This document shows, piece by piece, positions 1-64,000 of a DNA stretch of 64,000 nucleotides; position 1 is the stretch's first letter, and each line of letters begins with the position of its first letter. The translations under genes were made by a program, and so were the position numbers. Where the stretch lies: the NCBI GenBank assembly GCA_020832285.1, contig JAFIFB010000007.1:1-64000 (forward strand), in the 5' to 3' direction. Source of the stretch: Balneolaceae bacterium. Lineage in GTDB: Bacteria; Bacteroidota; Rhodothermia; Balneolales; Balneolaceae. The notes beneath the pieces were generated by a model. It did no database searches. It had not been told where the DNA came from and saw nothing but the letters and a program-made list of their open reading frames with translations.

Positions 1-2
1 CC

Positions 3-131
3 GAACAAGTGAACTCTAAAATTCAGCAGTTAAAATCTATTTCGAAAGGCTACCGAAACTTTGATAATTTCCGAAATGCCATACTGTTCTATTTTGGAAA
101 ATTAGACCTCTACCCACAAGGTTTCCCGTAG
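3..131 (+). CDS. C-terminal end of an ISL3-like transposase (cut by window start)
   Basis: An open frame enters from the left edge and ends at TAG (129-131), giving 42 residues. The segment N-S-K-I-Q-Q-L-K followed by GYRNFDNFR matches the usual C-terminal end of DDE transposases of the ISL3 type, where NxKIKxxKR...YGFRNFxNFR precedes the stop. Only this end is visible, so whether the element is intact cannot be judged. No clear terminal inverted repeat was identified in the roughly 90 bases between it and the next gene. The family call rests on remembered motif patterns. Confidence 0.5.
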   Translation, partial: EQVNSKIQQLKSISKGYRNFDNFRNAILFYFGKLDLYPQGFP

Positions 132-221
132 AACCAAAAAAATTATCTCCAAAAAAGACGCAATAGCAATACCCAAGCTGTTTTTTAATCCGCAAAATCA
201 ATCACATCAATCCACATTATC

Positions 222-1319
222 ATGAAGCGACATTTCAAGTCCCTTTTACCTTGCCTGCTTGGCTTTATACTTATCACCGGAAGCTGTAATAAAGAGAGTG
301 AATTTTATTCTATGGATGATTTTTATCTCATAGAAAAAATTGACACCCATACTCATATCAATACAAATAGTCCGCTTGTGATAGAACAAGGGATAAATGA
401 CAATATGCGTGTAGTAACTATTAATACAGATGCTTGGGATGTCCAATCCATTTCTGATCAGCAGGAAATTGCCATCGATTTAAAGAACCGGTTTCCGGAT
501 CGTTTCGAATATGCCACAACCTTTTCGATGGAAGGATGGGAGGATGCAGAAACCTGGGTGGAAAATACAATCGCCTACCTTGAAAAATCTTTTGAAAATG
601 GAGCTATCGGGGTAAAAGTCTGGAAAAGTATCGGGATGACGTATAAGGATGAAAATGACAATTTTATTATGATTGACCATCCTCAGTTTGACCCGGTCAT
701 CTCATATATTGAAGAACAGGGACAACCGCTACTCGGCCATCTCGGCGAACCCAAAAACTGCTGGCTTCCGCTTGATGAAATGACCACCAATAATGATCGA
801 GAGTATTTTGAAAACAACCCGCAATACCACCTATATCTTCACCCGGACAACCCCTCATATGATGAAATTATTCAGGCCACAAATAACAGGCTTGACAAAC
901 ATCCGGACCTGGACTACGTCGGAATCCATCTTGGCAGCATGGAGTGGAGTATTGAGATGATGGCAGAACACCTGGACAGATATCCCCGCATGGTTCTGGA
1001 TATGGCTCACCGTATCCCCCATCTGCAACATCATTCACAACAGGACAGGGAAAAGCTTCGAAATTTCTTCATTGAATATCAGGATCAGCTCATTTATTCA
1101 ACTGACCTGCAGCACTATATTGATTCTGACCCGGATGAAATCAACGAATTAACTCACAGTACATGGATTGGTGACTGGGAGTTTTTTGTAACTGATCATA
1201 CCATGGAGGTATGGCAGGTTGACGGTTCTTTCCAGGGCTTAAAACTGCCACGGGAAGTTGTCGATAAACTTTATCGGAAAAATGCCCAGCGATGGTGGTT
1301 TTCCGGCAGTGAACTGTAG
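222..1319 (+). CDS. Lipoprotein metal-dependent amidohydrolase (Amidohydro_2-like)
   Basis: A 365-residue protein with a lipoprotein signal (lipobox ITGSC, Cys22), so probably membrane-anchored outside the cytoplasm. The mature part starts with the HxH metal motif IDTHTH (His43, His45). Later come GVKVWKS, GHLGEPKNCW, GIHLGSMEWS and YSTDLQH, which are positions where amidohydrolases of the COG3618/Amidohydro_2 group carry their remaining metal and catalytic residues. That superfamily includes sugar lactonases and decarboxylases; the substrate here is unknown. The protein at 38884-39900 is a clear paralogue sharing GEPKNCWLPLDEMT but lacking any signal peptide. The gene stands alone on the plus strand, convergent with the DUF4832 gene. 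Confidence 0.75.
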   Translation: MKRHFKSLLPCLLGFILITGSCNKESEFYSMDDFYLIEKIDTHTHINTNSPLVIEQGINDNMRVVTINTDAWDVQSISDQQEIAIDLKNRFPDRFEYATTFSMEGWEDAETWVENTIAYLEKSFENGAIGVKVWKSIGMTYKDENDNFIMIDHPQFDPVISYIEEQGQPLLGHLGEPKNCWLPLDEMTTNNDREYFENNPQYHLYLHPDNPSYDEIIQATNNRLDKHPDLDYVGIHLGSMEWSIEMMAEHLDRYPRMVLDMAHRIPHLQHHSQQDREKLRNFFIEYQDQLIYSTDLQHYIDSDPDEINELTHSTWIGDWEFFVTDHTMEVWQVDGSFQGLKLPREVVDKLYRKNAQRWWFSGSEL

Positions 1320-1352
1320 AGCTGAACAGTTTAAATTTCAGAGTTATTAAAA

Positions 1353-2837
1353 TTATGGAGATTCTATAACAGTAATGCTTCCAAGGCTGTACCAGCCATC
1401 GGCGGTTCTTGAATCAATTGGAAGGTGGATAGCCGGTCGGGGCTCAACACCCGCTTCTCTGGCCGGTTCAATCAGTGCCATCTCAATTTTATATTCACCG
1501 GTTGGGAGGTCATGCGGAATAAATACCGCATCATCGTACAGATTATCTCCCGGCATCCACTCCCGGATATCCACATCGGTTATTAAAATTGTGCTTGCTT
1601 CTTCATTGTGTAAACGAAACGCCAGGGGAAATTGGCGGTAGATGGGTGCCACACCCCTGTTTTCCCACCAGGTTGTAAAATCGAGTTTGCCGTTTCGAAC
1701 CACCTCCCCCGGATATGAAATACGGCGGGGAACAAACCGGTAGCCCATTTTTTTAATCCAATCATCAACCATATCCTGCCACTCTTCCGGCACAGGTGCC
1801 GATTTTGCATTAAAAGAAGACATTCTCCATTTTAGTCCCTGTTCAAAAATATATTCAACTTCTTCTTTTGTGAAGTTGCCCCTGTTTTTCCAGCCTGGAA
1901 AATTATAGCAGATCTCTAAAGTAACATGCCCTTTCTTCCATGCATCCTGCATTCCATAATTGATGATACCCTGAGGATAATAATCGTACATGTGCGTCCA
2001 GCCATCCTGGTCTTCTGCCCAAAAACCGATATCGCCCATGCAGTCGGCCCGCCATCCCATATCAGCTTGCGACATACCATATCTATTGGTTTTCTCATCT
2101 GTCAATAGCATTATAAGGGGTGTTTTTTTGAATGTATCCGAATATGCATCAATCAGTGCCTCTCTTGTTGGTTGTGTAAGCATGGATGAACCGGCACCCT
2201 CTCCCCAGGCTCCGACAATTCGGGTATCCACTGCTTCAAGGTCGGGGTGCCCGTCATACCGTTCCCCCATCTTTCGGATAAATCCGCCATAAAATTCAGC
2301 ATAACGGAGATCTTCCGGATCCACCATCCACGCATTTACAGAACTGTCGAAAGCCCATTCCCTTCTTTCACCAACCATTTCCCTGTACCAATCCGGCACA
2401 TCATGAGCATCATGATAAGGTGAGCCGTGTGACATCACAGCAAGTTTAACAGTTTGTCCTCTTTCACGAGCCGTTGCCAGCGCCCTGTCGAGAATATCCC
2501 ATCGGTACTGGCCTTGTTCAGGCTCAAGAAATCTCCAATAAAACCGAAGGTAAGCCATTGAAGTATTAGGGTAATTTTCATTAATCAAATTCCCCTGTTC
2601 ATCTGTAAGCACTTCATAAGGGTATTCTTCCCGGAAATCGCCACAACACCCCTCAAGTGCATTGGCCGGATCTCCTTCAAAACGCTGAAAAGTCATAAAT
2701 CCTTTACCCGGATTTGTGAGAAGCTCTCCATTGTCGTGGAATCGGACAAGTACCCGATCTCCGCTTTGGGCAGACAACTCCTGAAACAGTGCTGTTCCGA
2801 AAAACAGTATTGCGATTGCAACAGATATCTTCTTCAT
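1353..2837 (-). CDS. Secreted DUF4832 domain protein, TIM-barrel glycosidase-like
   Basis: 494 residues with a signal peptide ending near ALFQELSAQ. The mature N-terminus has the NPGKGF motif and the barrel-like segment NTSMAYLRFYWRFLEPEQG, typical of proteins whose C-terminal part is DUF4832 and whose N-terminal part resembles GH42/GH5-type barrels. A candidate acid/base Glu lies in GAWGEG. The C-terminal 120 residues (from about YPGEVVRNG) look like a beta-sandwich. Such proteins are common in polysaccharide loci, but I know of no settled activity. It follows the esterase at 2917-4059 on the same strand after 79 bases and probably shares its transcript. Confidence 0.7.
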   Translation of the reverse strand: MKKISVAIAILFFGTALFQELSAQSGDRVLVRFHDNGELLTNPGKGFMTFQRFEGDPANALEGCCGDFREEYPYEVLTDEQGNLINENYPNTSMAYLRFYWRFLEPEQGQYRWDILDRALATARERGQTVKLAVMSHGSPYHDAHDVPDWYREMVGERREWAFDSSVNAWMVDPEDLRYAEFYGGFIRKMGERYDGHPDLEAVDTRIVGAWGEGAGSSMLTQPTREALIDAYSDTFKKTPLIMLLTDEKTNRYGMSQADMGWRADCMGDIGFWAEDQDGWTHMYDYYPQGIINYGMQDAWKKGHVTLEICYNFPGWKNRGNFTKEEVEYIFEQGLKWRMSSFNAKSAPVPEEWQDMVDDWIKKMGYRFVPRRISYPGEVVRNGKLDFTTWWENRGVAPIYRQFPLAFRLHNEEASTILITDVDIREWMPGDNLYDDAVFIPHDLPTGEYKIEMALIEPAREAGVEPRPAIHLPIDSRTADGWYSLGSITVIESP

Positions 2838-2916
2838 AAGATAAGAGATAAGATTATTTCAGCAGTACGCTCATATAAAATTTCACAATGGTGCAAAACA
2901 TCGTTTGCTGCTGTTT

Positions 2917-4059
2917 TTAATTCAAAAAGTGTTCAAAAAAACGATATATAATTTCATTAGAATACTCGTTTGGGCTATGAGTGGGCCGGTTTTGCATGGC
3001 TACTCTGTTTTCATATCCCAGTATTTTATTTACATCAATGGCATGATTTAACGGTTTCCAGCGTTCTGGCGGGTCTTCGGAACCAGCCGAAACCAGGAAG
3101 GGGCGGGGTGCCATCAGAGCATGGAGATCATGAAGATCCCAGCCCTCTTCTATCATCACTTTATAAGCACCTCTACGGTGATTTTCATCCGACGGAATAC
3201 CGCGCCAGTCTCTTTCTATATTTCCTGATTCGTATCCAAGATACCAGGGATCCCAAAAGTTGACATTTCCTCTGCTCTCATCAAAAACGATACCCCCGTC
3301 TGACCAAACCCCAATTGCAAATTTGTCATATAAAGCTGATGCAAACATCGCCCATTTACCTCCATAAGAATGCCCCACGATTCCGATTCTGTCAGGATCC
3401 ACCTCATCAAGATTGGCTAAAACCTGATAGGCATTTGCTGCCATATAGGCCATAAAGGAAAGCGGCTGCAGAGTTGCGTTAGCTTCATCCGGATAGTAAT
3501 TCGAGCGCGGATCGCTCCCGAAAGAAAGGGTTACAAATCCTCTTTTTGTTAACTGGTAAGCAAAATCCATGAGCTCACGATCCAGCCCGGCACCTGTTTC
3601 GGCATCATAAAAGGGAACTACAGCAGCTGGCATAGGCCCCTCACCATCTGGGACAAGAATGTAGGCGTCACGCATCCATCCAGGTGCAACTTCAAATTCA
3701 ACCTTGTGCTGCATGAAATCTTCCCGCTGTCCCGATTCGATGTAGTTTACAACGGGGTTGGCCAGCACTTCAGGCCATTCACCCAGCAAACCGTGCCAGC
3801 GATCAAGAATTTCCCCGCGTCTTTTTTCCCAGTCGGAAGCGTTCTGCACCTCTTCACCAGAATCTAAAATAAGGGGAGAGCGGTAATCCCCGTATTCACC
3901 AGCAAACTCTTCGGGCGGAGAAAAATATTCTATAAGGTCTTCCGGCAGAGGCTTTTCATCCACAACTTCTGCATTGTTGCAGGCATAGAACAAAATAATG
4001 ATTGCGGTCAATAGAATACTTTGGGTGGAGTACTGCGATCTGTTACTTACTGGCTTCAT
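2917..4059 (-). CDS. Lipoprotein alpha/beta-hydrolase (carbohydrate esterase-like), copy A
   Basis: 380 residues with a lipobox (LFYAC, Cys27). The nucleophile elbow is GHSYGGKW (Ser231); candidate acid and base are the Asp in AGSEDPP and the His in NRPTHSP. The fold resembles dienelactone-hydrolase or acetylxylan-esterase-type enzymes, and the K right after the GxSxGG elbow recalls CE15 glucuronoyl esterases, so a de-esterifying role on sugar side groups is plausible but inferred. By eye it is about 87% identical, with no gaps, to the protein at 21913-23055. It lies downstream of susD behind a strong terminator, so it probably has its own promoter. Confidence 0.72.
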   Translation of the reverse strand: MKPVSNRSQYSTQSILLTAIIILFYACNNAEVVDEKPLPEDLIEYFSPPEEFAGEYGDYRSPLILDSGEEVQNASDWEKRRGEILDRWHGLLGEWPEVLANPVVNYIESGQREDFMQHKVEFEVAPGWMRDAYILVPDGEGPMPAAVVPFYDAETGAGLDRELMDFAYQLTKRGFVTLSFGSDPRSNYYPDEANATLQPLSFMAYMAANAYQVLANLDEVDPDRIGIVGHSYGGKWAMFASALYDKFAIGVWSDGGIVFDESRGNVNFWDPWYLGYESGNIERDWRGIPSDENHRRGAYKVMIEEGWDLHDLHALMAPRPFLVSAGSEDPPERWKPLNHAIDVNKILGYENRVAMQNRPTHSPNEYSNEIIYRFFEHFLN

Positions 4060-4372
4060 ATTTTCAGGCCTGCTATCTATTGTTTTCTGATTTTATTTGA
4101 GTAAAAAATAATGCATCGGTTTGCATCGTAACCCTAAACCGGATATCTAACCTAAATATTTTCTTGTAAGTAATTATCATTCATAACTTTATATGAATTA
4201 TCACAAATTGGCTGCATGAGGGCAAAAGCACTAAGAATGATGTTAAGGAAAAGTTTTAATAAATGGTGTAATTCCTGAAAATTTTACTCTTGAAATAAAA
4301 AAACACCTGTGAACAGTAAAAGAGTTCACAGGTGCTGATTTTGCTACGGATAAAATTTAAAGGGTCAGTTTA
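4060..4372. other. Intergenic region between esterase A and susD
   Basis: No gene is seen. The right part holds the susCD terminator hairpin. The left part is AT-rich and should carry the promoter of the esterase A/DUF4832 pair. It contains a direct repeat of GCATCG and a 7-bp inverted repeat, ATTCATA (4179-4185) with TATGAAT (4192-4198). No sigma-factor motif can be assigned with confidence. Confidence 0.5.
4294..4336 (-). terminator. Rho-independent terminator of susC-susD
   Basis: A perfect 11-bp stem, CACCTGTGAAC (4304-4314) with GTTCACAGGTG (4324-4334), and a 9-base loop. Read on the minus strand it is followed directly by a run of seven T. It lies about 40 bases past the susD stop codon, the expected place for termination of the pair. 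Confidence 0.9.
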
Positions 4373-5914
4373 TTAGTACCCCGGATTATTTCCTGTAATA
4401 TTGCTGTTGGCATTGATTTCAGCCTGAGGAAGAGGCCAAAGATGATTATGCTCATTAAATGACCGGGAATAACCAGCCGTCATCAGGTAGACTTCGCCAG
4501 CACTGTTTTGGTAATGTGCACCATAAACCGGGCCTGGCATTACTTCGGTTCCAATGCCCCAACGAAACATATCAAAGATCCTCAGTCCTTCAAAAGCCAG
4601 CTCACGGGCTCTTTCATCCATGATAAATTGCATGAGTGACTCTGCATCCGGATGGGTTGTCTCATCAATCGTGTACACTTCAACAGTTGGGCGCTGTCTC
4701 ACTTCATTGATCGCATCATATACAGATTGATCAATCTCGTTAAGCATGACTTTGGCTTCAGCATACATCAACAGGACATCCGCATAACGGATATGAATCA
4801 TATTGATAGAGCCTGTTGAAGGGCTTGAACTGTCACCTTCATAATCGATATACTTTTTCAGATTATAACCCAGTTCGGTGGTTGTCTCAGTAACACCTAC
4901 TTGATCCGGAGTTCCGCTATTGGGACTGGAATCATAAATGTTGTTTCCGATCGGCTGGCCTGTGTAGAAAACCGAATAACCCCAGCGAGGGTCAAGATTC
5001 TCATACGCTTCTGAGGGGTCATTAAAATCCTCAATGTTATATTCGGTGTCTTCAAGCCTGTAGAGCAGATAGAGATCATGAACAGGCTCAACACCTGAAC
5101 CTCCGCCAATGGATGCAGCAGAAAGGCTGAATGCGTTATAATTGGTACCTGAGGATGAATACTGCCGGTCAAATATCACTTCTGAGGAGTTTTGGCCATC
5201 GTAATGAAACAGTGCTTCATAGTTTGGATAAAGCTCATAAACGCCGCTATTTATGACCGACTGTGCAGCATCGCGTGCAATTTGCCATCTTTCATTACGC
5301 AAAGCTACTCTTGCCAGCAGTGATTCAGCAGCACCATGTGTTGCTCGTCCTACGTTACTGCCGCTGTAGCTTACAGGAAGAGAGTTTGCAGATATGATCG
5401 AGTTTAATTCATTAATTATAAAATCAACAATTTCACTTCGGTCTGTTCTCGGCAGATGGTCACTGATTTCAGTAGGTTCGAGAGGGAAAGGCACATCACC
5501 GTACAAGCTGGTTAACTGAGTGTAGTAGTATGCTCTGAGAAATCTTGCCTCGGCTTCGAGCCTGTCAAGAACTTCCAGGTTACCCACCTCAACCTGGTCA
5601 ATATTGGCAACTACATCATTAGCTTTTCGTATTCCGTTATAGTAACGGTTCCAGGTACTTGAAACAAGGCCCTCAGAAGCTGTAATCGGGCTGCTTGCAT
5701 ACAATTGGAAAGCGATATCAGTACGGTTATCCAATGTCATGGTTCGCCCATCCATATGTGAATAAACTCCATTCACAGCCTGTTCTGCATCAACAACACG
5801 GTTCCAGTAGAACTCTTCTGTAACCGAGTCTGTCGGAGCTATATTCAACCCGTTATCACATCCTAATATGACAACAGTACACATAAGTAAACTTAGAATT
5901 ATTTTCTTCTTCAT
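4373..5914 (-). CDS. SusD/RagB-family glycan-binding outer-membrane lipoprotein
   Basis: 513 residues with a lipoprotein signal (VVILGC, Cys19). The sequence shows SusD features: an N-terminal FYWNRVVDAEQAVNGVY block, TPR-like helices with RAYYYTQLTSLYGDVPFP near residue 130, and the C-terminal RARELAFEGLRIFDMFRWG block followed by LWPLPQAEINANSN and a GNNPGY end. SusD proteins cap the SusC channel and bind oligosaccharide at the cell surface. The gene starts 34 bases after susC and ends at a strong terminator, so the two form one unit. Sequence alone does not give the glycan bound. Confidence 0.95.
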   Translation of the reverse strand: MKKKIILSLLMCTVVILGCDNGLNIAPTDSVTEEFYWNRVVDAEQAVNGVYSHMDGRTMTLDNRTDIAFQLYASSPITASEGLVSSTWNRYYNGIRKANDVVANIDQVEVGNLEVLDRLEAEARFLRAYYYTQLTSLYGDVPFPLEPTEISDHLPRTDRSEIVDFIINELNSIISANSLPVSYSGSNVGRATHGAAESLLARVALRNERWQIARDAAQSVINSGVYELYPNYEALFHYDGQNSSEVIFDRQYSSSGTNYNAFSLSAASIGGGSGVEPVHDLYLLYRLEDTEYNIEDFNDPSEAYENLDPRWGYSVFYTGQPIGNNIYDSSPNSGTPDQVGVTETTTELGYNLKKYIDYEGDSSSPSTGSINMIHIRYADVLLMYAEAKVMLNEIDQSVYDAINEVRQRPTVEVYTIDETTHPDAESLMQFIMDERARELAFEGLRIFDMFRWGIGTEVMPGPVYGAHYQNSAGEVYLMTAGYSRSFNEHNHLWPLPQAEINANSNITGNNPGY

Positions 5915-5948
5915 AAATTGGCTCTTATCAGAGATTTAAAAATGTTGT

Positions 5949-8900
5949 TTAAAAGGAGACGTTTACACCAAACCGAAGTGCTTTCGAGTGAGGATAGAAT
6001 TGATTTCTTCCCCTTGGCAGTTCGGGATCAAACAGCCCTGTGGGTGTAAATGTCAACAGATTTTCTCCGGAGAAATAGAGACGTAAATTCTGAATGAGCT
6101 GCTGAGGCACTGTGTAGCCAACTGTGATGTTCTTCAGCCTGGCATATTTGGTGTCCTCCAGCATAAAGTCTGACATACAGTTTGCGCAGTTACTCCACAC
6201 CTGGGCACCTACCATCACTCTTGGCCAGGTTCCGTCGGGGTTCTCCGTAGGGTGAAATCTGTTATCGGCCATCTCCTGCGGGATAAAGTTCTGGCTGTTT
6301 GGTCCCTGTACCAGGGCTCCGTCGAGCATATGCCATTGTTCCATTACTCCCTGCCAGAACATGCTGAAATCGAAATTTCGGTAGGAAGCACTGAAATTAA
6401 GGCCAAACTCATATCTTGGATCCTCATTTGCCACTACTTCCTGATCTCCTTCAGGATACAATGCTGCTGTCAGGTTTCCATCACCAGTTAAATCTCTGTA
6501 AATAACATCACCGATACCTGCATTGGGGCTTCTTCTCGTTGGATAATTATCCAGGTCTTCCTGAGTTCGGTAGATACCCGGGGATCGATAACCACGTAAT
6601 GAATTAATCGAATATCCCTCTGCCCAGACAGTGAATTTATCCGGATAAAACGGGCCTTGTCCACTCAGGCTTTCAATTGTGTTTACGACATCTGAAAAGT
6701 GCAAGCCAACAGCATACTGGAATCCGCCATCTGATGAAGGTATTCCGCGATAATTAATTTCGAGTTCCCAACCGTTGTTCGATACATCAGCAGCGTTTTG
6801 AAAAGGAGCTCCCATTCCAACCGAGCCGGGTACCGGCAGAACCAGAAGAATATCACTTGTATAATTCCAGAAATATTCTGCAATGATTTCTAATCTGTCT
6901 TCAAGTAACCCAATATCCAGACCAATATTTGTCATTGTGGTGGTTTCCCAAGAAATATTGGGATTTCCAGCAGACGTTACACCGGTTGCAGGTACCGGAC
7001 CGTCACCAAAGTCATAAGAAAGTCCCAGGTTGTAGCTGTTCAGAAAAGCATGAAGCCCGGTACGTTCATTCGAACTCATTCGCTCGTTACCAAGCTGACC
7101 CCAGGAAGCTCTCACTCTCAGGTTGCTGAGAAAATCGGCATCCTGCATAAAGCTTTCACTTGAAATTCTCCAGCCAGCTGAAAATGAGGGAAAGAAACCC
7201 CAGCGATTCCCTTCGGCAAAACGGGATGAACCATCATACCGAACGTTGGCCTGTAAGCTGTATCGATCTCCAAAAGTGTAGTTTGCACGGCCAAAAAAGG
7301 ATCGGACTCTCCAGGAATCATTAAAGCATCCGCTTGTATGGCTTCCGGCATCATTAAATTGACTGCAGGTTAATTGATTTCCTGTATCACCGGCACTCAG
7401 TGATCGCAATTCGTTGTTGAAGAAGTTATTCCGGGCTGAAGATACCTGACTTGCCCTTGTATAGAGCTCCTCATATCCAACCGTACCGCCCAGGCTGTGG
7501 TTTTCAAAACTATCTGAATAATTCATGAACACACGATGACTGAGTTCCCGTCGGTTATATCGCCCTTCATTTAATGTATTGGTTGAAAACCAACCACTGG
7601 AAGCCACTGTGTTTCCGGTTAGCGGATGAATCATATTGTTCCGGGACTCCCGGAAAATCGTTTCTTCTGTTGCGGTGCGGTTAAAAGTAAGGTCTCCCTC
7701 AATCGTGAGCACATCACTGATATTGAAGTTTAAACCACCGGTTGCAACAACATCATCACTTTGTCTTCGTGATTCACCGGAATTTGCCATGATATGTGGG
7801 TTCCAGGTACCACCAATCAGATCACCAGTCGCATTCTGTCCGTCCGGATAAGTCATAATCATGTCCCGGTTCATATGCAATAATCCCTGGGTTATACGCT
7901 GACCGGTAAAACCCGGGCCGGTCACGTCACGATTTCTATATATAAGATTTGCTGTAAACGTTAAATCATCTGTCACAAACAGATCGCTGTTCACCCGAAT
8001 TGAGGCGCGCTGGTTATTAAAGTTTTGAATAATACCGTCCGTATCCTGATGGTTTACAGCCGCATACAATCGCCCTGTTTCACTTCCGGTAGATAATGAA
8101 ATAGACTGGCTGTACTCCATGGCATTGTCCTGAAAAATCCCGCCCTCAAAATCGGCAAAAGGAAATTCCAATGGATTTGTACCTGCAAGAACATTGGAAA
8201 TATACTCTTCAGTAAAGATTGGCTGCTGCCCTCCTGCTACCCGGGCTTCGTTTTCCAGCCTCATCCAGCTCTCTCTGTCGGCAGGTTCAGGAAAGAACAA
8301 CTTATTGTGAACGCCCACAAAAGCATCATAATTCACATTAATACCTGTTTCAGCTCCGCGTTTTGTTGTAATGAGAATCACACCATTTGCCGCTCGAGAT
8401 CCATAAATCGCAGCGGAAGCTGCATCCTTTAGAACGGTAATCGACTCGATAGATGAAGCTTCAACCGTTGCCAAAGACTGCTCAATACCATCAACCAGTA
8501 CAAGCGGATTGGGATTGTTCAGGGTTCCTGTTCCCCGTACCCTGGTCAGCACATCTTCTTCACCAGGCTGCCCGCCCTGATATTGTATGGTTAAGCCGGG
8601 ACTGAGGCCTTGCAGGCCCATAGCAGTATTGGTGATTGGCCTCCGCTCAAAATCGGCTGCTGAAATAGAGCTGACTGCCCCGGTCACATCAGCTCTTCGC
8701 TGCGTACCAAAACCAACCACTACCATCTCATCCATTAAAGCAATATCGGCCTCAAGGCGAATCTCCATCCCATCGCTGATATGCTGGTCTGTAATTGTAA
8801 TTGTTTGAGAAACATATCCCACAAATGTAAAAACAAGTTCAACTCCAGACCCATCAACATTAAGAGTAAACTCTCCTGACAAGTCGGTTACGGTTCCTGT

Positions 8901-9053
8901 ACTCGTGCCAGCAATCAAAATATTGACTCCCGGCAACAGTTCTCCGGTATTTGCATCTGACACCGTGCCCTCAACCGTTACAGATTGAGCAAATGCCATC
9001 GACATCACGCCGAATAACATGCATGCATTCAATAGTAGTGCTTTGTATTTCAT
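5949..9053 (-). CDS. SusC/RagA-family TonB-linked outer-membrane transporter
   Basis: 1034 residues, normal for SusC. A signal peptide (cut near SMAFAQ) is followed by a carboxypeptidase-regulatory-like domain at about 25-105 (VTVEGTVSDANTGELLPGVN). Next come a plug domain with the diagnostic DAASAAIYGSRAANGVI segment and a long beta-barrel ending in aromatic F (RFGVNVSF). It imports oligosaccharides across the outer membrane using TonB energy, with SusD at 4373-5914 as lid. No anti-sigma/ECF pair or hybrid two-component regulator lies nearby. LacI-type palindromes upstream (9080-9103 and 9262-9277) suggest repressor control instead. Confidence 0.96.
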   Translation of the reverse strand: MKYKALLLNACMLFGVMSMAFAQSVTVEGTVSDANTGELLPGVNILIAGTSTGTVTDLSGEFTLNVDGSGVELVFTFVGYVSQTITITDQHISDGMEIRLEADIALMDEMVVVGFGTQRRADVTGAVSSISAADFERRPITNTAMGLQGLSPGLTIQYQGGQPGEEDVLTRVRGTGTLNNPNPLVLVDGIEQSLATVEASSIESITVLKDAASAAIYGSRAANGVILITTKRGAETGINVNYDAFVGVHNKLFFPEPADRESWMRLENEARVAGGQQPIFTEEYISNVLAGTNPLEFPFADFEGGIFQDNAMEYSQSISLSTGSETGRLYAAVNHQDTDGIIQNFNNQRASIRVNSDLFVTDDLTFTANLIYRNRDVTGPGFTGQRITQGLLHMNRDMIMTYPDGQNATGDLIGGTWNPHIMANSGESRRQSDDVVATGGLNFNISDVLTIEGDLTFNRTATEETIFRESRNNMIHPLTGNTVASSGWFSTNTLNEGRYNRRELSHRVFMNYSDSFENHSLGGTVGYEELYTRASQVSSARNNFFNNELRSLSAGDTGNQLTCSQFNDAGSHTSGCFNDSWRVRSFFGRANYTFGDRYSLQANVRYDGSSRFAEGNRWGFFPSFSAGWRISSESFMQDADFLSNLRVRASWGQLGNERMSSNERTGLHAFLNSYNLGLSYDFGDGPVPATGVTSAGNPNISWETTTMTNIGLDIGLLEDRLEIIAEYFWNYTSDILLVLPVPGSVGMGAPFQNAADVSNNGWELEINYRGIPSSDGGFQYAVGLHFSDVVNTIESLSGQGPFYPDKFTVWAEGYSINSLRGYRSPGIYRTQEDLDNYPTRRSPNAGIGDVIYRDLTGDGNLTAALYPEGDQEVVANEDPRYEFGLNFSASYRNFDFSMFWQGVMEQWHMLDGALVQGPNSQNFIPQEMADNRFHPTENPDGTWPRVMVGAQVWSNCANCMSDFMLEDTKYARLKNITVGYTVPQQLIQNLRLYFSGENLLTFTPTGLFDPELPRGRNQFYPHSKALRFGVNVSF

Positions 9054-9079
9054 TAATCTTCGTTTTTTTTGAAATTTAA

Positions 9080-9103
9080 AACCGGTTCAGCGTAACCGGT
9101 TAC
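9080..9103. promoter_or_regulatory. Candidate LacI-family operator pair next to susC
   Basis: GTAACCGGTTAC (9092-9103) is a perfect 12-bp palindrome with a central CG, as LacI-family operators have. A second AACCGGTT core lies at 9080-9087. The site sits 39-50 bases upstream of the susC start codon, where it could block the promoter. No LacI-family gene occurs in the window. Confidence 0.55.
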
Positions 9104-9261
9104 TTGATAGCAAAATTCCAAAAAGAACCGAATAAAACAAGAAAAAAATTACATTTTTTAATAAAAAACATATATTGCGCAACAGAAACTGTACTCAAAT
9201 GCAAAAAAAGGGCTTTTATTTCGAAAGCCTATTTGATTTCAGACATCAATTTTTTTTAAAA

Positions 9262-9277
9262 AAGTAACCGTTTACTT
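9262..9277. promoter_or_regulatory. Candidate distal LacI-type operator
   Basis: AAGTAACCGTTTACTT is a 16-bp palindrome with one mismatched pair and the same AGTAACC half-site as the susC-proximal site. It lies 85 bases before the start of the divergent GH109-like gene. Confidence 0.5.
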
Positions 9278-9361
9278 CTTAAAAAAAAATCAAATAGAAC
9301 ATAAAATACTGATAATTAAATTAGTTATAAATATAACCGCTAATAATTAAATGTTTAACCT

Positions 9362-10801
9362 GTGGAATTTAATAGAAGAAATTTTTTAAAGTTAACCGGT
9401 TTAACCGGCATGGGAATTGTTTTTGGAGCAAATAGAGCAGAGTCGAACAGACCTTATCATAAAAGCCGAACTCAAACCTTTAATATGCATGGTTATGCAG
9501 CTCCAAAACTGGATACGGTCCGAATGGGCTTTATCGGGCTTGGGGATCGCGGATGGGGAAATGTGAACAGATTTGCAAGTATTGAAGGTGTAGATGTAAA
9601 AGCATTGTGTGACATCGTTCCTCACCGTGTCCATTCTTCCATCGAGTTTCTGCAAACACACCTTCCACATCACAATCCGGATGCCTATACAGACGGACCC
9701 GAAGCCTGGAAACAACTATGCGAACGAGACGATATCGACCTGATCTGTATATCCACCCCCTGGAATCAACATGCGGAACAATCCATTTTTTCAATGGAGC
9801 ATGACAAACATGTCTATGTAGACCTGCCTGTTGGTGTAACTGCTGAAGAGTGCTGGGCAGTTGTGGAGACCTCAGAAAAAACCCGTAAACATGTTCATAT
9901 GGACTGTGTGAGCTGCCATACCGGCACACTTGCAACCTTACTGAATATGGTGCGGCAAGGATATTTTGGAGAGATCCTTCACGGTGAAGGGCATTATGCA
10001 CATGACAGGGTTTCAAATACGGAGGGAAGATGGAGACGTGATCCTGATAATAACTACTGGTTCGGGTTCCGTCCCTGGCGTTTACAGGAGAATGTCAATA
10101 GAAATGGGAACCTCTATCCGGCCCATGGACTGGGTCCTGTTTCTCAAATGATGGGCCTGAATTATGGAGATCAGATGGATTATATGGTATCGATTTCCAG
10201 CGATGACTTTACCATGGCCGACAAAATGAAAGAAATTGCGGAAATGGATGAGTATTACAGGCCGTATGTTGGGCTTGAATTCAGAGGGAATATGAATACA
10301 ACCATCATACGAACAAAAAAGGGCCGCACCCTTATGCTCCAGCATGACATAAGTTCACCGGGAATCGGCCAGCGTTTTGATGTCATTCGCGGCAATAAAG
10401 GAATGTATAAAGGTAGTCCGGACAGGATTTCCACCATAGAAGACGGATTGGTCCAGGGTGAAGAATTTGATGCACTCACAGAACAGTATACACCCAGAAT
10501 CACAAAAGTTTTTAATGAAAAGCGAAGTCAGGCTACCACTGATTTTTCTGATGCAGGCATCTATTCCACCGTTACACCTGAAGACTGGCGTTTGATCGAC
10601 TCTCTTCGAAACGGACTTCCGACCGAAATGAATGTGTACGATGCTGCACTGTGGAGTGTCATTTCCCCTCTGAGTGAGTGGTCTGTCGTACGCGAAGGCA
10701 ATACAGTGAAAATTCCCGATTTTACTGCAGGAGCATGGAAGACCAATAAACGGGGAATGGACGTATCACTCCGGGAAGGCGGCACAACAAATCTGTTATA
10801 A
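9362..10801 (+). CDS. Tat-exported GH109-like Gfo/Idh/MocA protein, paralogue 1
   Basis: 479 residues starting at GTG; this start gives the Tat motif NRRNFLKLTG at once. A Rossmann NAD-binding motif lies at FIGLGDRG (57-64) and the GNLYPAHGLGP segment at 249-259. The overall pattern (EECW, YGDQMDY, DVYDAALWSVISPLSEW, VPDFTAG-like end) is that of GH109, a family that cleaves alpha-GalNAc linkages with bound NAD through transient oxidation. It differs at two family positions: Asp154 replaces the Glu of the (V/I)E(I/L)P segment, and SCH (184-186) stands where classical members have a CY pair. Its real substrate may therefore differ. It diverges from susC and is convergent with nagB. Confidence 0.78.
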   Translation: MEFNRRNFLKLTGLTGMGIVFGANRAESNRPYHKSRTQTFNMHGYAAPKLDTVRMGFIGLGDRGWGNVNRFASIEGVDVKALCDIVPHRVHSSIEFLQTHLPHHNPDAYTDGPEAWKQLCERDDIDLICISTPWNQHAEQSIFSMEHDKHVYVDLPVGVTAEECWAVVETSEKTRKHVHMDCVSCHTGTLATLLNMVRQGYFGEILHGEGHYAHDRVSNTEGRWRRDPDNNYWFGFRPWRLQENVNRNGNLYPAHGLGPVSQMMGLNYGDQMDYMVSISSDDFTMADKMKEIAEMDEYYRPYVGLEFRGNMNTTIIRTKKGRTLMLQHDISSPGIGQRFDVIRGNKGMYKGSPDRISTIEDGLVQGEEFDALTEQYTPRITKVFNEKRSQATTDFSDAGIYSTVTPEDWRLIDSLRNGLPTEMNVYDAALWSVISPLSEWSVVREGNTVKIPDFTAGAWKTNKRGMDVSLREGGTTNLL

Positions 10802-11112
10802 CAGGATAAGCAAGTCAGGTCTTGTTTTTTTTCGACCTGACTTGATATCATTATTACCGGAAACACTTTCACTCTTTTGTCGTGTCAAATTTGAAGTTTC
10901 GTAAGCTCCGAGCGCAGCGATTCCCGTGAAACGAAACCCGCAAAGTTTTTATATTTAAAATCTTCCAATAATGAAGAAAGTGATAATTACAGAAAGGAAA
11001 CTTTGCCCCTAAGGGATGCCCTTGGCACGGGTATTACCCGATATTATAACATTGACACGATACTATTCGAGTACCTTGCAAAAAACAAGATGAGATTTTC
11101 TGAAAGTGTTCA
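10802..11112. other. Gene-free convergent region with several small palindromes
   Basis: No gene is seen between the GH109-like gene and nagB. After the terminator-like hairpin there is a series of inverted repeats: GCAAAGTTT (10940-10948) with AAACTTTGC (10998-11006), an AAGGG/CCCTT hairpin near 11010-11022 and CGGGTATTACCCG near 11029-11041. A GTTTCGT...ACGAAAC pair surrounds the CG-rich stretch near 10905-10936. It may be an old repeat element or a 3' structure; nothing supports translation. Confidence 0.4.
10811..10844 (+). terminator. Terminator-like hairpin after the GH109-like gene
   Basis: CAAGTCAGGTC (10811-10821) pairs perfectly with GACCTGACTTG (10834-10844) around a T-rich 12-base loop, 10 bases past the stop codon. 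There is no T-run after the stem, so it may act as a 3' stabiliser rather than a strict intrinsic terminator. Confidence 0.6.
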
Positions 11113-11859
11113 CTATTTCACACCTGAAAGCAACGACGCCGAATCCCTGTCGAGGTACACCGTACAATTCTGATGTGTCTGCAAAATGGAAGCAGGATGA
11201 ATGTTTGAGACGTCTCCTTCCAGGCATTCCTGTACCGCTTTGGCTTTTCTTTTATCCGGAACCGAACAGATGATACTGCCTGATTTTAAAATCTGCTTAA
11301 TCGACATGCTGATCGCCTTATTGGGCACATCCTCAAAGGTTTCAAACCAGCCCTCTCCCATCTGCTGCCTTCGGCAAGCTTCATCCAGCTCAACCACGAT
11401 ATAAGGCTCTTCGGTATCGAAATCAGCGGGAGGATCATTAAAAGCAAGGTGTCCGTTTTCTCCGATACCAACCAGTGCCACATCAATCGGGTGCTGTTTT
11501 ATGATTTCATTTAACCGTTTACACTCTGCCTCTGTATCTTCGGCATCTCCTTTGATAAAATGAACTGCTTTTGAGCTCCCGACTTTATCAACAAACCGCT
11601 CCTTCAGGTATTTTCTGAAACTTGCAGGATGCTGGTCCGACATGCCCACATACTCATCCAGGTGAAACATAACTACCTTTGACCAATCGATTCCTTCGGC
11701 GGAGACAAGGTTTTTCAACGTTTCAAACTGACTCGCACCTGTGGCAAGTATAATGTTCGCTGTTCCTTTCTTTTTGATGGAATCCTTAATTTTCTTTTCA
11801 GCATCTTGTGCTGATTTTACTCCTAATTCTTCTTTTGAATCAAAAACTTCAACATTCAT
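11113..11859 (-). CDS. nagB: Glucosamine-6-phosphate deaminase
   Basis: 248 residues, the usual NagB length. It converts glucosamine 6-phosphate to fructose 6-phosphate and ammonia in the cytosol. Visible motifs are LATGASQ (38-44), the catalytic HLDEY (66-70) and [13 protein letters not shown] (131-143). Shorter 6-phosphogluconolactonase relatives lack this full set. It follows nagA on the same strand after 188 bases and closes the minus-strand series. Together with nagA it feeds N-acetylglucosamine into glycolysis. Confidence 0.9.
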
Positions 11860-12047
11860 TATTTATCTGTTTTAAAGTAATTTACCGTTCTAATTTATAC
11901 TTTTATCCTGATCATATTTTGTGGCTACGTGATGTTCAAGCACATAAATTCAAATATCATGACAATTACAGGCTGTTTGTTTCAATTCAGAGACCCCCCA
12001 AGGTCACTTGTTCAGTCAGTTGTTAATCAGGTTCTCTGAGTTTTCAT

Positions 12048-13364
12048 TTATCGACTGTAAATCACATTTCCACCGATGATTGTTTTTTCCACAAGAATAT
12101 CGTCATCGAAAATCACAATATCTGCATCTTTTCCCGCTACCAAAGAGCCTTTTTTGTCGTTGATATTCATAATCGAGGCCGGAGTTGCCGTCATCATTCT
12201 GACCGCTTCCGTGAGCGGAACATCAGCCATATTGATCATGGTCCGGACAAGGCGGTCGGTCGTGGCAACACTTCCGGCGAAAGAGGTCCGATCAGGCAGT
12301 TTGGCCACTCCATCTTCGATGATCACTTCCAGTCCATCATCCCGGGGGCCTAAAATACTGTCACCTTCAGGCATTCCAGCTCCGCGCATGGCGTCCGTGA
12401 CAAGCGCAATTCGGTCCGGACCTTTGATTTTGTAGATCAGCTTCAGCAAAGATGCGGGCAAATGTTTACCATCTGCAATAATTTCCACACTCATTTCATC
12501 AATAAGAAATGCACTTTCCACACCTCCGGCGTACCGATAGGCATCTCTTCGGGTTACACCAAGCATCCCTGAATAGAGGTGTGTAGCCAGCGTGTACCCA
12601 TTTTCAAATCCGGTTAACACTTCCTCATATATCGCACTGGTATGCCCCATGGAAGGCAGCACCCCTTGTGACACCAAATATCGTGCAAACTCAAGAGCTC
12701 CCTCTCTCTCCGGGGCCGAATCCCACCGCTTGATGGCCGAACTGTGAGAAAGAATTTCTTTGTATTCCTCCGGGTCCGGGTCGCGTATAAACCGCGGATC
12801 CTGGGCACCCCGCTGCTCCATGGAATAATAGGGCCCTTCCAGAAAGATTCCCTGAAACTGTGCACCGAAATCATTCTGCAGTGTTGCTTCTTCGTAGATA
12901 TCCAGGTTTTCGAGTAATGTTTGTACATCGCCGGAGAGAGCCGTTGGATACATCGATGTGGTTCCGTGACTTGCATGCGTTTCTGCAGCTCTCAAAAACG
13001 CATTCACATCCCCATCCAGAAAGTCGTGATCGCCACCTCCATGAACATGGAGGTCTACAAATCCCGGAGCAATATACAGTCCATTAGCATCGATCTCTTC
13101 CGCGCCGGACACATCGATGTTTCCTTCCCGAACTTCTGTAATGATTCCGTCAACCGCTACAACTGTTCCATTTTTAATTGTTCGGTATGGAGTTATGATC
13201 TGTCCATTGAAAATTTTCAATGTCCTTCCCTCTTTCACAGATACAGACGGCTTTTTGGCAGAAGCAGGCTGTGTTAAAAAAGGTAGAGCGCTACCCGCGC
13301 CGGCAGCAATCGATAGGGTTCCAAGATTCTGAAGAAATTCTCTGCGATTTTGGTTTTTCGGCAT
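12048..13364 (-). CDS. nagA: N-acetylglucosamine-6-phosphate deacetylase with a Tat signal
   Basis: 438 residues. The enzyme part carries NagA motifs: HVHGG (106-110), the metal Glu in FLEGPYY (Glu176), GHTSA (His241), ATHLYSG (His262) and LVTDAMRGAG with catalytic Asp325. NagA removes acetate from GlcNAc-6-P, and some members also act on GalNAc-6-P. What is odd is the N-terminus: NRREFLQNLG followed by a hydrophobic stretch and an APFL...PASA-like cut region, a full Tat signal. Since amino-sugar phosphates are normally cytosolic, either the protein really is exported and acts on a different N-acetyl substrate, or the leader is not functional. It lies between the Nramp-like permease and nagB. 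Confidence 0.82.
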   Translation of the reverse strand: MPKNQNRREFLQNLGTLSIAAGAGSALPFLTQPASAKKPSVSVKEGRTLKIFNGQIITPYRTIKNGTVVAVDGIITEVREGNIDVSGAEEIDANGLYIAPGFVDLHVHGGGDHDFLDGDVNAFLRAAETHASHGTTSMYPTALSGDVQTLLENLDIYEEATLQNDFGAQFQGIFLEGPYYSMEQRGAQDPRFIRDPDPEEYKEILSHSSAIKRWDSAPEREGALEFARYLVSQGVLPSMGHTSAIYEEVLTGFENGYTLATHLYSGMLGVTRRDAYRYAGGVESAFLIDEMSVEIIADGKHLPASLLKLIYKIKGPDRIALVTDAMRGAGMPEGDSILGPRDDGLEVIIEDGVAKLPDRTSFAGSVATTDRLVRTMINMADVPLTEAVRMMTATPASIMNINDKKGSLVAGKDADIVIFDDDILVEKTIIGGNVIYSR

Positions 13365-13452
13365 TGTTAATGGTTTTGGTTTTCAATCAGATCCGACAAA
13401 CATTCAGTGTTAAGGATTTTAGTCATAAAGAAATCACATATCTATGTAAAGA

Positions 13453-14751
13453 TTACATAAATCCGCGAATTGCAAAATAGCTGGTTACAAGAGAAAAAAT
13501 GATCACGGAAATCAATCCGAAATTCCAAAGCCGGGATGGCATGTACTTCTCTTCGCGCATCAGCTCTTTTTTATTCAGTAAATAATAGATGGGAAATGCC
13601 ACAGCCGGTAAAATAAAGGCCATCAAAGCCATCGCAACTACCATCAGAACAGGTGGAGTCTGTTCTAAAAATACAGAACCAAAAGCGAACAACAATCCTG
13701 TGACTATACAAAAACGAAACAGCGGCGATTTCAAATCTCGCTCCCATCCCAAATAATCGGCAATAAGCCAGGGGGCAATTAACGCAATCGGGAACATGGT
13801 TGACAAACCCGCTCCTGCAACTCCGATTATCAATATAAATGCTGCAACTTCACCTCCGATTGGCTCCAGAAGCTGAATCATTTCAATCGTATTTTCCATC
13901 GTTAATCCCATCACATGCAGTGTGCCGGCACCAACGGCCATCACAACTGCACTCAGAAACACCATGACTGATACCGAAACCATGGCATCGCGCTTTTCAT
14001 GCTTCAGGTGTGTGATGTCCCATCCCTTTTCAGAGACGATGATACTCCTCATCAAAAATACTACTGCGGAACAGGTTGTTCCAGCCATAGCCGCAACAAT
14101 CCGGTAGGCTCCGGGTTCATCCGGAATACCCGGAACCATTCCGGTAAAGATTTCACTATAGGATGGGCTTACCATAAAAAATACAACAACAAAACAGAAG
14201 ACCAGCAGGAGTACGAATCCGGTTAATATTCTTTCAAAGAATTTATATTTACCAAACCACAACGCAGAAAAAATTAACAAAGTGAGAACAGAAATAATCC
14301 AAACGGTATCGATCACATGTTCGCTGCTTTCCGGCGCCACCGTAAGCCGCGCCCCTTCCTGAAGTAATTCCGAAACGATACCCATAATGGACGACAGGGC
14401 CAGCAACTCCGTAAAAATCATAGCCAACAGACAGTAAAAAGCTATGAGTTTTCCTACTTTTGGTATCTGAGTTTTGAAATTGTATAGTGCTGTATTCCCC
14501 GTCACCAATGCCAGATGACCATACGCCACCATCAACACATAAGTAAAAATACCGGACAGAAGCAGCGCCCATAAGAGGGTCATACTGTACTGAGCACCCG
14601 CCATTGCCATAGTGGTAATACTGCCGGTCCCGATATTATAACCGATCAAAAAGAGTCCAGGCCCAACAGCACTTAGTGCAAGAATAACTTTTCTCGACAG
14701 TGTTTTTGGCTTTTCTTTTTCATCCGCACCTTTGTATATCGATTCATCCAT
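13453..14751 (-). CDS. Nramp-related membrane permease without metal-binding motifs
   Basis: 432 residues with about eleven hydrophobic segments in the Nramp/LeuT-like layout. The first segment reads AVGPGLFLIGYNIGTGS, matching the Nramp TM1 region but without the DPGN metal site. The segment equivalent to TM6 reads TTCSAVVFLMRSIIV, without the MPH motif. Known Nramp metal transporters need both, so this is probably not a divalent-metal importer. It is 88 bases upstream of nagA on the same strand and downstream of a GH109-like gene. A role in moving a sugar, amino sugar or organic product fits that context but is inference. Confidence 0.65.
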   Translation of the reverse strand: MDESIYKGADEKEKPKTLSRKVILALSAVGPGLFLIGYNIGTGSITTMAMAGAQYSMTLLWALLLSGIFTYVLMVAYGHLALVTGNTALYNFKTQIPKVGKLIAFYCLLAMIFTELLALSSIMGIVSELLQEGARLTVAPESSEHVIDTVWIISVLTLLIFSALWFGKYKFFERILTGFVLLLVFCFVVVFFMVSPSYSEIFTGMVPGIPDEPGAYRIVAAMAGTTCSAVVFLMRSIIVSEKGWDITHLKHEKRDAMVSVSVMVFLSAVVMAVGAGTLHVMGLTMENTIEMIQLLEPIGGEVAAFILIIGVAGAGLSTMFPIALIAPWLIADYLGWERDLKSPLFRFCIVTGLLFAFGSVFLEQTPPVLMVVAMALMAFILPAVAFPIYYLLNKKELMREEKYMPSRLWNFGLISVIIFSLVTSYFAIRGFM

Positions 14752-14961
14752 TATGTTTTTGTCTCACGTTTTGAGTTTTGATAAGGCCAACTGCTATATT
14801 CTGCGGTTTTAATAACCGGAGAATATTTTATAGAGTTTTTCTTATAGGTTCGTTAGCTGATGTTCTGTGAATATTTGCATGAAATCTACCCAAAACCTGC
14901 CAAGTTTCATCATGCACTTTCTGATTAGATTATTCAGAGTAATGGCACAAGAACCATCTGC

Positions 14962-16362
14962 CTAAATAATCCTTGTATTTCCGCCTTCGGCGATTTCGAT
15001 ATCCATTCCGGGCTGGTTGGTTTCCCAGGCACCGTTTGTAAAATCGGGAACGTCCACAAAGGCACGGTTGGCAACCGAATATTCACTCAACGGAATAATT
15101 GCACTCCAAAGGGCTGCATCGTACACATCCATATCGAGCGGCAACCCATTCCGGAGGCAGTCGATCAAGCGCCAGTCCATCAATGTATCCATGCCGCCGT
15201 GGCCGCCTACTTCTCTGGCCAATTCCCCAACCCTTCGGGTTATTTCCGGTGTAAATTCTTCTTCAAGCTGTTCAAACTCTTCCTCACTAAGCCATCCGTC
15301 GTGGCTGGTAGCTACTCTTGCCGGCAGTGGCCATTTTTGTGCAATACCTTCTGTACCGCTAATCAGGTGAATTCTGGAATATGGGCGAGGTGATGTTGTA
15401 TCATGCTGAAGCATAATCGTGCGCCCTTTGTGAGTTTTTATGATGCTTGTGTTGATATTACCGCGAAAATTTCCTCCCGCGTAAGGCTCCCAGAACTCTT
15501 CGGTTTCAGCCAGCTTTTCAGCCATCGGCCCTATCATAAAATCATGGCTCGAAATCGATACCATATGATCCATCCGGTCGCCATAGTTAATATTCATAGC
15601 CTGTGCAATCGGACCAAGCCCGTGCATCGGATAAAGGTTGCCGTCTCTATCCATGTTTTCATGCAGTCGCCAGGTTGTCAGCTCTTTATTAAAGATTCTG
15701 GCCAGCCTGTCGTGAATATAAGCCCCTTCCCCGTGAATAATTTCACCGAAAAACCCCGCTCTTGCCATGTTCAGGGTTACCATTTCAAAAAAATCATAGC
15801 AGGTATTTTCCAGCATCATACAATGCTTTCGGGTACGCTCGGAGGTTTCCACAAGTTGCCAGCACTCCTCAATGGTTTGTGCAGCCGGTATTTCTATAGC
15901 CACATGCTTATCGCGTTCCATTGAAAAAACGGCCTGTGGAGTATGCAGGTGCCATGGAGTGCAAATATAAATCAAATCAATGTCATCCCTCTCGCAGAGA
16001 TCCTTCCATGCATCTTCACTTCCTGCATAAATCTCAGGATTATGAGGTGTGCCCTCCAGCATTTCAGCAGCCTGGTTCGTCTGATCTGTAACCAAATCAC
16101 AAAGTGCCCGGATTTCCACACCTTCAATGCGCGTTAATCGTCTTAATGCACCAGTCCCCCGTCCGCCCAAACCGATCAACCCGATCCGAACCGTTTCCAG
16201 CGGAGGAGCCGCAAACCCGTGCATGTTAAAAACCTGTTCATGGTTATCTGAAAATGGATGATTCCCACCAGATCCGGACGAACAGCCCAACAAACCGGCA
16301 CCGGCCAATCCGAGGCCGGCAAAACCGGTAAGTTTCAAAAAGTCTCTGCGATTTGTACTCAT
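14962..16362 (-). CDS. Tat-exported GH109-like Gfo/Idh/MocA protein, paralogue 2 (canonical type)
   Basis: 466 residues. NRRDFLKLTG starts the Tat signal, and GLLGCSSG gives a lipobox at Cys27, suggesting a Tat-lipoprotein. It has a Rossmann motif GLIGLGGRGTG (61-71), Glu157 in AIEIPAA, ENTCYDFF (185-192), NLYPMHGLGP (242-251), GGHGGMD (386-392) and a C-terminal VPDFTNGAWE. These match the characterised GH109 alpha-N-acetylgalactosaminidase I remember from Elizabethkingia better than three of the other paralogues do. It starts 26 bases after the large esterase gene, with which it is probably cotranscribed. Confidence 0.85.
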   Translation of the reverse strand: MSTNRRDFLKLTGFAGLGLAGAGLLGCSSGSGGNHPFSDNHEQVFNMHGFAAPPLETVRIGLIGLGGRGTGALRRLTRIEGVEIRALCDLVTDQTNQAAEMLEGTPHNPEIYAGSEDAWKDLCERDDIDLIYICTPWHLHTPQAVFSMERDKHVAIEIPAAQTIEECWQLVETSERTRKHCMMLENTCYDFFEMVTLNMARAGFFGEIIHGEGAYIHDRLARIFNKELTTWRLHENMDRDGNLYPMHGLGPIAQAMNINYGDRMDHMVSISSHDFMIGPMAEKLAETEEFWEPYAGGNFRGNINTSIIKTHKGRTIMLQHDTTSPRPYSRIHLISGTEGIAQKWPLPARVATSHDGWLSEEEFEQLEEEFTPEITRRVGELAREVGGHGGMDTLMDWRLIDCLRNGLPLDMDVYDAALWSAIIPLSEYSVANRAFVDVPDFTNGAWETNQPGMDIEIAEGGNTRII

Positions 16363-16388
16363 GATAATTTCAAAAGATTATTATTATT

Positions 16389-18473
16389 TTATTTAGTTAG
16401 AAATTCTGTTTGCCCGGAGCTCTGAATTTTATTCCTCAATGTTTCAAATTCAGAATAATAGGCTTGCTGGAGATCCTCATCAAGAGCCCTGCCAGACATT
16501 GTCACCGGATTGATGAACGTGACATCTGTATTGCTCATACCTGCTGCAAGTGAAACATCACCCCAGCCAAGAAACCCCGGAAGATGCACAGCCATGGAAA
16601 AAAAGTTTATATGCTCCCGATCATCAAACAGGTAAGATACCGGGGCATCCCGCAAGGTTATATGCGAAAATTTCGTTACCCCAAGAGCGGAGGAAAAAAG
16701 AGCAGCAATTCCGGTTTCACGAATTCCATCTGCTTGTATTTGATCTGCATGTAAGTTAGTATAAAGAAAATCTCTAATCAGGTTCAACTCCCGGACCCAT
16801 TCACCCATCAGCGTTCTTCCCAGCCAGAGGTTACTTCTGGAAAGAGTGTGAAAACGGGCAATATTGTGATGGGCTGTACTCTCAGAGAGTGTATTTTCAC
16901 CCATTCCGGAAAGATCTGCCAATACAATACCAAACCTTTTTTCCGCCCATTCTTTAATTATCTCATCAGGTATGGCACTTTTTCCTTCAGGGTGAGTGAT
17001 GATCACATACTTCTCAGAGCTGCCAGTTGGCGGAAGGTAGAGCAACGGAACTATTTTATTGTTACTGCCCTTCAAAACAACCCGTTTCCATTCATTTATG
17101 ACTGAATAATGGTACACTTCCATTAATTCTGTTTCGCCGGTTCGCAAAATTTCTTTTAACTGTTCCTGCTTCTCGGAAATATCAAACTCATTTATACTTA
17201 GAAAATCTGACCGAAGCTCTTCTCCAATCATTCGATTATACTCAGCCGTACTTTTCACTCCTTCAAATCTTTCATCAGGATAAACCAGCAGGTCTTCCTC
17301 AGGAACTGTATTAAATGGAGTTTCTTCTTTGAGCCGGCCATCACCCTCTCCTTTCAGATGCAGATCGAACCACCCGATCATTCCTTCCCTGTTTTCCTGA
17401 AAATAACCGTGTGTCAGATCGAAGAAATCGTAAGATATCTTATCACCGGCACCGTGTAACTCATATAAAGGCTTCACATTTCTGTAGGTACGCAACATTT
17501 CTTCGGGGAAAAATGCAGGATTCGATTCTTCGGTATGATTGTGCATTTTTAGTGCTCTCGGTGCCATAAGTCCCAGTACTCCAGATGCTTCTGTGTGTAT
17601 CAAACCATCAACCAGGACTTCGCAAATGCAGTTATGGCCCAAAACATAAGACTCAAAAGTACCCACACTCACAACAGGAACAGCAGCTTTAATTCGATCA
17701 TCGATCGCTGCAAGCCACATAACTTGATTTCCGCCGCCGCTTGCACCGGTTGCACCAATATTACCAGAATCTACATACGATAGTGAAGCGAGATAGTCTA
17801 CACCTCTCATATTATCGGAAACCTGGATACCCAGCAGAGTTCTGCCGATATTCATCAAAGATGCACCGAGATTCCCGCCGTGATATTCAAATTCACCAAA
17901 ATTAGTTGTTCTTTCGCCAGCTCCCCATGGGTCCATCACAAGAGCAACATAACCATTCTGAGCCAGAGCATGGCCAATCGGCTGTCCTTCCAGTTTGCCG
18001 CTTTCCCAATGGCCCAGCATCACAATAACAGCCGGAAATGGCCCGTCTCCATCAGGAATGAATAAGTTTGATGTTGCATAAACTCCGGGAAGCGATTGAA
18101 AAGCAATATTTTTGATGCTGTAGCCTTCAAGAGTTATCGCCGCAGTTTCCTGCACGTCAAAAGGCAGATCAGGATCTACCAATTCTATACCTGCTGATTC
18201 TATTATCGCGTTCCTGATATCGTTCCGCTTTATTTCCCAATCTTCTAAATCATCAGGCAGCTGGTTGATACTGAACCGGGCAGCCGCTTCTGCTTTTATA
18301 AACAGATCGAGCAGATCTTGCCGGTCTGTAAATACAGAAGGAAGGCTATCGGAAGAAATTATTTCCGAATTTATTGAAGCCCGAGTCGTGACACTTGAAG
18401 TTAATCCTGAAGCACTGTCTTGAAAAAAAAGGAGGCTCAGAATAACATAGAAGAAGGATTTTCTAATAAACAT
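16389..18473 (-). CDS. Large secreted alpha/beta-hydrolase, acetylxylan esterase-like
   Basis: 694 residues with a signal peptide. The first half has an alpha/beta-hydrolase domain: strand-rich LPGVYATSNLFIPDG, then the nucleophile elbow GASGGG (Ser245) and an acid/base region around residues 330-360 (HGAGDKISYDFFDLTHGYF). The second half, from about residue 470 (KYVIITHPEG), looks like another alpha/beta-hydrolase core, but its expected elbow is replaced by TGIAALFSSALG with no GxSxG. The second domain may therefore be non-catalytic. Deacetylation of a glycan is a likely role, unproven. It sits between two GH109-like genes on the same strand. Confidence 0.7.
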   Translation of the reverse strand: MFIRKSFFYVILSLLFFQDSASGLTSSVTTRASINSEIISSDSLPSVFTDRQDLLDLFIKAEAAARFSINQLPDDLEDWEIKRNDIRNAIIESAGIELVDPDLPFDVQETAAITLEGYSIKNIAFQSLPGVYATSNLFIPDGDGPFPAVIVMLGHWESGKLEGQPIGHALAQNGYVALVMDPWGAGERTTNFGEFEYHGGNLGASLMNIGRTLLGIQVSDNMRGVDYLASLSYVDSGNIGATGASGGGNQVMWLAAIDDRIKAAVPVVSVGTFESYVLGHNCICEVLVDGLIHTEASGVLGLMAPRALKMHNHTEESNPAFFPEEMLRTYRNVKPLYELHGAGDKISYDFFDLTHGYFQENREGMIGWFDLHLKGEGDGRLKEETPFNTVPEEDLLVYPDERFEGVKSTAEYNRMIGEELRSDFLSINEFDISEKQEQLKEILRTGETELMEVYHYSVINEWKRVVLKGSNNKIVPLLYLPPTGSSEKYVIITHPEGKSAIPDEIIKEWAEKRFGIVLADLSGMGENTLSESTAHHNIARFHTLSRSNLWLGRTLMGEWVRELNLIRDFLYTNLHADQIQADGIRETGIAALFSSALGVTKFSHITLRDAPVSYLFDDREHINFFSMAVHLPGFLGWGDVSLAAGMSNTDVTFINPVTMSGRALDEDLQQAYYSEFETLRNKIQSSGQTEFLTK

Positions 18474-18598
18474 AAATCAAATCGATAATACGCCGAAACA
18501 GGGTAATGAACACCTATTTCAGACTTTTACTTTTAATCTATCACCCATGATGATTTTAGACAATTAGAATGGGGGACAGAAAGAAACTAATGTAGAAT

Positions 18599-20047
18599 TT
18601 ACAACAACCTTGTTGTGCCTCCGCCCTTGCCCAGGGTTACATCCAGGCCGTATTCGTTGGTTTTCCAATTGCCGGCTGTAAAATCGGGTACCGAAACGGA
18701 GTTAGAACGGTTGACCACCGACCATTCTGTAAGCGGGGTGATGGCACTCCAAAGGGCTGCATCATATACATCCATCTCCAGCGGAAGCCCGTTGCGGAGA
18801 CAGTCAATCAGCCTCCAGTCAATCGCATCAACCCGGGCATAACCCCGAAGTTGTTCACGTTCTCTGTCTTCTGATTGCTGAACCAGTTCATCAAATCTTC
18901 TGGTCATCTCGGGAGTATATTCTTCTACCAGTTCATTGAATTCTTCTTCCGGCAGCCATCCGCCATCTTCCGTGGCAAAACGGGCAGGTGCCGGGGCGTG
19001 CTGTGCAATGCCTTTGGTACCGCTGATCAACTGAAACCGTGAACCCGGCCTTGGTGTGCTGATATCGTGCTGAAGCATAATCGTACGGCCATTTTTGGTA
19101 CGGATGACCGTTACATTCATATTGCCCCGAAATTTCTTCCCAACGTACGGCTCAAAATAATCGTCCTCTTCGGCAAGCTTTTCCATCAGCGGAGCCATCG
19201 TAAAATCATCGCTGGATACCGATACCAGGTAATCCATCTGATCGCCATAGTTGAGCTTCAGCATCTGAGATAGCGGAGTCAGCCCGTGCTGAGGATACAG
19301 ATTCCCATCCCTTGCCACATTTTCATCCAGCCTCCAGGGGCGGTACCCGAACCAGCCGTGCTCATCACGAACCCATCGACTTGGATTGGATACCCGGTCG
19401 TGCACGTAATTTCCTTCGGCGTGTACCAAGTCTCCCAAAAACCCTTTCCGGGCCATATTCAGCGTCACGGCGTTGAGTCCGCTGTGGCCGGAGGCCGACA
19501 TCAGTGCACAGTGTTTGCGGGTGCGTTCGGAGGTCTCCACCAGCTCCCAGCACTGCTCGATGGAGGTGGCCGCGGGTATCTCTACATACACATGCTTGCC
19601 GTGTTCCATCGAAAAAATACACTGTTCTCCGTGCAGGTGCCAGGGTGTGGCAATGTAGATCAGGTCGAGGTCATCGCGCTCACACATTCGCTTCCAGTCT
19701 TCCGGCCCGTCGGTATATATATCAGGGTCATGCTGTGGAAACCCGCTGATCGCCTCGATAGTCTCATGCACACGATCCGGCACGGTATCACACAACGCTT
19801 TAATTTCAACACCCTCAACTCCGGCCAGGCGGCGGGTCATGCCCGAACCCCTGCTGCCGATGCCTACCAACCCTATACGAACAGTTTCGAGCGCCGGGGC
19901 GGCATAGCCGTGCATATTGAATTCCTGTTTTCGGTTTCGGCGATAAGGATCGCTGGCTTGCGATTCGGCAATCAGCTTGCTTGCACCGGTCAGACCGAGC
20001 CCTGCAAGGCTGATCTGTTTTAAAAATGTTCTGCGGTTATTACCCAT
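18599..20047 (-). CDS. Tat-exported GH109-like Gfo/Idh/MocA protein, paralogue 3
   Basis: 482 residues. Tat motif NRRTFLKQIS, Rossmann motif GLVGIGSRGSG (59-69), VEIPAATSIEQCW, GNLYPQHGL (248-256), DVYDAALWSAITPLTEW and VPDFTAGNWK. At the family CY position it has SGH (186-188). It shares with paralogue 1 the segment HDRVSN followed by W-F-G-Y-R-P-W-R-L, so these two form a subgroup. An acidic insert near residue 400 (QSEDREREQLRGYARVDAID) replaces the GGHGGMD of the canonical copies. It lies 125 bases upstream of the large esterase gene. Confidence 0.8.
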   Translation of the reverse strand: MGNNRRTFLKQISLAGLGLTGASKLIAESQASDPYRRNRKQEFNMHGYAAPALETVRIGLVGIGSRGSGMTRRLAGVEGVEIKALCDTVPDRVHETIEAISGFPQHDPDIYTDGPEDWKRMCERDDLDLIYIATPWHLHGEQCIFSMEHGKHVYVEIPAATSIEQCWELVETSERTRKHCALMSASGHSGLNAVTLNMARKGFLGDLVHAEGNYVHDRVSNPSRWVRDEHGWFGYRPWRLDENVARDGNLYPQHGLTPLSQMLKLNYGDQMDYLVSVSSDDFTMAPLMEKLAEEDDYFEPYVGKKFRGNMNVTVIRTKNGRTIMLQHDISTPRPGSRFQLISGTKGIAQHAPAPARFATEDGGWLPEEEFNELVEEYTPEMTRRFDELVQQSEDREREQLRGYARVDAIDWRLIDCLRNGLPLEMDVYDAALWSAITPLTEWSVVNRSNSVSVPDFTAGNWKTNEYGLDVTLGKGGGTTRLL

Positions 20048-20350
20048 AATATTTATGATTTTAAATTGTTTGAGTCATTGTTCAGTCACTGCTTGCAGGC
20101 TGCCTCAGTTGATGTTGGTTTACTCCGCATTTCTCACCAAGAAATTTGGTTGTGGGCAAGGCGTCTCGGAAATGGTGGCGGAAACGTACCTAAGTACGTT
20201 GAGCATGCCATTTTCGGGACAACGAAGCCCACGGACAAATTTCGCAGTATCTGACAGAGCGTTTTTGGTATTATCCCTAATATTTCAGGCTAAGTTGTTA
20301 AAATTATAATGGATAGTGTTATACATGTTTTTTTCTGTGAGAAATGCGGA
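20048..20350. other. Gene-free region containing a long imperfect palindrome
   Basis: 303 bases between an amidohydrolase stop and the paralogue 3 start, both minus-strand. No convincing coding frame is seen. The centre is the palindromic element listed next; the flanks are AT-rich and should contain the promoter for the 20047-to-16389 or longer transcript. Confidence 0.45.
20141..20243. repeat. 103-bp imperfect palindromic element
   Basis: The outer arms GAAATTTGGTTGTGGGC (20141-20157) and GCCCACGGACAAATTTC (20227-20243) pair at 14 of 17 positions. The centre AACGTAC-ctaa-GTACGTT (20183-20200) pairs perfectly, and partial pairing connects the two. It is GC-richer than its surroundings, as expected for a dispersed palindromic element or a decayed insertion end. 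Confidence 0.5.
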
Positions 20351-21574
20351 TTACACTTCTTCCCAGTTCATTATGCGTTCAGCATTCCCCCGGTAAAGAG
20401 GTTCGAGAACCGAATCCGGCAAATCAAGCCCGTAGTAAGGCCACCATACCCGCCCGGTCATATACTCGTCATCGGTTTCCAGAAGGCGCCACCAGGCACG
20501 GTACATACTTTTTTGCATGCCCATGTCGGTCCCAAAAAGCACACGGTCCGGATAGGCTTCCAGAAATCTTTTGGCAGCACGGGGTGTGCGTCCCACCTCA
20601 TAGTCGCGTGCGGAGATGTCCAGATAAAGATTCGGATAGCGTTCCAGGGCTTCACTCAGTGAGGCAAGGTCATGCCCCTCGTTGCTCAGGTGACATGCGA
20701 TGAAGGTGGTATTGGGATGTCTTTCGAGCAGGCTGTCGCGCCGGGCCAGCAGTTCGCCGTGAGATAAAATATCATCACCATGAAGATTGAAGTGCTGGTA
20801 GTCGGGTGTCCTCTCCTGGAACACATCCAGCGGCTCCCAGGCTGATGGATGATCGGCAATGTGAATGTTCACCGGCAGATTGAGTTCACTGCACGTTTGC
20901 CAAAACAGATCCAGACGGGGATCATCGTGATGCAGGCGCTCATCCCGGGGAATGGATGAATCTGCAGACAACCCCAGGCCTTTATCCGTCAGTTCACCTA
21001 CACCGCGGGCTCCCATTTCGTAGCAGCGGCGCAGCTCTTCAGCAGCTCGCTCTGGGTAATCAGATGCTCCAATCTCATTCAGATCAACACCGCAATAGAG
21101 CTGAAACCGGTCAGGATAGTTATCCAGATAGAGTTCGGCCAGCTCCCGGAAACGATCCCCAATCGCATTGGTATGAACGACCGATATTTCCACGCCAACC
21201 TCATCCATGGTTTCCACCCATTCGGCAAGTACCTGCCGGGTATCTCCATCGGCACGGGCCGGGTAGTTGTGAATGTGAACATCAATTGCCGGAAATCTGG
21301 GTTGATCCACATCCGTTACCGGTAACACCAGCGAAGATTTCGGAGCATAATCTTTAAGCAGGATCTCATCCATTGCTCCCGGTCTGGGATCCACACCAGG
21401 TCCGCCCCACTCCCCATATTGTATCCGCTGCCACTCGGGGTCTTCCTGCCAGTTTCGGCCTTCACCTGTTCGGTTCTGAGAGTTCGGAGTGCAGCCATTC
21501 ATAAAATTCAGACCGGCAAGTCCCGCTCCCGCCAGTCCAGTGATCTTTAAAAATTCCCGTCTGTTTTTCTTCAT
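20351..21574 (-). CDS. Tat-exported amidohydrolase (Amidohydro_2), lipoprotein-like
   Basis: 407 residues. The Tat motif NRREFLKITG is followed by a lipobox-like FMNGC (Cys28). The enzyme part begins with the metal motif AIDVHIHNY and contains NIHIADHPS, FIACHLSNEGHD, LDISARD and the Asp in LFGTDMG, the layout of COG3618-type metal hydrolases. Members include sugar lactonases; the substrate here is not known. The protein at 30312-31457 is a paralogue. The LacI-type palindrome at 21701-21712 lies 127 bases upstream. Confidence 0.75.
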   Translation of the reverse strand: MKKNRREFLKITGLAGAGLAGLNFMNGCTPNSQNRTGEGRNWQEDPEWQRIQYGEWGGPGVDPRPGAMDEILLKDYAPKSSLVLPVTDVDQPRFPAIDVHIHNYPARADGDTRQVLAEWVETMDEVGVEISVVHTNAIGDRFRELAELYLDNYPDRFQLYCGVDLNEIGASDYPERAAEELRRCYEMGARGVGELTDKGLGLSADSSIPRDERLHHDDPRLDLFWQTCSELNLPVNIHIADHPSAWEPLDVFQERTPDYQHFNLHGDDILSHGELLARRDSLLERHPNTTFIACHLSNEGHDLASLSEALERYPNLYLDISARDYEVGRTPRAAKRFLEAYPDRVLFGTDMGMQKSMYRAWWRLLETDDEYMTGRVWWPYYGLDLPDSVLEPLYRGNAERIMNWEEV

Positions 21575-21912
21575 AAACTAAACACCTGTCTGAAAATAAA
21601 AATGGACCTGTTTTCTTTATTCTAAAACAAATAAAATAAAAGGAATAAAAAAATATAATTCCGGTAACAAACCAGTAAAACAAGCAATCAGTTATTGCAT
21701 TTAACCGGTTAAGTTAAACTGGAAAAAAATATCCACCAAACTGCAAGTAAATACAATCTCGTGGATTAAAAAATGCCTCTATTCAGGCTATTAAAAAAAA
21801 GAAAACTATGCAACTATTAAAATATTTCTAAAAAGATCACAAAGCTTTCAAAAAAATACCTCGTTAAATATTAACATTCTCCCAAACTGCACCTCAAAAT
21901 CTATACAATTGC
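21575..21912. promoter_or_regulatory. AT-rich intergenic control region upstream of the Tat amidohydrolase
   Basis: 338 bases with no gene. Besides the palindrome at 21701-21712, a TTCCGGTAAC half-site-like sequence lies near 21659-21668. The part to the right is a run of A-rich sequence after the esterase B stop and shows no strong terminator. Confidence 0.45.
21701..21712. promoter_or_regulatory. Candidate LacI-family operator
   Basis: TTAACCGGTTAA, a perfect 12-bp palindrome with the same AACCGGTT core as the sites upstream of susC. It is 127 bases before the start codon of the Tat amidohydrolase, suggesting that part of the minus-strand series shares a repressor with susCD. Confidence 0.5.
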
Positions 21913-23055
21913 TTATTTCAAAAAATGTTCAAAGAATCGATAAATTACCTCATTAGAATACTCGTCAGGACCGTGAGTCGGGCGGTTCTGCATCGCCACC
22001 CGGTTTTCATAACCAAGTAAAAGATTTACATCAATCGCATGGTTTAAAGGTATCCAGCGCTTGGGAGGATCTTCGGAACCGGCTGAAACCAGGAATGGAC
22101 GCGGTGCCATCAATGCATGGAGCTCATGTAGGTCCCAGCCCTCTTCAATCATCACTTTATACGCACCGATTCGGGGATTATCTTCTTCCGGGATACCCCG
22201 CCAGTCTCTCTCAATATCTCCAGGCTCATATCCAAGGTACCAGGGATCCCAAAAATTAACGTTACTTCTGCTTTCATCAAAAACAATGCCCCCGTCCGAC
22301 CATACCCCAATCGCAAATTTATCATATAAAGCAGATGCAAACATCGCCCATTTACCTCCGTAGGAATGACCCACAATCCCGATTCTGTCCGGGTCCACCT
22401 CATCGAGGTTCGCCAATACCTGGTAGGCATTTGCTGCCATATAGGCCATAAAAGAGAGCGGCTGAAGAGTGGCATTATCTTCCTCAGGATAATAGTTTGA
22501 GCGCGGATCACTTCCGAACGAAAGGGTTACAAAGCCTCTTTTGGTCAGCTGATATGCAAAATCTCTCATCTCGCGCTCCAATCCAACACCAGTTTCCGCA
22601 TCATAAAAAGGAACCACGGCTGCGGGCATCGGCCCGTCACCTTCGGGGATGAGAATATAGGCATCACGCATCCATCCCGGTGCCACTTCAAATTCAACCC
22701 TGTGTTGCATAAAATCTTCCCGCTGGCCCGATTCGATATAATTGACAGTGGGATTGTCCAGCACATCAGGCCATTCACCCAACAATCCGTGCCACCGGTC
22801 AAGAATTTCCTGGCGCCTTTGCTCCCAGTCTGATCTGTTTTGCACCTCTTCACCCGATTCGAAAATAAGGGGAGAACGATAATCCCCATATTCACCAGCA
22901 AACTCTTCGGGGGGTGAAAAATAAGATTTCAGGCCTTCAGGCAAAGGCTTTTCAACGATAACATCCGCATTTTCACAGGCAACGAACAGGATAATGATTC
23001 CAGTTAGAAGAATATTACGGGTGATGTAATGCCATTGATTACATACAGGCTTCAT
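21913..23055 (-). CDS. Lipoprotein alpha/beta-hydrolase (carbohydrate esterase-like), copy B
   Basis: 380 residues, aligning without gaps to copy A at 2917-4059. I count about 51 differences, concentrated in the signal peptide and surface positions. The elbow GHSYGGKW, the AGSEDPP acid region and the NRPTHGP histidine are kept. The lipobox is LFVAC (Cys27). The close match and common locus point to a recent duplication or a conversion event. It follows the alpha/alpha-toroid-like gene by 93 bases. Confidence 0.72.
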   Translation of the reverse strand: MKPVCNQWHYITRNILLTGIIILFVACENADVIVEKPLPEGLKSYFSPPEEFAGEYGDYRSPLIFESGEEVQNRSDWEQRRQEILDRWHGLLGEWPDVLDNPTVNYIESGQREDFMQHRVEFEVAPGWMRDAYILIPEGDGPMPAAVVPFYDAETGVGLEREMRDFAYQLTKRGFVTLSFGSDPRSNYYPEEDNATLQPLSFMAYMAANAYQVLANLDEVDPDRIGIVGHSYGGKWAMFASALYDKFAIGVWSDGGIVFDESRSNVNFWDPWYLGYEPGDIERDWRGIPEEDNPRIGAYKVMIEEGWDLHELHALMAPRPFLVSAGSEDPPKRWIPLNHAIDVNLLLGYENRVAMQNRPTHGPDEYSNEVIYRFFEHFLK

Positions 23056-23148
23056 GATTCTTTGGCTTAATATTAATGATTGATTTCAAATTGTTGTTAA
23101 TTCTTGTATTGTTGATGCAATTCACACTATTAAGCTGCTTCGATAGGA

Positions 23149-24663
23149 TTATCTGTCAATCCAAATTAAAGAGAGGTTTGATCCTTGATCATTCAAGGTT
23201 GCCCACAACTTAAAAAGTGCCATCATTAATGTATCGGGACGGTTAATGTTTGCCTCATAATGATCATGCACTGATGTAGCACGGGGAAGCGGCGAATCAT
23301 CATCAAAAAATATGTTAAGTGCCAGTTGACCGAAGTAATCGGCCCGGTCAAGAAAGCGCTCATCACCGGTAAGTTCGTATGCACCCACCATCAGAAAAAT
23401 TGCATCGCCCATCGTGCCCGGATATACAACCTGGTCCGAATCAGGTTCAGAATCTAAATATTGAGAAGCGGCACCGAGCACCAAACGCCTGTAATCTTCA
23501 CTGCCTGTTTGCCGATATCGCAACAAACATTTATTGGCTACTTTTACGGTTGCCCTGTGGCCGTAAGCGCCTCCCCACAGGTCCGTATAGGGGCTTCCAT
23601 GTTCATCCAGCAATGAAATAGCTTCAAGTGTATGTATGTGACTTCGCTGAACAAAACCACCTTTTTCATTTACTTCATGCGGGAGAAGATGATACACCTC
23701 ATCGATTTTCAGAGCCATATCCTGCATTCTTTCTGCCAAATCATCCGGCAGGTAACCGGACTCAGCACTTCGCCACAAATCTATTGCCAATGACAAATTA
23801 CTTTGCGGCCAGAGCATCAGGTTATTTGACCGCGGATTGTCTACTTCGGCAGGAATAGCACCCGTTTCTTCACTTGCATGGCGATCATGAAAATCGAGCA
23901 GTGTCTCTATCGCCTGAAGGAATGTTGGATCTTCAGTTCTGCGATAAGCTTCCGTCCAAGTATTGATAAAAAATCCTGAATGGCGGGGGAAGTCCCAACC
24001 GGTGTCCGGACCGTGTTCACTTAATTTGGCATGGCGGGAGAAAGCCCCTGTTTCCTGATTTCCAATCTGATGATTCCACAATCCATAAGAAAAACGTTCT
24101 GCTTCACCCGGCACGAGTTCAAAGGTTCTGTCCCATAATATCCATGGACGCGAAAATTCGTGAATATCGATTCCGGCCGGACTCTTCTCGTAGAAATTCC
24201 AGCCGGCATGATCTCCCCATGCAACCAGTCCGGTTCCCTCACTTTGTGCATTTTGAAAAAACCACGTAAGCGCCTCGTCGGCCTGGTTTGCATAGACAGA
24301 ATCACCGGTTATCCCGGTTAATGCATATAATATTTGATAAAGGTTTTGGTGGCGCATTGTGTTTGCGCCATTCAAAATTCTATCCTGATTGCGAACTCCC
24401 CAATCTTCAAAGCTCAGATTTTGAATATTTTCAAGACTCTCTCCCTCAGGCATTGCCAGGGTTTTCCGATCAAGTGTAACCGCAAATAGTGGAGAGTGAA
24501 CCTCACCATAATAGTCCTGACCATGTTCAATCATCGCATCGGTATAGGCACGAACTGTTTGCAGATAAATTGCAGATGAGTTTTCATATTCACTGCCTGA
24601 ACAATTTGTAAAAACAAAACCTGCAACCAGGAGGAATCCGATGATCAGTATATTTCTATTCAT
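23149..24663 (-). CDS. Lipoprotein resembling an alpha/alpha-toroid glycan enzyme
   Basis: The start at 24663 gives MNRNILIIGFLLVAGF then FTNC, a good lipobox; the frame stays open 24 codons further upstream without signal features. The 504-residue product is rich in helical pairs, with repeated W/H-rich motifs (LTWFFQNAQSEGTG, DFPRHSGFFINTW, LWGGAYGHRATVKVANKCLLRY), as in (alpha/alpha)6 or (alpha/alpha)7 toroids used by polysaccharide lyases and unsaturated glucuronyl hydrolases. I do not recognise the exact family. It lies between two esterases, so a role on the same glycan is likely. Confidence 0.55.
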   Translation of the reverse strand: MNRNILIIGFLLVAGFVFTNCSGSEYENSSAIYLQTVRAYTDAMIEHGQDYYGEVHSPLFAVTLDRKTLAMPEGESLENIQNLSFEDWGVRNQDRILNGANTMRHQNLYQILYALTGITGDSVYANQADEALTWFFQNAQSEGTGLVAWGDHAGWNFYEKSPAGIDIHEFSRPWILWDRTFELVPGEAERFSYGLWNHQIGNQETGAFSRHAKLSEHGPDTGWDFPRHSGFFINTWTEAYRRTEDPTFLQAIETLLDFHDRHASEETGAIPAEVDNPRSNNLMLWPQSNLSLAIDLWRSAESGYLPDDLAERMQDMALKIDEVYHLLPHEVNEKGGFVQRSHIHTLEAISLLDEHGSPYTDLWGGAYGHRATVKVANKCLLRYRQTGSEDYRRLVLGAASQYLDSEPDSDQVVYPGTMGDAIFLMVGAYELTGDERFLDRADYFGQLALNIFFDDDSPLPRATSVHDHYEANINRPDTLMMALFKLWATLNDQGSNLSLIWIDR

Positions 24664-24758
24664 ATCGTCCCATAAATTCCTTTCCACTAAAGATCTAACC
24701 TGAATACTACCACAAGTATTTCGTTTATCAATCAATTATATATAGATTCACCGTCAGT

Positions 24759-26069
24759 TTATCCTTTCAGCCACTGGTCAAACCATTCAAATGCCTCATC
24801 TTGCATAGGTTTATCGAATTTATGAGGACCGGGGTGGAATGTCCCCTTATAACGATCTGAATTTCCCGTTTTTTGATAAACTTCGGCCTGGATTTCATCT
24901 GCCCTTTCCATTTCAGCCAATGTAAAGAGTGCATCGTGAATATTGTTCTGAACAAGTGTGGGTGTCTTCAAATTCAGCCCGAAAACTTCCGGGAATTCGA
25001 GTTCGTTCGGAAGCAGCGGAACATAGGTCATCCAGGTGTGGGTATGGGCTTTATATAGTACAAGATCTTTCCAGGTGGTCATAAAACCAACTGAAACTCC
25101 GCATTTGATCCGTTCATCCAGGGCCGTCATAAAAACGGTACGCATCCCTCCGCCGGATAACCCTCCGCAGCCTACCCGGGCTTCATCCACATCATTGCGT
25201 TCGCAAAGTATATCGAGTGCTACACGATCTTCAGCAAAAAAAACGCCCGGCCAGGTTGTACCTGCACTGAACAGAGATTTTGCCATAATATGTTCATGAT
25301 CCACAGCCCAGTCGTTGTAGGCTTCGATATTTTCGGGATTTTCAGGGTCTTCATCCGACAAGCCTCTTCGCATTCCTTCGGGGATATCACTCATCAGCAC
25401 ACGACGGCTGGCAAAAGGAAATGCATCGGAAACGAGAACAACATAACCGCGCTTGGCGATCTCATTCGCCCAGGGAACTCCCTCGTAGTAATTTTCCTGG
25501 TGGCTCTCCATGACCGGATGCATTTCGTCACTGGTTCGGGTGATCTTCCGTTTCCCGAAATACTTGTTTGCTGCATGATCATGAAATCCCAGAATTCCGG
25601 GCAGCGGCCCGGATGCGTTCTGCGGCTTCAGTAATATCGCCTCTGCCGGTTCTCCGTATGGCAGCTTCCAGCTTAACTCTTCGACTTGGAGACCGTCGTA
25701 TGCGTACTGCCTCTGTACCGTCAGCTCTCGTGCTCTGCCGATATCAGGAATGGCCAGTCTATCTTTCAAGCGCTGTTTTGCAGCTTTGTGCCACGATTCA
25801 ACATCATCCCACTCATTTCGCCGATAAGAAAATTCCGGCAGTTCCTGTTCGATCAGGGATGCGGCCCATTTTCCATAACCGCCTATAATCGTGTGATTTT
25901 CTGAATTCATGCCTGCTGATTTTATGGACGAGTTTAATCCTGAACCGGCCGAAAGTGCCGGGTCAGTCTGCTTAGGGCCAGGCAGAAACTCCTTCAGAAC
26001 TCCGCCACTGGCCAAACTGATTCCTGCCAGCCCTGCTTTTTTAAGAAACTCCTTACGGTTGCTTTTCAT
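24759..26069 (-). CDS. Tat-exported alpha/beta-hydrolase, acetylxylan esterase-like
   Basis: 436 residues. The leader has NRKEFLKKAG, an RK variant of the Tat motif, followed by a hydrophobic stretch. The catalytic elbow is CGGLSGGGMR (Ser305), with GFHDHAANKY as the oxyanion-side segment near 161-170 and the C-terminal His in GTFHPGPHKFD. The arrangement resembles the large esterase domain at 16389-18473 but in a single copy. The likely role is deacylation of sugars in the periplasm. It starts 43 bases after the sugar isomerase-like gene. Confidence 0.7.
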   Translation of the reverse strand: MKSNRKEFLKKAGLAGISLASGGVLKEFLPGPKQTDPALSAGSGLNSSIKSAGMNSENHTIIGGYGKWAASLIEQELPEFSYRRNEWDDVESWHKAAKQRLKDRLAIPDIGRARELTVQRQYAYDGLQVEELSWKLPYGEPAEAILLKPQNASGPLPGILGFHDHAANKYFGKRKITRTSDEMHPVMESHQENYYEGVPWANEIAKRGYVVLVSDAFPFASRRVLMSDIPEGMRRGLSDEDPENPENIEAYNDWAVDHEHIMAKSLFSAGTTWPGVFFAEDRVALDILCERNDVDEARVGCGGLSGGGMRTVFMTALDERIKCGVSVGFMTTWKDLVLYKAHTHTWMTYVPLLPNELEFPEVFGLNLKTPTLVQNNIHDALFTLAEMERADEIQAEVYQKTGNSDRYKGTFHPGPHKFDKPMQDEAFEWFDQWLKG

Positions 26070-26112
26070 GATAATTTACGTTTTGGGAAAAAAAAGAACG
26101 GAATAAATCTGT

Positions 26113-27057
26113 TTATTTGGCAAAAATTGTATCCATTCTGTCGGAAACGTACTCCTTGAGCCAGCGATCATGAGGAATATCCTGTTCACGATAAGCCGGT
26201 TCGGCAATACCGTATTCCCCGCTATACCCCACATCACGCAAAGCCTGCATAATTTCTGACCAGTTGTTATCACCTTCCAGATAGTTGGTCCGGAAACCAG
26301 CTCCCGGCCCTTCGGAATTGCGCTTTTCCATACTGTATTCTTTGATGTGGATCATGGATATTCGCTCACCTAAAATGCGAATCCAGTGTTCGGGCCAGCC
26401 GTAGTTAAGAATGTTGCCGATATCAAAATACCAGCCAACATAGTCTGAGTTAAACTCATCCACATAACGGGCAGCTTCCATCGGGCTGAGCAAAAACCGA
26501 TTCCACACGTTTTCGATAGCGATAGTCACTTCCAGCTCTTCGGCCAGAGGCACCATCTTGCTGATCTCTTCCTGAGACCGCTTATACGCCGTATCATACG
26601 CAATTTCGTCGGTTACCCGCCCCGGCACTAACAAGAGCCGTGCTGCACCATATTCATGGGCATCTTCCAGGGCAATTTCCAATCCATCCAGGCCAGCCTG
26701 CCTTACTGAAGGGTCTGGACTGGTAAGCGGCTGTGACCAATGTGTAGATACCACAATACTCGGGATTTCAAGGCCGGTTTCTTCTTTTGCCGCCAATACT
26801 TCGGATCGGTCCATTCCGCTGTCCGGTTCAACCCCATGAAAACCGGCAGTTTGCAGCATTTGAAATTGTTGCATAACTGTGTATTCATTCCTGTCGGGAA
26901 ATGTGCCGAGCATGTAACCCTTTTTCAGAGAAAGATCCTGAACCGGTTTACCAGTTTTACTTTTTGCAGATGTGGTTTCGGGATTCACCAGCATGGAGCC
27001 CATTGTAAGGCCTGCCAGTCCGGCTGAGCCTTTTTGTAAAAATTCTCGTCGTTTCAT
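26113..27057 (-). CDS. Tat-exported xylose-isomerase-like TIM-barrel protein
   Basis: 314 residues: Tat motif KRREFLQKGS, then an AP-endonuclease-2/xylose-isomerase-like barrel. Typical metal-site segments are visible: the Glu in FHGVEPDSG, IAIENVWNRF, VGWYFDIGN and MIHIKEYSM. Family members isomerise or epimerise sugars, and several act on 3-keto-glycosides together with Gfo/Idh or GMC oxidoreductases. The neighbours here are exactly those types (a GMC oxidoreductase 56 bases upstream and GH109-like proteins), which favours such a role, but this is inference. Confidence 0.7.
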   Translation of the reverse strand: MKRREFLQKGSAGLAGLTMGSMLVNPETTSAKSKTGKPVQDLSLKKGYMLGTFPDRNEYTVMQQFQMLQTAGFHGVEPDSGMDRSEVLAAKEETGLEIPSIVVSTHWSQPLTSPDPSVRQAGLDGLEIALEDAHEYGAARLLLVPGRVTDEIAYDTAYKRSQEEISKMVPLAEELEVTIAIENVWNRFLLSPMEAARYVDEFNSDYVGWYFDIGNILNYGWPEHWIRILGERISMIHIKEYSMEKRNSEGPGAGFRTNYLEGDNNWSEIMQALRDVGYSGEYGIAEPAYREQDIPHDRWLKEYVSDRMDTIFAK

Positions 27058-27113
27058 AGTTAATAATTTTCTGTTTTTATTTTTTTAAACTTTTTTCAGA
27101 TCAGCAATTATAC

Positions 27114-28829
27114 TCAAAGATTTCCTTTTTTCATTTCATCGGCAGCGTGGTGAGCTGCCCTTGCAGAAATCGCCATAAATGTCAGTGATGGATTTTGCGT
27201 GGACACTGTGGTCATGCACGCTCCGTCGGTTACATACACATTTTTGCAAGAATGAACCTGGTTCCACTTATTCAACACCGATGTTGCCGGATCTTTGCCC
27301 ATACGGGCCCCTCCCATCTCATGGATATCGAGGCCGGGTGCCTGGTTATTGTCAAAAGCACGGATATCTTTACAGCCAATCCGTTCCAGCATTTCCACTC
27401 CGTGTTCCAGGAAATCCTCCATCATTTTTACATCGTTTTCTGTATAATCGATGGAGATGACCAATTGCGGCATACCCCAGTCATCTGTCTCTGTTTCACT
27501 AAGGCGCACATGGTTGTCGTATTCAGGAATCACCTCGCCCGACATCCGCATGTTTACCCGCCACTGCCCGGGCTGCTGCATCTCTTTAATCAGATCTACA
27601 CCAATATTTTCAGAACGTACTCCGCGGGTCCATGCCGGTCGGCTCGCACCAGTTGAGATCAAATATTTTCCTTGGAAATCGGCATCTGCATCCTGCTGAT
27701 AGACGTTTCTAAAGGGTGGTATAATCGGACCTGTTGGCCTTCTGCCATAAAAATAATGATCATCAAAACCTTCAATCGAGGCAGAAATTCGTCCCCTGTA
27801 GTTGTGAAAACCAACATACCGGCCAAGAGCCCCGCTGTCGTTTCCAAGCCCATCGGGAAATCGGCTCGACTTGCTATTTAGCAAAATCATATTGGTATTG
27901 AGGCACGCCGCATTCACAAAAATCGTGCGTGCATAATACTCCGTCATCTCCTTTGTATTAGCATCAATTACACGGACGCCAGTGGCTTTTTCTTTCACCT
28001 CATCGTAAATAATGGAGTGAACCACCGAATGTGTGCGGATAGTGAGATTCCCGGTTTTTTTAGCCCATGGCAGTGTCACAGAATTGGAACTGAAATAGGC
28101 TCCGTAAGGACATCCGCGCTGGCAAAGATTACGAGCCACACATTGTCCGCGACCCTGCTGACGGTGAATATCTTTCACTTCTGTGAGGTGGGCACACCTT
28201 CCCTGGATTAGATAGCGATCATCATAAGACGATTCAATTGCCTGCTTCATATGTTTCTCAACACAGTTCATTTCGAACGGGGGAAGAAACTCGCCATCGG
28301 GAAAATGTTCAAGTCCGTCTTTATTCCCGCTCCACCCTACAAAAGTTTCAACCCGTGAATACCAAGGCGCAATCTCGTCGTAGGTAATCGGCCATTCGAT
28401 ACTGAAACCGTCGCGGCCGGGGCCATCAAAATCGTATTTACTCCAGCGCTGACAACCGCGTGCCCAAACCAAAGATTTACCACCTTCCTGGTAACTGCGG
28501 ATCCAGTCGAACGGTTTTTCCTGGATATAGGGCTGCTCTTCATCTTTTACAAAAAAGTGCTCGGTGGTTTTATCGTAAGCGTAACAACGGGCAATGACAG
28601 GATTCCGGTCCAGCATCTCCTGGGGAAGGCGCCCTGCGTTGGGAATTTCCCAGGGGTCCAGTGTTGCAGTTGGATAATCACCATGTTTTACAGGACGGCC
28701 CCGTTCAAGTACCAGTGTTTTTACACCCAGATCACAAAGCTCCATCGCCGCATAGCCACCGGTTACTCCCGAACCGATGACGATCGCATCATAGCTTCGG
28801 TCTTCTTTGGCCTTTCCGGTTATATTCAT
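27114..28829 (-). CDS. GMC-family FAD-dependent oxidoreductase
   Basis: 571 residues. The FAD-binding GSGVTGG is at 19-25, followed by LVLERGRPVKHGDYP. The C-terminus carries DIHEMGGARMG with the active-site His and STQNPSLTFMA with the second catalytic residue (Asn). A CxxxxCxxGCPYGA-like cysteine segment (RNLCQRGCPYGAYF) is typical of GMC sugar dehydrogenases. The protein has no signal of its own. Such enzymes often leave the cell bound to a Tat-tagged small subunit, and none is seen here. It starts 12 bases after a GH109-like gene and precedes the TIM-barrel protein, suggesting C3 or C1 oxidation of sugars. Confidence 0.85.
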   Translation of the reverse strand: MNITGKAKEDRSYDAIVIGSGVTGGYAAMELCDLGVKTLVLERGRPVKHGDYPTATLDPWEIPNAGRLPQEMLDRNPVIARCYAYDKTTEHFFVKDEEQPYIQEKPFDWIRSYQEGGKSLVWARGCQRWSKYDFDGPGRDGFSIEWPITYDEIAPWYSRVETFVGWSGNKDGLEHFPDGEFLPPFEMNCVEKHMKQAIESSYDDRYLIQGRCAHLTEVKDIHRQQGRGQCVARNLCQRGCPYGAYFSSNSVTLPWAKKTGNLTIRTHSVVHSIIYDEVKEKATGVRVIDANTKEMTEYYARTIFVNAACLNTNMILLNSKSSRFPDGLGNDSGALGRYVGFHNYRGRISASIEGFDDHYFYGRRPTGPIIPPFRNVYQQDADADFQGKYLISTGASRPAWTRGVRSENIGVDLIKEMQQPGQWRVNMRMSGEVIPEYDNHVRLSETETDDWGMPQLVISIDYTENDVKMMEDFLEHGVEMLERIGCKDIRAFDNNQAPGLDIHEMGGARMGKDPATSVLNKWNQVHSCKNVYVTDGACMTTVSTQNPSLTFMAISARAAHHAADEMKKGNL

Positions 28830-28841
28830 GCAAAGCGGACG

Positions 28842-30269
28842 TTAAATGATTTGAGTAGTTCCACCGCGTTCCAGATTGATATCCATTCCCGGCTCATTTG
28901 TTTCCCAGGAACCCGAGGTAAAATCGGGTACTTCCAGCTTTTCGAATGTGTTATTGGTAGACCATTCGGAAAGAGGGCCGATCGCACTCCACAAGGCAGC
29001 ATCGTAAACGTCCATATCCAACGGCAGACCATTGCGAATGCAGTCGATCATTCTCCAGTCCATAATAGTATCCATTCCGCCATGGCCGCCAACCTGCCGG
29101 GCCATTTCACCCACTTGTTTGGTGATTTCCGGGGTATACTGCTCTTCCAGTTCTGCAAACTCTTCGTCTGATAACCAGTCGTGATGACTTGTGGCAATTC
29201 GGGCAGGAAGAGGCCATTTTCGGGCAATTCCTTTGGTTCCGCTGAGAAGGTGAATCCGCGAATAGGGGCGCGGTGAGGTTACATCATGCTGCAGCATAAT
29301 GGTTCGTCCTTTTCTGGTTTTGATCAGTGTGGTATTCATATTTCCCCTGAAATTACTGCCCACAAACGGTTCAAAAACTTCATCTTCCTGAGCCAGCTCT
29401 CTGGCTTTATCCGCCATCATAAAATCGTGACTCGACATGGAAACGAGATAGTCCATTTTGTCGCCGCTGTTGATATTCATTGCCTTGGAAACCGGGCCGA
29501 TACTGTGCGGCGGATAGATGTTTCCATTTCGATTGGCATTTTCTTTGAGACGCCACATATCATGGTATGCAGTTTTGGAGAAATTGAGTCCCATCAGGTC
29601 GTGAATGTAGGCACCTTCTCCGTGAATAAGTTCACCAAAAAAGCCCTGGCGAGCCATGTTCAGGGTTACCATCTCAAAAAAATCGTAACAGACATTTCCG
29701 AGCATCATACAGTGTTTGCGGGTTTTTTCGGACGTTTCCACAAGCTGCCAGCACTCCTCGATGGTAACAGCTGCGGGCAATTCCGTCGCCACATGGCAAT
29801 CGCTCTCCATTGCATAAACCGCCTGTGGAGTGTGCAGATGCCATGGCGTACAAATATAGACAAGATCAACATCATCACTATCGCACATACGTTTCCAGTC
29901 TTCCGGCCCGTCGGTATATGCCTGGGGGGAATGATCAGTGCCTTCAAGAATTTCCATAGCTGAATCGATATTTTCCGGAACCACGTCAGACAGAGCCGTT
30001 ATCTGCACACCTTCTATTCGTGATAAACGTCTGACTGCACCACGGCCGCGGCTTCCCACTCCGGTTATACCAACCCGAACTGTCTCCAGTGCAGGGGCTG
30101 CATAACCTGACATGTTGAACGTTTGGTCGTGCGTTAGACGAAAGGGGCTGTTACCATCCCTGTTTCCGCTGCTGCTTGCGCCTGCGTTACAGCCGGTTAA
30201 AAATCCTGCACCGGCTATACCGGCTAATCCTGTTACTTTTAAAAAATCTTTTCGGTTAAACGAACCCAT
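28842..30269 (-). CDS. Tat-exported GH109-like Gfo/Idh/MocA protein, paralogue 4
   Basis: 475 residues. The leader is NRKDFLKVTG (RK form) with FLTGC (Cys27) as a possible lipobox. The Rossmann motif is GITGVGSRGRG (67-77). It has TELPAAVTIEECW, GNVCYDFFEM (191-200) with the family Tyr195 but Gly in place of the usual Glu, YPPHSIGP (252-259) where the usual HG is HS, and GGHGGMD. It groups with paralogue 2. The gene begins 42 bases after an amidohydrolase and is followed closely by the GMC oxidoreductase. Confidence 0.82.
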   Translation of the reverse strand: MGSFNRKDFLKVTGLAGIAGAGFLTGCNAGASSSGNRDGNSPFRLTHDQTFNMSGYAAPALETVRVGITGVGSRGRGAVRRLSRIEGVQITALSDVVPENIDSAMEILEGTDHSPQAYTDGPEDWKRMCDSDDVDLVYICTPWHLHTPQAVYAMESDCHVATELPAAVTIEECWQLVETSEKTRKHCMMLGNVCYDFFEMVTLNMARQGFFGELIHGEGAYIHDLMGLNFSKTAYHDMWRLKENANRNGNIYPPHSIGPVSKAMNINSGDKMDYLVSMSSHDFMMADKARELAQEDEVFEPFVGSNFRGNMNTTLIKTRKGRTIMLQHDVTSPRPYSRIHLLSGTKGIARKWPLPARIATSHHDWLSDEEFAELEEQYTPEITKQVGEMARQVGGHGGMDTIMDWRMIDCIRNGLPLDMDVYDAALWSAIGPLSEWSTNNTFEKLEVPDFTSGSWETNEPGMDINLERGGTTQII

Positions 30270-30311
30270 AATAGTATTCCCTGACGTATAAATTTTAGAT
30301 TTTAATTTCGG

Positions 30312-31457
30312 TTAACTGCCTTTAAATTTAGCGAAAATTTTCAGGGCATTTTTGTTATAAAGTTTTTCAAGCACCTCATCTGGCAGAAAAATACCATAGA
30401 TCATCCAGCGCCCTTGCCGGTGATGGCTCGGGGCAGAATCGATATATTCATCGTCTGTTTCAAGAAAACGATAGTAAACACGGTATGCGTCTAAACGGGG
30501 TGGTGTATCGGTTCCAAACAGGATTCGATCCTGGTGTTTAATCATAAATTTCCGGGCGGTGTAGGGCTGTCTGCCAAGTTCACTGATTCGTGCGTTAATA
30601 TCCACATACATATTTGGATATTTCTCCAGCCACATTGACACTCTTCCAAGCTCTTCGGGAAGATTAGCCATGTGTGTCGCAATAAAAATTGTATCCGGAT
30701 GGCGTTCAAACACTCTGTTTCGCTGATTCAGTATTTCTTCCTTTTCGGGGAACTCATCACCATAAAATGCCCAGTGAGGATTGGCACCAAGTTCATCATA
30801 CCGTTCATTGTAACGGTCAACAGGGGTAAAAAATGCCTTCGGGTCCGAAACATGTATGATTATAGGGATGCCCAACTCACCGCATTTGGCCCAGATAGGA
30901 TCGATCCGGGGATCATCCACCGGCACCACCTGTCCGCTATTGTCTTTGAGTGTAAGTCCCAAAGATTTAAAAATTTTCATTCCCCGGCAGCCGGCATTCA
31001 CAGCTTCTTCCAGCTTACGTGCTTCATTTTGTCCGAAATTCGGCTCATCTATTCTGCTGAAATCGGGTGTAAAAAAGACAATCAGTCGCTCTTTGGAAAC
31101 TCCCTGCAAGCGCTCGAGATGTTCCTTATAAAAATCACCAGCCGACCGGCCATCCAGGCTCACCACTTTCCAAACCCCGGTTTCGTCCATGTTCTCCAGG
31201 TACTGCTCGGTGAGATCGTGGTTTCTCAGGTGATTGTGAATATCAATCACAGGGTATTTCGGTTTCAATACTTCAGTGGTTTTCACCACCATCTGGCTGA
31301 CCGGTTCCCAGTCTAAAAGTTTTAAATCGCCAATTTCGCGTCTCTCATCTTCAGCTTGTTTTTCTTTGCCATTTACAGAACCCAAGAACCCCGAACCGGC
31401 AATACCCATACCGGCAAGCCCGGTCATTTTCAAAAAGTCTCTGCGGTTTTTTTTCAT
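30312..31457 (-). CDS. Tat-exported amidohydrolase (Amidohydro_2)
   Basis: 381 residues with Tat motif NRRDFLKMTG and no lipobox. Metal motif VIDIHNHLRNH, the Lys in RGMKIFKSLG, PIIIHVSDP, FIATHMANLPEE and LFGTDTPPRLD are placed as in COG3618 hydrolases. It resembles the protein at 20351-21574 in the C-terminal half (AYR.YYRFLETDDEY, then a Y-G-LPD segment). The substrate is unknown; lactone opening after sugar oxidation would fit the neighbouring oxidoreductases. Confidence 0.75.
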   Translation of the reverse strand: MKKNRRDFLKMTGLAGMGIAGSGFLGSVNGKEKQAEDERREIGDLKLLDWEPVSQMVVKTTEVLKPKYPVIDIHNHLRNHDLTEQYLENMDETGVWKVVSLDGRSAGDFYKEHLERLQGVSKERLIVFFTPDFSRIDEPNFGQNEARKLEEAVNAGCRGMKIFKSLGLTLKDNSGQVVPVDDPRIDPIWAKCGELGIPIIIHVSDPKAFFTPVDRYNERYDELGANPHWAFYGDEFPEKEEILNQRNRVFERHPDTIFIATHMANLPEELGRVSMWLEKYPNMYVDINARISELGRQPYTARKFMIKHQDRILFGTDTPPRLDAYRVYYRFLETDDEYIDSAPSHHRQGRWMIYGIFLPDEVLEKLYNKNALKIFAKFKGS

Positions 31458-31480
31458 TTTTTCGATTTCGTTTTTTTCTT

Positions 31481-31510
31481 AAAAAAATAGTGCCGCATAT
31501 TCACGGCACC
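31481..31510 (-). terminator. Rho-independent terminator after GH109-like paralogue 5
   Basis: Stem GTGCCG (31490-31495) with CGGCAC (31504-31509) and an 8-base loop; on the minus strand it is followed by TATTTTTTT. A second AT-rich hairpin, TCTGATAA/TTATCAGA (31531-31553), lies just before it at the stop codon. It implies at least partial separation of paralogue 5 from the genes below. Confidence 0.75.
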
Positions 31511-31553
31511 ATAAATATTCAAAATGATAGTCTGATAAACATTTATTATCAGA

Positions 31554-32978
31554 TTACAGAATCCGGGTGGTTCCGCCACCCCATTCAAGCTGCACATCCA
31601 TGCCTCGCTCGTTGGTTTCCCAGGCTCCATTTGTAAAATCGGGAACCGAAACCGAATTTGACCGATTTGCAACCGACCATTCACTCAACGGTGTAATGGC
31701 ACTCGATGCAGCTGAATCATACACATCAATGTCCACCGGCAGACCGTTTCGCAGGCTGTCAATCAAGCGCCAGTCCATTGCGTTGACTCTCTCGTAAGAC
31801 CGCTGTGTCCGCCCGGGCTCTTGTGCCCTCGTCATCAGTTCATTGAAACGTTTGTTGATTTCCGGTGTGTACTCCTCCACAAGTGCATCGTACTCTTCTT
31901 GCGGAATCCACCCATCATTATAACTGAAGCCGATCCGGCTTGGCCTTGCATGGAATGCTCCTTTGGTTCCGCTGATCAAATCGAACCGGATAGCTGGGCG
32001 GGGAGTGGTTACATCATGCTGAAGCATCATCGTTTTTCCTTTTCGGGTGCGAACAATACTGGTGTTCAGATTTCCTCGATAGTCTCTTCCCACATATGGC
32101 TCCCAAAATTCATCTTCCGCAGCCAATTCTTTCGCTCGTTCGGCCATCAAAAAATCATTGGTTGAGGTAGAAACCATATAATCCATCTGATCACCGTAGT
32201 TGATATCCATCATCTGCATAACCGGAACAAGTCCGTGCTGAGGATACAGATTACCGTGCCTTCCGATATTCTCATTCAGGCGCCAGAGATTATGATACAT
32301 GTGCTTGGTGAAGTTATAATCATTCATCAAATCGTGAATGTAGGAGCCTTCACCGTGAATAACCTCTCCAAAAACTCCGTGTCTTACCATATTTAGCACC
32401 ACAGCCGAGATTCCACCGTGACACGATGCAGACATCTGTACAAAGTGCTGCCGGGTATTTTCGGAAGTTTCAACAAGCTGCCAGCACTCTTCGATGGTAT
32501 TGGCGGCGGGAAGTTCACAATAAACGTGTTTGCCATGCTCCATTGCATAAACCGCCTGCTCTACATGGAGATGCCAGGGCGTCTGGATAGCAATCAGGTC
32601 AATATCATCACGTTCACACATTCGTTTCCAGTCGTTTTCATCGCGGTAATATCCGTCCGGGCTCTGTGTGTCAGAAATCCCGTCAATTGCGGCCTTCACC
32701 CGATCCTCTTCAACATCATTAATGGCTTTAATCTCAACGCCCTCAAGACTTGCCAAACGTCTTACCGTTCCTGAACCTCTGTTCCCAATTCCGGTTAATC
32801 CTACACGAACTACATCAAGAGCCGGTGCTGAATAGCCGTGCATATTGAATCTTTGGCGACGTTTTATTTCAAACGGTTCTTTGTTTTTATCTTCTTTAGA
32901 CGAGCCTAATACTCCGCCTACCAAACCTATACCGGCCATACCGGATTTCTTCAGAAAGTCCCTGCGATTGCTTTTCAT
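31554..32978 (-). CDS. Tat-exported GH109-like Gfo/Idh/MocA protein, paralogue 5
   Basis: 474 residues. Tat motif NRRDFLKKSG, Rossmann motif GLTGIGNRGSG (60-70), CELPAANTIEECW, GNLYPQHGL (242-250), YGDQMDYMVS and VPDFTNGAWE. At the family CY position it has SCH (185-187), and near the C-terminus it carries an inserted ARAQ/ERVNAMDWR type of segment instead of GGHGGMD. It is therefore a third flavour between the canonical copies and paralogues 1 and 3. It is the first gene of the minus-strand series and diverges from agaS. Confidence 0.8.
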   Translation of the reverse strand: MKSNRRDFLKKSGMAGIGLVGGVLGSSKEDKNKEPFEIKRRQRFNMHGYSAPALDVVRVGLTGIGNRGSGTVRRLASLEGVEIKAINDVEEDRVKAAIDGISDTQSPDGYYRDENDWKRMCERDDIDLIAIQTPWHLHVEQAVYAMEHGKHVYCELPAANTIEECWQLVETSENTRQHFVQMSASCHGGISAVVLNMVRHGVFGEVIHGEGSYIHDLMNDYNFTKHMYHNLWRLNENIGRHGNLYPQHGLVPVMQMMDINYGDQMDYMVSTSTNDFLMAERAKELAAEDEFWEPYVGRDYRGNLNTSIVRTRKGKTMMLQHDVTTPRPAIRFDLISGTKGAFHARPSRIGFSYNDGWIPQEEYDALVEEYTPEINKRFNELMTRAQEPGRTQRSYERVNAMDWRLIDSLRNGLPVDIDVYDSAASSAITPLSEWSVANRSNSVSVPDFTNGAWETNERGMDVQLEWGGGTTRIL

Positions 32979-33423
32979 CTTTAAAAAATTACGTTTAATT
33001 AATATGTGGCAAATATCGTTATTTCAGATTAGATATATAATAAATAATAAAGTGAGAAATGCAAACCCAATAATTTTTCTTTTATTTTCTTTATGAAAGA
33101 TGAGAATTTGTTTAACTTGCTAAAAATGCAAAAATATTTGTGTTTTTTCTTTTTTAGAAGCACATTAGAGAGCAGGCGCAAGAAAATAACATGTTTCAAC
33201 CGCATACATGGCTTGGAAATTTCATATCCTAATGTTTTATTATGTAAAAATTCCTGCCATAATTAAATTCTGCCAAACAACAATTTATGATATTTTTTTA
33301 CCACAAAGCTATTTTAAAAGGGGTAAAATCATGCACCTAACATGAGTATACTGTAACGCTAATATCAATTCTCTGCAGGTTTGCTTATTAATACCATGCA
33401 TTGGAAGATGAATTATTTAACAA
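32979..33423. promoter_or_regulatory. Divergent intergenic region upstream of agaS
   Basis: 445 AT-rich bases between the paralogue 5 start (minus) and agaS (plus). No coding frame of interest is seen. It must carry both promoters. I could not find the AACCGGTT core or the GTATCAA repeats seen elsewhere, so its regulator is not evident. Confidence 0.45.
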
Positions 33424-34560
33424 ATGAGTAACATTAAGAAAGATTTTTTTACTAAGAGCGAAATTGAGGCTCAGCCAAAACTTTGGGTCGAAACTCTCAA
33501 ATCGATCAGTACAAATGGGTATATCTCTGATTTTATAAGCCCTTTACATGAAAAACCGCGTTTAAATATCGTTCTTACCGGAGCGGGCACATCCGCATAC
33601 ATTGGAGAATCAACCGAACATCTATTCCGTAATAAAAACGGTGTTTCTGTACGAGCACTTTCCACCACTACACTTGTCACACATTTCGAAAGTTATGTGG
33701 ACACTCATATCCCGCTTCTCCTGATCTCTTTTGCCCGGTCAGGCAATAGCCCGGAAAGTATTGCAACTGTTGACATCGCTGAGACGAAATGTGATGATGT
33801 ATATCATCTTGCACTTACCTGCAATGAGAATGGCAAACTTGCGCAAAGAGTTAAAACACTTAAAAACGGACTAACCATTCTGCTTCCACCAGATACAGAA
33901 GATAAAGGCCTGGCCATGACCGGTAGTTTTACCAGCATGGTGCTTTCATCAATCTATCTGGCACGAAAAGGGAAAAGCTCTTCAGATAAAAAAGAAGTGG
34001 AGGCAGTAGCAAATTCAGCCCACGAAAGTATTCTTGAATCTTCACAAGGTCTTAAAGCATTATCCTTCAAAGAGTTTGACCGGATTGTATTCCTGGGATC
34101 AGGCCCGCTTGAAGGAATTGCAAAAGAGTCACATCTTAAAGTACAGGAACTGACCGACGGACATGTTGTGGGCAAATTCGATTCCTTTTTAGGGTTCCGG
34201 CATGGCCCAAAGGCAGTTGTCCACGAAAACACCGTGCTTGTTTTTCTTTTCTCACCCGATAAACGCGTTTTCCAATATGAAAGGGATCTCGTGGAAGAAA
34301 TTCTTGAAGATGGTATTGCCATGCACTGCCTGGGTGTTTTTTGTGATGCAGAACAGGCCGAACAACTGAACCTCGATCAAAAAATAATTTTTAACCTTGA
34401 AGACAGCTTTAAACATTCCGACTATAACCTGTTGCTATATGTGCTACCTGCACAAATAATTGGCTTTTATAAATCACTCTTTTTGGGACTAAACCCTGAC
34501 TCTCCTTCGCAAAACAATGTTATTTCGAGGGTTGTTAAAGGAGTTACCATTTATAAATAA
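33424..34560 (+). CDS. agaS: AgaS-type sugar-phosphate isomerase/deaminase (two SIS domains)
   Basis: 378 residues with two SIS domains: LTGAGTSAYIGE (51-62) and SFARSGNSPES (102-112) in the first, FLGSGPLEGIAKE in the second. AgaS converts galactosamine 6-phosphate to tagatose 6-phosphate plus ammonia. The related GlmS isomerase half differs in length and in lacking this layout. The next genes (GatZ-like protein and PfkB kinase) complete the tagatose route, which supports the call. It starts a plus-strand series ending at the terminator at 41874. Confidence 0.85.
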   Translation: MSNIKKDFFTKSEIEAQPKLWVETLKSISTNGYISDFISPLHEKPRLNIVLTGAGTSAYIGESTEHLFRNKNGVSVRALSTTTLVTHFESYVDTHIPLLLISFARSGNSPESIATVDIAETKCDDVYHLALTCNENGKLAQRVKTLKNGLTILLPPDTEDKGLAMTGSFTSMVLSSIYLARKGKSSSDKKEVEAVANSAHESILESSQGLKALSFKEFDRIVFLGSGPLEGIAKESHLKVQELTDGHVVGKFDSFLGFRHGPKAVVHENTVLVFLFSPDKRVFQYERDLVEEILEDGIAMHCLGVFCDAEQAEQLNLDQKIIFNLEDSFKHSDYNLLLYVLPAQIIGFYKSLFLGLNPDSPSQNNVISRVVKGVTIYK

Positions 34561-34646
34561 AAAAATCCCGGATTAGCTGCTGCACTTCAATTTGCTCTTA
34601 ATCACTTTAAAAGAGCAAAAATTAAACTTGTTTCTAAAATCAAATT

Positions 34647-35864
34647 ATGAGCATTCATCCGCTGAATAAAATTATACACGCTTTTATTGCCGGTAAACCA
34701 GCCAACAAAACTCTTCTGGCAGTTTGCCCAAACTCCGAATCGGTAACACGTGCAGCATTGATGGCTGCCAAACAAGCAAATGCTCCGCTTCTGCTGGCTG
34801 CTACACTAAACCAAGTTGACCGCGACGGCGGCTACACTGGCTGGACACCCCATCAGCTCACAGAGTTTGTAGAAAAAGAATCTGAGCGAATAGGCCTGAA
34901 ATCTCCGGTTTACACATGCCTGGACCACGGAGGCCCATGGCTAAAAGACAAGCACAAATCTGAAAACTACAGCTATGAAAAAACCATGGCTGAAGTAAAA
35001 AAAACGCTCGAAACCTGTATTGATGCAGGTTACGCACTTCTGCACATCGATCCAACCGTTGATGTAAGACTGGGAAATGACGAACCCATCCCGATTGATC
35101 TTGTGGCTGAGCGTACTCTCGATATGATACAACACGCTGAAAACTATCGAAAAGAACAGAATCAACCTCCCATCAGTTATGAAGTAGGTACCGAAGAAGT
35201 TCACGGCGGCCTCGCCAACATGGATAATTTCGACCGGTTTCTTGATGGGCTGGATAAAGGTCTGAAAGAGCTGGGGCTTGAAGATAGCTGGCCCTGTTTT
35301 GTGGTTGGCAAAGTTGGAACAGATCTTCACACAACCCTTTTCGATCCCGACGTAGCCAAAAAACTTACCGATCACGTGAAACCATTTGGTGCGCTCATCA
35401 AAGGCCATTATTCAGATTATGTGGACAATCCCGAAGATTACCCGCTGAGCGGCATGGGAGGAGCCAACGTTGGGCCTGAATATACCGAAGAGGAGTTTAT
35501 CGCGCTGATGGAACTGCTGGAACTCGAGAAAAAAATCGGTAAATCATCCGGCCTTGAAGATGCATTGAAAAATGCTGTAATCGACAGTAACCGCTGGCAA
35601 AAATGGCTCTCCAAAGAAGAGACAGGCAAAGATTTTAACGACCTAACTGATCAGCGGCAGCTCTGGATTACGAGAACATGCAGCCGCTACATCTGGACTG
35701 CCCCCGAAGTACTTGAAGCCAGGGCGGCGCTTTACAAAAATCTCGAAGATTATCGCGATGCAGATTCGTTTGTTATCTGGCATCTCCAAAAATCGATCAT
35801 GAAATATTACCAAAATTTCAACATGATCAACTTTACATCCGATCATCCTGAACTGTTATCCTGA
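34647..35864 (+). CDS. Tagatose-1,6-bisphosphate aldolase subunit, GatZ/KbaZ family
   Basis: 405 residues, close to GatZ/KbaZ. Typical segments are GYTGWTP near residue 60, CLDHGGPWLKD, HIDPTVDV, SYEVGTEEVHGG, VGKVGTDLHTT and IKGHYSDYVDNPEDYP. In E. coli GatZ and KbaZ stabilise the catalytic subunits GatY and KbaY. Here no full class II aldolase accompanies it; only a 114-residue truncated relative lies two genes downstream (36887-37231). Either the catalytic partner is elsewhere, or this protein has a broader role. Confidence 0.85.
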   Translation: MSIHPLNKIIHAFIAGKPANKTLLAVCPNSESVTRAALMAAKQANAPLLLAATLNQVDRDGGYTGWTPHQLTEFVEKESERIGLKSPVYTCLDHGGPWLKDKHKSENYSYEKTMAEVKKTLETCIDAGYALLHIDPTVDVRLGNDEPIPIDLVAERTLDMIQHAENYRKEQNQPPISYEVGTEEVHGGLANMDNFDRFLDGLDKGLKELGLEDSWPCFVVGKVGTDLHTTLFDPDVAKKLTDHVKPFGALIKGHYSDYVDNPEDYPLSGMGGANVGPEYTEEEFIALMELLELEKKIGKSSGLEDALKNAVIDSNRWQKWLSKEETGKDFNDLTDQRQLWITRTCSRYIWTAPEVLEARAALYKNLEDYRDADSFVIWHLQKSIMKYYQNFNMINFTSDHPELLS

Positions 35865-35911
35865 TAAACAAACAATACCGGAAAATTCTAAAATCAGATA
35901 TTTCAATTAAA

Positions 35912-36856
35912 ATGGGGAAAAACAAAGCATTTGACGTATTGGTTGTCGGTGATCTGAATGTTGACCTTATCATGAATAAAATCAACAAAATGCCCCAAAT
36001 CGGCGAAGAACAGCGCGCAGATGAAATGGATCTTGTGATGGGCGGCTCAACAGCAATTTTTGCCTCAAACATCGCCAAATTGGGTTCTAAAACAGAATTT
36101 ATGTGCAAGCTGGGTGATGATTCGTTCGGGCGGTTTTTATTGAAAGAGATGGAAAAACAAGGTGTAAACACCGAATCGATCATCATAGACGCAGAACTCC
36201 GCACAGGCGCTACTATTATCTTCTTTATAGAAGATGATCGTATGATGGTTACCTATCCCGGCGCGATGGAATATCTTTCGTCTGATGAAATATCCGATGA
36301 AATCCTTGGTTCAGCCCGCCATATCCACACCTCTGCAATTTTTTTCCAGCCAAAACTCAAAAAAGGACTTGCAGACTTGTTTCGCAGGGCAAAACAACTG
36401 GGGCTCTCCACATCGATGGATACTCAGTGGGACCCTGAAGAGAACTGGGATCTCGGCCTCGAAGAAATTTTACCCCATCTTGATTTTTTTCTGCCCAACG
36501 AGGAAGAATTTATTCGCCTCGCCGGTAAACCCGACCTCGAAAGTGCTCTTGATTCTGTGGCCCATTTTAACACCTGTTTTGTAATCAAACGCGGAGCTAA
36601 AGGTGCAATGATGTTTCACAACGGAGAAAAAAAATCCATAAACTCCCTGCCTATTCCAGAAATTATTGATACCATAGGGGCAGGTGACAGCTTCAATGCC
36701 GGTTTTATACACGCCTATCTGAACGATAAAGAGATGGAAACGTGTCTCAACGAAGGCAACCGAACAGCCGCTGTTTCCACAATGGCTGCAGGGGGTGTAG
36801 ATGGCATAATCAGTTATGAACAGGTCTTCGAAACTGCAAAAAAGCTGAAATCTTGA
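35912..36856 (+). CDS. PfkB-family sugar kinase, probably tagatose-6-phosphate or related
   Basis: 314 residues of ribokinase/PfkB type. It has the N-terminal GDLNVDLI and GGSTAIFASNIAKLG and the C-terminal signature DTIGAGDSFNAGF (253-265), with catalytic Asp259. Position between the GatZ-like protein and the truncated aldolase suggests phosphorylation of tagatose 6-phosphate, but PfkB kinases cannot be told apart reliably by motif alone. The gap to the upstream gene is 47 bases. Confidence 0.8.
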   Translation: MGKNKAFDVLVVGDLNVDLIMNKINKMPQIGEEQRADEMDLVMGGSTAIFASNIAKLGSKTEFMCKLGDDSFGRFLLKEMEKQGVNTESIIIDAELRTGATIIFFIEDDRMMVTYPGAMEYLSSDEISDEILGSARHIHTSAIFFQPKLKKGLADLFRRAKQLGLSTSMDTQWDPEENWDLGLEEILPHLDFFLPNEEEFIRLAGKPDLESALDSVAHFNTCFVIKRGAKGAMMFHNGEKKSINSLPIPEIIDTIGAGDSFNAGFIHAYLNDKEMETCLNEGNRTAAVSTMAAGGVDGIISYEQVFETAKKLKS

Positions 36857-36886
36857 TCTCACTCTCTCTCCAAAAAACGTAATTCC

Positions 36887-37231
36887 ATGAAGCTGCAGGA
36901 AAAGTTCACATTTCTCGAAAAACAGAGATCGGCTGTTCTTGCAACCATTTTTAATAACTTCGAAACTTCTTCAGGAATACTACCGGCCGCTCCCAAAACC
37001 GGCAACTTCATTATCAATCAAGCCACTCTTTCACTCATCCATTATCGGGTACTTGAAATGACATTTACTTTTGCCCGCACCAGATTGAAAAATTATGGTT
37101 TAGAAGGATGGCTCCATCTCGACTATGCTGAAACTTGTGACTTGATAAAACAGTACCTGGGTGCCGGATATAACTCGGAAATATTTGTTGCCAGTGAAAA
37201 ATCATTTTCAAAAAATGCAGAAGACGCATGA
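36887..37231 (+). pseudogene. Truncated class II aldolase-like protein (GatY/Fba N-terminal part)
   Basis: 114 residues, about 40% of a normal class II aldolase. It aligns by eye to the family's N-terminal part: IFNNFETSSGILPAA matches AFNxxNxETxxAIxxAA, and WLHLDYAET...GAGYNSEIFVASEKSF matches HLDHxxS...AGxxSxMxDxSxxPF. The catalytic Asp of HLD is kept, but the zinc His after it is Tyr and the later Asp is Val; everything beyond, including two zinc His, is missing. The reading frame is clean, and its stop overlaps the next start (ATGA), so it may still be translated, perhaps as a scaffold. Listed as a broken gene, though a small functional protein is possible. Confidence 0.6.
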
Positions 37232-37818
37232 CTGAAAAAGAACGGATGCTTTCAGGCCATACTTATAATTCCAGAGACCCTGAACTTCTGAACAGGTATC
37301 ACAGGGTCCGGAATATTCTTGCCTCATACAATCAAACCTCATCTGAAAATATACAGGAAAAACGGAAAACGCTGGAATCTCTATTTGGAGATATGGGCGA
37401 AGGAGTTTGGATTGAAGCACCTTTTTATTGCGATTACGGAGAACACATTTACATTGGAGATGACACATTTATAAACTACAATTGTGTATTTCTTGACAGT
37501 AATCGTATTACAATTGGCAGGAATGTTCTCATCGGGCCTGGAGTGCAGATTTATACTGCAACCCATCCTCTTAGTTCAAACGAAAGGCTTTTGAAAAATC
37601 CCGCCGCTGGAAAAAGCAGAACACGTTATCTGACAAAATCAAAACCTATTACTGTTAGTGATAATACCTGGATAGGCGGCGGCGCATTGATTATGCCAGG
37701 AATAACAATTGGGGAAAATTCCAGTATTGGTGCAGGCAGTGTAGTTACCAAACCTATTCCGCCCAATTGTTTTGCAGCAGGAAATCCCTGTAAAATCATT
37801 AAAAGTCTTCAACATTAA
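37228..37818 (+). CDS. Hexapeptide-repeat sugar O-acetyltransferase (maltose/galactoside type)
   Basis: 196 residues with the N-terminal MTEKERMLSGHTYNSRDPEL helix of the Maa/LacA/NodL group. A left-handed beta-helix follows (DTFINYNCVFLDSNRITIG, IGGGALIMPGITIGENSSIG), with catalytic His in TATHPLSS. It transfers acetyl from acetyl-CoA to sugars, often as a detoxification step. Its start overlaps the stop of the truncated aldolase by four bases, implying translational coupling. Confidence 0.88.
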   Translation: MTEKERMLSGHTYNSRDPELLNRYHRVRNILASYNQTSSENIQEKRKTLESLFGDMGEGVWIEAPFYCDYGEHIYIGDDTFINYNCVFLDSNRITIGRNVLIGPGVQIYTATHPLSSNERLLKNPAAGKSRTRYLTKSKPITVSDNTWIGGGALIMPGITIGENSSIGAGSVVTKPIPPNCFAAGNPCKIIKSLQH

Positions 37819-37894
37819 ACATTGGTGAATCACAGACCAAAACCTGATACAATTTAATCTGGTTTTAACCCTAAATTACTAAACCTACATCTCT

Positions 37895-38818
37895 ATGAAA
37901 TCAAAACTTTGGCTGATTTTTGCACTGATAACAACTCTTTTCTGGGGAGTTTGGGGAGCTTTTATTGAAATTACCGAACAAGCCGGATTTCCTGCCACCC
38001 TCGGTTATGTGGTCTGGTCACTCACGATGATTCCACCTGCCCTTGTAGCTTTGAAAATTATCAACTGGAAAATTGAGCATGACAAAAAATCGATCCTTCT
38101 CGGCGCTGCAATCGGATTTTTGGGAGCAGGCGGTCAATTGATACTTTTCCACGGCTTGGGAATTGGTCCTGCATATATCATTTTCCCAATTATTGCACTC
38201 TCTCCCGTTGTTACGGTGCTGCTCTCTATCATTATTCTCAAAGAGCGAACCCAGCTAAAAGGCTGGATTGGGATTGCGCTCGCACTTATCGCCATTCCGC
38301 TTCTCTCCTATCAGCCTCCTGATAATGCCGCTGTTGAAGGATATTTATGGCTGATTCTTGCACTCGGAGTATTTTTCGCCTGGGGAATACAGGGTTTTTT
38401 CATGAAATTTGCCAATCAAACGATGACGGCAGAAAGTATTTTCTTTTATATGACCATTACAGGTTTGCTTTTATCTCCACTGGCAATTATGATGACTGAT
38501 TTTTCACAAGATATAAACTGGGGATTCCAGGGGCCGTATCTCGCCGCTATGATCCAAATTTTAAATGCGATTGGTGCACTCTGTATTGTCTACGCCTACA
38601 GGTATGGAAAAGCTATTGTTGTATCACCACTTACCAACGCTATCGCGCCGGTAATCACGATTGTAATTTCTCTGCTTCTCTATGCAGTTTTCCCTCATAC
38701 AGTTACACTGATTGGGATGATTGTGGCAATTACCGCAACATTTCTGCTTGCTATTGTTGAAGAAAGCACCGAAAAAGCCGAAGAAATTGAAGATAAAGTT
38801 GAAGAGCTTCTCGATTGA
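37895..38818 (+). CDS. DMT-superfamily permease (EamA type)
   Basis: 307 residues with ten hydrophobic segments in two five-helix halves (LFWGVWGAF near the start and WGIQGFFMKFANQTM at the second half), then an acidic tail of EE/KVEELLD type. DMT permeases export or import metabolites, and some take up sugars. The position in the galactosamine/tagatose series suggests a sugar-related cargo, not provable from sequence. It starts 76 bases after the acetyltransferase. Confidence 0.75.
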   Translation: MKSKLWLIFALITTLFWGVWGAFIEITEQAGFPATLGYVVWSLTMIPPALVALKIINWKIEHDKKSILLGAAIGFLGAGGQLILFHGLGIGPAYIIFPIIALSPVVTVLLSIIILKERTQLKGWIGIALALIAIPLLSYQPPDNAAVEGYLWLILALGVFFAWGIQGFFMKFANQTMTAESIFFYMTITGLLLSPLAIMMTDFSQDINWGFQGPYLAAMIQILNAIGALCIVYAYRYGKAIVVSPLTNAIAPVITIVISLLLYAVFPHTVTLIGMIVAITATFLLAIVEESTEKAEEIEDKVEELLD

Positions 38819-38883
38819 AACATCCGGCGGTTTGAAATTTTGCCGTCGGAATTCATTCATACAGCTAAAAACGTAAAAGAGTT

Positions 38884-39900
38884 ATGCCATTACAGAAAGA
38901 CCACATTTATTACGATATCCAAAAGATAGATGCCCATATTCATCAAAATGTAAACCGTTCTGCAATTCTGGATGAAGCCGCAAAAGAACGTTGGCGTCTA
39001 GTCTCCATCAACACCAATTATGCCGGTTTTAACAGCACCGACAAACAGCGCGAGGTCGCCATCGAATGCGGCAAACGTTCACCCGGCAACCTTCACTTCA
39101 TGGCATCTTTCGGTGTAGATGGCTGGGGTGAACCGGGATGGGCAGAAAAAGCCCTGGAACAGATTAAAATCGGATGGAAAAAAGGAGCTGTAGCCGTAAA
39201 AATCTGGAAAAATGTTGGTATGGAGCTGCGGGACAAAGATGGCAATTTCGTCATGGCCGACCATACTGATTTTGACCCCATCTATGAGTACCTGAAAAAT
39301 AACAAAATACCTCTGGCTACTCATTTGGGTGAGCCCAAAAACTGCTGGCTTCCTCTCGATGAAATGACAGTTACCAGTGATAAAGAATACTTTACGAAAA
39401 ACCCGGAATATCACATGTATCTGAAAAAGGATTTTCCATCTTATGAAGATCAACTTCAGGCCAGAGACCGGGTCCTGGAAAAACATACCGAACTCAAATT
39501 CATTGGTCTGCACCTGGCTAGCCTGGAGTGGAGTGTGGAAGAGGTAGCGAAATGGCTTGACAAACATCCCAATGCCGGTGTCGACCTTGCTGAACGGGTT
39601 TGTCATTTGCAGCATCAGGCAGTTTACAATCACAAAAAAGTGAAAGAGTTCGTGGAAGCTTATCAAGACCGCATCATCTACGGAACTGATCAGATCGATG
39701 ACGGCACACTCGATGCTAATGAAATTCAGGAAACCATCCGGGGAAAATGGCACAATGAATTCCGTTTTTTCTCTGATAAAGATACCCAAACAGCCTGGAA
39801 TGTAGAAAAACAGTTCAAAGGATTGGGATTGTCAAAAAAAATCCTCCGTAAACTGTTTCATGACAATGCGATTTATTATTATCCAAGACTGAAAAAATAA
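38884..39900 (+). CDS. Cytosolic metal-dependent amidohydrolase, paralogue of the 222-1319 lipoprotein
   Basis: 338 residues, starting directly with the enzyme domain: IDAHIH (His18, His20), AVKIWKN, ATHLGEPKNCWLPLDEMT, IGLHLASLEWS and YGTDQIDD. It matches the lipoprotein at 222-1319 over its whole length, including the C-terminal KGLxLxxxxxxKLxxxNA block, but has no signal peptide and so should act in the cytosol. The substrate is unknown. It is 65 bases after the DMT permease and 135 before the symporter, so product import and internal processing are plausible. Confidence 0.78.
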   Translation: MPLQKDHIYYDIQKIDAHIHQNVNRSAILDEAAKERWRLVSINTNYAGFNSTDKQREVAIECGKRSPGNLHFMASFGVDGWGEPGWAEKALEQIKIGWKKGAVAVKIWKNVGMELRDKDGNFVMADHTDFDPIYEYLKNNKIPLATHLGEPKNCWLPLDEMTVTSDKEYFTKNPEYHMYLKKDFPSYEDQLQARDRVLEKHTELKFIGLHLASLEWSVEEVAKWLDKHPNAGVDLAERVCHLQHQAVYNHKKVKEFVEAYQDRIIYGTDQIDDGTLDANEIQETIRGKWHNEFRFFSDKDTQTAWNVEKQFKGLGLSKKILRKLFHDNAIYYYPRLKK

Positions 39901-39956
39901 AGTTCCAGGCAACAATCACAATTATCTGATCAAAATAATACAGGCTTTATCTTAAG

Positions 39957-39991
39957 ATTTGGAATTTGGAACTTGTTATTTGATATTTGAA
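39957..39991. repeat. Degenerate heptanucleotide tandem array
   Basis: Five 7-base units in register: ATTTGGA, ATTTGGA, ACTTGTT, ATTTGAT, ATTTGAA. It lies between the amidohydrolase and symporter genes and does not extend into either. Similar 7-base arrays flank hisD. Confidence 0.6.
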
Positions 39992-40035
39992 ACCTGCTCA
40001 CAACTATTTTCAAACTGCAACTTAACTCATAAATA

Positions 40036-41850
40036 ATGCTACTATCGCTTCTCGACTGGCTTATTGTTGCCGCATACATGGTTTTTTCTCTCATAGTTGG
40101 CCTTTGGGTTATGAAAAAAGCCGGGAAAAACTCTACGGAATTTTTTGCTGCCGGAAAAAACATGCCCTGGTGGCTTCTCGGAATATCTATGGTAGCAACT
40201 ACGTTTTCTACCGATACACCAAACCTTGTTACCGATATTGTACGGCAAAACGGAGTTGCAGGTAACTGGACATGGTGGGCTTTTCTCCTGACCGGAATGC
40301 TGACTGTATTTGTTTATGCAAATTTATGGCGCAGATCGGGAATCCTGACCGATGTTGAATTTTATGAGTTGAGATACAGCGGAAAATCAGCAGCATTTTT
40401 ACGGGGATTCAGAGCAGTTTATCTGGGCTTGATTTTTAATGTGATTATTATGGCCAGTGTTTCTCTGGCTGCCATAAAAATCGGTACGGTTTTAATGGGT
40501 ATCACACCACTGCAAACCATGCTGATTGCGGGAGTGGTTACCGTTATTTACAGTGCTCTCGGTGGTCTTCGCGGTGTTTTAATAACAGATTTTTTTCAAT
40601 TTTTCCTCTCCATCATCGGTGGGCTTGTAGCTGCATATGTGGCCGTCACCCATCCTGATGTAGGCGGGCTTCAGGGGATGCTTACGCATGAAAATGTAAA
40701 GCCAATGCTGAATATGTTTCCTGACTTTTCAGATCATTCTCAGCTTCTTGCCATTCTGATCATACCTCTGGCCGTTCAATGGTGGAGTGTTTATTATCCT
40801 GGTGCTGAACCTGGCGGCGGTGGTTATGTTGCCCAGCGAATGTTTGCTGCAAAAAATGAAGACCACTCCATCGGAGCCGTTTTTCTTTTCAACGCCCTGC
40901 ACTACGCATTGCGCCCCTGGCCGTGGATTATTGTGGGTTTATGCTCACTGATTGTATTTCCCGATCTTGCTTCAATCCGGCAGGAATTTCCTCAGGCAGC
41001 CGATATTGTAGATCACGATATGGGATATCCCGCCATGCTTACCTTTGTACCGGTTGGATGGCTTGGTCTCGTAATCGCTGCTTTGATAGCGGCATATATG
41101 TCTACAATCTCCACACATCTGAACTGGGGCTCTTCATATCTTGTGAATGACTTTTACAAGCGCTTTGTGAGACCCCAAAGCACAGAAAAGGAACTGGTAA
41201 ATGTTGGACGTATCTCTACTGTTTTCCTGATGATTATTGCCGGAGCCTTGGCATTGGTGATGCAATCTGCACTCGACAACTTTCAGATTATATTGCAAAT
41301 AGGCGCGGGTACCGGCTTGATATTTATACTCAGATGGTTTTGGTGGAGAGTGAATGCCTGGAGTGAAATTGCTGCAATGACTATCTCTTTCCTCATTGCA
41401 CTTTATTTCCGTTTTCTACACGCATCGACTGATCTCCCTCTACTTACAGGCTGGCAGGAACTGCTCGTGGGTGTTACGCTTACGACCATCGGATGGGTAC
41501 TGGTAACTTACCTTACACGGCCAACGGATGATGAAACTCTTGTCAATTTCTGCAAGCTGATCCGTCCCGGTGGTCCCGGCTGGAAGAAAGTACAGTCGCT
41601 CGCGCATATACGCGGAATTTCGATGGAGCAGATTGAAGACGAAGCATGGAGAGTGCCTCAGGGTATTTACTGCATGATTCTCGGCTGCATAATAATTTAC
41701 GGTATCCTTCTTGGAACCGGTTACTGGATTTATGGTAACTATGCCCCTGCAGCACTGCTTACATTAGCAAGCGGAATAAGTGCCTGGGCACTAATGAAAG
41801 CCTGGAAAAAACTGGTTGCCATTTCGCCTGATATGTCAGAAGATGAGTAG
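40036..41850 (+). CDS. Sodium/solute symporter (SSS family)
   Basis: 604 residues with at least 13 hydrophobic segments. The N-terminus (DWLIVAAYMVFSLIVGLWV, then TEFFAAGKNMPWWLLG and SMVATTFSTDTPNLV) is typical of SSS proteins, as is the central AAYMSTISTHLNWGSSYLVND with residues of the second sodium site. The C-terminal extension is common in Bacteroidota members. It would bring a sugar or derivative across the inner membrane using sodium. It is the last gene of the plus-strand series, with a strong terminator 24 bases after the stop. Confidence 0.9.
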   Translation: MLLSLLDWLIVAAYMVFSLIVGLWVMKKAGKNSTEFFAAGKNMPWWLLGISMVATTFSTDTPNLVTDIVRQNGVAGNWTWWAFLLTGMLTVFVYANLWRRSGILTDVEFYELRYSGKSAAFLRGFRAVYLGLIFNVIIMASVSLAAIKIGTVLMGITPLQTMLIAGVVTVIYSALGGLRGVLITDFFQFFLSIIGGLVAAYVAVTHPDVGGLQGMLTHENVKPMLNMFPDFSDHSQLLAILIIPLAVQWWSVYYPGAEPGGGGYVAQRMFAAKNEDHSIGAVFLFNALHYALRPWPWIIVGLCSLIVFPDLASIRQEFPQAADIVDHDMGYPAMLTFVPVGWLGLVIAALIAAYMSTISTHLNWGSSYLVNDFYKRFVRPQSTEKELVNVGRISTVFLMIIAGALALVMQSALDNFQIILQIGAGTGLIFILRWFWWRVNAWSEIAAMTISFLIALYFRFLHASTDLPLLTGWQELLVGVTLTTIGWVLVTYLTRPTDDETLVNFCKLIRPGGPGWKKVQSLAHIRGISMEQIEDEAWRVPQGIYCMILGCIIIYGILLGTGYWIYGNYAPAALLTLASGISAWALMKAWKKLVAISPDMSEDE

Positions 41851-41873
41851 TACAGCCTGATCACATTTTGAAA

Positions 41874-41914
41874 AGCCCAAAGTTTTGAATCATTTCAGCT
41901 TTGGGCTTTTTTTG
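41874..41914 (+). terminator. Rho-independent terminator of the agaS series
   Basis: AGCCCAAAG (41874-41882) pairs with CTTTGGGCT (41899-41907), followed at once by a run of T. It lies just past the symporter stop codon. Confidence 0.9.
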
Positions 41915-42030
41915 TGTCTCCATTTAGAGTCAAGGCCAGTTGGTAAGGTTAGATAGGGTGAGTTCTGCAGATCTGAAGATGCGATCTATTCTGTCGAAAC
42001 CTCTGATCCGGGAATTCAATCGAAGCCAGA

Positions 42031-42795
42031 CTATACTTTTATGACATTTATATTTCTTCTCAAGAGTTCGGTTTCATATTGTGACGATATGTTGCTATCG
42101 GTTATGATAGTGCTGATAACGTCCACATCACAGATGTATGAAAAACTGTGCCTGCCAAACTTGCTTGAATCGGCAATTGCAACCACCTGTTGTGCTCTCT
42201 CCACCATTGTTCGGTTAAGTTGTGCTTCCATCGGATTCGGTGTGGTGAGGCCGTATTTAATGTCAAGTCCGTCCACACCCAGAAACAATTTATCGAAATA
42301 ATAGTTGCTGATTGTAGCTTCGGCTTCCGGGCCAACCAGAGAAAAAGATTCTTTCCTGAGCACACCACCAGTTAACATCACATTTAAAGCTTCGAAGCCA
42401 CCCAATTTCAATGCAATGTTGATCGCATTGGTCATAATTGTGAGGTTTTTTTTCTCCGATAACCGGTGGGCTACTTCCATTGCCGTTGTGCCGGAATCGA
42501 GCAGAATAGAATCTCCGTCATTGATCATCTCAACTGCTTTTTCACCGATTCTCTGTTTCTCTTTTTGAAAGAGTTTCTGTTTCTCTTCAAGTGTGGGATC
42601 TTCATAAACATTTTTCCTGATTAGTGCACCGCCATGTGTTCGATGGAGAATACCTTTCTTTTCAAGAAAATCGAGATCGTTACGAATCGTTACACTCGAA
42701 ACATCAAACTGATCACTTAAATTGTCAACCCTTACTTTTCCGTTTTTCTGAATTAGTTGGATAATGCTGTCCCTTCGCTCAACTGTAGATCTCAT
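42031..42795 (-). CDS. DeoR-family transcriptional regulator
   Basis: 254 residues, the normal length. The N-terminal winged helix (ERRDSIIQLIQKNGKVRVDNLSDQF with VSSVTIRNDLDFLEKKGIL) is followed by the DeoR sensor domain with the phosphosugar-binding signatures LLDSGTTAMEVA and VADSSKFG-like segments (AIADSSKFGRHSF). DeoR proteins such as AgaR sense sugar phosphates. It lies just past the agaS series on the opposite strand and is the natural candidate regulator for it. Direct repeats just upstream suggest self-regulation. Confidence 0.9.
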   Translation of the reverse strand: MRSTVERRDSIIQLIQKNGKVRVDNLSDQFDVSSVTIRNDLDFLEKKGILHRTHGGALIRKNVYEDPTLEEKQKLFQKEKQRIGEKAVEMINDGDSILLDSGTTAMEVAHRLSEKKNLTIMTNAINIALKLGGFEALNVMLTGGVLRKESFSLVGPEAEATISNYYFDKLFLGVDGLDIKYGLTTPNPMEAQLNRTMVERAQQVVAIADSSKFGRHSFSYICDVDVISTIITDSNISSQYETELLRRNINVIKV

Positions 42796-42807
42796 GAAAT
42801 ATAATTT

Positions 42808-42847
42808 TAGTTATTTGTAGTTATTTAACGGTATCAATCTGTATCAA
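42808..42847. promoter_or_regulatory. Two direct-repeat pairs upstream of the DeoR gene
   Basis: TAGTTATTT occurs at 42808-42816 and 42818-42826, and GTATCAA at 42831-42837 and 42841-42847; each pair is spaced exactly 10 bases. DeoR-family operators are often direct repeats in helical phase. The block lies 13-52 bases upstream of the deoR start codon. Confidence 0.45.
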
Positions 42848-42904
42848 ATAATCAATTTTTTTTTCAGTTTCTTTTTTTTTCTCAATAATTTCTTTCGTGG
42901 AATT

Positions 42905-42944
42905 TAAAAAAAAAAGCCTCACTCCAAAAATAGAAGTGAGGCTT
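42905..42944 (-). terminator. Rho-independent terminator of groES-groEL
   Basis: AAGCCTCACT (42914-42923) pairs with AGTGAGGCTT (42935-42944), and on the minus strand a run of T follows. It lies 34 bases past the groEL stop. Confidence 0.88.
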
Positions 42945-42977
42945 TAAATGGTTATTTAAGCTTTCAGTGAAAAAGGC

Positions 42978-44642
<1,665 letters not shown>

Positions 44643-44696
44643 AATTCTTTGTTCTTTTTATTTAGTTAGTATTTAAAAATGTAGAGGTGAAATTGT

Positions 44697-44984
44697 TCAG
44701 GACACAATTCCAAGGATGTCGGATTCTCTCATGATCAGGTACTCTTCACCATCGAGAGTTACTTCTGTACCGGAATATTTTCCGTAGAGTACCTCATCTC
44801 CTTTTTTAACCGACATATCGATCTTGTTTCCATTCTCCACTTTACCAGGGCCTGCTTCAACTACAGTTCCTCGTTGTGGCTTTTCTTTTGCTGTATCCGG
44901 AATAATGATTCCTGAGCTTGTTTTTTCCTCAGCTTCAACCGGACGAACTAAAACACGATCGCTTAATGGTTTTATCGTGGCCAT
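44697..44984 (-). CDS. groES: Co-chaperonin GroES
   Basis: 95 residues, normal length. It caps Gro[22 protein letters not shown] at the N-terminus and the [14 protein letters not shown] segment are diagnostic. A clear AGGAG Shine-Dalgarno (complement at 44993-44997) lies 8 bases before the ATG, which is unusual for this window. Upstream, ACACTTT-cact-AAAGTGT (45034-45051) is an inverted repeat, but it is not the CIRCE consensus. Confidence 0.97.
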
Positions 44985-45168
44985 ATGTATGACTCCTAAC
45001 TTTATGGTTTTTGTTGATAGTTAAATTTTTCCAACACTTTCACTAAAGTGTCTTTGCTGCCAAACAAACAGCAACTTCCGTACCAAAAATTAAAGATCAT
45101 TCAAAGAGTGCGCCTCACGGCCTAAATTGATCGAAAAAACAAGAAGTGACAAACTTTTTGGCGCAATT

Positions 45169-45951
45169 TCAGACAAACGTGTCAAGTTGTTCCAAACGTG
45201 CTGTCAACTTTTCATACATCTCCGGCGAGAGGGCTTCTGCTCTGAGGTTAAAATCGAACTCTCCGGATGGCAATTCGGCATCAAGTCGTTTCAGTGCATT
45301 GCTCAGTTTTTTTCTTCGCTGGTTAAACGCCATCCGCACCACGGTTTTCAGATTTTTATCAAGACAGGCCAGCGGAGCTTTATTAAATGTAAGTTTTAAA
45401 ACTGAACTGTTCACTCTCGGAGGTGGAGAAAAAACTTGCGGGGGGACATCAAAAAGAATTTCGGGAGTACTCATCAGCTTGGTTTGCACGCTCAGAATAC
45501 CATACTCTTTGCTACGGGGTTCCGCCACAATCCGTTCGGCTACTTCCTTTTGCATCATCAACAAAGCAGAAGTGAGATGTTCACGTTTTTCAAGAAGGGA
45601 AAACAGAATCTGACTGGTGATGTAGTATGGCAAATTGCCAATAATATGAAGCTGCCGTCCTTCCGTATTAACATCACTCCAGTTGAACTTCAACACATCT
45701 TTCTGGATAATTTCCAGGCCTGGAAAAGTTTCTTCGAGAAACTCCACCATTCTGCCGTCAATTTCAATTACGGAAAGGTTTTTGAAACGTTCAGAAAGAA
45801 GTTTGGTCAGCGCTCCTGCACCAGGGCCAATTTCAATCACTGTATCATCCGGAGATGCCGGAATGGCATCCACAATTTTACTGATCATGTTCCCGTCTTT
45901 CAGGAAGTGCTGGCCAAGGCTCTTTTTTGTTTTGGGGTGACGGGACATCAA
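45169..45951 (-). CDS. rsmA: 16S rRNA A1518/A1519 dimethyltransferase
   Basis: 260 residues. It dimethylates two adjacent adenines near the 3' end of 16S rRNA (RsmA/KsgA). KKSLGQHFLKD at the start, the SAM motif IEIGPGAGALT and the catalytic NLPYYIT are all present. The upstream neighbour lepB is 107 bases away on the same strand. Confidence 0.96.
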   Translation of the reverse strand: MMSRHPKTKKSLGQHFLKDGNMISKIVDAIPASPDDTVIEIGPGAGALTKLLSERFKNLSVIEIDGRMVEFLEETFPGLEIIQKDVLKFNWSDVNTEGRQLHIIGNLPYYITSQILFSLLEKREHLTSALLMMQKEVAERIVAEPRSKEYGILSVQTKLMSTPEILFDVPPQVFSPPPRVNSSVLKLTFNKAPLACLDKNLKTVVRMAFNQRRKKLSNALKRLDAELPSGEFDFNLRAEALSPEMYEKLTARLEQLDTFV

Positions 45952-46058
45952 ATCTCTTTTGAATTATATTTCCAGAGTTTAAGCGGCAGTTCAAAACCAG
46001 CCTCAAGCAGCCTTAGACTGCATTATGCACGAATAAATTTATTATTAAATAATACAGG

Positions 46059-47147
46059 TTAGTGAATCAGATTAAAAATTCGGCTGAAGCGGGGCAAAAA
46101 CCGCTCGCCATCCCAGGAAAAGTAGATAATCCCGGCTTTTCCGATAACGTGATCATCCGGTACAACCCCCCAGTAGCGGCTGTCTTCACTGTCATCCCGG
46201 TTGTCACCCATCATAAAATAGTAATCCTTTTGTACGGTGTAACGGTTAGTCTCCTCCCCGTTAATGATAAAGCGGTCGCCATCCCGCTGTACACTATTGC
46301 GTTCGTATCGCTCCATCAAATCCTGATACAGATGCCAGTTATCAGAGGTGAGTTCTACTTCCATTCCGTTGTAGGGTACTATAAACTCCTCCATATTGTC
46401 ATGATTGGTAAATCCTCTGGAAAAATTAAACCCACGGCGGCTGAAACCATCATAATCATCCGGAAGGACAAATTTTTCAACAGTCTCTACCTCCGACCAT
46501 TCCTGCATTTCACCGGCTGTTTCTTCGGTCATGTTGATGATGTAGGAGTTGCTGCCGCTTTGTACAATAGATGCTCCGGCTTCCCTAACCTTTGATGCAC
46601 TCAAACGGATTCGTTCGCGCGTCTGTACTCTGTAATTAAACATGAGTGTTTCGAAATTTTGAGCAGGTTCTCCATTTACAAACAGCACTTTATTTTCAAT
46701 GCTTACACGGTCGCCCGGAATTGCCACAGCGCGTTTTATATAATTTGTTTTTACCGAAATCGGGGCTACATCAATCGGATAGTTGAATACCACAATATCA
46801 TCCCGTTCAATCTCGGAATATCCGGGTATACGAAACCAGGGCAAACTCACACCGGGCATGTAAATATCAGTAAACGGCACAGAGAGTGTCATGGGTGTGC
46901 GAGGGCCATAGGCAAGTTTGGTCACAATCAAAAAATCACCGGTAAGAAGGGTTTTCTCCATACTCGGTGTTGGAATTCTGTAGGCCCCGAAGAAAAACGT
47001 ACGAATTATTATTGCCGCTATAGCCGCCCAAATCAGTGCATCAAGCCACTCTCTTGCCCAATGTTTTGCCTGAGAATTGTCTGTTTTTTTTCGATCTGAT
47101 GATTTCCCTTTACGTAGCCTGCCTTGGTCCTTTTTCTTTTTATTCAA
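46059..47147 (-). CDS. lepB: Signal peptidase I
   Basis: 362 residues. The cytosolic Lys-rich N-terminus is followed by one membrane segment and the catalytic PTPSMEKTLL (Ser62), with NYIKRAVAIPGDRVS (Lys138) and MGDNRDDSEDSRYWG. It cleaves exported preproteins at the inner membrane. A long insertion between the Lys and the MGDNR box makes it longer than the E. coli form, as is common in Bacteroidota. It is 16 bases downstream of the 193-residue secreted protein gene. Confidence 0.96.
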   Translation of the reverse strand: MNKKKKDQGRLRKGKSSDRKKTDNSQAKHWAREWLDALIWAAIAAIIIRTFFFGAYRIPTPSMEKTLLTGDFLIVTKLAYGPRTPMTLSVPFTDIYMPGVSLPWFRIPGYSEIERDDIVVFNYPIDVAPISVKTNYIKRAVAIPGDRVSIENKVLFVNGEPAQNFETLMFNYRVQTRERIRLSASKVREAGASIVQSGSNSYIINMTEETAGEMQEWSEVETVEKFVLPDDYDGFSRRGFNFSRGFTNHDNMEEFIVPYNGMEVELTSDNWHLYQDLMERYERNSVQRDGDRFIINGEETNRYTVQKDYYFMMGDNRDDSEDSRYWGVVPDDHVIGKAGIIYFSWDGERFLPRFSRIFNLIH

Positions 47148-47163
47148 TTGTGCTGATAACTAT

Positions 47164-47745
47164 TTAGTTAAATGTTGGGCGACTGATTGCCTCGCGTTTG
47201 TATTCTCCGTCTTCATATTTCACGAGATACCACTGATCACGCTCAGGAGAGTAAAAATAGTCAGAAAATTCTACGGGATCGCCCTCATCGTCCATCAACA
47301 TCCGATTAAGTGTGCGTTTTACCTGAGGCATCAGGTCGATGTAACGGCTGGCTCCTACATATACAAGTCCATTTTCAAAAGGCCCGTCCAGGTCAAGTAT
47401 CATCAGCGGCATTTGCTCGTCCACAATAAACCAGTATTCAAACTGAATGGCTTTTCCGGGACGGAAGTTGTCATTAATTAAATCTCCGATGGTTTGTGTT
47501 GGGTCACCAAAAACAGCCTGAAGCCGAGAACGGAGCTCAATGGTTGGGAGTCGGTCAATGGTTGTGGGGTTGTAAAGTCCCTGCCCGCTCCAGTTGATGT
47601 CTGCAAATCGTTGTTGAAATTCATTCCTTTCAGATGGTTCAACTTTTCGGATTTCGGGATCTTCGAACTGGGCATACGCTATCGATCCAATCAGCGTAAG
47701 CAGAATTGTCAGAAATATTTTTTTAAGTATCATCATTTTTTCCAT
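47164..47745 (-). CDS. Secreted conserved protein of unknown function
   Basis: 193 residues with a signal peptide (LTLIGSIAYAQ). The mature part has no motif I can name; it contains WFIVDEQMPLMILDLDGPF and the C-terminal YSPERDQWYLVKYEDGEY. Its place between lepA and lepB suggests joint transcription with them (20 bases from lepA, 16 from lepB), but no link in function can be drawn. An alternative start five codons later is equally possible. Confidence 0.7.
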   Translation of the reverse strand: MEKMMILKKIFLTILLTLIGSIAYAQFEDPEIRKVEPSERNEFQQRFADINWSGQGLYNPTTIDRLPTIELRSRLQAVFGDPTQTIGDLINDNFRPGKAIQFEYWFIVDEQMPLMILDLDGPFENGLVYVGASRYIDLMPQVKRTLNRMLMDDEGDPVEFSDYFYSPERDQWYLVKYEDGEYKREAISRPTFN

Positions 47746-47765
47746 AGAAATACAAATTGTGGTTA

Positions 47766-49565
47766 TTAATCCTCATTTTCCATTGAGAGTACGGCAAGAA
47801 ACGCCTCCTGTGGAATTTCTACGGTTCCAACCTGTTTCATGCGTTTTTTACCTTCCTTCTGTTTTTCAATAAGCTTACGTTTACGGGAAATATCACCGCC
47901 ATAACATTTGGCTGTTACATCTTTGCGGAGCGCCCGGATGGTATCCCTGGCAATAACCCGCGAACCGATTGCAGCCTGCACTGCTACTTCAAACTGCTGA
48001 CGAGGAATAAGTTCCTTCAGCTTGGCACAAACTTTCCTGCCCTGGTAATAAGCCTTTTCCCGGTGCGTAATGCTGGAAAGTGCATCCACCGGTTCGCCGT
48101 TCAGCAGTATATCTAAACGCACAAGGTTACCTTTTCTGTATTCAAGAAATTCATAATCGAGAGAAGCGTATCCGCGGGTGCCGCTTTTCAGCTTATCGTA
48201 AAAATCGAACACCACTTCGGCCATTGGAAGTTCATAAGTGATTTCTACCCGGTTATTCTGCATAAAATGCTGATTTACATACACTCCCCGCCGATCCTGA
48301 CAGAGCGACATAATGGGACCGATGTAATCAGCGGGAGTAATGATACTCGCCTTGATGTATGGCTCCCAAACAGTATTTACTTTGCCGGCATCAGGCATAT
48401 CACTGGGATTGTCCACTTTCACTCGTTCACCCTCTTCGGTATCAATTTCGTAGCGAACGTTGGGTACGGTCGTAATGATATCGATGTTGAACTCACGATC
48501 AAGCCGTTCCTGAACTATTTCCATGTGCAGCAAACCCAGAAATCCCGCACGAAAACCAAAGCCTAACGCCCTGGAAGTTTCAGGCTGATAGGTGAGGGAG
48601 GCATCGTTAAGCTGAAGTTTCTCAAGAGCAGATCGCAAATCTTCAAAATCTTCTGTCTGGGTCGGGAAAATACCACTGAATACCATCGGTTTCACATCTT
48701 TGTAACCTGGTACAGGTGTGTCTGCCCTGTTTTTTTGATGGGTGATGGTATCACCTACTTTGGCATCCTGCAGTGACTTCACACTGCCAATCACGTAGCC
48801 TACTTCACCGGCTTTCAGCTCCTTTGTCGGCTCCTGCTTCATCTTCAGATAACCGACTTCTTCAGCATCATACTCTTTTTTGGTGGCCATAAACAGAATA
48901 CCATCGCCCTTCTTGAGAACTCCCTCCATTACCCGTACATATGCAATGGAGCCCCGGTAGGTGTTAAAAACAGAATCAAAAATGAGTGCTTTCAGAGGTT
49001 TCTCGTAATTTTGTGAGGGGGCCGGAACTTTATCGACAATTTCTTCAAGGAGAGCTTCCACTCCATCTCCGGTTTTCCCGGAAACCCTCAAAATATCCTC
49101 ATAATCGCACCCGATCAGATCCACAATCTGTTGACCAACTCCCTCTGGATCGGCACCCGGAAGGTCTATTTTATTGAGCACCGGAATTATTTCAAGGCCC
49201 TGCTCTATGGCCTGGTAAAGGTTGGAAATCGTTTGTGCTTCAATCCCCTGGGCTGCATCAACCACCAGCAGCGCTCCCTCACATGCTTTTAATGCCCGGG
49301 AAACTTCATATGCAAAATCCACATGCCCCGGAGTATCGATCAGATTATATATGTAGGTTTCACCGTTTGACCGTTTATAATCCATACGGATGGCATGGCT
49401 TTTAATGGTAATGCCCCGCTCACGCTCCAGGTCCATGCTATCAAGAATCTGCTCCTGCATCTCTCTTTCACTAATAGCGCCAGTACGTTCCAGCAGCCTG
49501 TCAGCCAGTGTAGATTTGCCATGGTCAATGTGAGCAATAATGCAGAAATTGCGAATATTATTCAT
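47766..49565 (-). CDS. lepA: Elongation factor 4 (LepA GTPase)
   Basis: 599 residues from the ATG at 49565, which gives [19 protein letters not shown], the usual LepA start. The open frame reaches 45 codons further upstream, but that part is not LepA-like. GTPase motifs [17 protein letters not shown] and NKID are present, as is the C-terminal [22 protein letters not shown] segment diagnostic for LepA, here complete. It acts on ribosomes stalled during elongation. Confidence 0.97.
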
Positions 49566-49846
49566 GCGAAAAATTACATAACTAAAAAATGATTCAAGCC
49601 TTAAATATACAAATTCGAAACGCCCGTTGCATTTAAATGTTATTTGTTGGTTTTTACAATTCCATTGCCACAAACTGCTTAAAATGGCCGAATGAATCAC
49701 TCATAACCCTACCAATTCTGATAATTTTTTTGAGCTCGCTTTACAAATTTCAATATGACTTCTCAAAAGGCAAAATTTTCCCGTCCCGAACCGGCAATTT
49801 TAATCTATAAATCTGATACAATCCATCAACAAAAACTTTTCCACTA

Positions 49847-52438
49847 ATGATAAAAAAGCACCTTTTAGCACCTTTGTTTTTTACTCTCCTGCTTTTACCT
49901 GCTCAGCTTCTGGCACAGGTAAAAACCTTTGAAGAAGTTGTGGGACATAATATTGGCGACCGCATTACCCTGAGCCATCAGATCCTTGATTATCTCCGCT
50001 ATCTTGAAGAGGCTTCCGACAGAGTTGTACTTCAGGAAATCGGCACCACATTCGACAACCGCCTGCAGATTGCCGCCATTCTCACCTCTCCCGAAAATCA
50101 CGTCCGGCTGGATGAGATCCGGGAAAACGCCGGGCGGCTGAATGATCCAAGAATCACAAGCCGGTCTGAAGCAGATCAGATTATCGAAAGCCAGCCTGCC
50201 GTGCTCTACCTCGGAGGTTCCATACACGGTTTTGAACTCTCAGGAACCGAAGGTGTGCTGAAAATTCTTGAACATTACACAACCAGCAACGATCCCGAAA
50301 CTCTCGAAGAACTCAAAAACACACTGATGGTGGTTGATCCGGTTATTAACTCCGATGGTCGTGATGCTTTCGCCACGTTTAATCACCAGCACCGCGGACG
50401 CGAAGCAAACCCCGACCTGGCTGACTGGTCGAACGATTTCACATCCTGGGACGGTCTAAAATACCGTACCAGTCACTACTATTTTGACCTGAACCGCGAC
50501 TGGTTTGCTCACACTCATCCCGAAACCCGTAACCGTGCCGCAATTCTGCAGGAATGGAGGCCTCAGGCTGGTGTAGATGCCCACGAAATGGGTTCTGAGC
50601 GGGAATTTTATTTTGACCCGCCCGCAGAACCTGTCTCTCCGTTATTCCCCGAATACACCTCAAAATGGTTCGAAGAGTATGGCCGTGCCTACGCCGATGC
50701 ATTTGACCGGGAAAATATCGAATATACCAAACGTGAAATTTTCAACTATTTCTATCCCGCCTATTTCACTTCTTATATGACCTACCAGGGAGCCGTAGGC
50801 ATGCTGTATGAGCAGGGATCATCCCGCGGATTTGCCTGGCGCCTTTCCGACGGAACCGTACGCACACTGGCCGATGGTGCCTTTAACCAGTACACGGCGT
50901 TCCGGGCCATGATTCAACTTTCCAGTGAACGGCGTGCCGAACTTTTGAGTGACTATTTTGAGGCCAACACCAGCGCCACCGAAAGTGGAAATGATGGTGT
51001 TGCTCGCTATCTGATTAAACCAGTTGGCGATCCGAATCTTGTAAGCGAAGCTGTTAACCTGCTGATGAGAAGCGGTGTGGAAGTACAGCGGCTCACATCC
51101 AATGCTACCCTTCAAAATGTGTCTGACCGCACTGGAACTGGTGTTGGAAGTCAAACTTTCGAAGCCGGAACTTACCTGATTGAAGCTGCCCAGCCACGAA
51201 TGGCGTTTATCCGAAACCTGCTTGATCCGCACATCTCCATCCCCGAAGACTTTCTGGAAGAAGCCCGGCAGCGGGTCGATCGCGGTGAGAATCCCAGATT
51301 TTACGACATAACCTCATGGTCACTCCCACTTCTGTTTAATCTGGAGGGCTACAGCACCAGCGACAGCCGATCTATTTCCGCAGAACAAGTAATGGAGCCG
51401 GTTTCAAATCCGGGAAACATGACAAATGAAATCGCAAATTATGCCTACCTGATCGACGGAAGCCAGGCGGCAGCACTTTCTACTGTGATTCCATTGCGTG
51501 AAAAAGGAATCCGCCTCCATATCATCTACCGGCCTACCCGAATTGACGGGCGCCATTACAGCTCCGGCACACTTGTGGTCCGCACAGACGGAAAAAGCGA
51601 AAACGTACATGAAGTACTAAGTGAACTGGCTGAAAAATATGACCTTGCTGTAGATGCAGTTCATTCAGGCCGGGCCGACCAGGGTTATCCCCCGCTCGGT
51701 ACGATACAGGGAAATCGCATTAATAAACCGGCAATTGCACTGCTGGGTAATTACCCGGTATCTGGTTACTCCTTCGGGTGGGCCTGGCATACGCTCGACC
51801 AGCAATATGAAATCCCGCACACCATTATCAACACTACTAAAATCGCCTCTACACCGATGGAACGGTTTGATGTTTTAATTATCCCCGAATCCCCAAATAA
51901 TCGTGAAATGCGCCGCTATCTTGATGATTCAGGAGTAGAACGCATTCAGCAGTGGGTAAGTGATGGCGGCACTCTTGTCACCATAGGCTCAGGCACCGAA
52001 TTCATGCGAAGTGTACTGGAACTCGGCGACCTTGAAACCTGGTACGATGATGAAGATAACGAGGATGCCCAGCGGGTAACTGTTCCCGGTGCATTTGTGA
52101 GAACCGAACTCGACCGTGAAGAGTGGCTGGTATCTGGATACGACAGTGATCTGCCGGTACTCATCAATTCAAACCGTCTCTACCGGGCTCCCGGAAGTGA
52201 AAGCAACCCGTCCCGGCGAACTCCAGTGAAAGTAGCAGCTGGTGATGACTTCCGAATTGCAGGCCACATGTGGGAAGAAAACCTGGAGCGCCTGCCCGAA
52301 AGCGTGTTTCTCTACGAGCAGCGTATCGGTTCAGGACGGGTCATATCCTTCGCTGAAGATGTAAACTTCCGGGGCTACTGGCGGGGAATTGACCGCCTTT
52401 TTCTAAATGCCGTTATCCTTGGCCCCAGTGCACCATAA
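49847..52438 (+). CDS. Secreted M14-family zinc carboxypeptidase
   Basis: 863 residues with a signal peptide (PAQLLAQ). The M14 domain has the zinc motif SIHGFE (His127, Glu130), then DPVINSDGRD, FDLNRDWFAHTHPE and the third zinc His in GVDAHEMG (His246). The last 350 residues form a separate part containing LLGNYPVSGYSFGWAWHTLDQ and DVLIIPESP, which resembles a class-I glutamine-amidotransferase-like fold seen at the end of many such proteins. It probably digests peptides outside the cytoplasm. It diverges from lepA, with no partner gene. Confidence 0.88.
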   Translation: MIKKHLLAPLFFTLLLLPAQLLAQVKTFEEVVGHNIGDRITLSHQILDYLRYLEEASDRVVLQEIGTTFDNRLQIAAILTSPENHVRLDEIRENAGRLNDPRITSRSEADQIIESQPAVLYLGGSIHGFELSGTEGVLKILEHYTTSNDPETLEELKNTLMVVDPVINSDGRDAFATFNHQHRGREANPDLADWSNDFTSWDGLKYRTSHYYFDLNRDWFAHTHPETRNRAAILQEWRPQAGVDAHEMGSEREFYFDPPAEPVSPLFPEYTSKWFEEYGRAYADAFDRENIEYTKREIFNYFYPAYFTSYMTYQGAVGMLYEQGSSRGFAWRLSDGTVRTLADGAFNQYTAFRAMIQLSSERRAELLSDYFEANTSATESGNDGVARYLIKPVGDPNLVSEAVNLLMRSGVEVQRLTSNATLQNVSDRTGTGVGSQTFEAGTYLIEAAQPRMAFIRNLLDPHISIPEDFLEEARQRVDRGENPRFYDITSWSLPLLFNLEGYSTSDSRSISAEQVMEPVSNPGNMTNEIANYAYLIDGSQAAALSTVIPLREKGIRLHIIYRPTRIDGRHYSSGTLVVRTDGKSENVHEVLSELAEKYDLAVDAVHSGRADQGYPPLGTIQGNRINKPAIALLGNYPVSGYSFGWAWHTLDQQYEIPHTIINTTKIASTPMERFDVLIIPESPNNREMRRYLDDSGVERIQQWVSDGGTLVTIGSGTEFMRSVLELGDLETWYDDEDNEDAQRVTVPGAFVRTELDREEWLVSGYDSDLPVLINSNRLYRAPGSESNPSRRTPVKVAAGDDFRIAGHMWEENLERLPESVFLYEQRIGSGRVISFAEDVNFRGYWRGIDRLFLNAVILGPSAP

Positions 52439-52459
52439 TTTTTTATTATTTTTTCGTTC

Positions 52460-52601
52460 TGATATCGAAAAATTATCAACCATCTCTAATGATATTCGAT
52501 TTATAAGATGTAACGACGTAGCGATATTCGATCTGATGGACACTAAAATCGCTACGTCGAGTATCGAATATCTCCTGAATCGTTCAATCATAACGATATC
52601 A
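52460..52601. repeat. Triple-nested palindromic element
   Basis: Three perfect inverted repeats are nested around one centre. The outer is TGATATCG (52460-52467) with CGATATCA (52594-52601). The middle is GATATTCGAT (52491-52500) with ATCGAATATC (52563-52572). The inner is CGACGTAGCGAT (52514-52525) with ATCGCTACGTCG (52548-52559). A further direct copy of GATATTCGAT lies at 52523-52532. The order is what a folded RNA or a palindromic mobile element would show. Confidence 0.65.
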
Positions 52602-52705
52602 TGGCTCCAAAAGAAGATGCCATTTAAGGATCTGCCTGAAACTTAATGGATAAAATTGAGAGGCTTGTTTGTTCAGCGACCTGCAAGAGTGCCCGGTGCT
52701 TTTCC

Positions 52706-52859
52706 GGGTTCCTGGCAGAGTCGCAGGGTTCTGCCCTGAAATGCCTTAAAGCCAACCGTGCCCTCAACCCACAACTCAGACAGGATTTCGCTCCGCTCAA
52801 ACTCTGGCAGGTTGTTTACACAGCAACCTGGCAATACATCGCGACTCTGTCAGGAACCC
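52706..52859. repeat. Long inverted repeat with internal hairpins
   Basis: Arms GGGTTCCTGGCAGAGTCGC (52706-52724) and GCGACTCTGTCAGGAACCC (52841-52859) pair at 18 of 19 positions. Inside are a CAGGGttctgCCCTG hairpin near 52724 and CAGGTTG/CAACCTG (52808-52814 with 52824-52830). The whole could fold as one cruciform or RNA, and it resembles the ends of a small non-autonomous element. Confidence 0.6.
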
Positions 52860-52882
52860 GTCGTTTTATATTTGACAAGACA

Positions 52883-53128
52883 CTACTCATCAACAGGACT
52901 CAGCATTTCCACATGAAACCGGAATGCTTCATCTTCAAGCGACATTGTGTCATAAATCTCGCGTATCAGTTCAAATACCACATCGGTATCTCCCTTAATG
53001 CTGGTTGAGAGATAGTTTACATCCACCTCAACATCGTGCTGGGCCACAAATTCAATCAAATCCTGTACTTTGTCTTTGGGATGGTCGGTATAGAGCGGGA
53101 TGTAAGTAAGTTGAGCAATCGTCTTCAT
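52883..53128 (-). CDS. Small thiamine-binding-like protein (MTH1187/YkoF type, tentative)
   Basis: 81 residues. IAQLTYIPLYTDHPKDKVQD followed by VEVDVNYLSTSIKGDTDVVFELI follows the pattern of the short MTH1187/DUF77 family (I-A-x-L-x-x-x-P-L near the start, then a T-x-I-x-G-D turn), which bind thiamine or hydroxymethylpyrimidine. No neighbour supports a vitamin role. The resemblance is moderate, and the protein could be unrelated. Confidence 0.45.
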   Translation of the reverse strand: MKTIAQLTYIPLYTDHPKDKVQDLIEFVAQHDVEVDVNYLSTSIKGDTDVVFELIREIYDTMSLEDEAFRFHVEMLSPVDE

Positions 53129-53234
53129 TTATATCTCTTTATATGTTGATGTCAGTTTATTGGGAAACAAAACGTTCCAGTTGTAATTAAACAGGGTACA
53201 TATCTTAAAATACTCAAAATGAATCTTCACTGTT

Positions 53235-54029
53235 ATGAAAATTTTTAAAACAATACTTTTTCTCTTAGCCGGCTCGCTCATTTTTTATAGTTGCGACAGT
53301 ACTTCAAGCGATACTGAGCTTGGAACCATGCAGGTTCTTTTGACTGACGCGCCGGGAAATTACGATCATGTCTATATCGATATTCGTGAAGCGCGTATCC
53401 ATCACAGCAGTGATGCTGAAGACGGCGAAAGCGGATGGATTGATCTTGATATTGAACCCGGAATATACGATCTGCTGGAGCTCACCAATGGCCGCTACGA
53501 AATACTTGGTGAAATAGATCTGGAACCGGGCCGATATAACCAGATGCGGCTGATTCTTGGCGATCAAAACGAAGTGGTTATTGACGGCACAACTCATTCA
53601 CTCATGACCCCGAGTGCCCAGCAATCCGGCCTGAAACTCAACATCCACGCCGATATTGAAGGTGGCGAGATGTACACTCTTTTGCTTGATTTCGATGCAA
53701 ATAAATCGATCGTCCACGCAGGTCAGTCAGGAAATATTATTCTGAAACCGGTTATCCGTACCGTTCGCCTTGAACAGACCGGCACGATTGAAGGAACCAT
53801 CGAACCGGCCGAGGCCCTTCCCTGGGTTTATGCCATCGCCGGACAGGATACCATAAGAGGAACCCGTGCCGACACTGATGGTGATTTCAGGCTGATTGGT
53901 TTACCTTCGGACACCTATCAGGTATCCATCATCCCGACCCATGAAAACTACAATACCGCAGTGGTATCCGGTGTTGAAGTGAATGTTGGCGAAACCACCG
54001 AAATGGGTACCATCACGATCGAAAACTGA
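53235..54029 (+). CDS. DUF4382 lipoprotein with a C-terminal carboxypeptidase-regulatory-like domain
   Basis: 264 residues. Lipobox FYSC (Cys17), then the DUF4382 pattern TMQVLLTDAPGNYDHVYIDI through LNIHADIEGGEMYTLLLDFDANKSIV. After about residue 180 comes a small beta domain, GTIEGTIEPAEALPWVYAIA to VNVGETTEMGTITIEN, typical of carboxypeptidase-regulatory-like repeats. The role is unknown; it is probably a surface lipoprotein. A strong terminator follows. Confidence 0.82.
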   Translation: MKIFKTILFLLAGSLIFYSCDSTSSDTELGTMQVLLTDAPGNYDHVYIDIREARIHHSSDAEDGESGWIDLDIEPGIYDLLELTNGRYEILGEIDLEPGRYNQMRLILGDQNEVVIDGTTHSLMTPSAQQSGLKLNIHADIEGGEMYTLLLDFDANKSIVHAGQSGNIILKPVIRTVRLEQTGTIEGTIEPAEALPWVYAIAGQDTIRGTRADTDGDFRLIGLPSDTYQVSIIPTHENYNTAVVSGVEVNVGETTEMGTITIEN

Positions 54030-54054
54030 CTTGAAGTTCATCAACATCCTTTTC

Positions 54055-54086
54055 AAAAGCCCGGAGCAACATCCGGGCTTTTTTAA
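54055..54086 (+). terminator. Rho-independent terminator of the DUF4382 gene
   Basis: AGCCCGGA (54058-54065) pairs with TCCGGGCT (54072-54079), followed by a T-run. It starts 26 bases after the stop codon. Confidence 0.9.
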
Positions 54087-54131
54087 TTTTGTCCATGACT
54101 CATCTCTTGTATGCAATAAGATCCTGGGAGG

Positions 54132-54196
54132 AACCTGTCAGTTTTTTTGAAATTTGAATTCAGAACCAGGCCTTCATACTCCAAACCTGACGGGTT
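54132..54196. repeat. Inverted repeat in the intergenic region after the DUF4382 gene
   Basis: AACCTGTCAG (54132-54141) and CTGACGGGTT (54187-54196) pair at 9 of 10 positions, the tenth as G-U in RNA. No gene overlaps it. It may be a fragment of a mobile element or a second 3' structure. Confidence 0.35.
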
Positions 54197-54297
54197 TAGG
54201 GTTGACATGAACATTATCAGGATGAATACTGCTTATCCCATCGTACCATTAAGAGCCGGTTTAAAGAGGGTTTGACCAGTAGAAGGCATTCAAAAAA

Positions 54298-54828
54298 TCA
54301 CAGGATGACTACAAAAGGGTCAGAAACCCGGTCTGTCTCGGGAATGAGTTCCTCATAATCTGCCTCTCTGTAAACAGAAAAGTGAATCCGGTAGTAACCG
54401 GAGCTGTGAATAGAATTCCGAAGATCCAGCTCCGGGAGACTCATCATCTCACCTGGCTTGAGAGTAACCCGGATGATGGGTCCTCCCGTTACAATTCTGT
54501 ACCATATCCCCAGATCCTTCCACCGATTTCCTTCAAGCTTCTGAACTGTTGCTGACGGCATCGGTCCGGCTTTATAGTATAAATTTTCGTCTGACCGGTT
54601 AATGAATTTGACTTCGATGACACTGTCGGTTGCACTGGTTCGGAGATTATAGCGGTGATTTTCCAATGGAATATCGGTATCGAGTTCTCCTTCTCCCATT
54701 GCAGGGAAGATTACCTTCTCGCAATTTGACAAAAACATACCGGGAATGAACAACAAGCTGATGATCATCAATACGTTTCTTGTTTTCAATACATATTTCA
54801 TATTTACTTTCATGGTTCTTCTATACAT
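54298..54828 (-). CDS. Lipoprotein of unknown function
   Basis: 176 residues with a lipobox (FLSNC). The start could be several codons later (a Met at codon 6 or codon 10), which would give a more usual short n-region. The mature part is beta-rich and contains IEVKFINRSDENLYYKAG and RVTLKPGEMMSLPEL, like an immunoglobulin-type fold of surface proteins. No family is recognised. It stands next to the S8 protease gene on the same strand but 80 bases away. Confidence 0.65.
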   Translation of the reverse strand: MYRRTMKVNMKYVLKTRNVLMIISLLFIPGMFLSNCEKVIFPAMGEGELDTDIPLENHRYNLRTSATDSVIEVKFINRSDENLYYKAGPMPSATVQKLEGNRWKDLGIWYRIVTGGPIIRVTLKPGEMMSLPELDLRNSIHSSGYYRIHFSVYREADYEELIPETDRVSDPFVVIL

Positions 54829-54908
54829 TTACATGTTATATACATACCTAATTAATAAAATACTCTACCTGAATTAACTGTGATTTTCCAGTTTCATCAG
54901 AAGTCCAT

Positions 54909-56606
54909 TCACCAAGTCACCGTTACCCAATGAATAGTGGATGTTCCGCTGTCATTATCTGTATCTGTTACGATTACACGTAGAGCGAAATCGTCATCGT
55001 TGAAAGACTGATGGCCGTAAAATGCGGCATTACCACCAATGTTTTGCCAGTTACCTGTCATATTGTAATCGATTTGCCATTGAAAACTGTAAGGGCGGGC
55101 ACCACCGCCTACCGTGGTGTCGAACTGTACAAATTCGTTAACTTTTATCTGATTTGGCCCCTCAATGAAGGGATGAATGGGAAGGGTGAACCCTACTGCG
55201 GCTGCGGCGTCCAGAACCCCATGTCCATATTCATCGTCAGGCTCTAAAGAATTAAACGGATGATTGGCTGTATTTTGCAGACGGTGTCTGACCTGAGAGT
55301 TACTCCAGGATGGATTTTGGTCAAACAGTAGGGCTGCTGCACCTGAAACATGAGGTGTGGCAAAAGAAGTGCCACACCAACCATCTGTTTCATCCTCGTA
55401 ATTAGTTGTGCCTACCGTGCTCAAAGCCCAAAAAGGTGCGGAAAGAGAAACATGAGAGCCATGGTTGGAAAATACAGTTTGACCGTTTACCACACAAGGG
55501 CTGGTATTTGCAAAATAACCATTATCCCTCACTCCAGACACCCCAATCACTTCATTATATCCTGCAGGGTATAATACAGTGCCACCTGTAATAGCCGGAA
55601 CATTTCCTGCCGCAGCAACCATAACGATCCCAGTGTTCCAAGCCGCAGCAACTGCGTTGGATTCACCAGTATGTGATTGGACACCACCCAAACTCATATT
55701 TATTACGTCAACTCCATTAATAACACCGAAATCAATACCGTCAATAACGTCTTGAACAGAACATATTTGTTGTGCATCACACGCCCCATACGAATAGGCA
55801 TTAACGTCAGCAATGCCCGGAGCGACACCAACAACTCCGATTTCGTTATCCAGTGCCATTAACACTCCGGAGACATGAGTGCCATGATTTGTTGGATCGG
55901 AGCAACCTCCACCGCCAAGTGTTCCACCGCAATTCGAAGTCGGCCGATCCGGCAAGTCTATATGATTATTCATACCACTGTCTATAACCAAAACTTTTAC
56001 TCCATTTCCGGTGGCTTCTGACCAGGCGATAGGCGCACGGACCAGATCATTACCCCAAGGAGTAACTTGCGATAAAGCCGATGTTTCAATCCAGGATGAT
56101 TGCAATTTTCGATTAAGTGGGATTTCTATATAATCGACTTGCGGATGATCGTATAATTCAAACACATAATCAGGATCCATTTGGACCGCGACAGCACCAA
56201 AGGATCGATAGACACTTTCAATCTCTATATTGAGAGAGTCGATCATTTGAAGTGCCGATCTAAAATCCTGCGATGATAATGCTGCACGGATCCCATTGGT
56301 TTCCCTCAAACGCTTACTTTCGGGAGCCTTAATTCCTATCATAGCCCTTCCGTCATTGGCTGCAATAGAGTCTCGTAATATGGTTACATCCGTATCCCAA
56401 GGTCTCTCCTCAGGCACATCCATCTGAAGGCGCGGAATATCCGGGAAATCTTCAATTGTAATTTGACCAAATACTTCGGACGGCACCTGTTGCAAATCAA
56501 CCTTCTCATGCTGACTTCCCAAGAAATCAGAATTGCAACCTGTAACCAGTGCAACACAATAAACAAGTATAATAAAACAAAAAAACGATAGATAGTTTTT
56601 GATCAT
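54909..56606 (-). CDS. S8 (subtilisin-like) serine protease lipoprotein with N-terminal propeptide
   Basis: 565 residues. Lipobox VTGC (Cys24), then a propeptide-like region (about 55-165), then the catalytic domain: VLVIDSG (Asp209), NHGTHVSG (His241), oxyanion Asn335 in AAAGN and GTSFATPHVSG (Ser414). A C-terminal beta-sandwich from about residue 480 (IEGPNQIKVNEFVQFD) follows. It is probably an outer-surface protease. The gene upstream (56763-57260) encodes a protein matching only its propeptide region. Confidence 0.9.
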   Translation of the reverse strand: MIKNYLSFFCFIILVYCVALVTGCNSDFLGSQHEKVDLQQVPSEVFGQITIEDFPDIPRLQMDVPEERPWDTDVTILRDSIAANDGRAMIGIKAPESKRLRETNGIRAALSSQDFRSALQMIDSLNIEIESVYRSFGAVAVQMDPDYVFELYDHPQVDYIEIPLNRKLQSSWIETSALSQVTPWGNDLVRAPIAWSEATGNGVKVLVIDSGMNNHIDLPDRPTSNCGGTLGGGGCSDPTNHGTHVSGVLMALDNEIGVVGVAPGIADVNAYSYGACDAQQICSVQDVIDGIDFGVINGVDVINMSLGGVQSHTGESNAVAAAWNTGIVMVAAAGNVPAITGGTVLYPAGYNEVIGVSGVRDNGYFANTSPCVVNGQTVFSNHGSHVSLSAPFWALSTVGTTNYEDETDGWCGTSFATPHVSGAAALLFDQNPSWSNSQVRHRLQNTANHPFNSLEPDDEYGHGVLDAAAAVGFTLPIHPFIEGPNQIKVNEFVQFDTTVGGGARPYSFQWQIDYNMTGNWQNIGGNAAFYGHQSFNDDDFALRVIVTDTDNDSGTSTIHWVTVTW

Positions 56607-56762
56607 GATTTTTCTCCTTATTTGTTTTGTGTTTGATAATAAATCCGAACATGATGAAAGTTGAAATTCGTTGCTTCCATCTTCACTTCTTTTGCTATTG
56701 TGAAGAACAAAAAATTATGTCATACTCACATTCACTTTCCCATAAACTTGGCATCAATTCCA

Positions 56763-57260
56763 TTACTCTTTAGGAAGATTCCAGCCCAAGCCGAACTCTA
56801 AGGGAAAGTCGATATAGTCAACCATTGGGTGATCATACAACTCAAATACTTTATCCCGGTTCATAAGTACCTCAACTGCACCGAATGTGTTGTGAACATC
56901 GATTATTTCGACCCCCCTGCTGTAAAGCATGTGCATGGCAGTCTCGAATTGCCCGGCAGTTAGTGCTTCGCGGTAACCGTGACTTTCCCTAAAGCGCTTA
57001 CTTTCGGAGTCCTTCAGTTCAATGATAGCCTGACCGTCGTCGAAAGCAATGGAATCCCTCAACACCGATGCATTTGTCTCCCACGGTTGCGGATCATTCG
57101 GGGGAGCACCCAAATATAACCTCGGAATATCCTCCAGACCCTGCAAGAGTTCCTCATCGCATCTTCCCGCATAATCTTGATCTTGTTCCGCTAGATAGGC
57201 CTCACAACCTGCCAAAGCCAAAGTAACTATTATAGAAAAAAATAATTGCAAATATCTCAT
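56763..57260 (-). CDS. Stand-alone propeptide-like lipoprotein beside the S8 protease
   Basis: The start at 57260 gives MRYLQLFFSIIVTLALAGC, a clean lipoprotein signal; the frame stays open 17 codons further upstream. The mature protein (to 165 residues) resembles the protease's propeptide: IPRLYLGAPPNDPQPWETN with VLRDSIAFDDGQAII matches IPRLQMDVPEERPWDTD with ILRDSIAANDGRAMI. The end FGAVEVLMNRDKVFELYDHP matches FGAVAVQMDPDYVFELYDHP. It then stops and has no protease domain. It could be an inhibitor or folding helper for the neighbour, or the leftover of a duplication. Confidence 0.7.
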   Translation of the reverse strand: MRYLQLFFSIIVTLALAGCEAYLAEQDQDYAGRCDEELLQGLEDIPRLYLGAPPNDPQPWETNASVLRDSIAFDDGQAIIELKDSESKRFRESHGYREALTAGQFETAMHMLYSRGVEIIDVHNTFGAVEVLMNRDKVFELYDHPMVDYIDFPLEFGLGWNLPKE

Positions 57261-57335
57261 CGCTCTAAAAATCGAGTTTATATTTGTGGGGGATTTACTC
57301 TTAATACACACAACAAAGAGTGAATACCTAATACC

Positions 57336-57460
57336 GTGTCAAAGATTAAACGACGGGCAATTCATCGGACGATTTTTTCGAAAAATGAGCCAATTAAGGT
57401 GATTGGGATGATCCAGGATCGACTCGTCCGATGACTCTCCCACACTTTTACATATGACAC
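57336..57460. repeat. Nested inverted repeat upstream of the his leader
   Basis: CATCGGACGA (57363-57372) with TCGTCCGATG (57424-57433), both perfect, inside GTGTCA (57336-57341) with TGACAC (57455-57460). No gene is present. The nested shape is like the element at 52460-52601, although the bases differ. Confidence 0.45.
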
Positions 57461-57530
57461 AGCACTAAATAGTTTCGAATTTTGAAAATTAGATTGGTTT
57501 CAGATTTATGAATTCCATAGTTTTATTCCC

Positions 57531-57605
57531 GTGATTAAACTTCACTTTCATATCTCTCATTTTCACGGGCACCATCACGGCAGCCATGGGCATTTTGTGC
57601 ATTAA
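57531..57605 (+). CDS. hisL: Histidine operon leader peptide
   Basis: A 24-codon frame from GTG, reading M-I-K-L-H-F-H-I-S-H-F-H-G-H-H-H-G-S-H-G-H-F-V-H, stop TAA. Ten of 24 residues are His, seven of them in the stretch from residue 5 to 16. It ends 71 bases before hisG. This is the classic layout of a his attenuation leader, where stalling at His codons decides whether transcription continues into the operon. No strong Shine-Dalgarno is seen, and an in-frame stop (57519-57521) limits the upstream start. It is too small to be found by ordinary gene calling. Confidence 0.8.
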   Translation: MIKLHFHISHFHGHHHGSHGHFVH

Positions 57606-57630
57606 CACCTCCCTCACCGCACACTTTTTT
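57596..57630 (+). terminator. Candidate attenuator hairpin after the his leader
   Basis: TGTGC (57596-57600) with GCACA (57619-57623), then C and six T (57625-57630). The stem is short. The first arm overlaps the last leader codons, so a ribosome there would affect it. GTGC could alternatively pair with GCAC at 57569-57572 inside the leader. The assignment is tentative. Confidence 0.45.
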
Positions 57631-57676
57631 GCCACGTTCCAAACCCCTATTTTTATTCTAATTTGATACAATCTCT

Positions 57677-58555
57677 ATGAGAACTCTCGACTCTAATACT
57701 TCATTGCGAATTGCCGTCCAAAAAAGCGGACGGCTTACCGACAAAACCCTGAACCTGCTTGAAGGCATTGGCCTTAAATTCGATGATTACAAGCGCAGTC
57801 TTCTGGTTAAATGCCTGAATTTTGATGTGGAACTGTTGCTTATCCGCGACGATGACATCCCCGAATATGTGGAAGACGGCGTATGTGATCTCGGTTTTGT
57901 AGGAGGCAATACCGTTGCCGAAGATGAAGCTGATGTAACCATTCTTCGCGGACTGAACTATGGTGTTTGCCGCCTTTCGATTGCGGTTCCGAAGAACGAA
58001 AATATCAATAAACCAGAAGACCTTGCCGGTAAAAAAATTGCTACCAGTTACCCGGTTCTGACCCGGAAATTTTTTGAATCGAAAGGTATTGACGTCAATA
58101 TCGTGACCCTTTCCGGCTCTGTAGAGATCGCACCCCGGCTCGAAATTGCCGATGCCATTTCCGACCTTGTCTCCACCGGAGGCACATTGAAAGCAAATGG
58201 GTTGATTGAAATCGATAAAATTTTCGATTCGGAAACGCAGTTGATCCAAACTAACAAGCCGCTTTCCGAAGGCAAACAGCAACTCATTGAAAAAATTCTA
58301 CAGCGGATTGAAGGTCACAAAAAAGCTGCCGAAAGCCGTTATATTATGATGAATGCTCCGCAGGAATCTGTACCGGAAATCAAAAAAATCATTCCATCTC
58401 TTAAAAGCCCGACCGTAATGCCCCTGGCCGATAACGGAATGGTTGCGATTCACACCGTCATTCCATTGTCCACTTTCTGGGATGTGATGGAAAACCTGAA
58501 AGAAGCCGGTGCCACCGGAATTGTAATGCTGCCAATTGAAAGTATGATTGTTTAA
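57677..58555 (+). CDS. hisG: ATP phosphoribosyltransferase, long form
   Basis: 292 residues, matching the long HisG with a C-terminal regulatory domain that needs no HisZ. It makes the first step of histidine synthesis from ATP and PRPP. The N-terminal RIAVQKSGRLTDKTLNLLE, DLGFVGGNTV and the PRPP-binding segment ISDLVSTGGTLKANGL are clear, as is the C-terminal HTVIPLSTFWDVMENLKEAGA typical of the regulatory part. It is the first structural gene after the leader. Confidence 0.96.
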   Translation: MRTLDSNTSLRIAVQKSGRLTDKTLNLLEGIGLKFDDYKRSLLVKCLNFDVELLLIRDDDIPEYVEDGVCDLGFVGGNTVAEDEADVTILRGLNYGVCRLSIAVPKNENINKPEDLAGKKIATSYPVLTRKFFESKGIDVNIVTLSGSVEIAPRLEIADAISDLVSTGGTLKANGLIEIDKIFDSETQLIQTNKPLSEGKQQLIEKILQRIEGHKKAAESRYIMMNAPQESVPEIKKIIPSLKSPTVMPLADNGMVAIHTVIPLSTFWDVMENLKEAGATGIVMLPIESMIV

Positions 58556-58626
58556 AGAATAGTATCGGAGAAGTGAGTATTGAGTATCGAGATTTTCAAA
58601 ACGATTAACCGATACCTGCTAAAAAA

Positions 58627-58682
58627 ATTCAATACTCAATACTCACTACTCGATACTCGATACTCGATACTCGATACTCAAA
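58627..58682. repeat. Heptanucleotide tandem array before hisD
   Basis: Units of 7 in register: ATTCAAT, ACTCAAT, ACTCACT, four perfect ACTCGAT copies (58648-58675), then ACTCAAA. About 40 bases upstream (58573-58590) GTGAGTATTGAGTATCGAG is a partial complement, so the array could pair with it in the mRNA. It ends two bases before the hisD start. Confidence 0.8.
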
Positions 58683-58684
58683 AT

Positions 58685-59998
58685 ATGAAAACATACACCT
58701 ACAAATCGCTTACTGAAACTGACATTCAAAATCTTTGCAAGCGGCCGAAAATGGATTTTAAGTCGGTCTTCGGGCAGGTACAGCCTATTCTGGATGATGT
58801 TGAAGCCAACGGTGATAAAGCAGTTCGCAACTGGACAAAAAAGTTCGATGGCGTGGCTCCTGATCCGCTTGTAATTGATCCCTCTGAACTGAGAGTAAAT
58901 CTGGCACCTGATGTAAAAGAGGCAATTGACAGAGCAATAAACAATATTTTCCGTTTTCATCGTGAACAGTTAACTAATTCGATTGAAGTTGAAACGCAAC
59001 AGGGAGTCGTCTGCAGGCGTGTTGGAAGGCCGATTGAAAGGGTAGGCCTCTACATTCCCGGCGGAACAGCCCCCCTCCCATCTACTGCGATGATGCTCGG
59101 CATTCCAGCCCTTATTGCTGGATGCAAAACCGTTGTGCTGGCCAGCCCGCCCGATAAAGAGGGTAATCTTCCTGAATCGGTGATCTACGTTGCACAGAAA
59201 ATCGGTATAAAAAATGTGTTAAAGGCCGGTGGTGCTCAGGCAATTGCTGCAATGGCATTTGGTACAGAGTCGGTTCCAAAAGTAGATAAACTTTTCGGTC
59301 CCGGAAATCAGTATGTAACGGCTGCCAAAATGATGCTGCAAAACAGCGATGCGATGGTTTCAATCGACATGCCTGCCGGCCCATCGGAAGTACTGGTGAT
59401 TGCCGATGAAACTGCCGATGCCGAATTTGTGGCTTCAGATCTCCTCTCCCAGGCCGAACACGGGAGCGACAGCCAGGCTATTCTTGTGGCTACAAAAAGT
59501 TCAGATGTGGAATCTGTTAAAACCAAATTAAAGCAACAACTTAATTCACTTCCTCGAAAAGAGTTTGCAGCCAAAGCCCTGGGAAAAAGTTACATTTTGA
59601 TAACAGAAAACAGCGATCAGGCAATTGAATTTTCAAATCTTTATGCGCCGGAACATCTCATAATCAACACCAAAGATGCGGATGAACTGGCTGAAAAAGT
59701 GATGAATGCAGGGTCCGTTTTTATCGGGCCGTGGACACCTGAAAGCATGGGCGACTATGCCTCAGGAACTAATCATACCCTGCCAACATACGGCTATGCA
59801 CGGATGTACAGTGGTGTGTCTCTCAACAGTTTTCAGAAATTTATCACCATGCAAAAAATCTCCGAAACCGGCCTTCAAAATCTCGGTCCCACTGTGGAAA
59901 TCCTTGCGAAACTGGAAGGTCTGGATGCACACCGGAATGCCGTTAGCTTGCGATTGAAAAAACTGGGTGATGGTATAGATGTGAAAAGTGAAAAGTGA
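58685..59998 (+). CDS. hisD: Histidinol dehydrogenase
   Basis: 437 residues from the ATG at 58685. An upstream in-frame start would add 35 residues that are simply a translation of the heptamer array, so the later start is preferred. It performs the last two steps of histidine synthesis. [20 protein letters not shown], the NAD/zinc-site [30 protein letters not shown] and YAPEHL are present. The C-terminus runs into a second heptamer array, which adds the VKSEK end. Confidence 0.97.
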
Positions 59999-60022
59999 AA
60001 AGTGAAAAGTGAAAAATGAAAA
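59981..60022. repeat. Heptanucleotide tandem array at the end of hisD
   Basis: Five perfect GTGAAAA units (59981-60015) followed by ATGAAAA (60016-60022). The first two and a half lie inside hisD and include its stop codon; the rest are intergenic. Confidence 0.85.
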
Positions 60023-60128
60023 AAGGAGAAGGTTTTTCTTAACAAAAGCGTAAGTGCCTAATCCCATCTACAAATTTTCCGGAGTGATTTTTCAACCCAT
60101 AAACAACCTATAAATTATAAAACCTACA

Positions 60129-61184
60129 ATGTCTGACGTAAATATCGAATCTCTGGTTCGTAAAAATATCCGAAACCTGGCACCCTACCGCAGTGCCAGG
60201 GATGACTTTGAAAAGGGATTGCTGCTGGATGCCAATGAAAACAGCCTCGGTTCGCCGGTGCGGAACACACTTGACCTGCATCGCTATCCCACTCCCACAC
60301 ACGACAATCTCCGAAAAAGAATTGCAGTTTGGCGTCAGGTAGATTACGAAAACGTGATTCTGGGTGTTGGCAGCGATGAACCCATCGACCTGCTTATGCG
60401 GATTTTTTGTGAACCCGGAAAAGATTCTATTATCACCACACCGCCTACCTACGGCATGTATAAGGTGGCAGCAGGTGTGAATGATGTAAACATCAAAGAG
60501 GTGCTTCTTACGGAAAATTTTCAGCTTCGACCAGATGAAATCCTCAAAGCGGCTGACAAACAGACCAAACTTTTGCTGCTTTGCTCGCCCAACAATCCGA
60601 CCGCCAATGACCTGAAACGAACTGACATACTGAAGCTGGTGGCCCGATTCCCAGGCATTGTAGTTGTGGATGAGGCCTACATTGATTTCAGCGGACAGGA
60701 ATCGATGGCACCAATGGTTCAGCAGTACCCGAACCTTGTAGTACTTCAAACCTTTTCAAAATCGTTCGGACTGGCCGGAATCCGGTTGGGAATTGCCTTC
60801 TCTAATCCGCAGATAATTCATTACATGCGCAATGTTAAGGCACCATATAACATCAGCAAACTCACTGCAGATCTTGCTCTGAAAGCGTTTGATAATATGG
60901 ACCTTGTAAAATTTAACATAGAAAAAATCCTGGAAGAGCGCGAATATGTGGCCGGACAGCTCAGCCAGGCACCGGGTGTTGAAAAGGTGTACCCATCGGA
61001 TGCCAATTTTCTCCTATTCAAAATTCAAAATGCGAAAGAGATCTGGCGACAACTGGCTGAAAAAGAAATCATTATTCGCTACCGGGGCCACGAGCCGCTA
61101 TGTGAAAATTGCCTGCGCGTAACCATTGGTATGCCTGATGAAAATGTGCGCTTTCTAAAAACGCTAAAAGAAATTATCTCATGA
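60129..61184 (+). CDS. hisC: Histidinol-phosphate aminotransferase
   Basis: 351 residues, a fold-type I PLP enzyme. It converts imidazole-acetol phosphate to histidinol phosphate. DANENSLGSPV, LCSPNNPTAND and VDEAYIDF are present, with the PLP Lys in FSKSFGLAGIRLG and R in CLRVTIGMP. Its stop overlaps the hisB start by four bases (ATGA), so the two are coupled. Confidence 0.95.
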   Translation: MSDVNIESLVRKNIRNLAPYRSARDDFEKGLLLDANENSLGSPVRNTLDLHRYPTPTHDNLRKRIAVWRQVDYENVILGVGSDEPIDLLMRIFCEPGKDSIITTPPTYGMYKVAAGVNDVNIKEVLLTENFQLRPDEILKAADKQTKLLLLCSPNNPTANDLKRTDILKLVARFPGIVVVDEAYIDFSGQESMAPMVQQYPNLVVLQTFSKSFGLAGIRLGIAFSNPQIIHYMRNVKAPYNISKLTADLALKAFDNMDLVKFNIEKILEEREYVAGQLSQAPGVEKVYPSDANFLLFKIQNAKEIWRQLAEKEIIIRYRGHEPLCENCLRVTIGMPDENVRFLKTLKEIIS

Positions 61185-62068
61185 ATATCTGGATCGATAT
61201 CAGTGCTCTTGAAACCGGGAAAAAAAAGTTACTGCCACAGGGTACAATATTCGGGCTTACCTACCTGATACAACACAACTACTCTGTCGCATTTGATGAC
61301 TCTCTACTCTCTACTGAACAGCAGCAGCTTCTGAAAAATGAAGAAATTCTAACCGGAACTTTTACCCAAGGCCAGGCGGATGCCATTCTACAAAAAAATG
61401 AAACGTATCAACTGATTTCGGGACAGGATATCATCGCCAATGGCGTGAATTGGATTGAACTTGTACAACACCTTCTCTTTCCTGTTCGAAAATCCACCAT
61501 CAAACGAGATACCAAAGAGACTAATATTTCGGTTTCCATAAATCTGGACGGAACTGGAAAAAGCCGCATAAAAACAGGGCTTCATTTCTTTGACCACATG
61601 CTCGACCAAATTGCACGGCATGGACTTATTGACATCGAACTAACTTGCAATGGTGATCTCGATGTAGATGAACATCACACCATTGAAGACACCGCCATCG
61701 CTCTGGGACAGGCAATCCGGCAGGCTATTTCAGACAACAAAGCCGGTATACAACGCTACGGTTTCGTACTGCCAATGGATGAAGCGCAGGCAATTGTGGC
61801 AATTGATCTATCCGATCGCCCCTATCTGCGTTGGGAAGTTGAATTGAAACGGGAGTATGTGGGTGACGTCCCAACCGAAATGCTGGAACACTTTTTTTAT
61901 ACACTTGCAATGAACGTAAAAGCTACTCTGCATGTTAAGGCTGACGGAAAAAATGAACATCACATTATCGAAGCGGTGTTTAAAGGCTTTGCAAAAGCGT
62001 TACGCTTTTCTGTAAGCCGAAATGAAAGAATTAAGGGCATTCTACCCTCAACTAAAGGAACGATCTAA
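61181..62068 (+). CDS. hisB: Imidazoleglycerol-phosphate dehydratase with an altered N-terminal domain
   Basis: 295 residues. From about residue 105 it is a complete IGPD: INLDGTGKSRIKTGLHFFDH, the metal-binding DEHHTIEDTAIALG and NEHHIIEAVFKGFAKAL. The first 100 residues resemble a shortened HAD phosphatase domain of the two-function HisB (IWIDISALETG where IDRDGTLI is expected, then LLPQGTIFGLTYLIQHNYSVAF), but the second nucleophile-loop Asp and later HAD motifs are absent. It therefore probably cannot dephosphorylate histidinol phosphate, and another HisN would be needed. Confidence 0.85.
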   Translation: MNIWIDISALETGKKKLLPQGTIFGLTYLIQHNYSVAFDDSLLSTEQQQLLKNEEILTGTFTQGQADAILQKNETYQLISGQDIIANGVNWIELVQHLLFPVRKSTIKRDTKETNISVSINLDGTGKSRIKTGLHFFDHMLDQIARHGLIDIELTCNGDLDVDEHHTIEDTAIALGQAIRQAISDNKAGIQRYGFVLPMDEAQAIVAIDLSDRPYLRWEVELKREYVGDVPTEMLEHFFYTLAMNVKATLHVKADGKNEHHIIEAVFKGFAKALRFSVSRNERIKGILPSTKGTI

Positions 62069-62174
62069 TCTGAAGTGAAAGGGCCATTGAAAAAACCGAA
62101 ATACTCAGGAACTAATTTAATCAATAAAATTGTCGGTCTTATTCAATCTCTCTTCTCACTATCGAAAAACAACC

Positions 62175-62765
62175 ATGATAGGCATTATTAAATATCAGGC
62201 AGGAAATCTGGCATCCGTATCAAATGCACTGGAACGACTTGGTGCGAAATATTTTATTTCTGATGATCCGGTCAAACTAGAAAAAGCAGATGCTATAATT
62301 TTTCCGGGAGTGGGACATGCTGCAGCTGCGATGGATGACCTCCGCTCGAAAGACCTGGACGTCTGGCTGAAAGAAACCAAAAAACCGGTATTGGGAATTT
62401 GCCTTGGAATGCAATTGCTTTACGAATCATCTGAAGAGGGCAACTCTGAGACCCTTGGAATTATTCCTGGTCGGTTAAAAAAGTTTGATTCTTCATTAGC
62501 TAAAGTCCCGCACATGGGATGGAATAAATTTAAGCCGGAAAAAGTACATCCAATCATTAACGGAATTGGCAGTGAACAATATCTATATTACGTGCACGGT
62601 TATTATGCGCCAAAAAATAATTATACATTAGCTACATGCCACTACATTCAGGATTTTGCTGCGATTGTGGCGAAAGATAATTTTATCGGTGTTCAGTTTC
62701 ACCCCGAAAAATCCGGCCAGGTTGGATCGCTTCTCTTGCAGAATTTTCTGCATATGGTAAAATAA
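62175..62765 (+). CDS. hisH: Imidazole glycerol phosphate synthase, glutaminase subunit
   Basis: 196 residues from the ATG at 62175, giving the usual MIGIIKYQAGN start; the open frame extends 15 codons upstream without family similarity. Class I glutaminase with Cys76 in GICLGMQ and the His/Glu pair in VQFHPEKSG. It supplies ammonia to HisF for making imidazole glycerol phosphate. HisF itself is not in the window. Confidence 0.95.
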   Translation: MIGIIKYQAGNLASVSNALERLGAKYFISDDPVKLEKADAIIFPGVGHAAAAMDDLRSKDLDVWLKETKKPVLGICLGMQLLYESSEEGNSETLGIIPGRLKKFDSSLAKVPHMGWNKFKPEKVHPIINGIGSEQYLYYVHGYYAPKNNYTLATCHYIQDFAAIVAKDNFIGVQFHPEKSGQVGSLLLQNFLHMVK

Positions 62766-63223
62766 CTTTATTCCCTTTAAAGCACACTGGTACCGGCAAG
62801 GCTACTCACAATACTCACCAGTTATCATAACCGAAACGAATTGCTGTTCATTTTATGACTGTTTGGATGGGCAGGTAATCCGTTTAACTATCTCAAGTTG
62901 AGTGTTTTCTGCCGTACTCAAATACCATCAGATATTTTTCTTTCACTTCTTACGAAAGTTAACTGAGCTCAATGAGCTTTATCCAGTCATCAAAACTATC
63001 CTTGTACTCTATTACAATATCAAAATCCGCAGATTTCCCATACCCTCCAGATCTGCAGGCACGTTTTGAGTATCCGCTATTCTTCCTTCATATCTTACCA
63101 TTTTTCCAATGATTTTCACCAATAAACCAAATACCTTTAACGTAAAAATTACAAGACCGGAATAAATACAAAATTATTATAAATTCTGGACCCAATAAAT
63201 AAGCTCAATAGAAAAATTTTATC
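62766..63223. other. Long gene-free gap inside the his operon
   Basis: 458 bases between hisH and hisA. No convincing gene. On the minus strand a short frame ends at 62959 with GGYGKSADFDIVIEYKD then FDDWIKLIELS, about 42 codons after an in-frame stop; it looks protein-like and may be the remnant of a displaced gene. Such a long break is unusual in a his operon that is otherwise tight, so a lost gene or an inserted piece is possible. Confidence 0.35.
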
Positions 63224-63946
63224 ATGAACATCATTCCTGCCATTGATCTGCTGGACGGCCAGGTTGTTCGCCTGAAAAAAGGCGATTATGCTAAAAAAAC
63301 TGTATATAACCACAATCCGCTTGATGAAGCACACAAATTTGAAACGGCCGGATTTTCACACATCCACATCGTTGACCTTAACGGAGCCAAAAGCGGACAA
63401 TTTGAAAATCTTCCGATTATCCGAAATATCATCAATGAATCGGGCCTGTCAGTACAAACCGGAGGCGGTGTCCGGTCACTTAAGGACATTGAACTGCTGC
63501 TTAATGCCGGATTGAACGGTGTTATCTGTTCCTCTATGGCGGTAAAGAAACCGGATGAATGGATGGAGGCCATAAAAAACTATCCCCATGAAATGATTTT
63601 GGGTCTGGACCTCAAAGATGGAAAAATGGCCTATGGCGGATGGATGGAGACTTCCGATGAACCGATTGAGCGTTTCCTCAACCCGATGATTGAAGCGGGT
63701 CTGCAAACTGTTCTCAGCACCGATATTTCGCGTGACGGGATGCTGAGCGGGCCAAATGTTGAGATGTACAGCGATCTGCAGAAACGATTCCCGCAAGTGA
63801 ATTGGATTGCTTCGGGTGGTGTTTCCAGCCTTGAAGACCTGGTAACGTTACAAAGCCGCGGGCTGTACGGTGTAGTAGTTGGCAAGGCGTACTACGAGGG
63901 TCACATCCACCTTGAAGAGATGCAGCAGTTAAGCGGTTCTGTTTAA
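63224..63946 (+). CDS. hisA: ProFAR isomerase
   Basis: 240 residues of TIM-barrel type. IPAIDLLDGQVVRLKKGDY has the catalytic Asp near the start; QTGGGVRSLKDIE, LSTDISRDGMLSGPN with the second catalytic Asp, and ASGGVSSLEDL are present. It isomerises ProFAR to PRFAR before HisF/HisH. It is the last complete gene; about 50 bases follow before the window ends. Confidence 0.96.
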   Translation: MNIIPAIDLLDGQVVRLKKGDYAKKTVYNHNPLDEAHKFETAGFSHIHIVDLNGAKSGQFENLPIIRNIINESGLSVQTGGGVRSLKDIELLLNAGLNGVICSSMAVKKPDEWMEAIKNYPHEMILGLDLKDGKMAYGGWMETSDEPIERFLNPMIEAGLQTVLSTDISRDGMLSGPNVEMYSDLQKRFPQVNWIASGGVSSLEDLVTLQSRGLYGVVVGKAYYEGHIHLEEMQQLSGSV

Positions 63947-64000
63947 TCTGGCTTTTAAACTGATTTTCAGGTTAATCTATTCTTTTCGTTTTTTTAATGG

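Follow-up and report, generated by a model that had tools for sequence, protein, structure and literature searches.

A clade of Nramp-related permeases lacking the metal-site motifs lies in sugar operons of Bacteroidota and may import sugars

A stretch of 64,000 nucleotides of contig JAFIFB010000007.1 (positions 1 to 64,000 of the forward strand) from a Balneolaceae bacterium, assembly GCA_020832285.1, was analysed and is termed the window here. An Nramp-related permease gene is located in this window within a run of genes for putative amino-sugar and glycan enzymes (Table 1). Genes were called by a longest-ORF rule, and export signals and membrane segments were assigned by simple in-house pattern rules. 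A preliminary description of this DNA had placed the permease right before nagA, and this position was confirmed: the NagA gene starts 88 bp downstream and is followed by the NagB-type gene. The NagA homologue scored 255.1 bits with TIGR00221, for which the cut-off is 225.65 bits, and the NagB-type protein remained under the cut-off of TIGR00502 (169.1 versus 236.9 bits). The solved GH109 structures matching the protein encoded directly upstream of the permease were 6t2b (GH109 protein 2; E 1.4e-92) and 2ixa (an alpha-N-acetylgalactosaminidase; E 3.5e-65). Five GH109-like Gfo/Idh/MocA proteins of one cluster, most with a twin-arginine signal, are encoded within ~24 kb of the window (9362-10801, 14962-16362, 18599-20047, 28842-30269 and 31554-32978). 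An Rfam scan of the window produced 0 matches, and no pxpABC genes were found near the permease gene in the ORF list and Pfam matches of the window.

Table 1. Permease locus of the window: features, positions and the evidence for each
Feature	Position	Strand	Evidence or remark
NagB-type glucosamine-phosphate deaminase/isomerase family protein, without export signal	11113..11859	-	PF01182 E 9.7e-22; 2bkv E 6.4e-42
NagA-family deacetylase, twin-arginine export signal	12048..13364	-	TIGR00221 above cut-off; solved NagA chains E 1.9e-48
Twin-arginine motif RREFL of the NagA-family protein (NRREFLQ near the N-terminus)	13332..13346	-	Translation
Nramp-related permease, 'GTGS' clade	13453..14751	-	432 aa, ATG start, 11 predicted membrane segments (hydropathy count)
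Codon R235, invariant in 75/75 clade members; His in E. coli MntH and 8/8 PxpT-like proteins	14047..14049	-	Alignment
Codons S228-A229-V230, opposite MPH	14062..14070	-	Alignment
Codons G41-T42-G43-S44, opposite DPGN of metal carriers	14620..14631	-	Alignment with E. coli MntH and 75 clade members
GH109-type alpha-N-acetylgalactosaminidase-like protein, twin-arginine signal, directly upstream of the permease	14962..16362	-	PF21252 E 1.1e-40
Acetyl-xylan-esterase-like alpha/beta hydrolase, same gene run	16389..18473	-	PF05448 E 9.6e-9
Second GH109-type protein, twin-arginine signal, same run	18599..20047	-	PF21252 E 2.5e-34

Residues 45 to 401 of the permease matched PF01566 (Nramp) with an E value of 4.6e-53 and a score of 181 bits, relative to a gathering cut-off of 29.8 bits, and the profile alignment to Nramp chains with solved structures covered nearly the full length of the protein. 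The closest solved chain was 7qia (E 4.2e-15 with the single sequence and 4.8e-39 by profile), which corresponds to EleNRMT; this protein is an Nramp-related Mg transporter (PMC8806188). Among the NCBIfam models, the only cut-off passed was that of the loose model NF037982, Nramp_1 (65.9 versus 50 bits; best stretch, residues 30 to 245), whose equivalog name, 'Nramp family divalent metal transporter', is a label and no test of function. Scores for MntH (64.2 versus 430 bits) and nramp (20.2 versus 272.5 bits) were below the cut-offs of these models. An AlphaFold2 prediction with a four-sequence input, consisting of the window protein and three relatives, had a mean pLDDT of 34.5 and a pTM of 0.24, values too low for the model to be of use.

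The register of the metal site was obtained from an alignment of 92 family members with E. coli MntH, from which ORFs of <380 aa were left out, and the same register was found in the profile alignment to the DraNramp/MntH and EleNRMT chains. The window permease resembles the canonical MntH/Nramp/DMT1 (SLC11) proteins in its nearly full-length match to PF01566 but differs in lacking both of their motifs, as the preliminary description had claimed: GTGS (residues 41 to 44) replaces DPGN in TM1, and SAV (residues 228 to 230) replaces MPH in TM6. The two strings quoted in that description, GPGLFLIGYNIG and VVFLMRSIIV, do occur in the protein, at residues 30 to 41 and 230 to 239, but they adjoin the metal site rather than forming it. 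The Mn ligands of DraNramp are given as D56, N59 and M230 together with the carbonyls of A53 and A227 (PMC10185341), and none of the three side-chain ligands is present in the aligned permease. The motif of the NRMT group is DxxG in TM1 with TxxA/T in TM6 (PMC8806188); the permease has GxxS and no Asp in TM1, and its TM6 half is NRMT-like (T225, with S228 similar). By the group motifs of that paper, GTGS and SAV thus set the protein apart in sequence from canonical Nramps, NRATs and NRMTs.

These features were shared by a set of relatives, here named the GTGS clade, defined by GTGS at positions 41 to 44, R235, D332 and a clade profile score of >370 bits; the window permease has all of these, with a score of 641 bits. 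The profile was built from the first 21 relatives and gave 372 to 647 bits for 74 of the 75 members and no more than 190 bits for the other Nramp-family ORFs at hand. The remaining member, an E. coli copy from a broken record (CP054241), could be scored only in two parts, with 220 and 215 bits; this frame-broken copy, split into two ORFs, was substituted by an unbroken copy from another genome (L205), which falls within the clade in the tree. The TM1 positions were G, T, G and S in all 75 members, and the position of the Met of MPH was occupied by A (36), S (22), G (12) or F (5) and never by Met. As all 75 members share this ligand loss, it is not a chance event. D332 was likewise invariant, in contrast to Gly in MntH and Gly or Ser in PxpT-like proteins. 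R235 is positioned opposite H237 of DraNramp, an inner-gate residue (PMC10185341). No claim is made for R235 as an anion binder in the substrate pocket, given this inner-gate position and its presence in the amino-sugar subclade too.

In order to be read correctly, the counts require a description of the sample. The 75 loci comprise two from the window genome, three further sets of 19, 13 and 40, and the E. coli locus L205. Every clade match was fetched in the searches of the order, class and phylum. From the search of the family of genome G342, which we infer to be the Flavobacteriaceae, 44 of 92 match rows (counted by eye) entered the set, and these were hand-picked along the score list and hence are a non-random sample. 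Three loci (L045-L047) duplicate L048-L050 and were excluded from all counts. A search of genome contigs with the single protein detected three loci with 99, 90 and 80% protein identity in metagenome-assembled genomes named Balneolaceae or Balneolales. Within the order, 39 of 128 genomes gave matches when the threshold was relaxed enough to admit other groups; at an E value of 1e-90, matches were present in 74 of 397 sampled genomes of the family of G342. No relative was found among 198 stretches when viral contigs were searched with the clade alignment. The window genome itself contains eight Nramp-family ORFs (10 profile matches), on contigs C76, C101, C13 (two), C62, C42, C97 and C70; the TM1 Asp is absent from all eight in the alignment, and no canonical Nramp was found in this genome.

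In the tree, the GTGS clade forms one side of a branch with an SH-aLRT value of 99, so that the placement in an Nramp tree proposed in the preliminary description puts the window permease inside one supported clade. The subclade of the window permease consists of 20 rows (SH-aLRT 100). The tree was generated by a quick search and without bootstrap, and the deeper order is unsure owing to long branches. Eight PxpT-like proteins were also separated by a branch with an SH-aLRT of 99, with the window permease outside their clade. PxpT and its relative YcsG (MntG) resemble the GTGS clade in being Nramp-related proteins without the TM1 Asp (GPGT in 8/8 sampled) whose genes belong consistently to an operon devoted to an organic solute, with pxpABC adjoining in 8/8 loci. 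They differ in having PYN after the TM6 break, where the GTGS clade has small residues, in the His at the R235 position and in their neighbourhoods (see below). PxpT was required for growth of Corynebacterium glutamicum on 5-oxoproline, with complementation, although its authors leave metals possible (PMC13274462), and YcsG, the Bacillus subtilis relative of PxpT with a G-motif, was reported to be a Mn importer that raises cell Mn (PMC10448178). All eight sampled PxpT-like loci of Bacteroidota (L067 and L128-L134) have the three 5-oxoprolinase genes, an observation that supports a 5-oxoproline role outside the Actinomycetota and Bacillota.

Nramp-related proteins without metal motifs have been described as diverse, paraphyletic and largely uncharacterised, with the metal-carrying Nramps arising inside them (PMC12873925), and a review of Slc11 treats them as an outgroup (PMC9606685). 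The former work, by Ray, Berry and Gaudet (2026), recognises 'G-motif' groups that lack the metal motifs and are uncharacterised except for MntG and NRMT; the GTGS clade shares this description and may be one of these groups, and the word 'sugar' was not found in the extract of this paper. According to a supplementary figure legend, alginolytic systems of Alteromonas sp. 76-1 include a gene labelled 'Nramp, metal-ion transporter' (PMC6431674). Like genes of the clade, it is drawn inside alginate operons, but its label is that of a metal carrier, and it may or may not be a clade member. A limited literature search found no proposal of sugar transport by such an Nramp-related protein. A non-metal Nramp-related protein has already been published in PxpT, and the clade in sugar operons is undescribed as far as these searches go.

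The gene neighbourhoods of the relatives were compared with those of 40 control regions of 17.3 kb; the latter were placed by seeded random choice on contigs from the genomes of these relatives, and one set of profiles was used for both. Within 8 kb, 50 of 75 clade loci had a core amino-sugar or alginate marker, compared to none of the 40 control regions and none of the eight PxpT-like loci. The Fisher value (P = 9e-14) overstates the case, because the markers were chosen after the loci had been seen and the rows are related, and is a guide only. Amino-sugar genes (NagA, NagB, GH20 or GH84) were found at 25 loci and uronate or alginate genes (KDPG aldolase, PfkB, PL7, PL6, PL17 or DGOK) at 26, with one locus having both types; a phosphomannose-isomerase-like gene was found at four loci, a CoA transferase at three and none of these markers at 20. 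The marker-free loci include five of the 20 in the subclade of the window permease (L050-L054), plus L048, which is at a contig end. The SusC label (c2) was assigned from inspection and gene order and is outside the core marker count. With the marker-free loci left out, the context labels follow the tree to the extent that six changes suffice.

Several recurrent arrangements were observed. In one alginate pattern, the order was GntR regulator, MFS carrier, short-chain dehydrogenase, PfkB and PFK kinases, KDPG aldolase and permease, often with a PL7 lyase and SusD (L122-L124, L181-L183, L187-L189 and others); a second pattern contained PL6, PL7, PL17, a cupin and a 6-phosphogluconate-dehydrogenase-like protein (L126 and L195-L200). 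In seven Balneolaceae genomes, genes for a TonB receptor, GH2, GH20, a TIM-barrel isomerase and NagB accompany a permease ~40% identical to that of the window. An SSF symporter is present in five of these seven loci and absent from L055, which is cut before NagB, and from L060. In one Balneolaceae genome, genes of a pxpABC cluster lie just upstream of such a locus (L061:1-2040), perhaps by chance.

Within the subclade of the window permease, the gene order was examined at 12 Flavobacteriaceae loci. In 11 of these, nagA is directly upstream of the permease gene, and nagB is directly downstream in nine; in the twelfth, NagB is directly upstream. Gaps between genes in these nagA-permease-nagB operons lie between -62 and 224 bp, and the majority are <20 bp. 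Two Gfo/Idh/MocA genes precede eight of the loci, three of these with a 3-keto-disaccharide hydrolase, and the 11 genomes involved have three to six NagB-domain proteins each. The order in the window and in L049 is GH109-like, permease, NagA and NagB, and L048 ends at its contig. As the window has permease-nagA-nagB and the Flavobacteriaceae nagA-permease-nagB, the idea of a conserved window gene order was dropped. The loci L050-L054 have neither nagA nor nagB.

These arrangements bear on the possibility that the permease carries an organic solute other than the amino sugar itself; examples would be an N-acetylated sugar, a sugar acid or a different compound produced by the GH109/Gfo enzymes. 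Such a substrate would fit the sister subclades with alginate/uronate or CoA-transferase genes, the invariance of R235 across all subclades and the five subclade loci without nagA and nagB, which keep a GH109-like gene nearby in four cases and an Amidohydro_2 gene in one. As NagA and/or NagB adjoin or follow the permease gene in 14 of 20 subclade loci, a solute of this kind is rather unlikely, if not very much so, for the window permease.

The predicted compartments of the neighbouring enzymes were then considered. All of the NagA homologues of 13 operons have an export signal, which is of the twin-arginine type in the window and L049 and Sec-like in 11, nine of these being assigned by rule and two (L168 and L172) by eye and only if the start is an internal Met. 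Twin-arginine signals were present in the Gfo partners (8/8 and 8/8) and GH109-like proteins (7/7). Export signals were absent from 19 of 20 NagB proteins, 12 of 13 KDPG aldolases and all 12 TIM-barrel isomerases. This distribution indicates that the cutting and deacetylating enzymes are outside and the sugar-finishing enzymes inside. In 46 of 67 gene runs of at least three genes, including 11 of 12 Flavobacteriaceae subclade runs, the permease is the sole polytopic protein; the other 21 encode a further polytopic protein as well, in many cases an SSF or MFS carrier. It is mainly the split of the enzymes across the membrane and the frequency of runs with a sole polytopic protein that suggest the permease as the transport step. 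As NagA is exported and NagB is not, the permease is placed at the step at which an amino sugar, once deacetylated, would pass through the inner membrane.

A role in export, in sensing as a transceptor or in the carriage of by-products such as ammonium or acetate, rather than in import of the pathway substrate, would be compatible with the data in that these fix no direction of transport and the additional polytopic protein in 21 runs is a possible importer. Such a role is highly improbable, given the runs in which no second polytopic protein is encoded and the need for a link between enzymes on either side of the membrane.

Import of a sugar by the permease would be one step in the following route. 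Exported GH109-type and other Gfo/Idh/MocA enzymes would release N-acetylhexosamines from glycans, and deacetylation of these sugars by the exported NagA-family enzyme would follow in the periplasm. The permease would carry the deacetylated product inward, where the NagB-type enzyme would use it as a cytoplasmic substrate; any phosphate required would come from a sugar kinase with its gene elsewhere. NagB-family enzymes are known to act on 6-phosphates, and the product of a periplasmic NagA would carry none. An exported NagA should not encounter a cytoplasmic 6-phosphate, so the substrate of the carrier should be an unphosphorylated, deacetylated sugar, and, if NagB needs a phosphate, a kinase must act after import, which is a weak point of the scheme. 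The window genome has five matches to the ROK family. Exported NagA-family deacetylases (window:12048-13364, L049 and L165-L175), many of them beside twin-arginine Gfo/Idh/MocA enzymes, were a feature in their own right and make a periplasmic, oxidative amino-sugar route possible.

An alternative with respect to the family is that the permease has remained a carrier of a divalent metal (Mg, Mn or other), bound through other ligands, and supplies those enzymes of the operon that depend on metals. Sugar kinases, isomerases and NagA are enzymes with a metal requirement, the protein scores as a member of the Nramp family, and its closest solved chain is a Mg carrier. A G-motif relative, YcsG, is also a reported Mn importer (PMC10448178). 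EleNRMT resembles the clade as its best solved relative and in the Thr at the TM6 TxxA position; it lacks Asn and Met but keeps the metal-binding Asp (DAGG), mutation of which strongly compromised transport (PMC8806188), and this Asp is absent from all 75 clade members. The contexts, moreover, track sugars (amino sugar, alginate and CoA-linked acid) through the six label changes on the tree and not any one metal enzyme. A metal substrate is, hence, unlikely. Metal supply for NagA in particular was disfavoured, as the homologue is exported in 13/13 operons and import of a metal into the cytoplasm would not serve it.

The combined evidence suggests, with moderate confidence, that the window permease, as an Nramp-family secondary carrier in the inner membrane, does not carry metal and takes up a sugar, the best candidate being a deacetylated amino sugar or a keto derivative. 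Points against a sugar substrate include the 20 of 75 loci that are marker-free, the passing of Nramp_1 and the report of Mn import by YcsG (PMC10448178). The proposal of the preliminary description, that the permease may carry an organic solute and belong to an Nramp branch that has received little study, is supported on comparative grounds by the ligand loss in 75/75 members, the supported clade, the sugar operons and the gene order, and it has a precedent in PxpT (PMC13274462). Sister groups of this subclade would perhaps do likewise for alginate-derived uronates and other sugar acids. With little more than even confidence, the proposal may be extended to the whole GTGS clade, with its TM1 GTGS and invariant TM6 Arg: these proteins would serve as dedicated importers of sugars and sugar acids and fill a gap at the inner membrane in many glycan operons of Bacteroidota. 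Amino sugars, alginate uronates and CoA-activated acids would each have their own subclades, and one in ten chromosomes of the E. coli collection encodes a member. If so, the Nramp fold would serve several classes of substrate, of which metal is just one, many glycan operons would gain their missing step, a wrong divalent-metal annotation would be corrected at scale, and a little-understood part of a well-known transporter family would obtain a testable job. As the metal Nramps arose within Nramp-related proteins (PMC12873925), a shift of the fold between organic solutes and metals would also become testable.

The E. coli member provides a genetically tractable host. A gene of the GTGS clade was present in 546 of 5,426 complete E. 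coli genomes, all with at least 99% identity and including records named O25b:H4-ST131, and its automatic annotation is that of a divalent-metal transporter. The gene lies in a cassette between dnaB and qorA (L205:5353-12340; NZ_AP018784.2) together with genes for a LacI-type regulator, a CoA transferase, an enoyl-CoA hydratase-like protein and an FAD-binding oxidoreductase. Two flavobacterial loci (L202 and L204) share the CoA transferase and hydratase clusters with this cassette, the content of which points to an acid or an acid-forming sugar as the probable substrate. In L135 (CP054241.1), labelled as an E. coli plasmid of 834 kb, the permease frame is broken, and 545 other genomes cover at least 80% of the gene; the presence of dnaB, alr and tyrB on this record suggests that it is a piece of chromosome.

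Other Nramp-related genes were observed during these analyses. In L171 (6746-9319), the GTGS permease gene is directly followed by a distant second Nramp-related gene (183.9 bits; TM1 GPGS), in a run downstream of nagA. Three long Nramp-related proteins of 562 to 575 aa have LGGGS at the TM1 site (L011:10338-12065, L013:6346-8034 and L014:6192-7916). ThuA-type genes are near all three, and Gfo/Idh/MocA or 3-keto-disaccharide-hydrolase genes are near two of them, making these proteins a second Nramp-related group in oxidative sugar loci.

Follow-up and report, generated by a model that had tools for sequence, protein, structure and literature searches.

A conserved histidine-rich leader upstream of hisG in Balneolaceae and a possible his attenuator that works without an intrinsic terminator

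The region in front of hisG in this Balneolaceae bacterium raises the question of whether a short histidine-rich frame controls the his operon by attenuation and, if it does, what takes the decision between stopping and continuing transcription. The window, meaning the whole stretch of 64,000 nucleotides (64 kb) that was analysed, belongs to a genome placed by hisG matches in the Balneolaceae near Rhodohalobacter, among salt-loving bacteria. The leader and the operon occupy these positions:

57531-57605, forward strand: His leader peptide ORF, GTG start, 24 codons with 10 His, tiny and unannotated
57677-58555, forward strand: hisG, the first gene of the his operon (PF01634, PF08029)
58685-63946, forward strand: hisD (ATG at 58685), hisC, hisB, hisH and hisA, the remaining his operon in the window (Pfam matches)

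A preliminary description had reported an uncalled frame of 24 codons, ten of them for His, that stops 71 nt short of hisG and is followed by a short hairpin and six T, and had read this as the layout of ribosome-mediated attenuation. All of these elements are present in the sequence. The frame translates as VIKLHFHISHFHGHHHGSHGHFVH, its TAA stop occupies 57603-57605, and 71 nt separate it from the hisG ATG at 57677, so that a short ORF rich in codons for the product of the operon lies upstream of the first gene, as is expected of an attenuator. The His-rich leader ORF before hisG is not a chance event. It is the only ORF in the 64 kb with at most 45 codons, at least seven His and at least 30% His, and a single such ORF, with 7 His, arose across 100 dinucleotide-shuffled windows. 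An Rfam search of the window returned no family match, and this includes His_leader (presumably RF00514) above its gathering score.

Other features of the neighbourhood were also noted. A TCAATAC heptamer is repeated in tandem 7.6 times at 58629-58681, between hisG and hisD, and a GTGAAAA heptamer six times at 59981-60022, at the end of hisD. On the reverse strand, a 182-aa ORF (56763-57311) without a Pfam match adjoins the gene for a subtilase-like protein (54909-56606, also reverse) and shares 42% identity with the N-terminal part of that protein ahead of its protease domain, which points to a stand-alone, prodomain-like copy.

The same leader was found in related genomes, where the preliminary description had suggested looking for it. 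Regions upstream of hisG were gathered from the genome contigs and from relatives and scanned for His-rich leaders, and 83 distinct loci were found to carry one directly before hisG, mostly in Balneolaceae with a few in other Balneolales. The leaders are about 16-36 codons long and as a rule lie 55-125 nt upstream of hisG. The codons are kept and not merely the DNA, as His richness and frame persist while the sequence drifts (HHHGSHGHFVH, HHAHHGHHHVH and HLHHGGSHRQ are examples) and CAT and CAC replace each other among relatives. The leader ORF is very probably translated. In Balneolales families other than Balneolaceae the leader is often absent, and in the rest of the Bacteroidota about half of 60 sampled hisG loci also have a His-rich leader. 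The remark that such leaders are seldom documented in this group is fair for the literature that was found, where there are clues in Flavobacterium psychrophilum, but in the sequences of the phylum they are common. Some Balneolaceae genomes (L166, L167, L165; G031, G112, G091) carry a divergent hisG of 40-45% identity, possibly acquired, and there is no convincing His leader in front of those in L166, L167 and L165. In a Fodinibius-like clade (L028, L055, L119-L136) the leader stop is TAG instead of TAA, and the sequence at this stop, ATAGCAT, is invariant and able to pair with GCTATG or GTTATG in the region of the hisG start.

The position of the promoter relative to the start codon, which the preliminary description missed, suggests how translation of the leader might begin:

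57494-57525, forward strand: predicted sigma-A promoter of the leader, with TTGG at 57494-57497 and the -7 box TAGTTTTA at 57518-57525
57530-57531, forward strand: predicted transcription start, at the GTG or one base before it, from promoter spacing

Leader start codons were picked blind to the promoter box and were GTG at 53 and ATG at 30 of the 83 loci. In 45 of the 83 the motif TAnnTTT ends exactly 4 or 5 nt upstream of that codon, with a background of 0.29 per position, and the looser TAnnTT lies at 4-5 nt in 60; TTG occurs 24 nt upstream of the TA of the -7 box in 32 of 75 loci. Nearly all relatives show a gap of 4 nt, which would make the mRNA exactly leaderless, or of 5 nt; in one small clade box and start stand 9-10 nt apart. 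In F. psychrophilum the TAnnTTTG box lies at -12 to -5 (PMC9723704), and a box at that distance places +1 on the start codon of the leader or on the base just ahead of it (57530 for the box of the window), although this spacing is borrowed from a flavobacterium and not from a member of the Balneolota. From these positions it is likely that the leader mRNA is leaderless, with the RNA starting at the first base of the leader. Elsewhere in the Bacteroidota the sampled His-leader loci mostly have a wider gap, and usually a genuine 5' UTR. Leaderless mRNAs make up 5.5% in F. psychrophilum (PMC9723704), and 5' UTRs shorter than 10 nt about 3.7% in Bacteroides thetaiotaomicron (PMC7366714); leaderless initiation, mainly at GTG, would be unusual for the superphylum.

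Two small hairpins, here called H1 and H2, are predicted to form, one within the His codons and the other close to the leader stop, and both are conserved in the sequence comparisons:

57568-57585, forward strand: hairpin H1 in the His codons (GGC.CC/GG..GCC), weak here and stronger in relatives
57588-57633, forward strand: hairpin H2 around the leader stop codon (GGGCA...TGTGC/GCACA...TGCC)

The complete leader of the window folds no better than its shuffles (z -0.71). Over the 83 loci, folding of the ORF is stronger than in synonymous-codon shuffles (p 5e-5), and pairing between ORF and spacer also exceeds such shuffles (mean z -0.88, p 3e-12). H2 pairs the last codons (GTG CAT TAA) with GCAC past the stop, and in 13 of 64 loci (0.6 expected) an exact complement of the 5-mer at GTGCA follows the stop. 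The Fodinibius-like clade, the only one that aligned well, shows covariation in H1 and in a second hairpin (score 0.162 versus 0.078 in shuffles, 0/500). In the clade of the window the register of H1 shifts, with compensations seen by eye (CTGCC/GGCAG, CTTCC/GGAAG, GGCCACC/GGTAGCC). Consensus folding of unguided alignments found no structure in the two larger clades, because the hairpins shift register. When a ribosome stalled 10-14 codons before the stop was modelled, H1 was gone and H2 was maximal, and H2 was lost only once the ribosome stood some six codons or less from the stop. When the 5' part was masked, as by a ribosome, the folds kept or strengthened H2 and showed no competing helix. 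In these models the behaviour of H2 is the opposite of that of a terminator forming at the end of translation, unless the ribosome departs quickly.

The hairpin and T run of the window were then considered as a terminator:

57625-57630, forward strand: six-T run, pointed out in the preliminary description and not conserved

The stem pairs TGTGC (57596-57600) with GCACA (57619-57623) across a loop of 18 nt, and in the minimum free energy fold the T run is buried in a larger stem that joins GGGCA (57588-57592) to TGCC (57630-57633). The run is particular to the window species; the closest relative, with a 96% identical HisG, has CTTTACTG instead. With a score that combines hairpin energy and U-tail, the 83 Balneolales loci did not differ from shuffles in two scorings (p 0.16 and p 0.95), and an intrinsic terminator was rejected as a conserved feature on these grounds. 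Only 1 of the 83 scored below -14. Of 31 His leaders from other Bacteroidota, 17 fell below -14 by the same score and count as strong terminators, as did all 12 trp leaders of Balneolales genomes that were checked, including the genome of the window (-21 to -28), whereas the best his leader from those 12 genomes reached -14.4. Neither the organism nor the scoring therefore explains the absence at his. This comparison argues that an intrinsic terminator quite probably does not decide the outcome at the his leader. Of the layout first proposed, the conserved and very probably translated His leader stands, but the hairpin with six T does not stand as a conserved terminator; the suspicion, raised from the stem of only five pairs, that the mechanism may differ was borne out.

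Further leaders were looked for gene by gene. The trpE leader in the genome of the window (L242, contig C107) is MKSIMIHTNWWWPGRTYQAVESL, with the terminator AACCCACTGCAG..CTGGAGTGGGTT-TTTTTA. A trpE leader peptide with three Trp codons is present in 12 of 12 Balneolales genomes checked (L233-L244), with a -7 box 4-7 nt before the ATG and a classical terminator behind. In the genus of the window the trp leader contains GCAGTGG, to which the 5' arm of the terminator, CCCACTGC, is complementary. Upstream of ilvB (L253-L257; contig C8 in the genome of the window), an Ile/Leu-rich frame that ends in SILISGILNLILIIS or similar stops about 80 nt before the gene and is followed by the hairpin CCAGAGGTTA..TGACCTCTGG with no U-tract, which is possibly a second terminator-free leader.

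The spacer between the leader and hisG is of unusual composition:

57606-57676, forward strand: C-rich, G-poor spacer (35% C, 5.6% G), a candidate Rho loading region

Across the Balneolales loci the spacer averages 26% C and 7.6% G. The difference, C-G, is 0.186, compared with 0.009 in His-leader loci of other Bacteroidota (p 3e-15) and about 0.04 on average ahead of other genes in the window. Within the same genomes it is about -0.03 at trp leaders versus 0.12-0.30 at his leaders. A rho gene is present in the genome (profile match over the cut-off). Both features that were looked for as signs of a Rho-dependent attenuator, a C-rich and G-poor stretch ahead of hisG and Rho itself, are in place. 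A further Rho-family match, below the cut-off at 420 bits, lies on contig C42 (20945-22027). The composition of the spacer suggests Rho. It may also be that the C-rich spacer merely keeps the hisG start unstructured in a host presumed to lack Shine-Dalgarno initiation. The mean unpaired probability of the hisG start is 0.59, versus 0.62 for the whole RNA, so that the start is neither hidden nor exceptionally open, and these values do not support its sequestration.

Taken together, the favoured reading is a leaderless, intrinsic-terminator-free, ribosome-mediated attenuation of his that is probably Rho-dependent, to which we give a probability of about 0.45 as a whole. Its parts differ in strength. 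The leader in all likelihood acts as the sensor, in that scarce His-tRNA would slow the ribosomes on it and raise expression of the his operon. Ribosomes would load at the 5' end of the leaderless mRNA and translate the 24-codon His-rich peptide. When histidine is plentiful they would clear the leader fast and leave C-rich, G-poor RNA bare before hisG, where Rho would load and stop RNA polymerase. When histidine is scarce, ribosomes held along the leader would cover much of this RNA, H1 would be melted and H2 would close over the start of the spacer, and polymerase would read through. Rho as the decision step, taken alone, has somewhat less than an even chance but is the most likely candidate, and it is a more tentative proposal still that in Balneolales the ribosomes of a leaderless leader compete directly with Rho on C-rich RNA in place of an intrinsic terminator. 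Least certain in this scheme is what H1 and H2 would do. In the models H2 is most formed when a ribosome stalls upstream, which is the reverse of a classical terminator and counts against the model, and the six T of the window species could still be argued to be a weak terminator.

Under classical attenuation, H2 and the T run would terminate transcription when histidine is plentiful. H2 and the six T both exist in the window, a few relatives carry GTGCATTAATTGCAC-CTTTTTT, and classical systems are present at trp in the same genomes. However, terminator scores over the 83 loci match shuffles, the T run is not conserved, no conserved antiterminator was seen in the folds, and the finishing ribosome would oppose termination, since H2 would be melted while it stands on the stop codon. 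We consider this reading unlikely, and the locus was not placed in the classical intrinsic-terminator class because a hairpin with a U-tract, a defining feature of that class, was looked for and not found as a conserved feature.

A stalled ribosome might instead alter RNA structure or coupling in a way that raises translation of hisG without any termination of transcription. Cys-rich regulatory ORFs in mycobacteria, reportedly leaderless, speak for this, and in the Fodinibius-like clade the pairing of ATAGCAT with GCTATG, found by eye, would link the leader stop to the hisG start. That pairing is broken in 2 of 12 sequences, though, the spacer varies over 54-127 nt, and the hisG start is not sequestered, which leaves translational attenuation doubtful, if slightly less so than the classical form. 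It is very improbable that the leader is a small His-rich protein without a regulatory role, for example in metal binding, that stands before hisG by chance. His-rich peptides are able to bind metals, but the frame directly precedes hisG in 83 loci with its His richness kept through drift, in other classes such a leader is found with a terminator following it, and the same genomes have a WWW leader in front of trpE.

Among known systems, the enterobacterial hisL is similar in that a His-codon-rich leader ORF precedes hisG in the same operon and a hairpin takes in His codons. The Balneolales leader differs in having no Rfam match, a GTG start that is predicted to be leaderless, no conserved intrinsic terminator, and His codons spread across the whole ORF up to the stop. 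The Cys-rich regulatory leader ORFs of mycobacteria are reportedly leaderless. In these cys leaders the Cys codons lie close to the stop, polyY motifs are present and no terminator is obvious (Seliverstov 2005, PMC1262725). They resemble the leader described here in a leaderless start, reported there and predicted here, in control codons that run to the stop, in the missing terminator and in a pyrimidine-rich spacer that was proposed there as a Rho site. They differ in amino acid (cysteine, not histidine) and in phylum, there is no homology, and their polyY motifs are not conserved while the C-rich, G-poor spacer of Balneolales is. LeuL1 and MetL of Streptomyces lividans (PMC8079986) likewise combine a leaderless transcript and control codons with the lack of a typical Rho-independent terminator; these are actinobacterial leaders for other amino acids, and the LEU element of actinobacteria, which is related to them, forms a pseudoknot. 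The mycobacterial cys leaders and these terminator-lacking Streptomyces leaders are the nearest parallels. Closer in phylum and gene, F. psychrophilum has clues of leader-peptide attenuation, a mechanism proposed there for amino-acid operons, and a conserved 5' element upstream of hisG (PMC9723704), but in the sampled Bacteroidota outside Balneolales a genuine 5' UTR is usual before the leader and a strong intrinsic terminator is frequent after it. The passages located in a survey of his genes in the superphylum (PMC8305728) make no mention of leaders, and the literature searched held no paper on such an arrangement and no leader-peptide attenuator described for Balneolota.

If the favoured reading is true, one regulatory logic would be served by two decision machines in each genome, Rho at his and an intrinsic terminator at trp. 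Within one genome the his and trp leaders can be set side by side as natural counterparts, similar in how they sense but different in how termination comes about, and this comparison would make the way in which terminator-less attenuators reach their decision directly testable.
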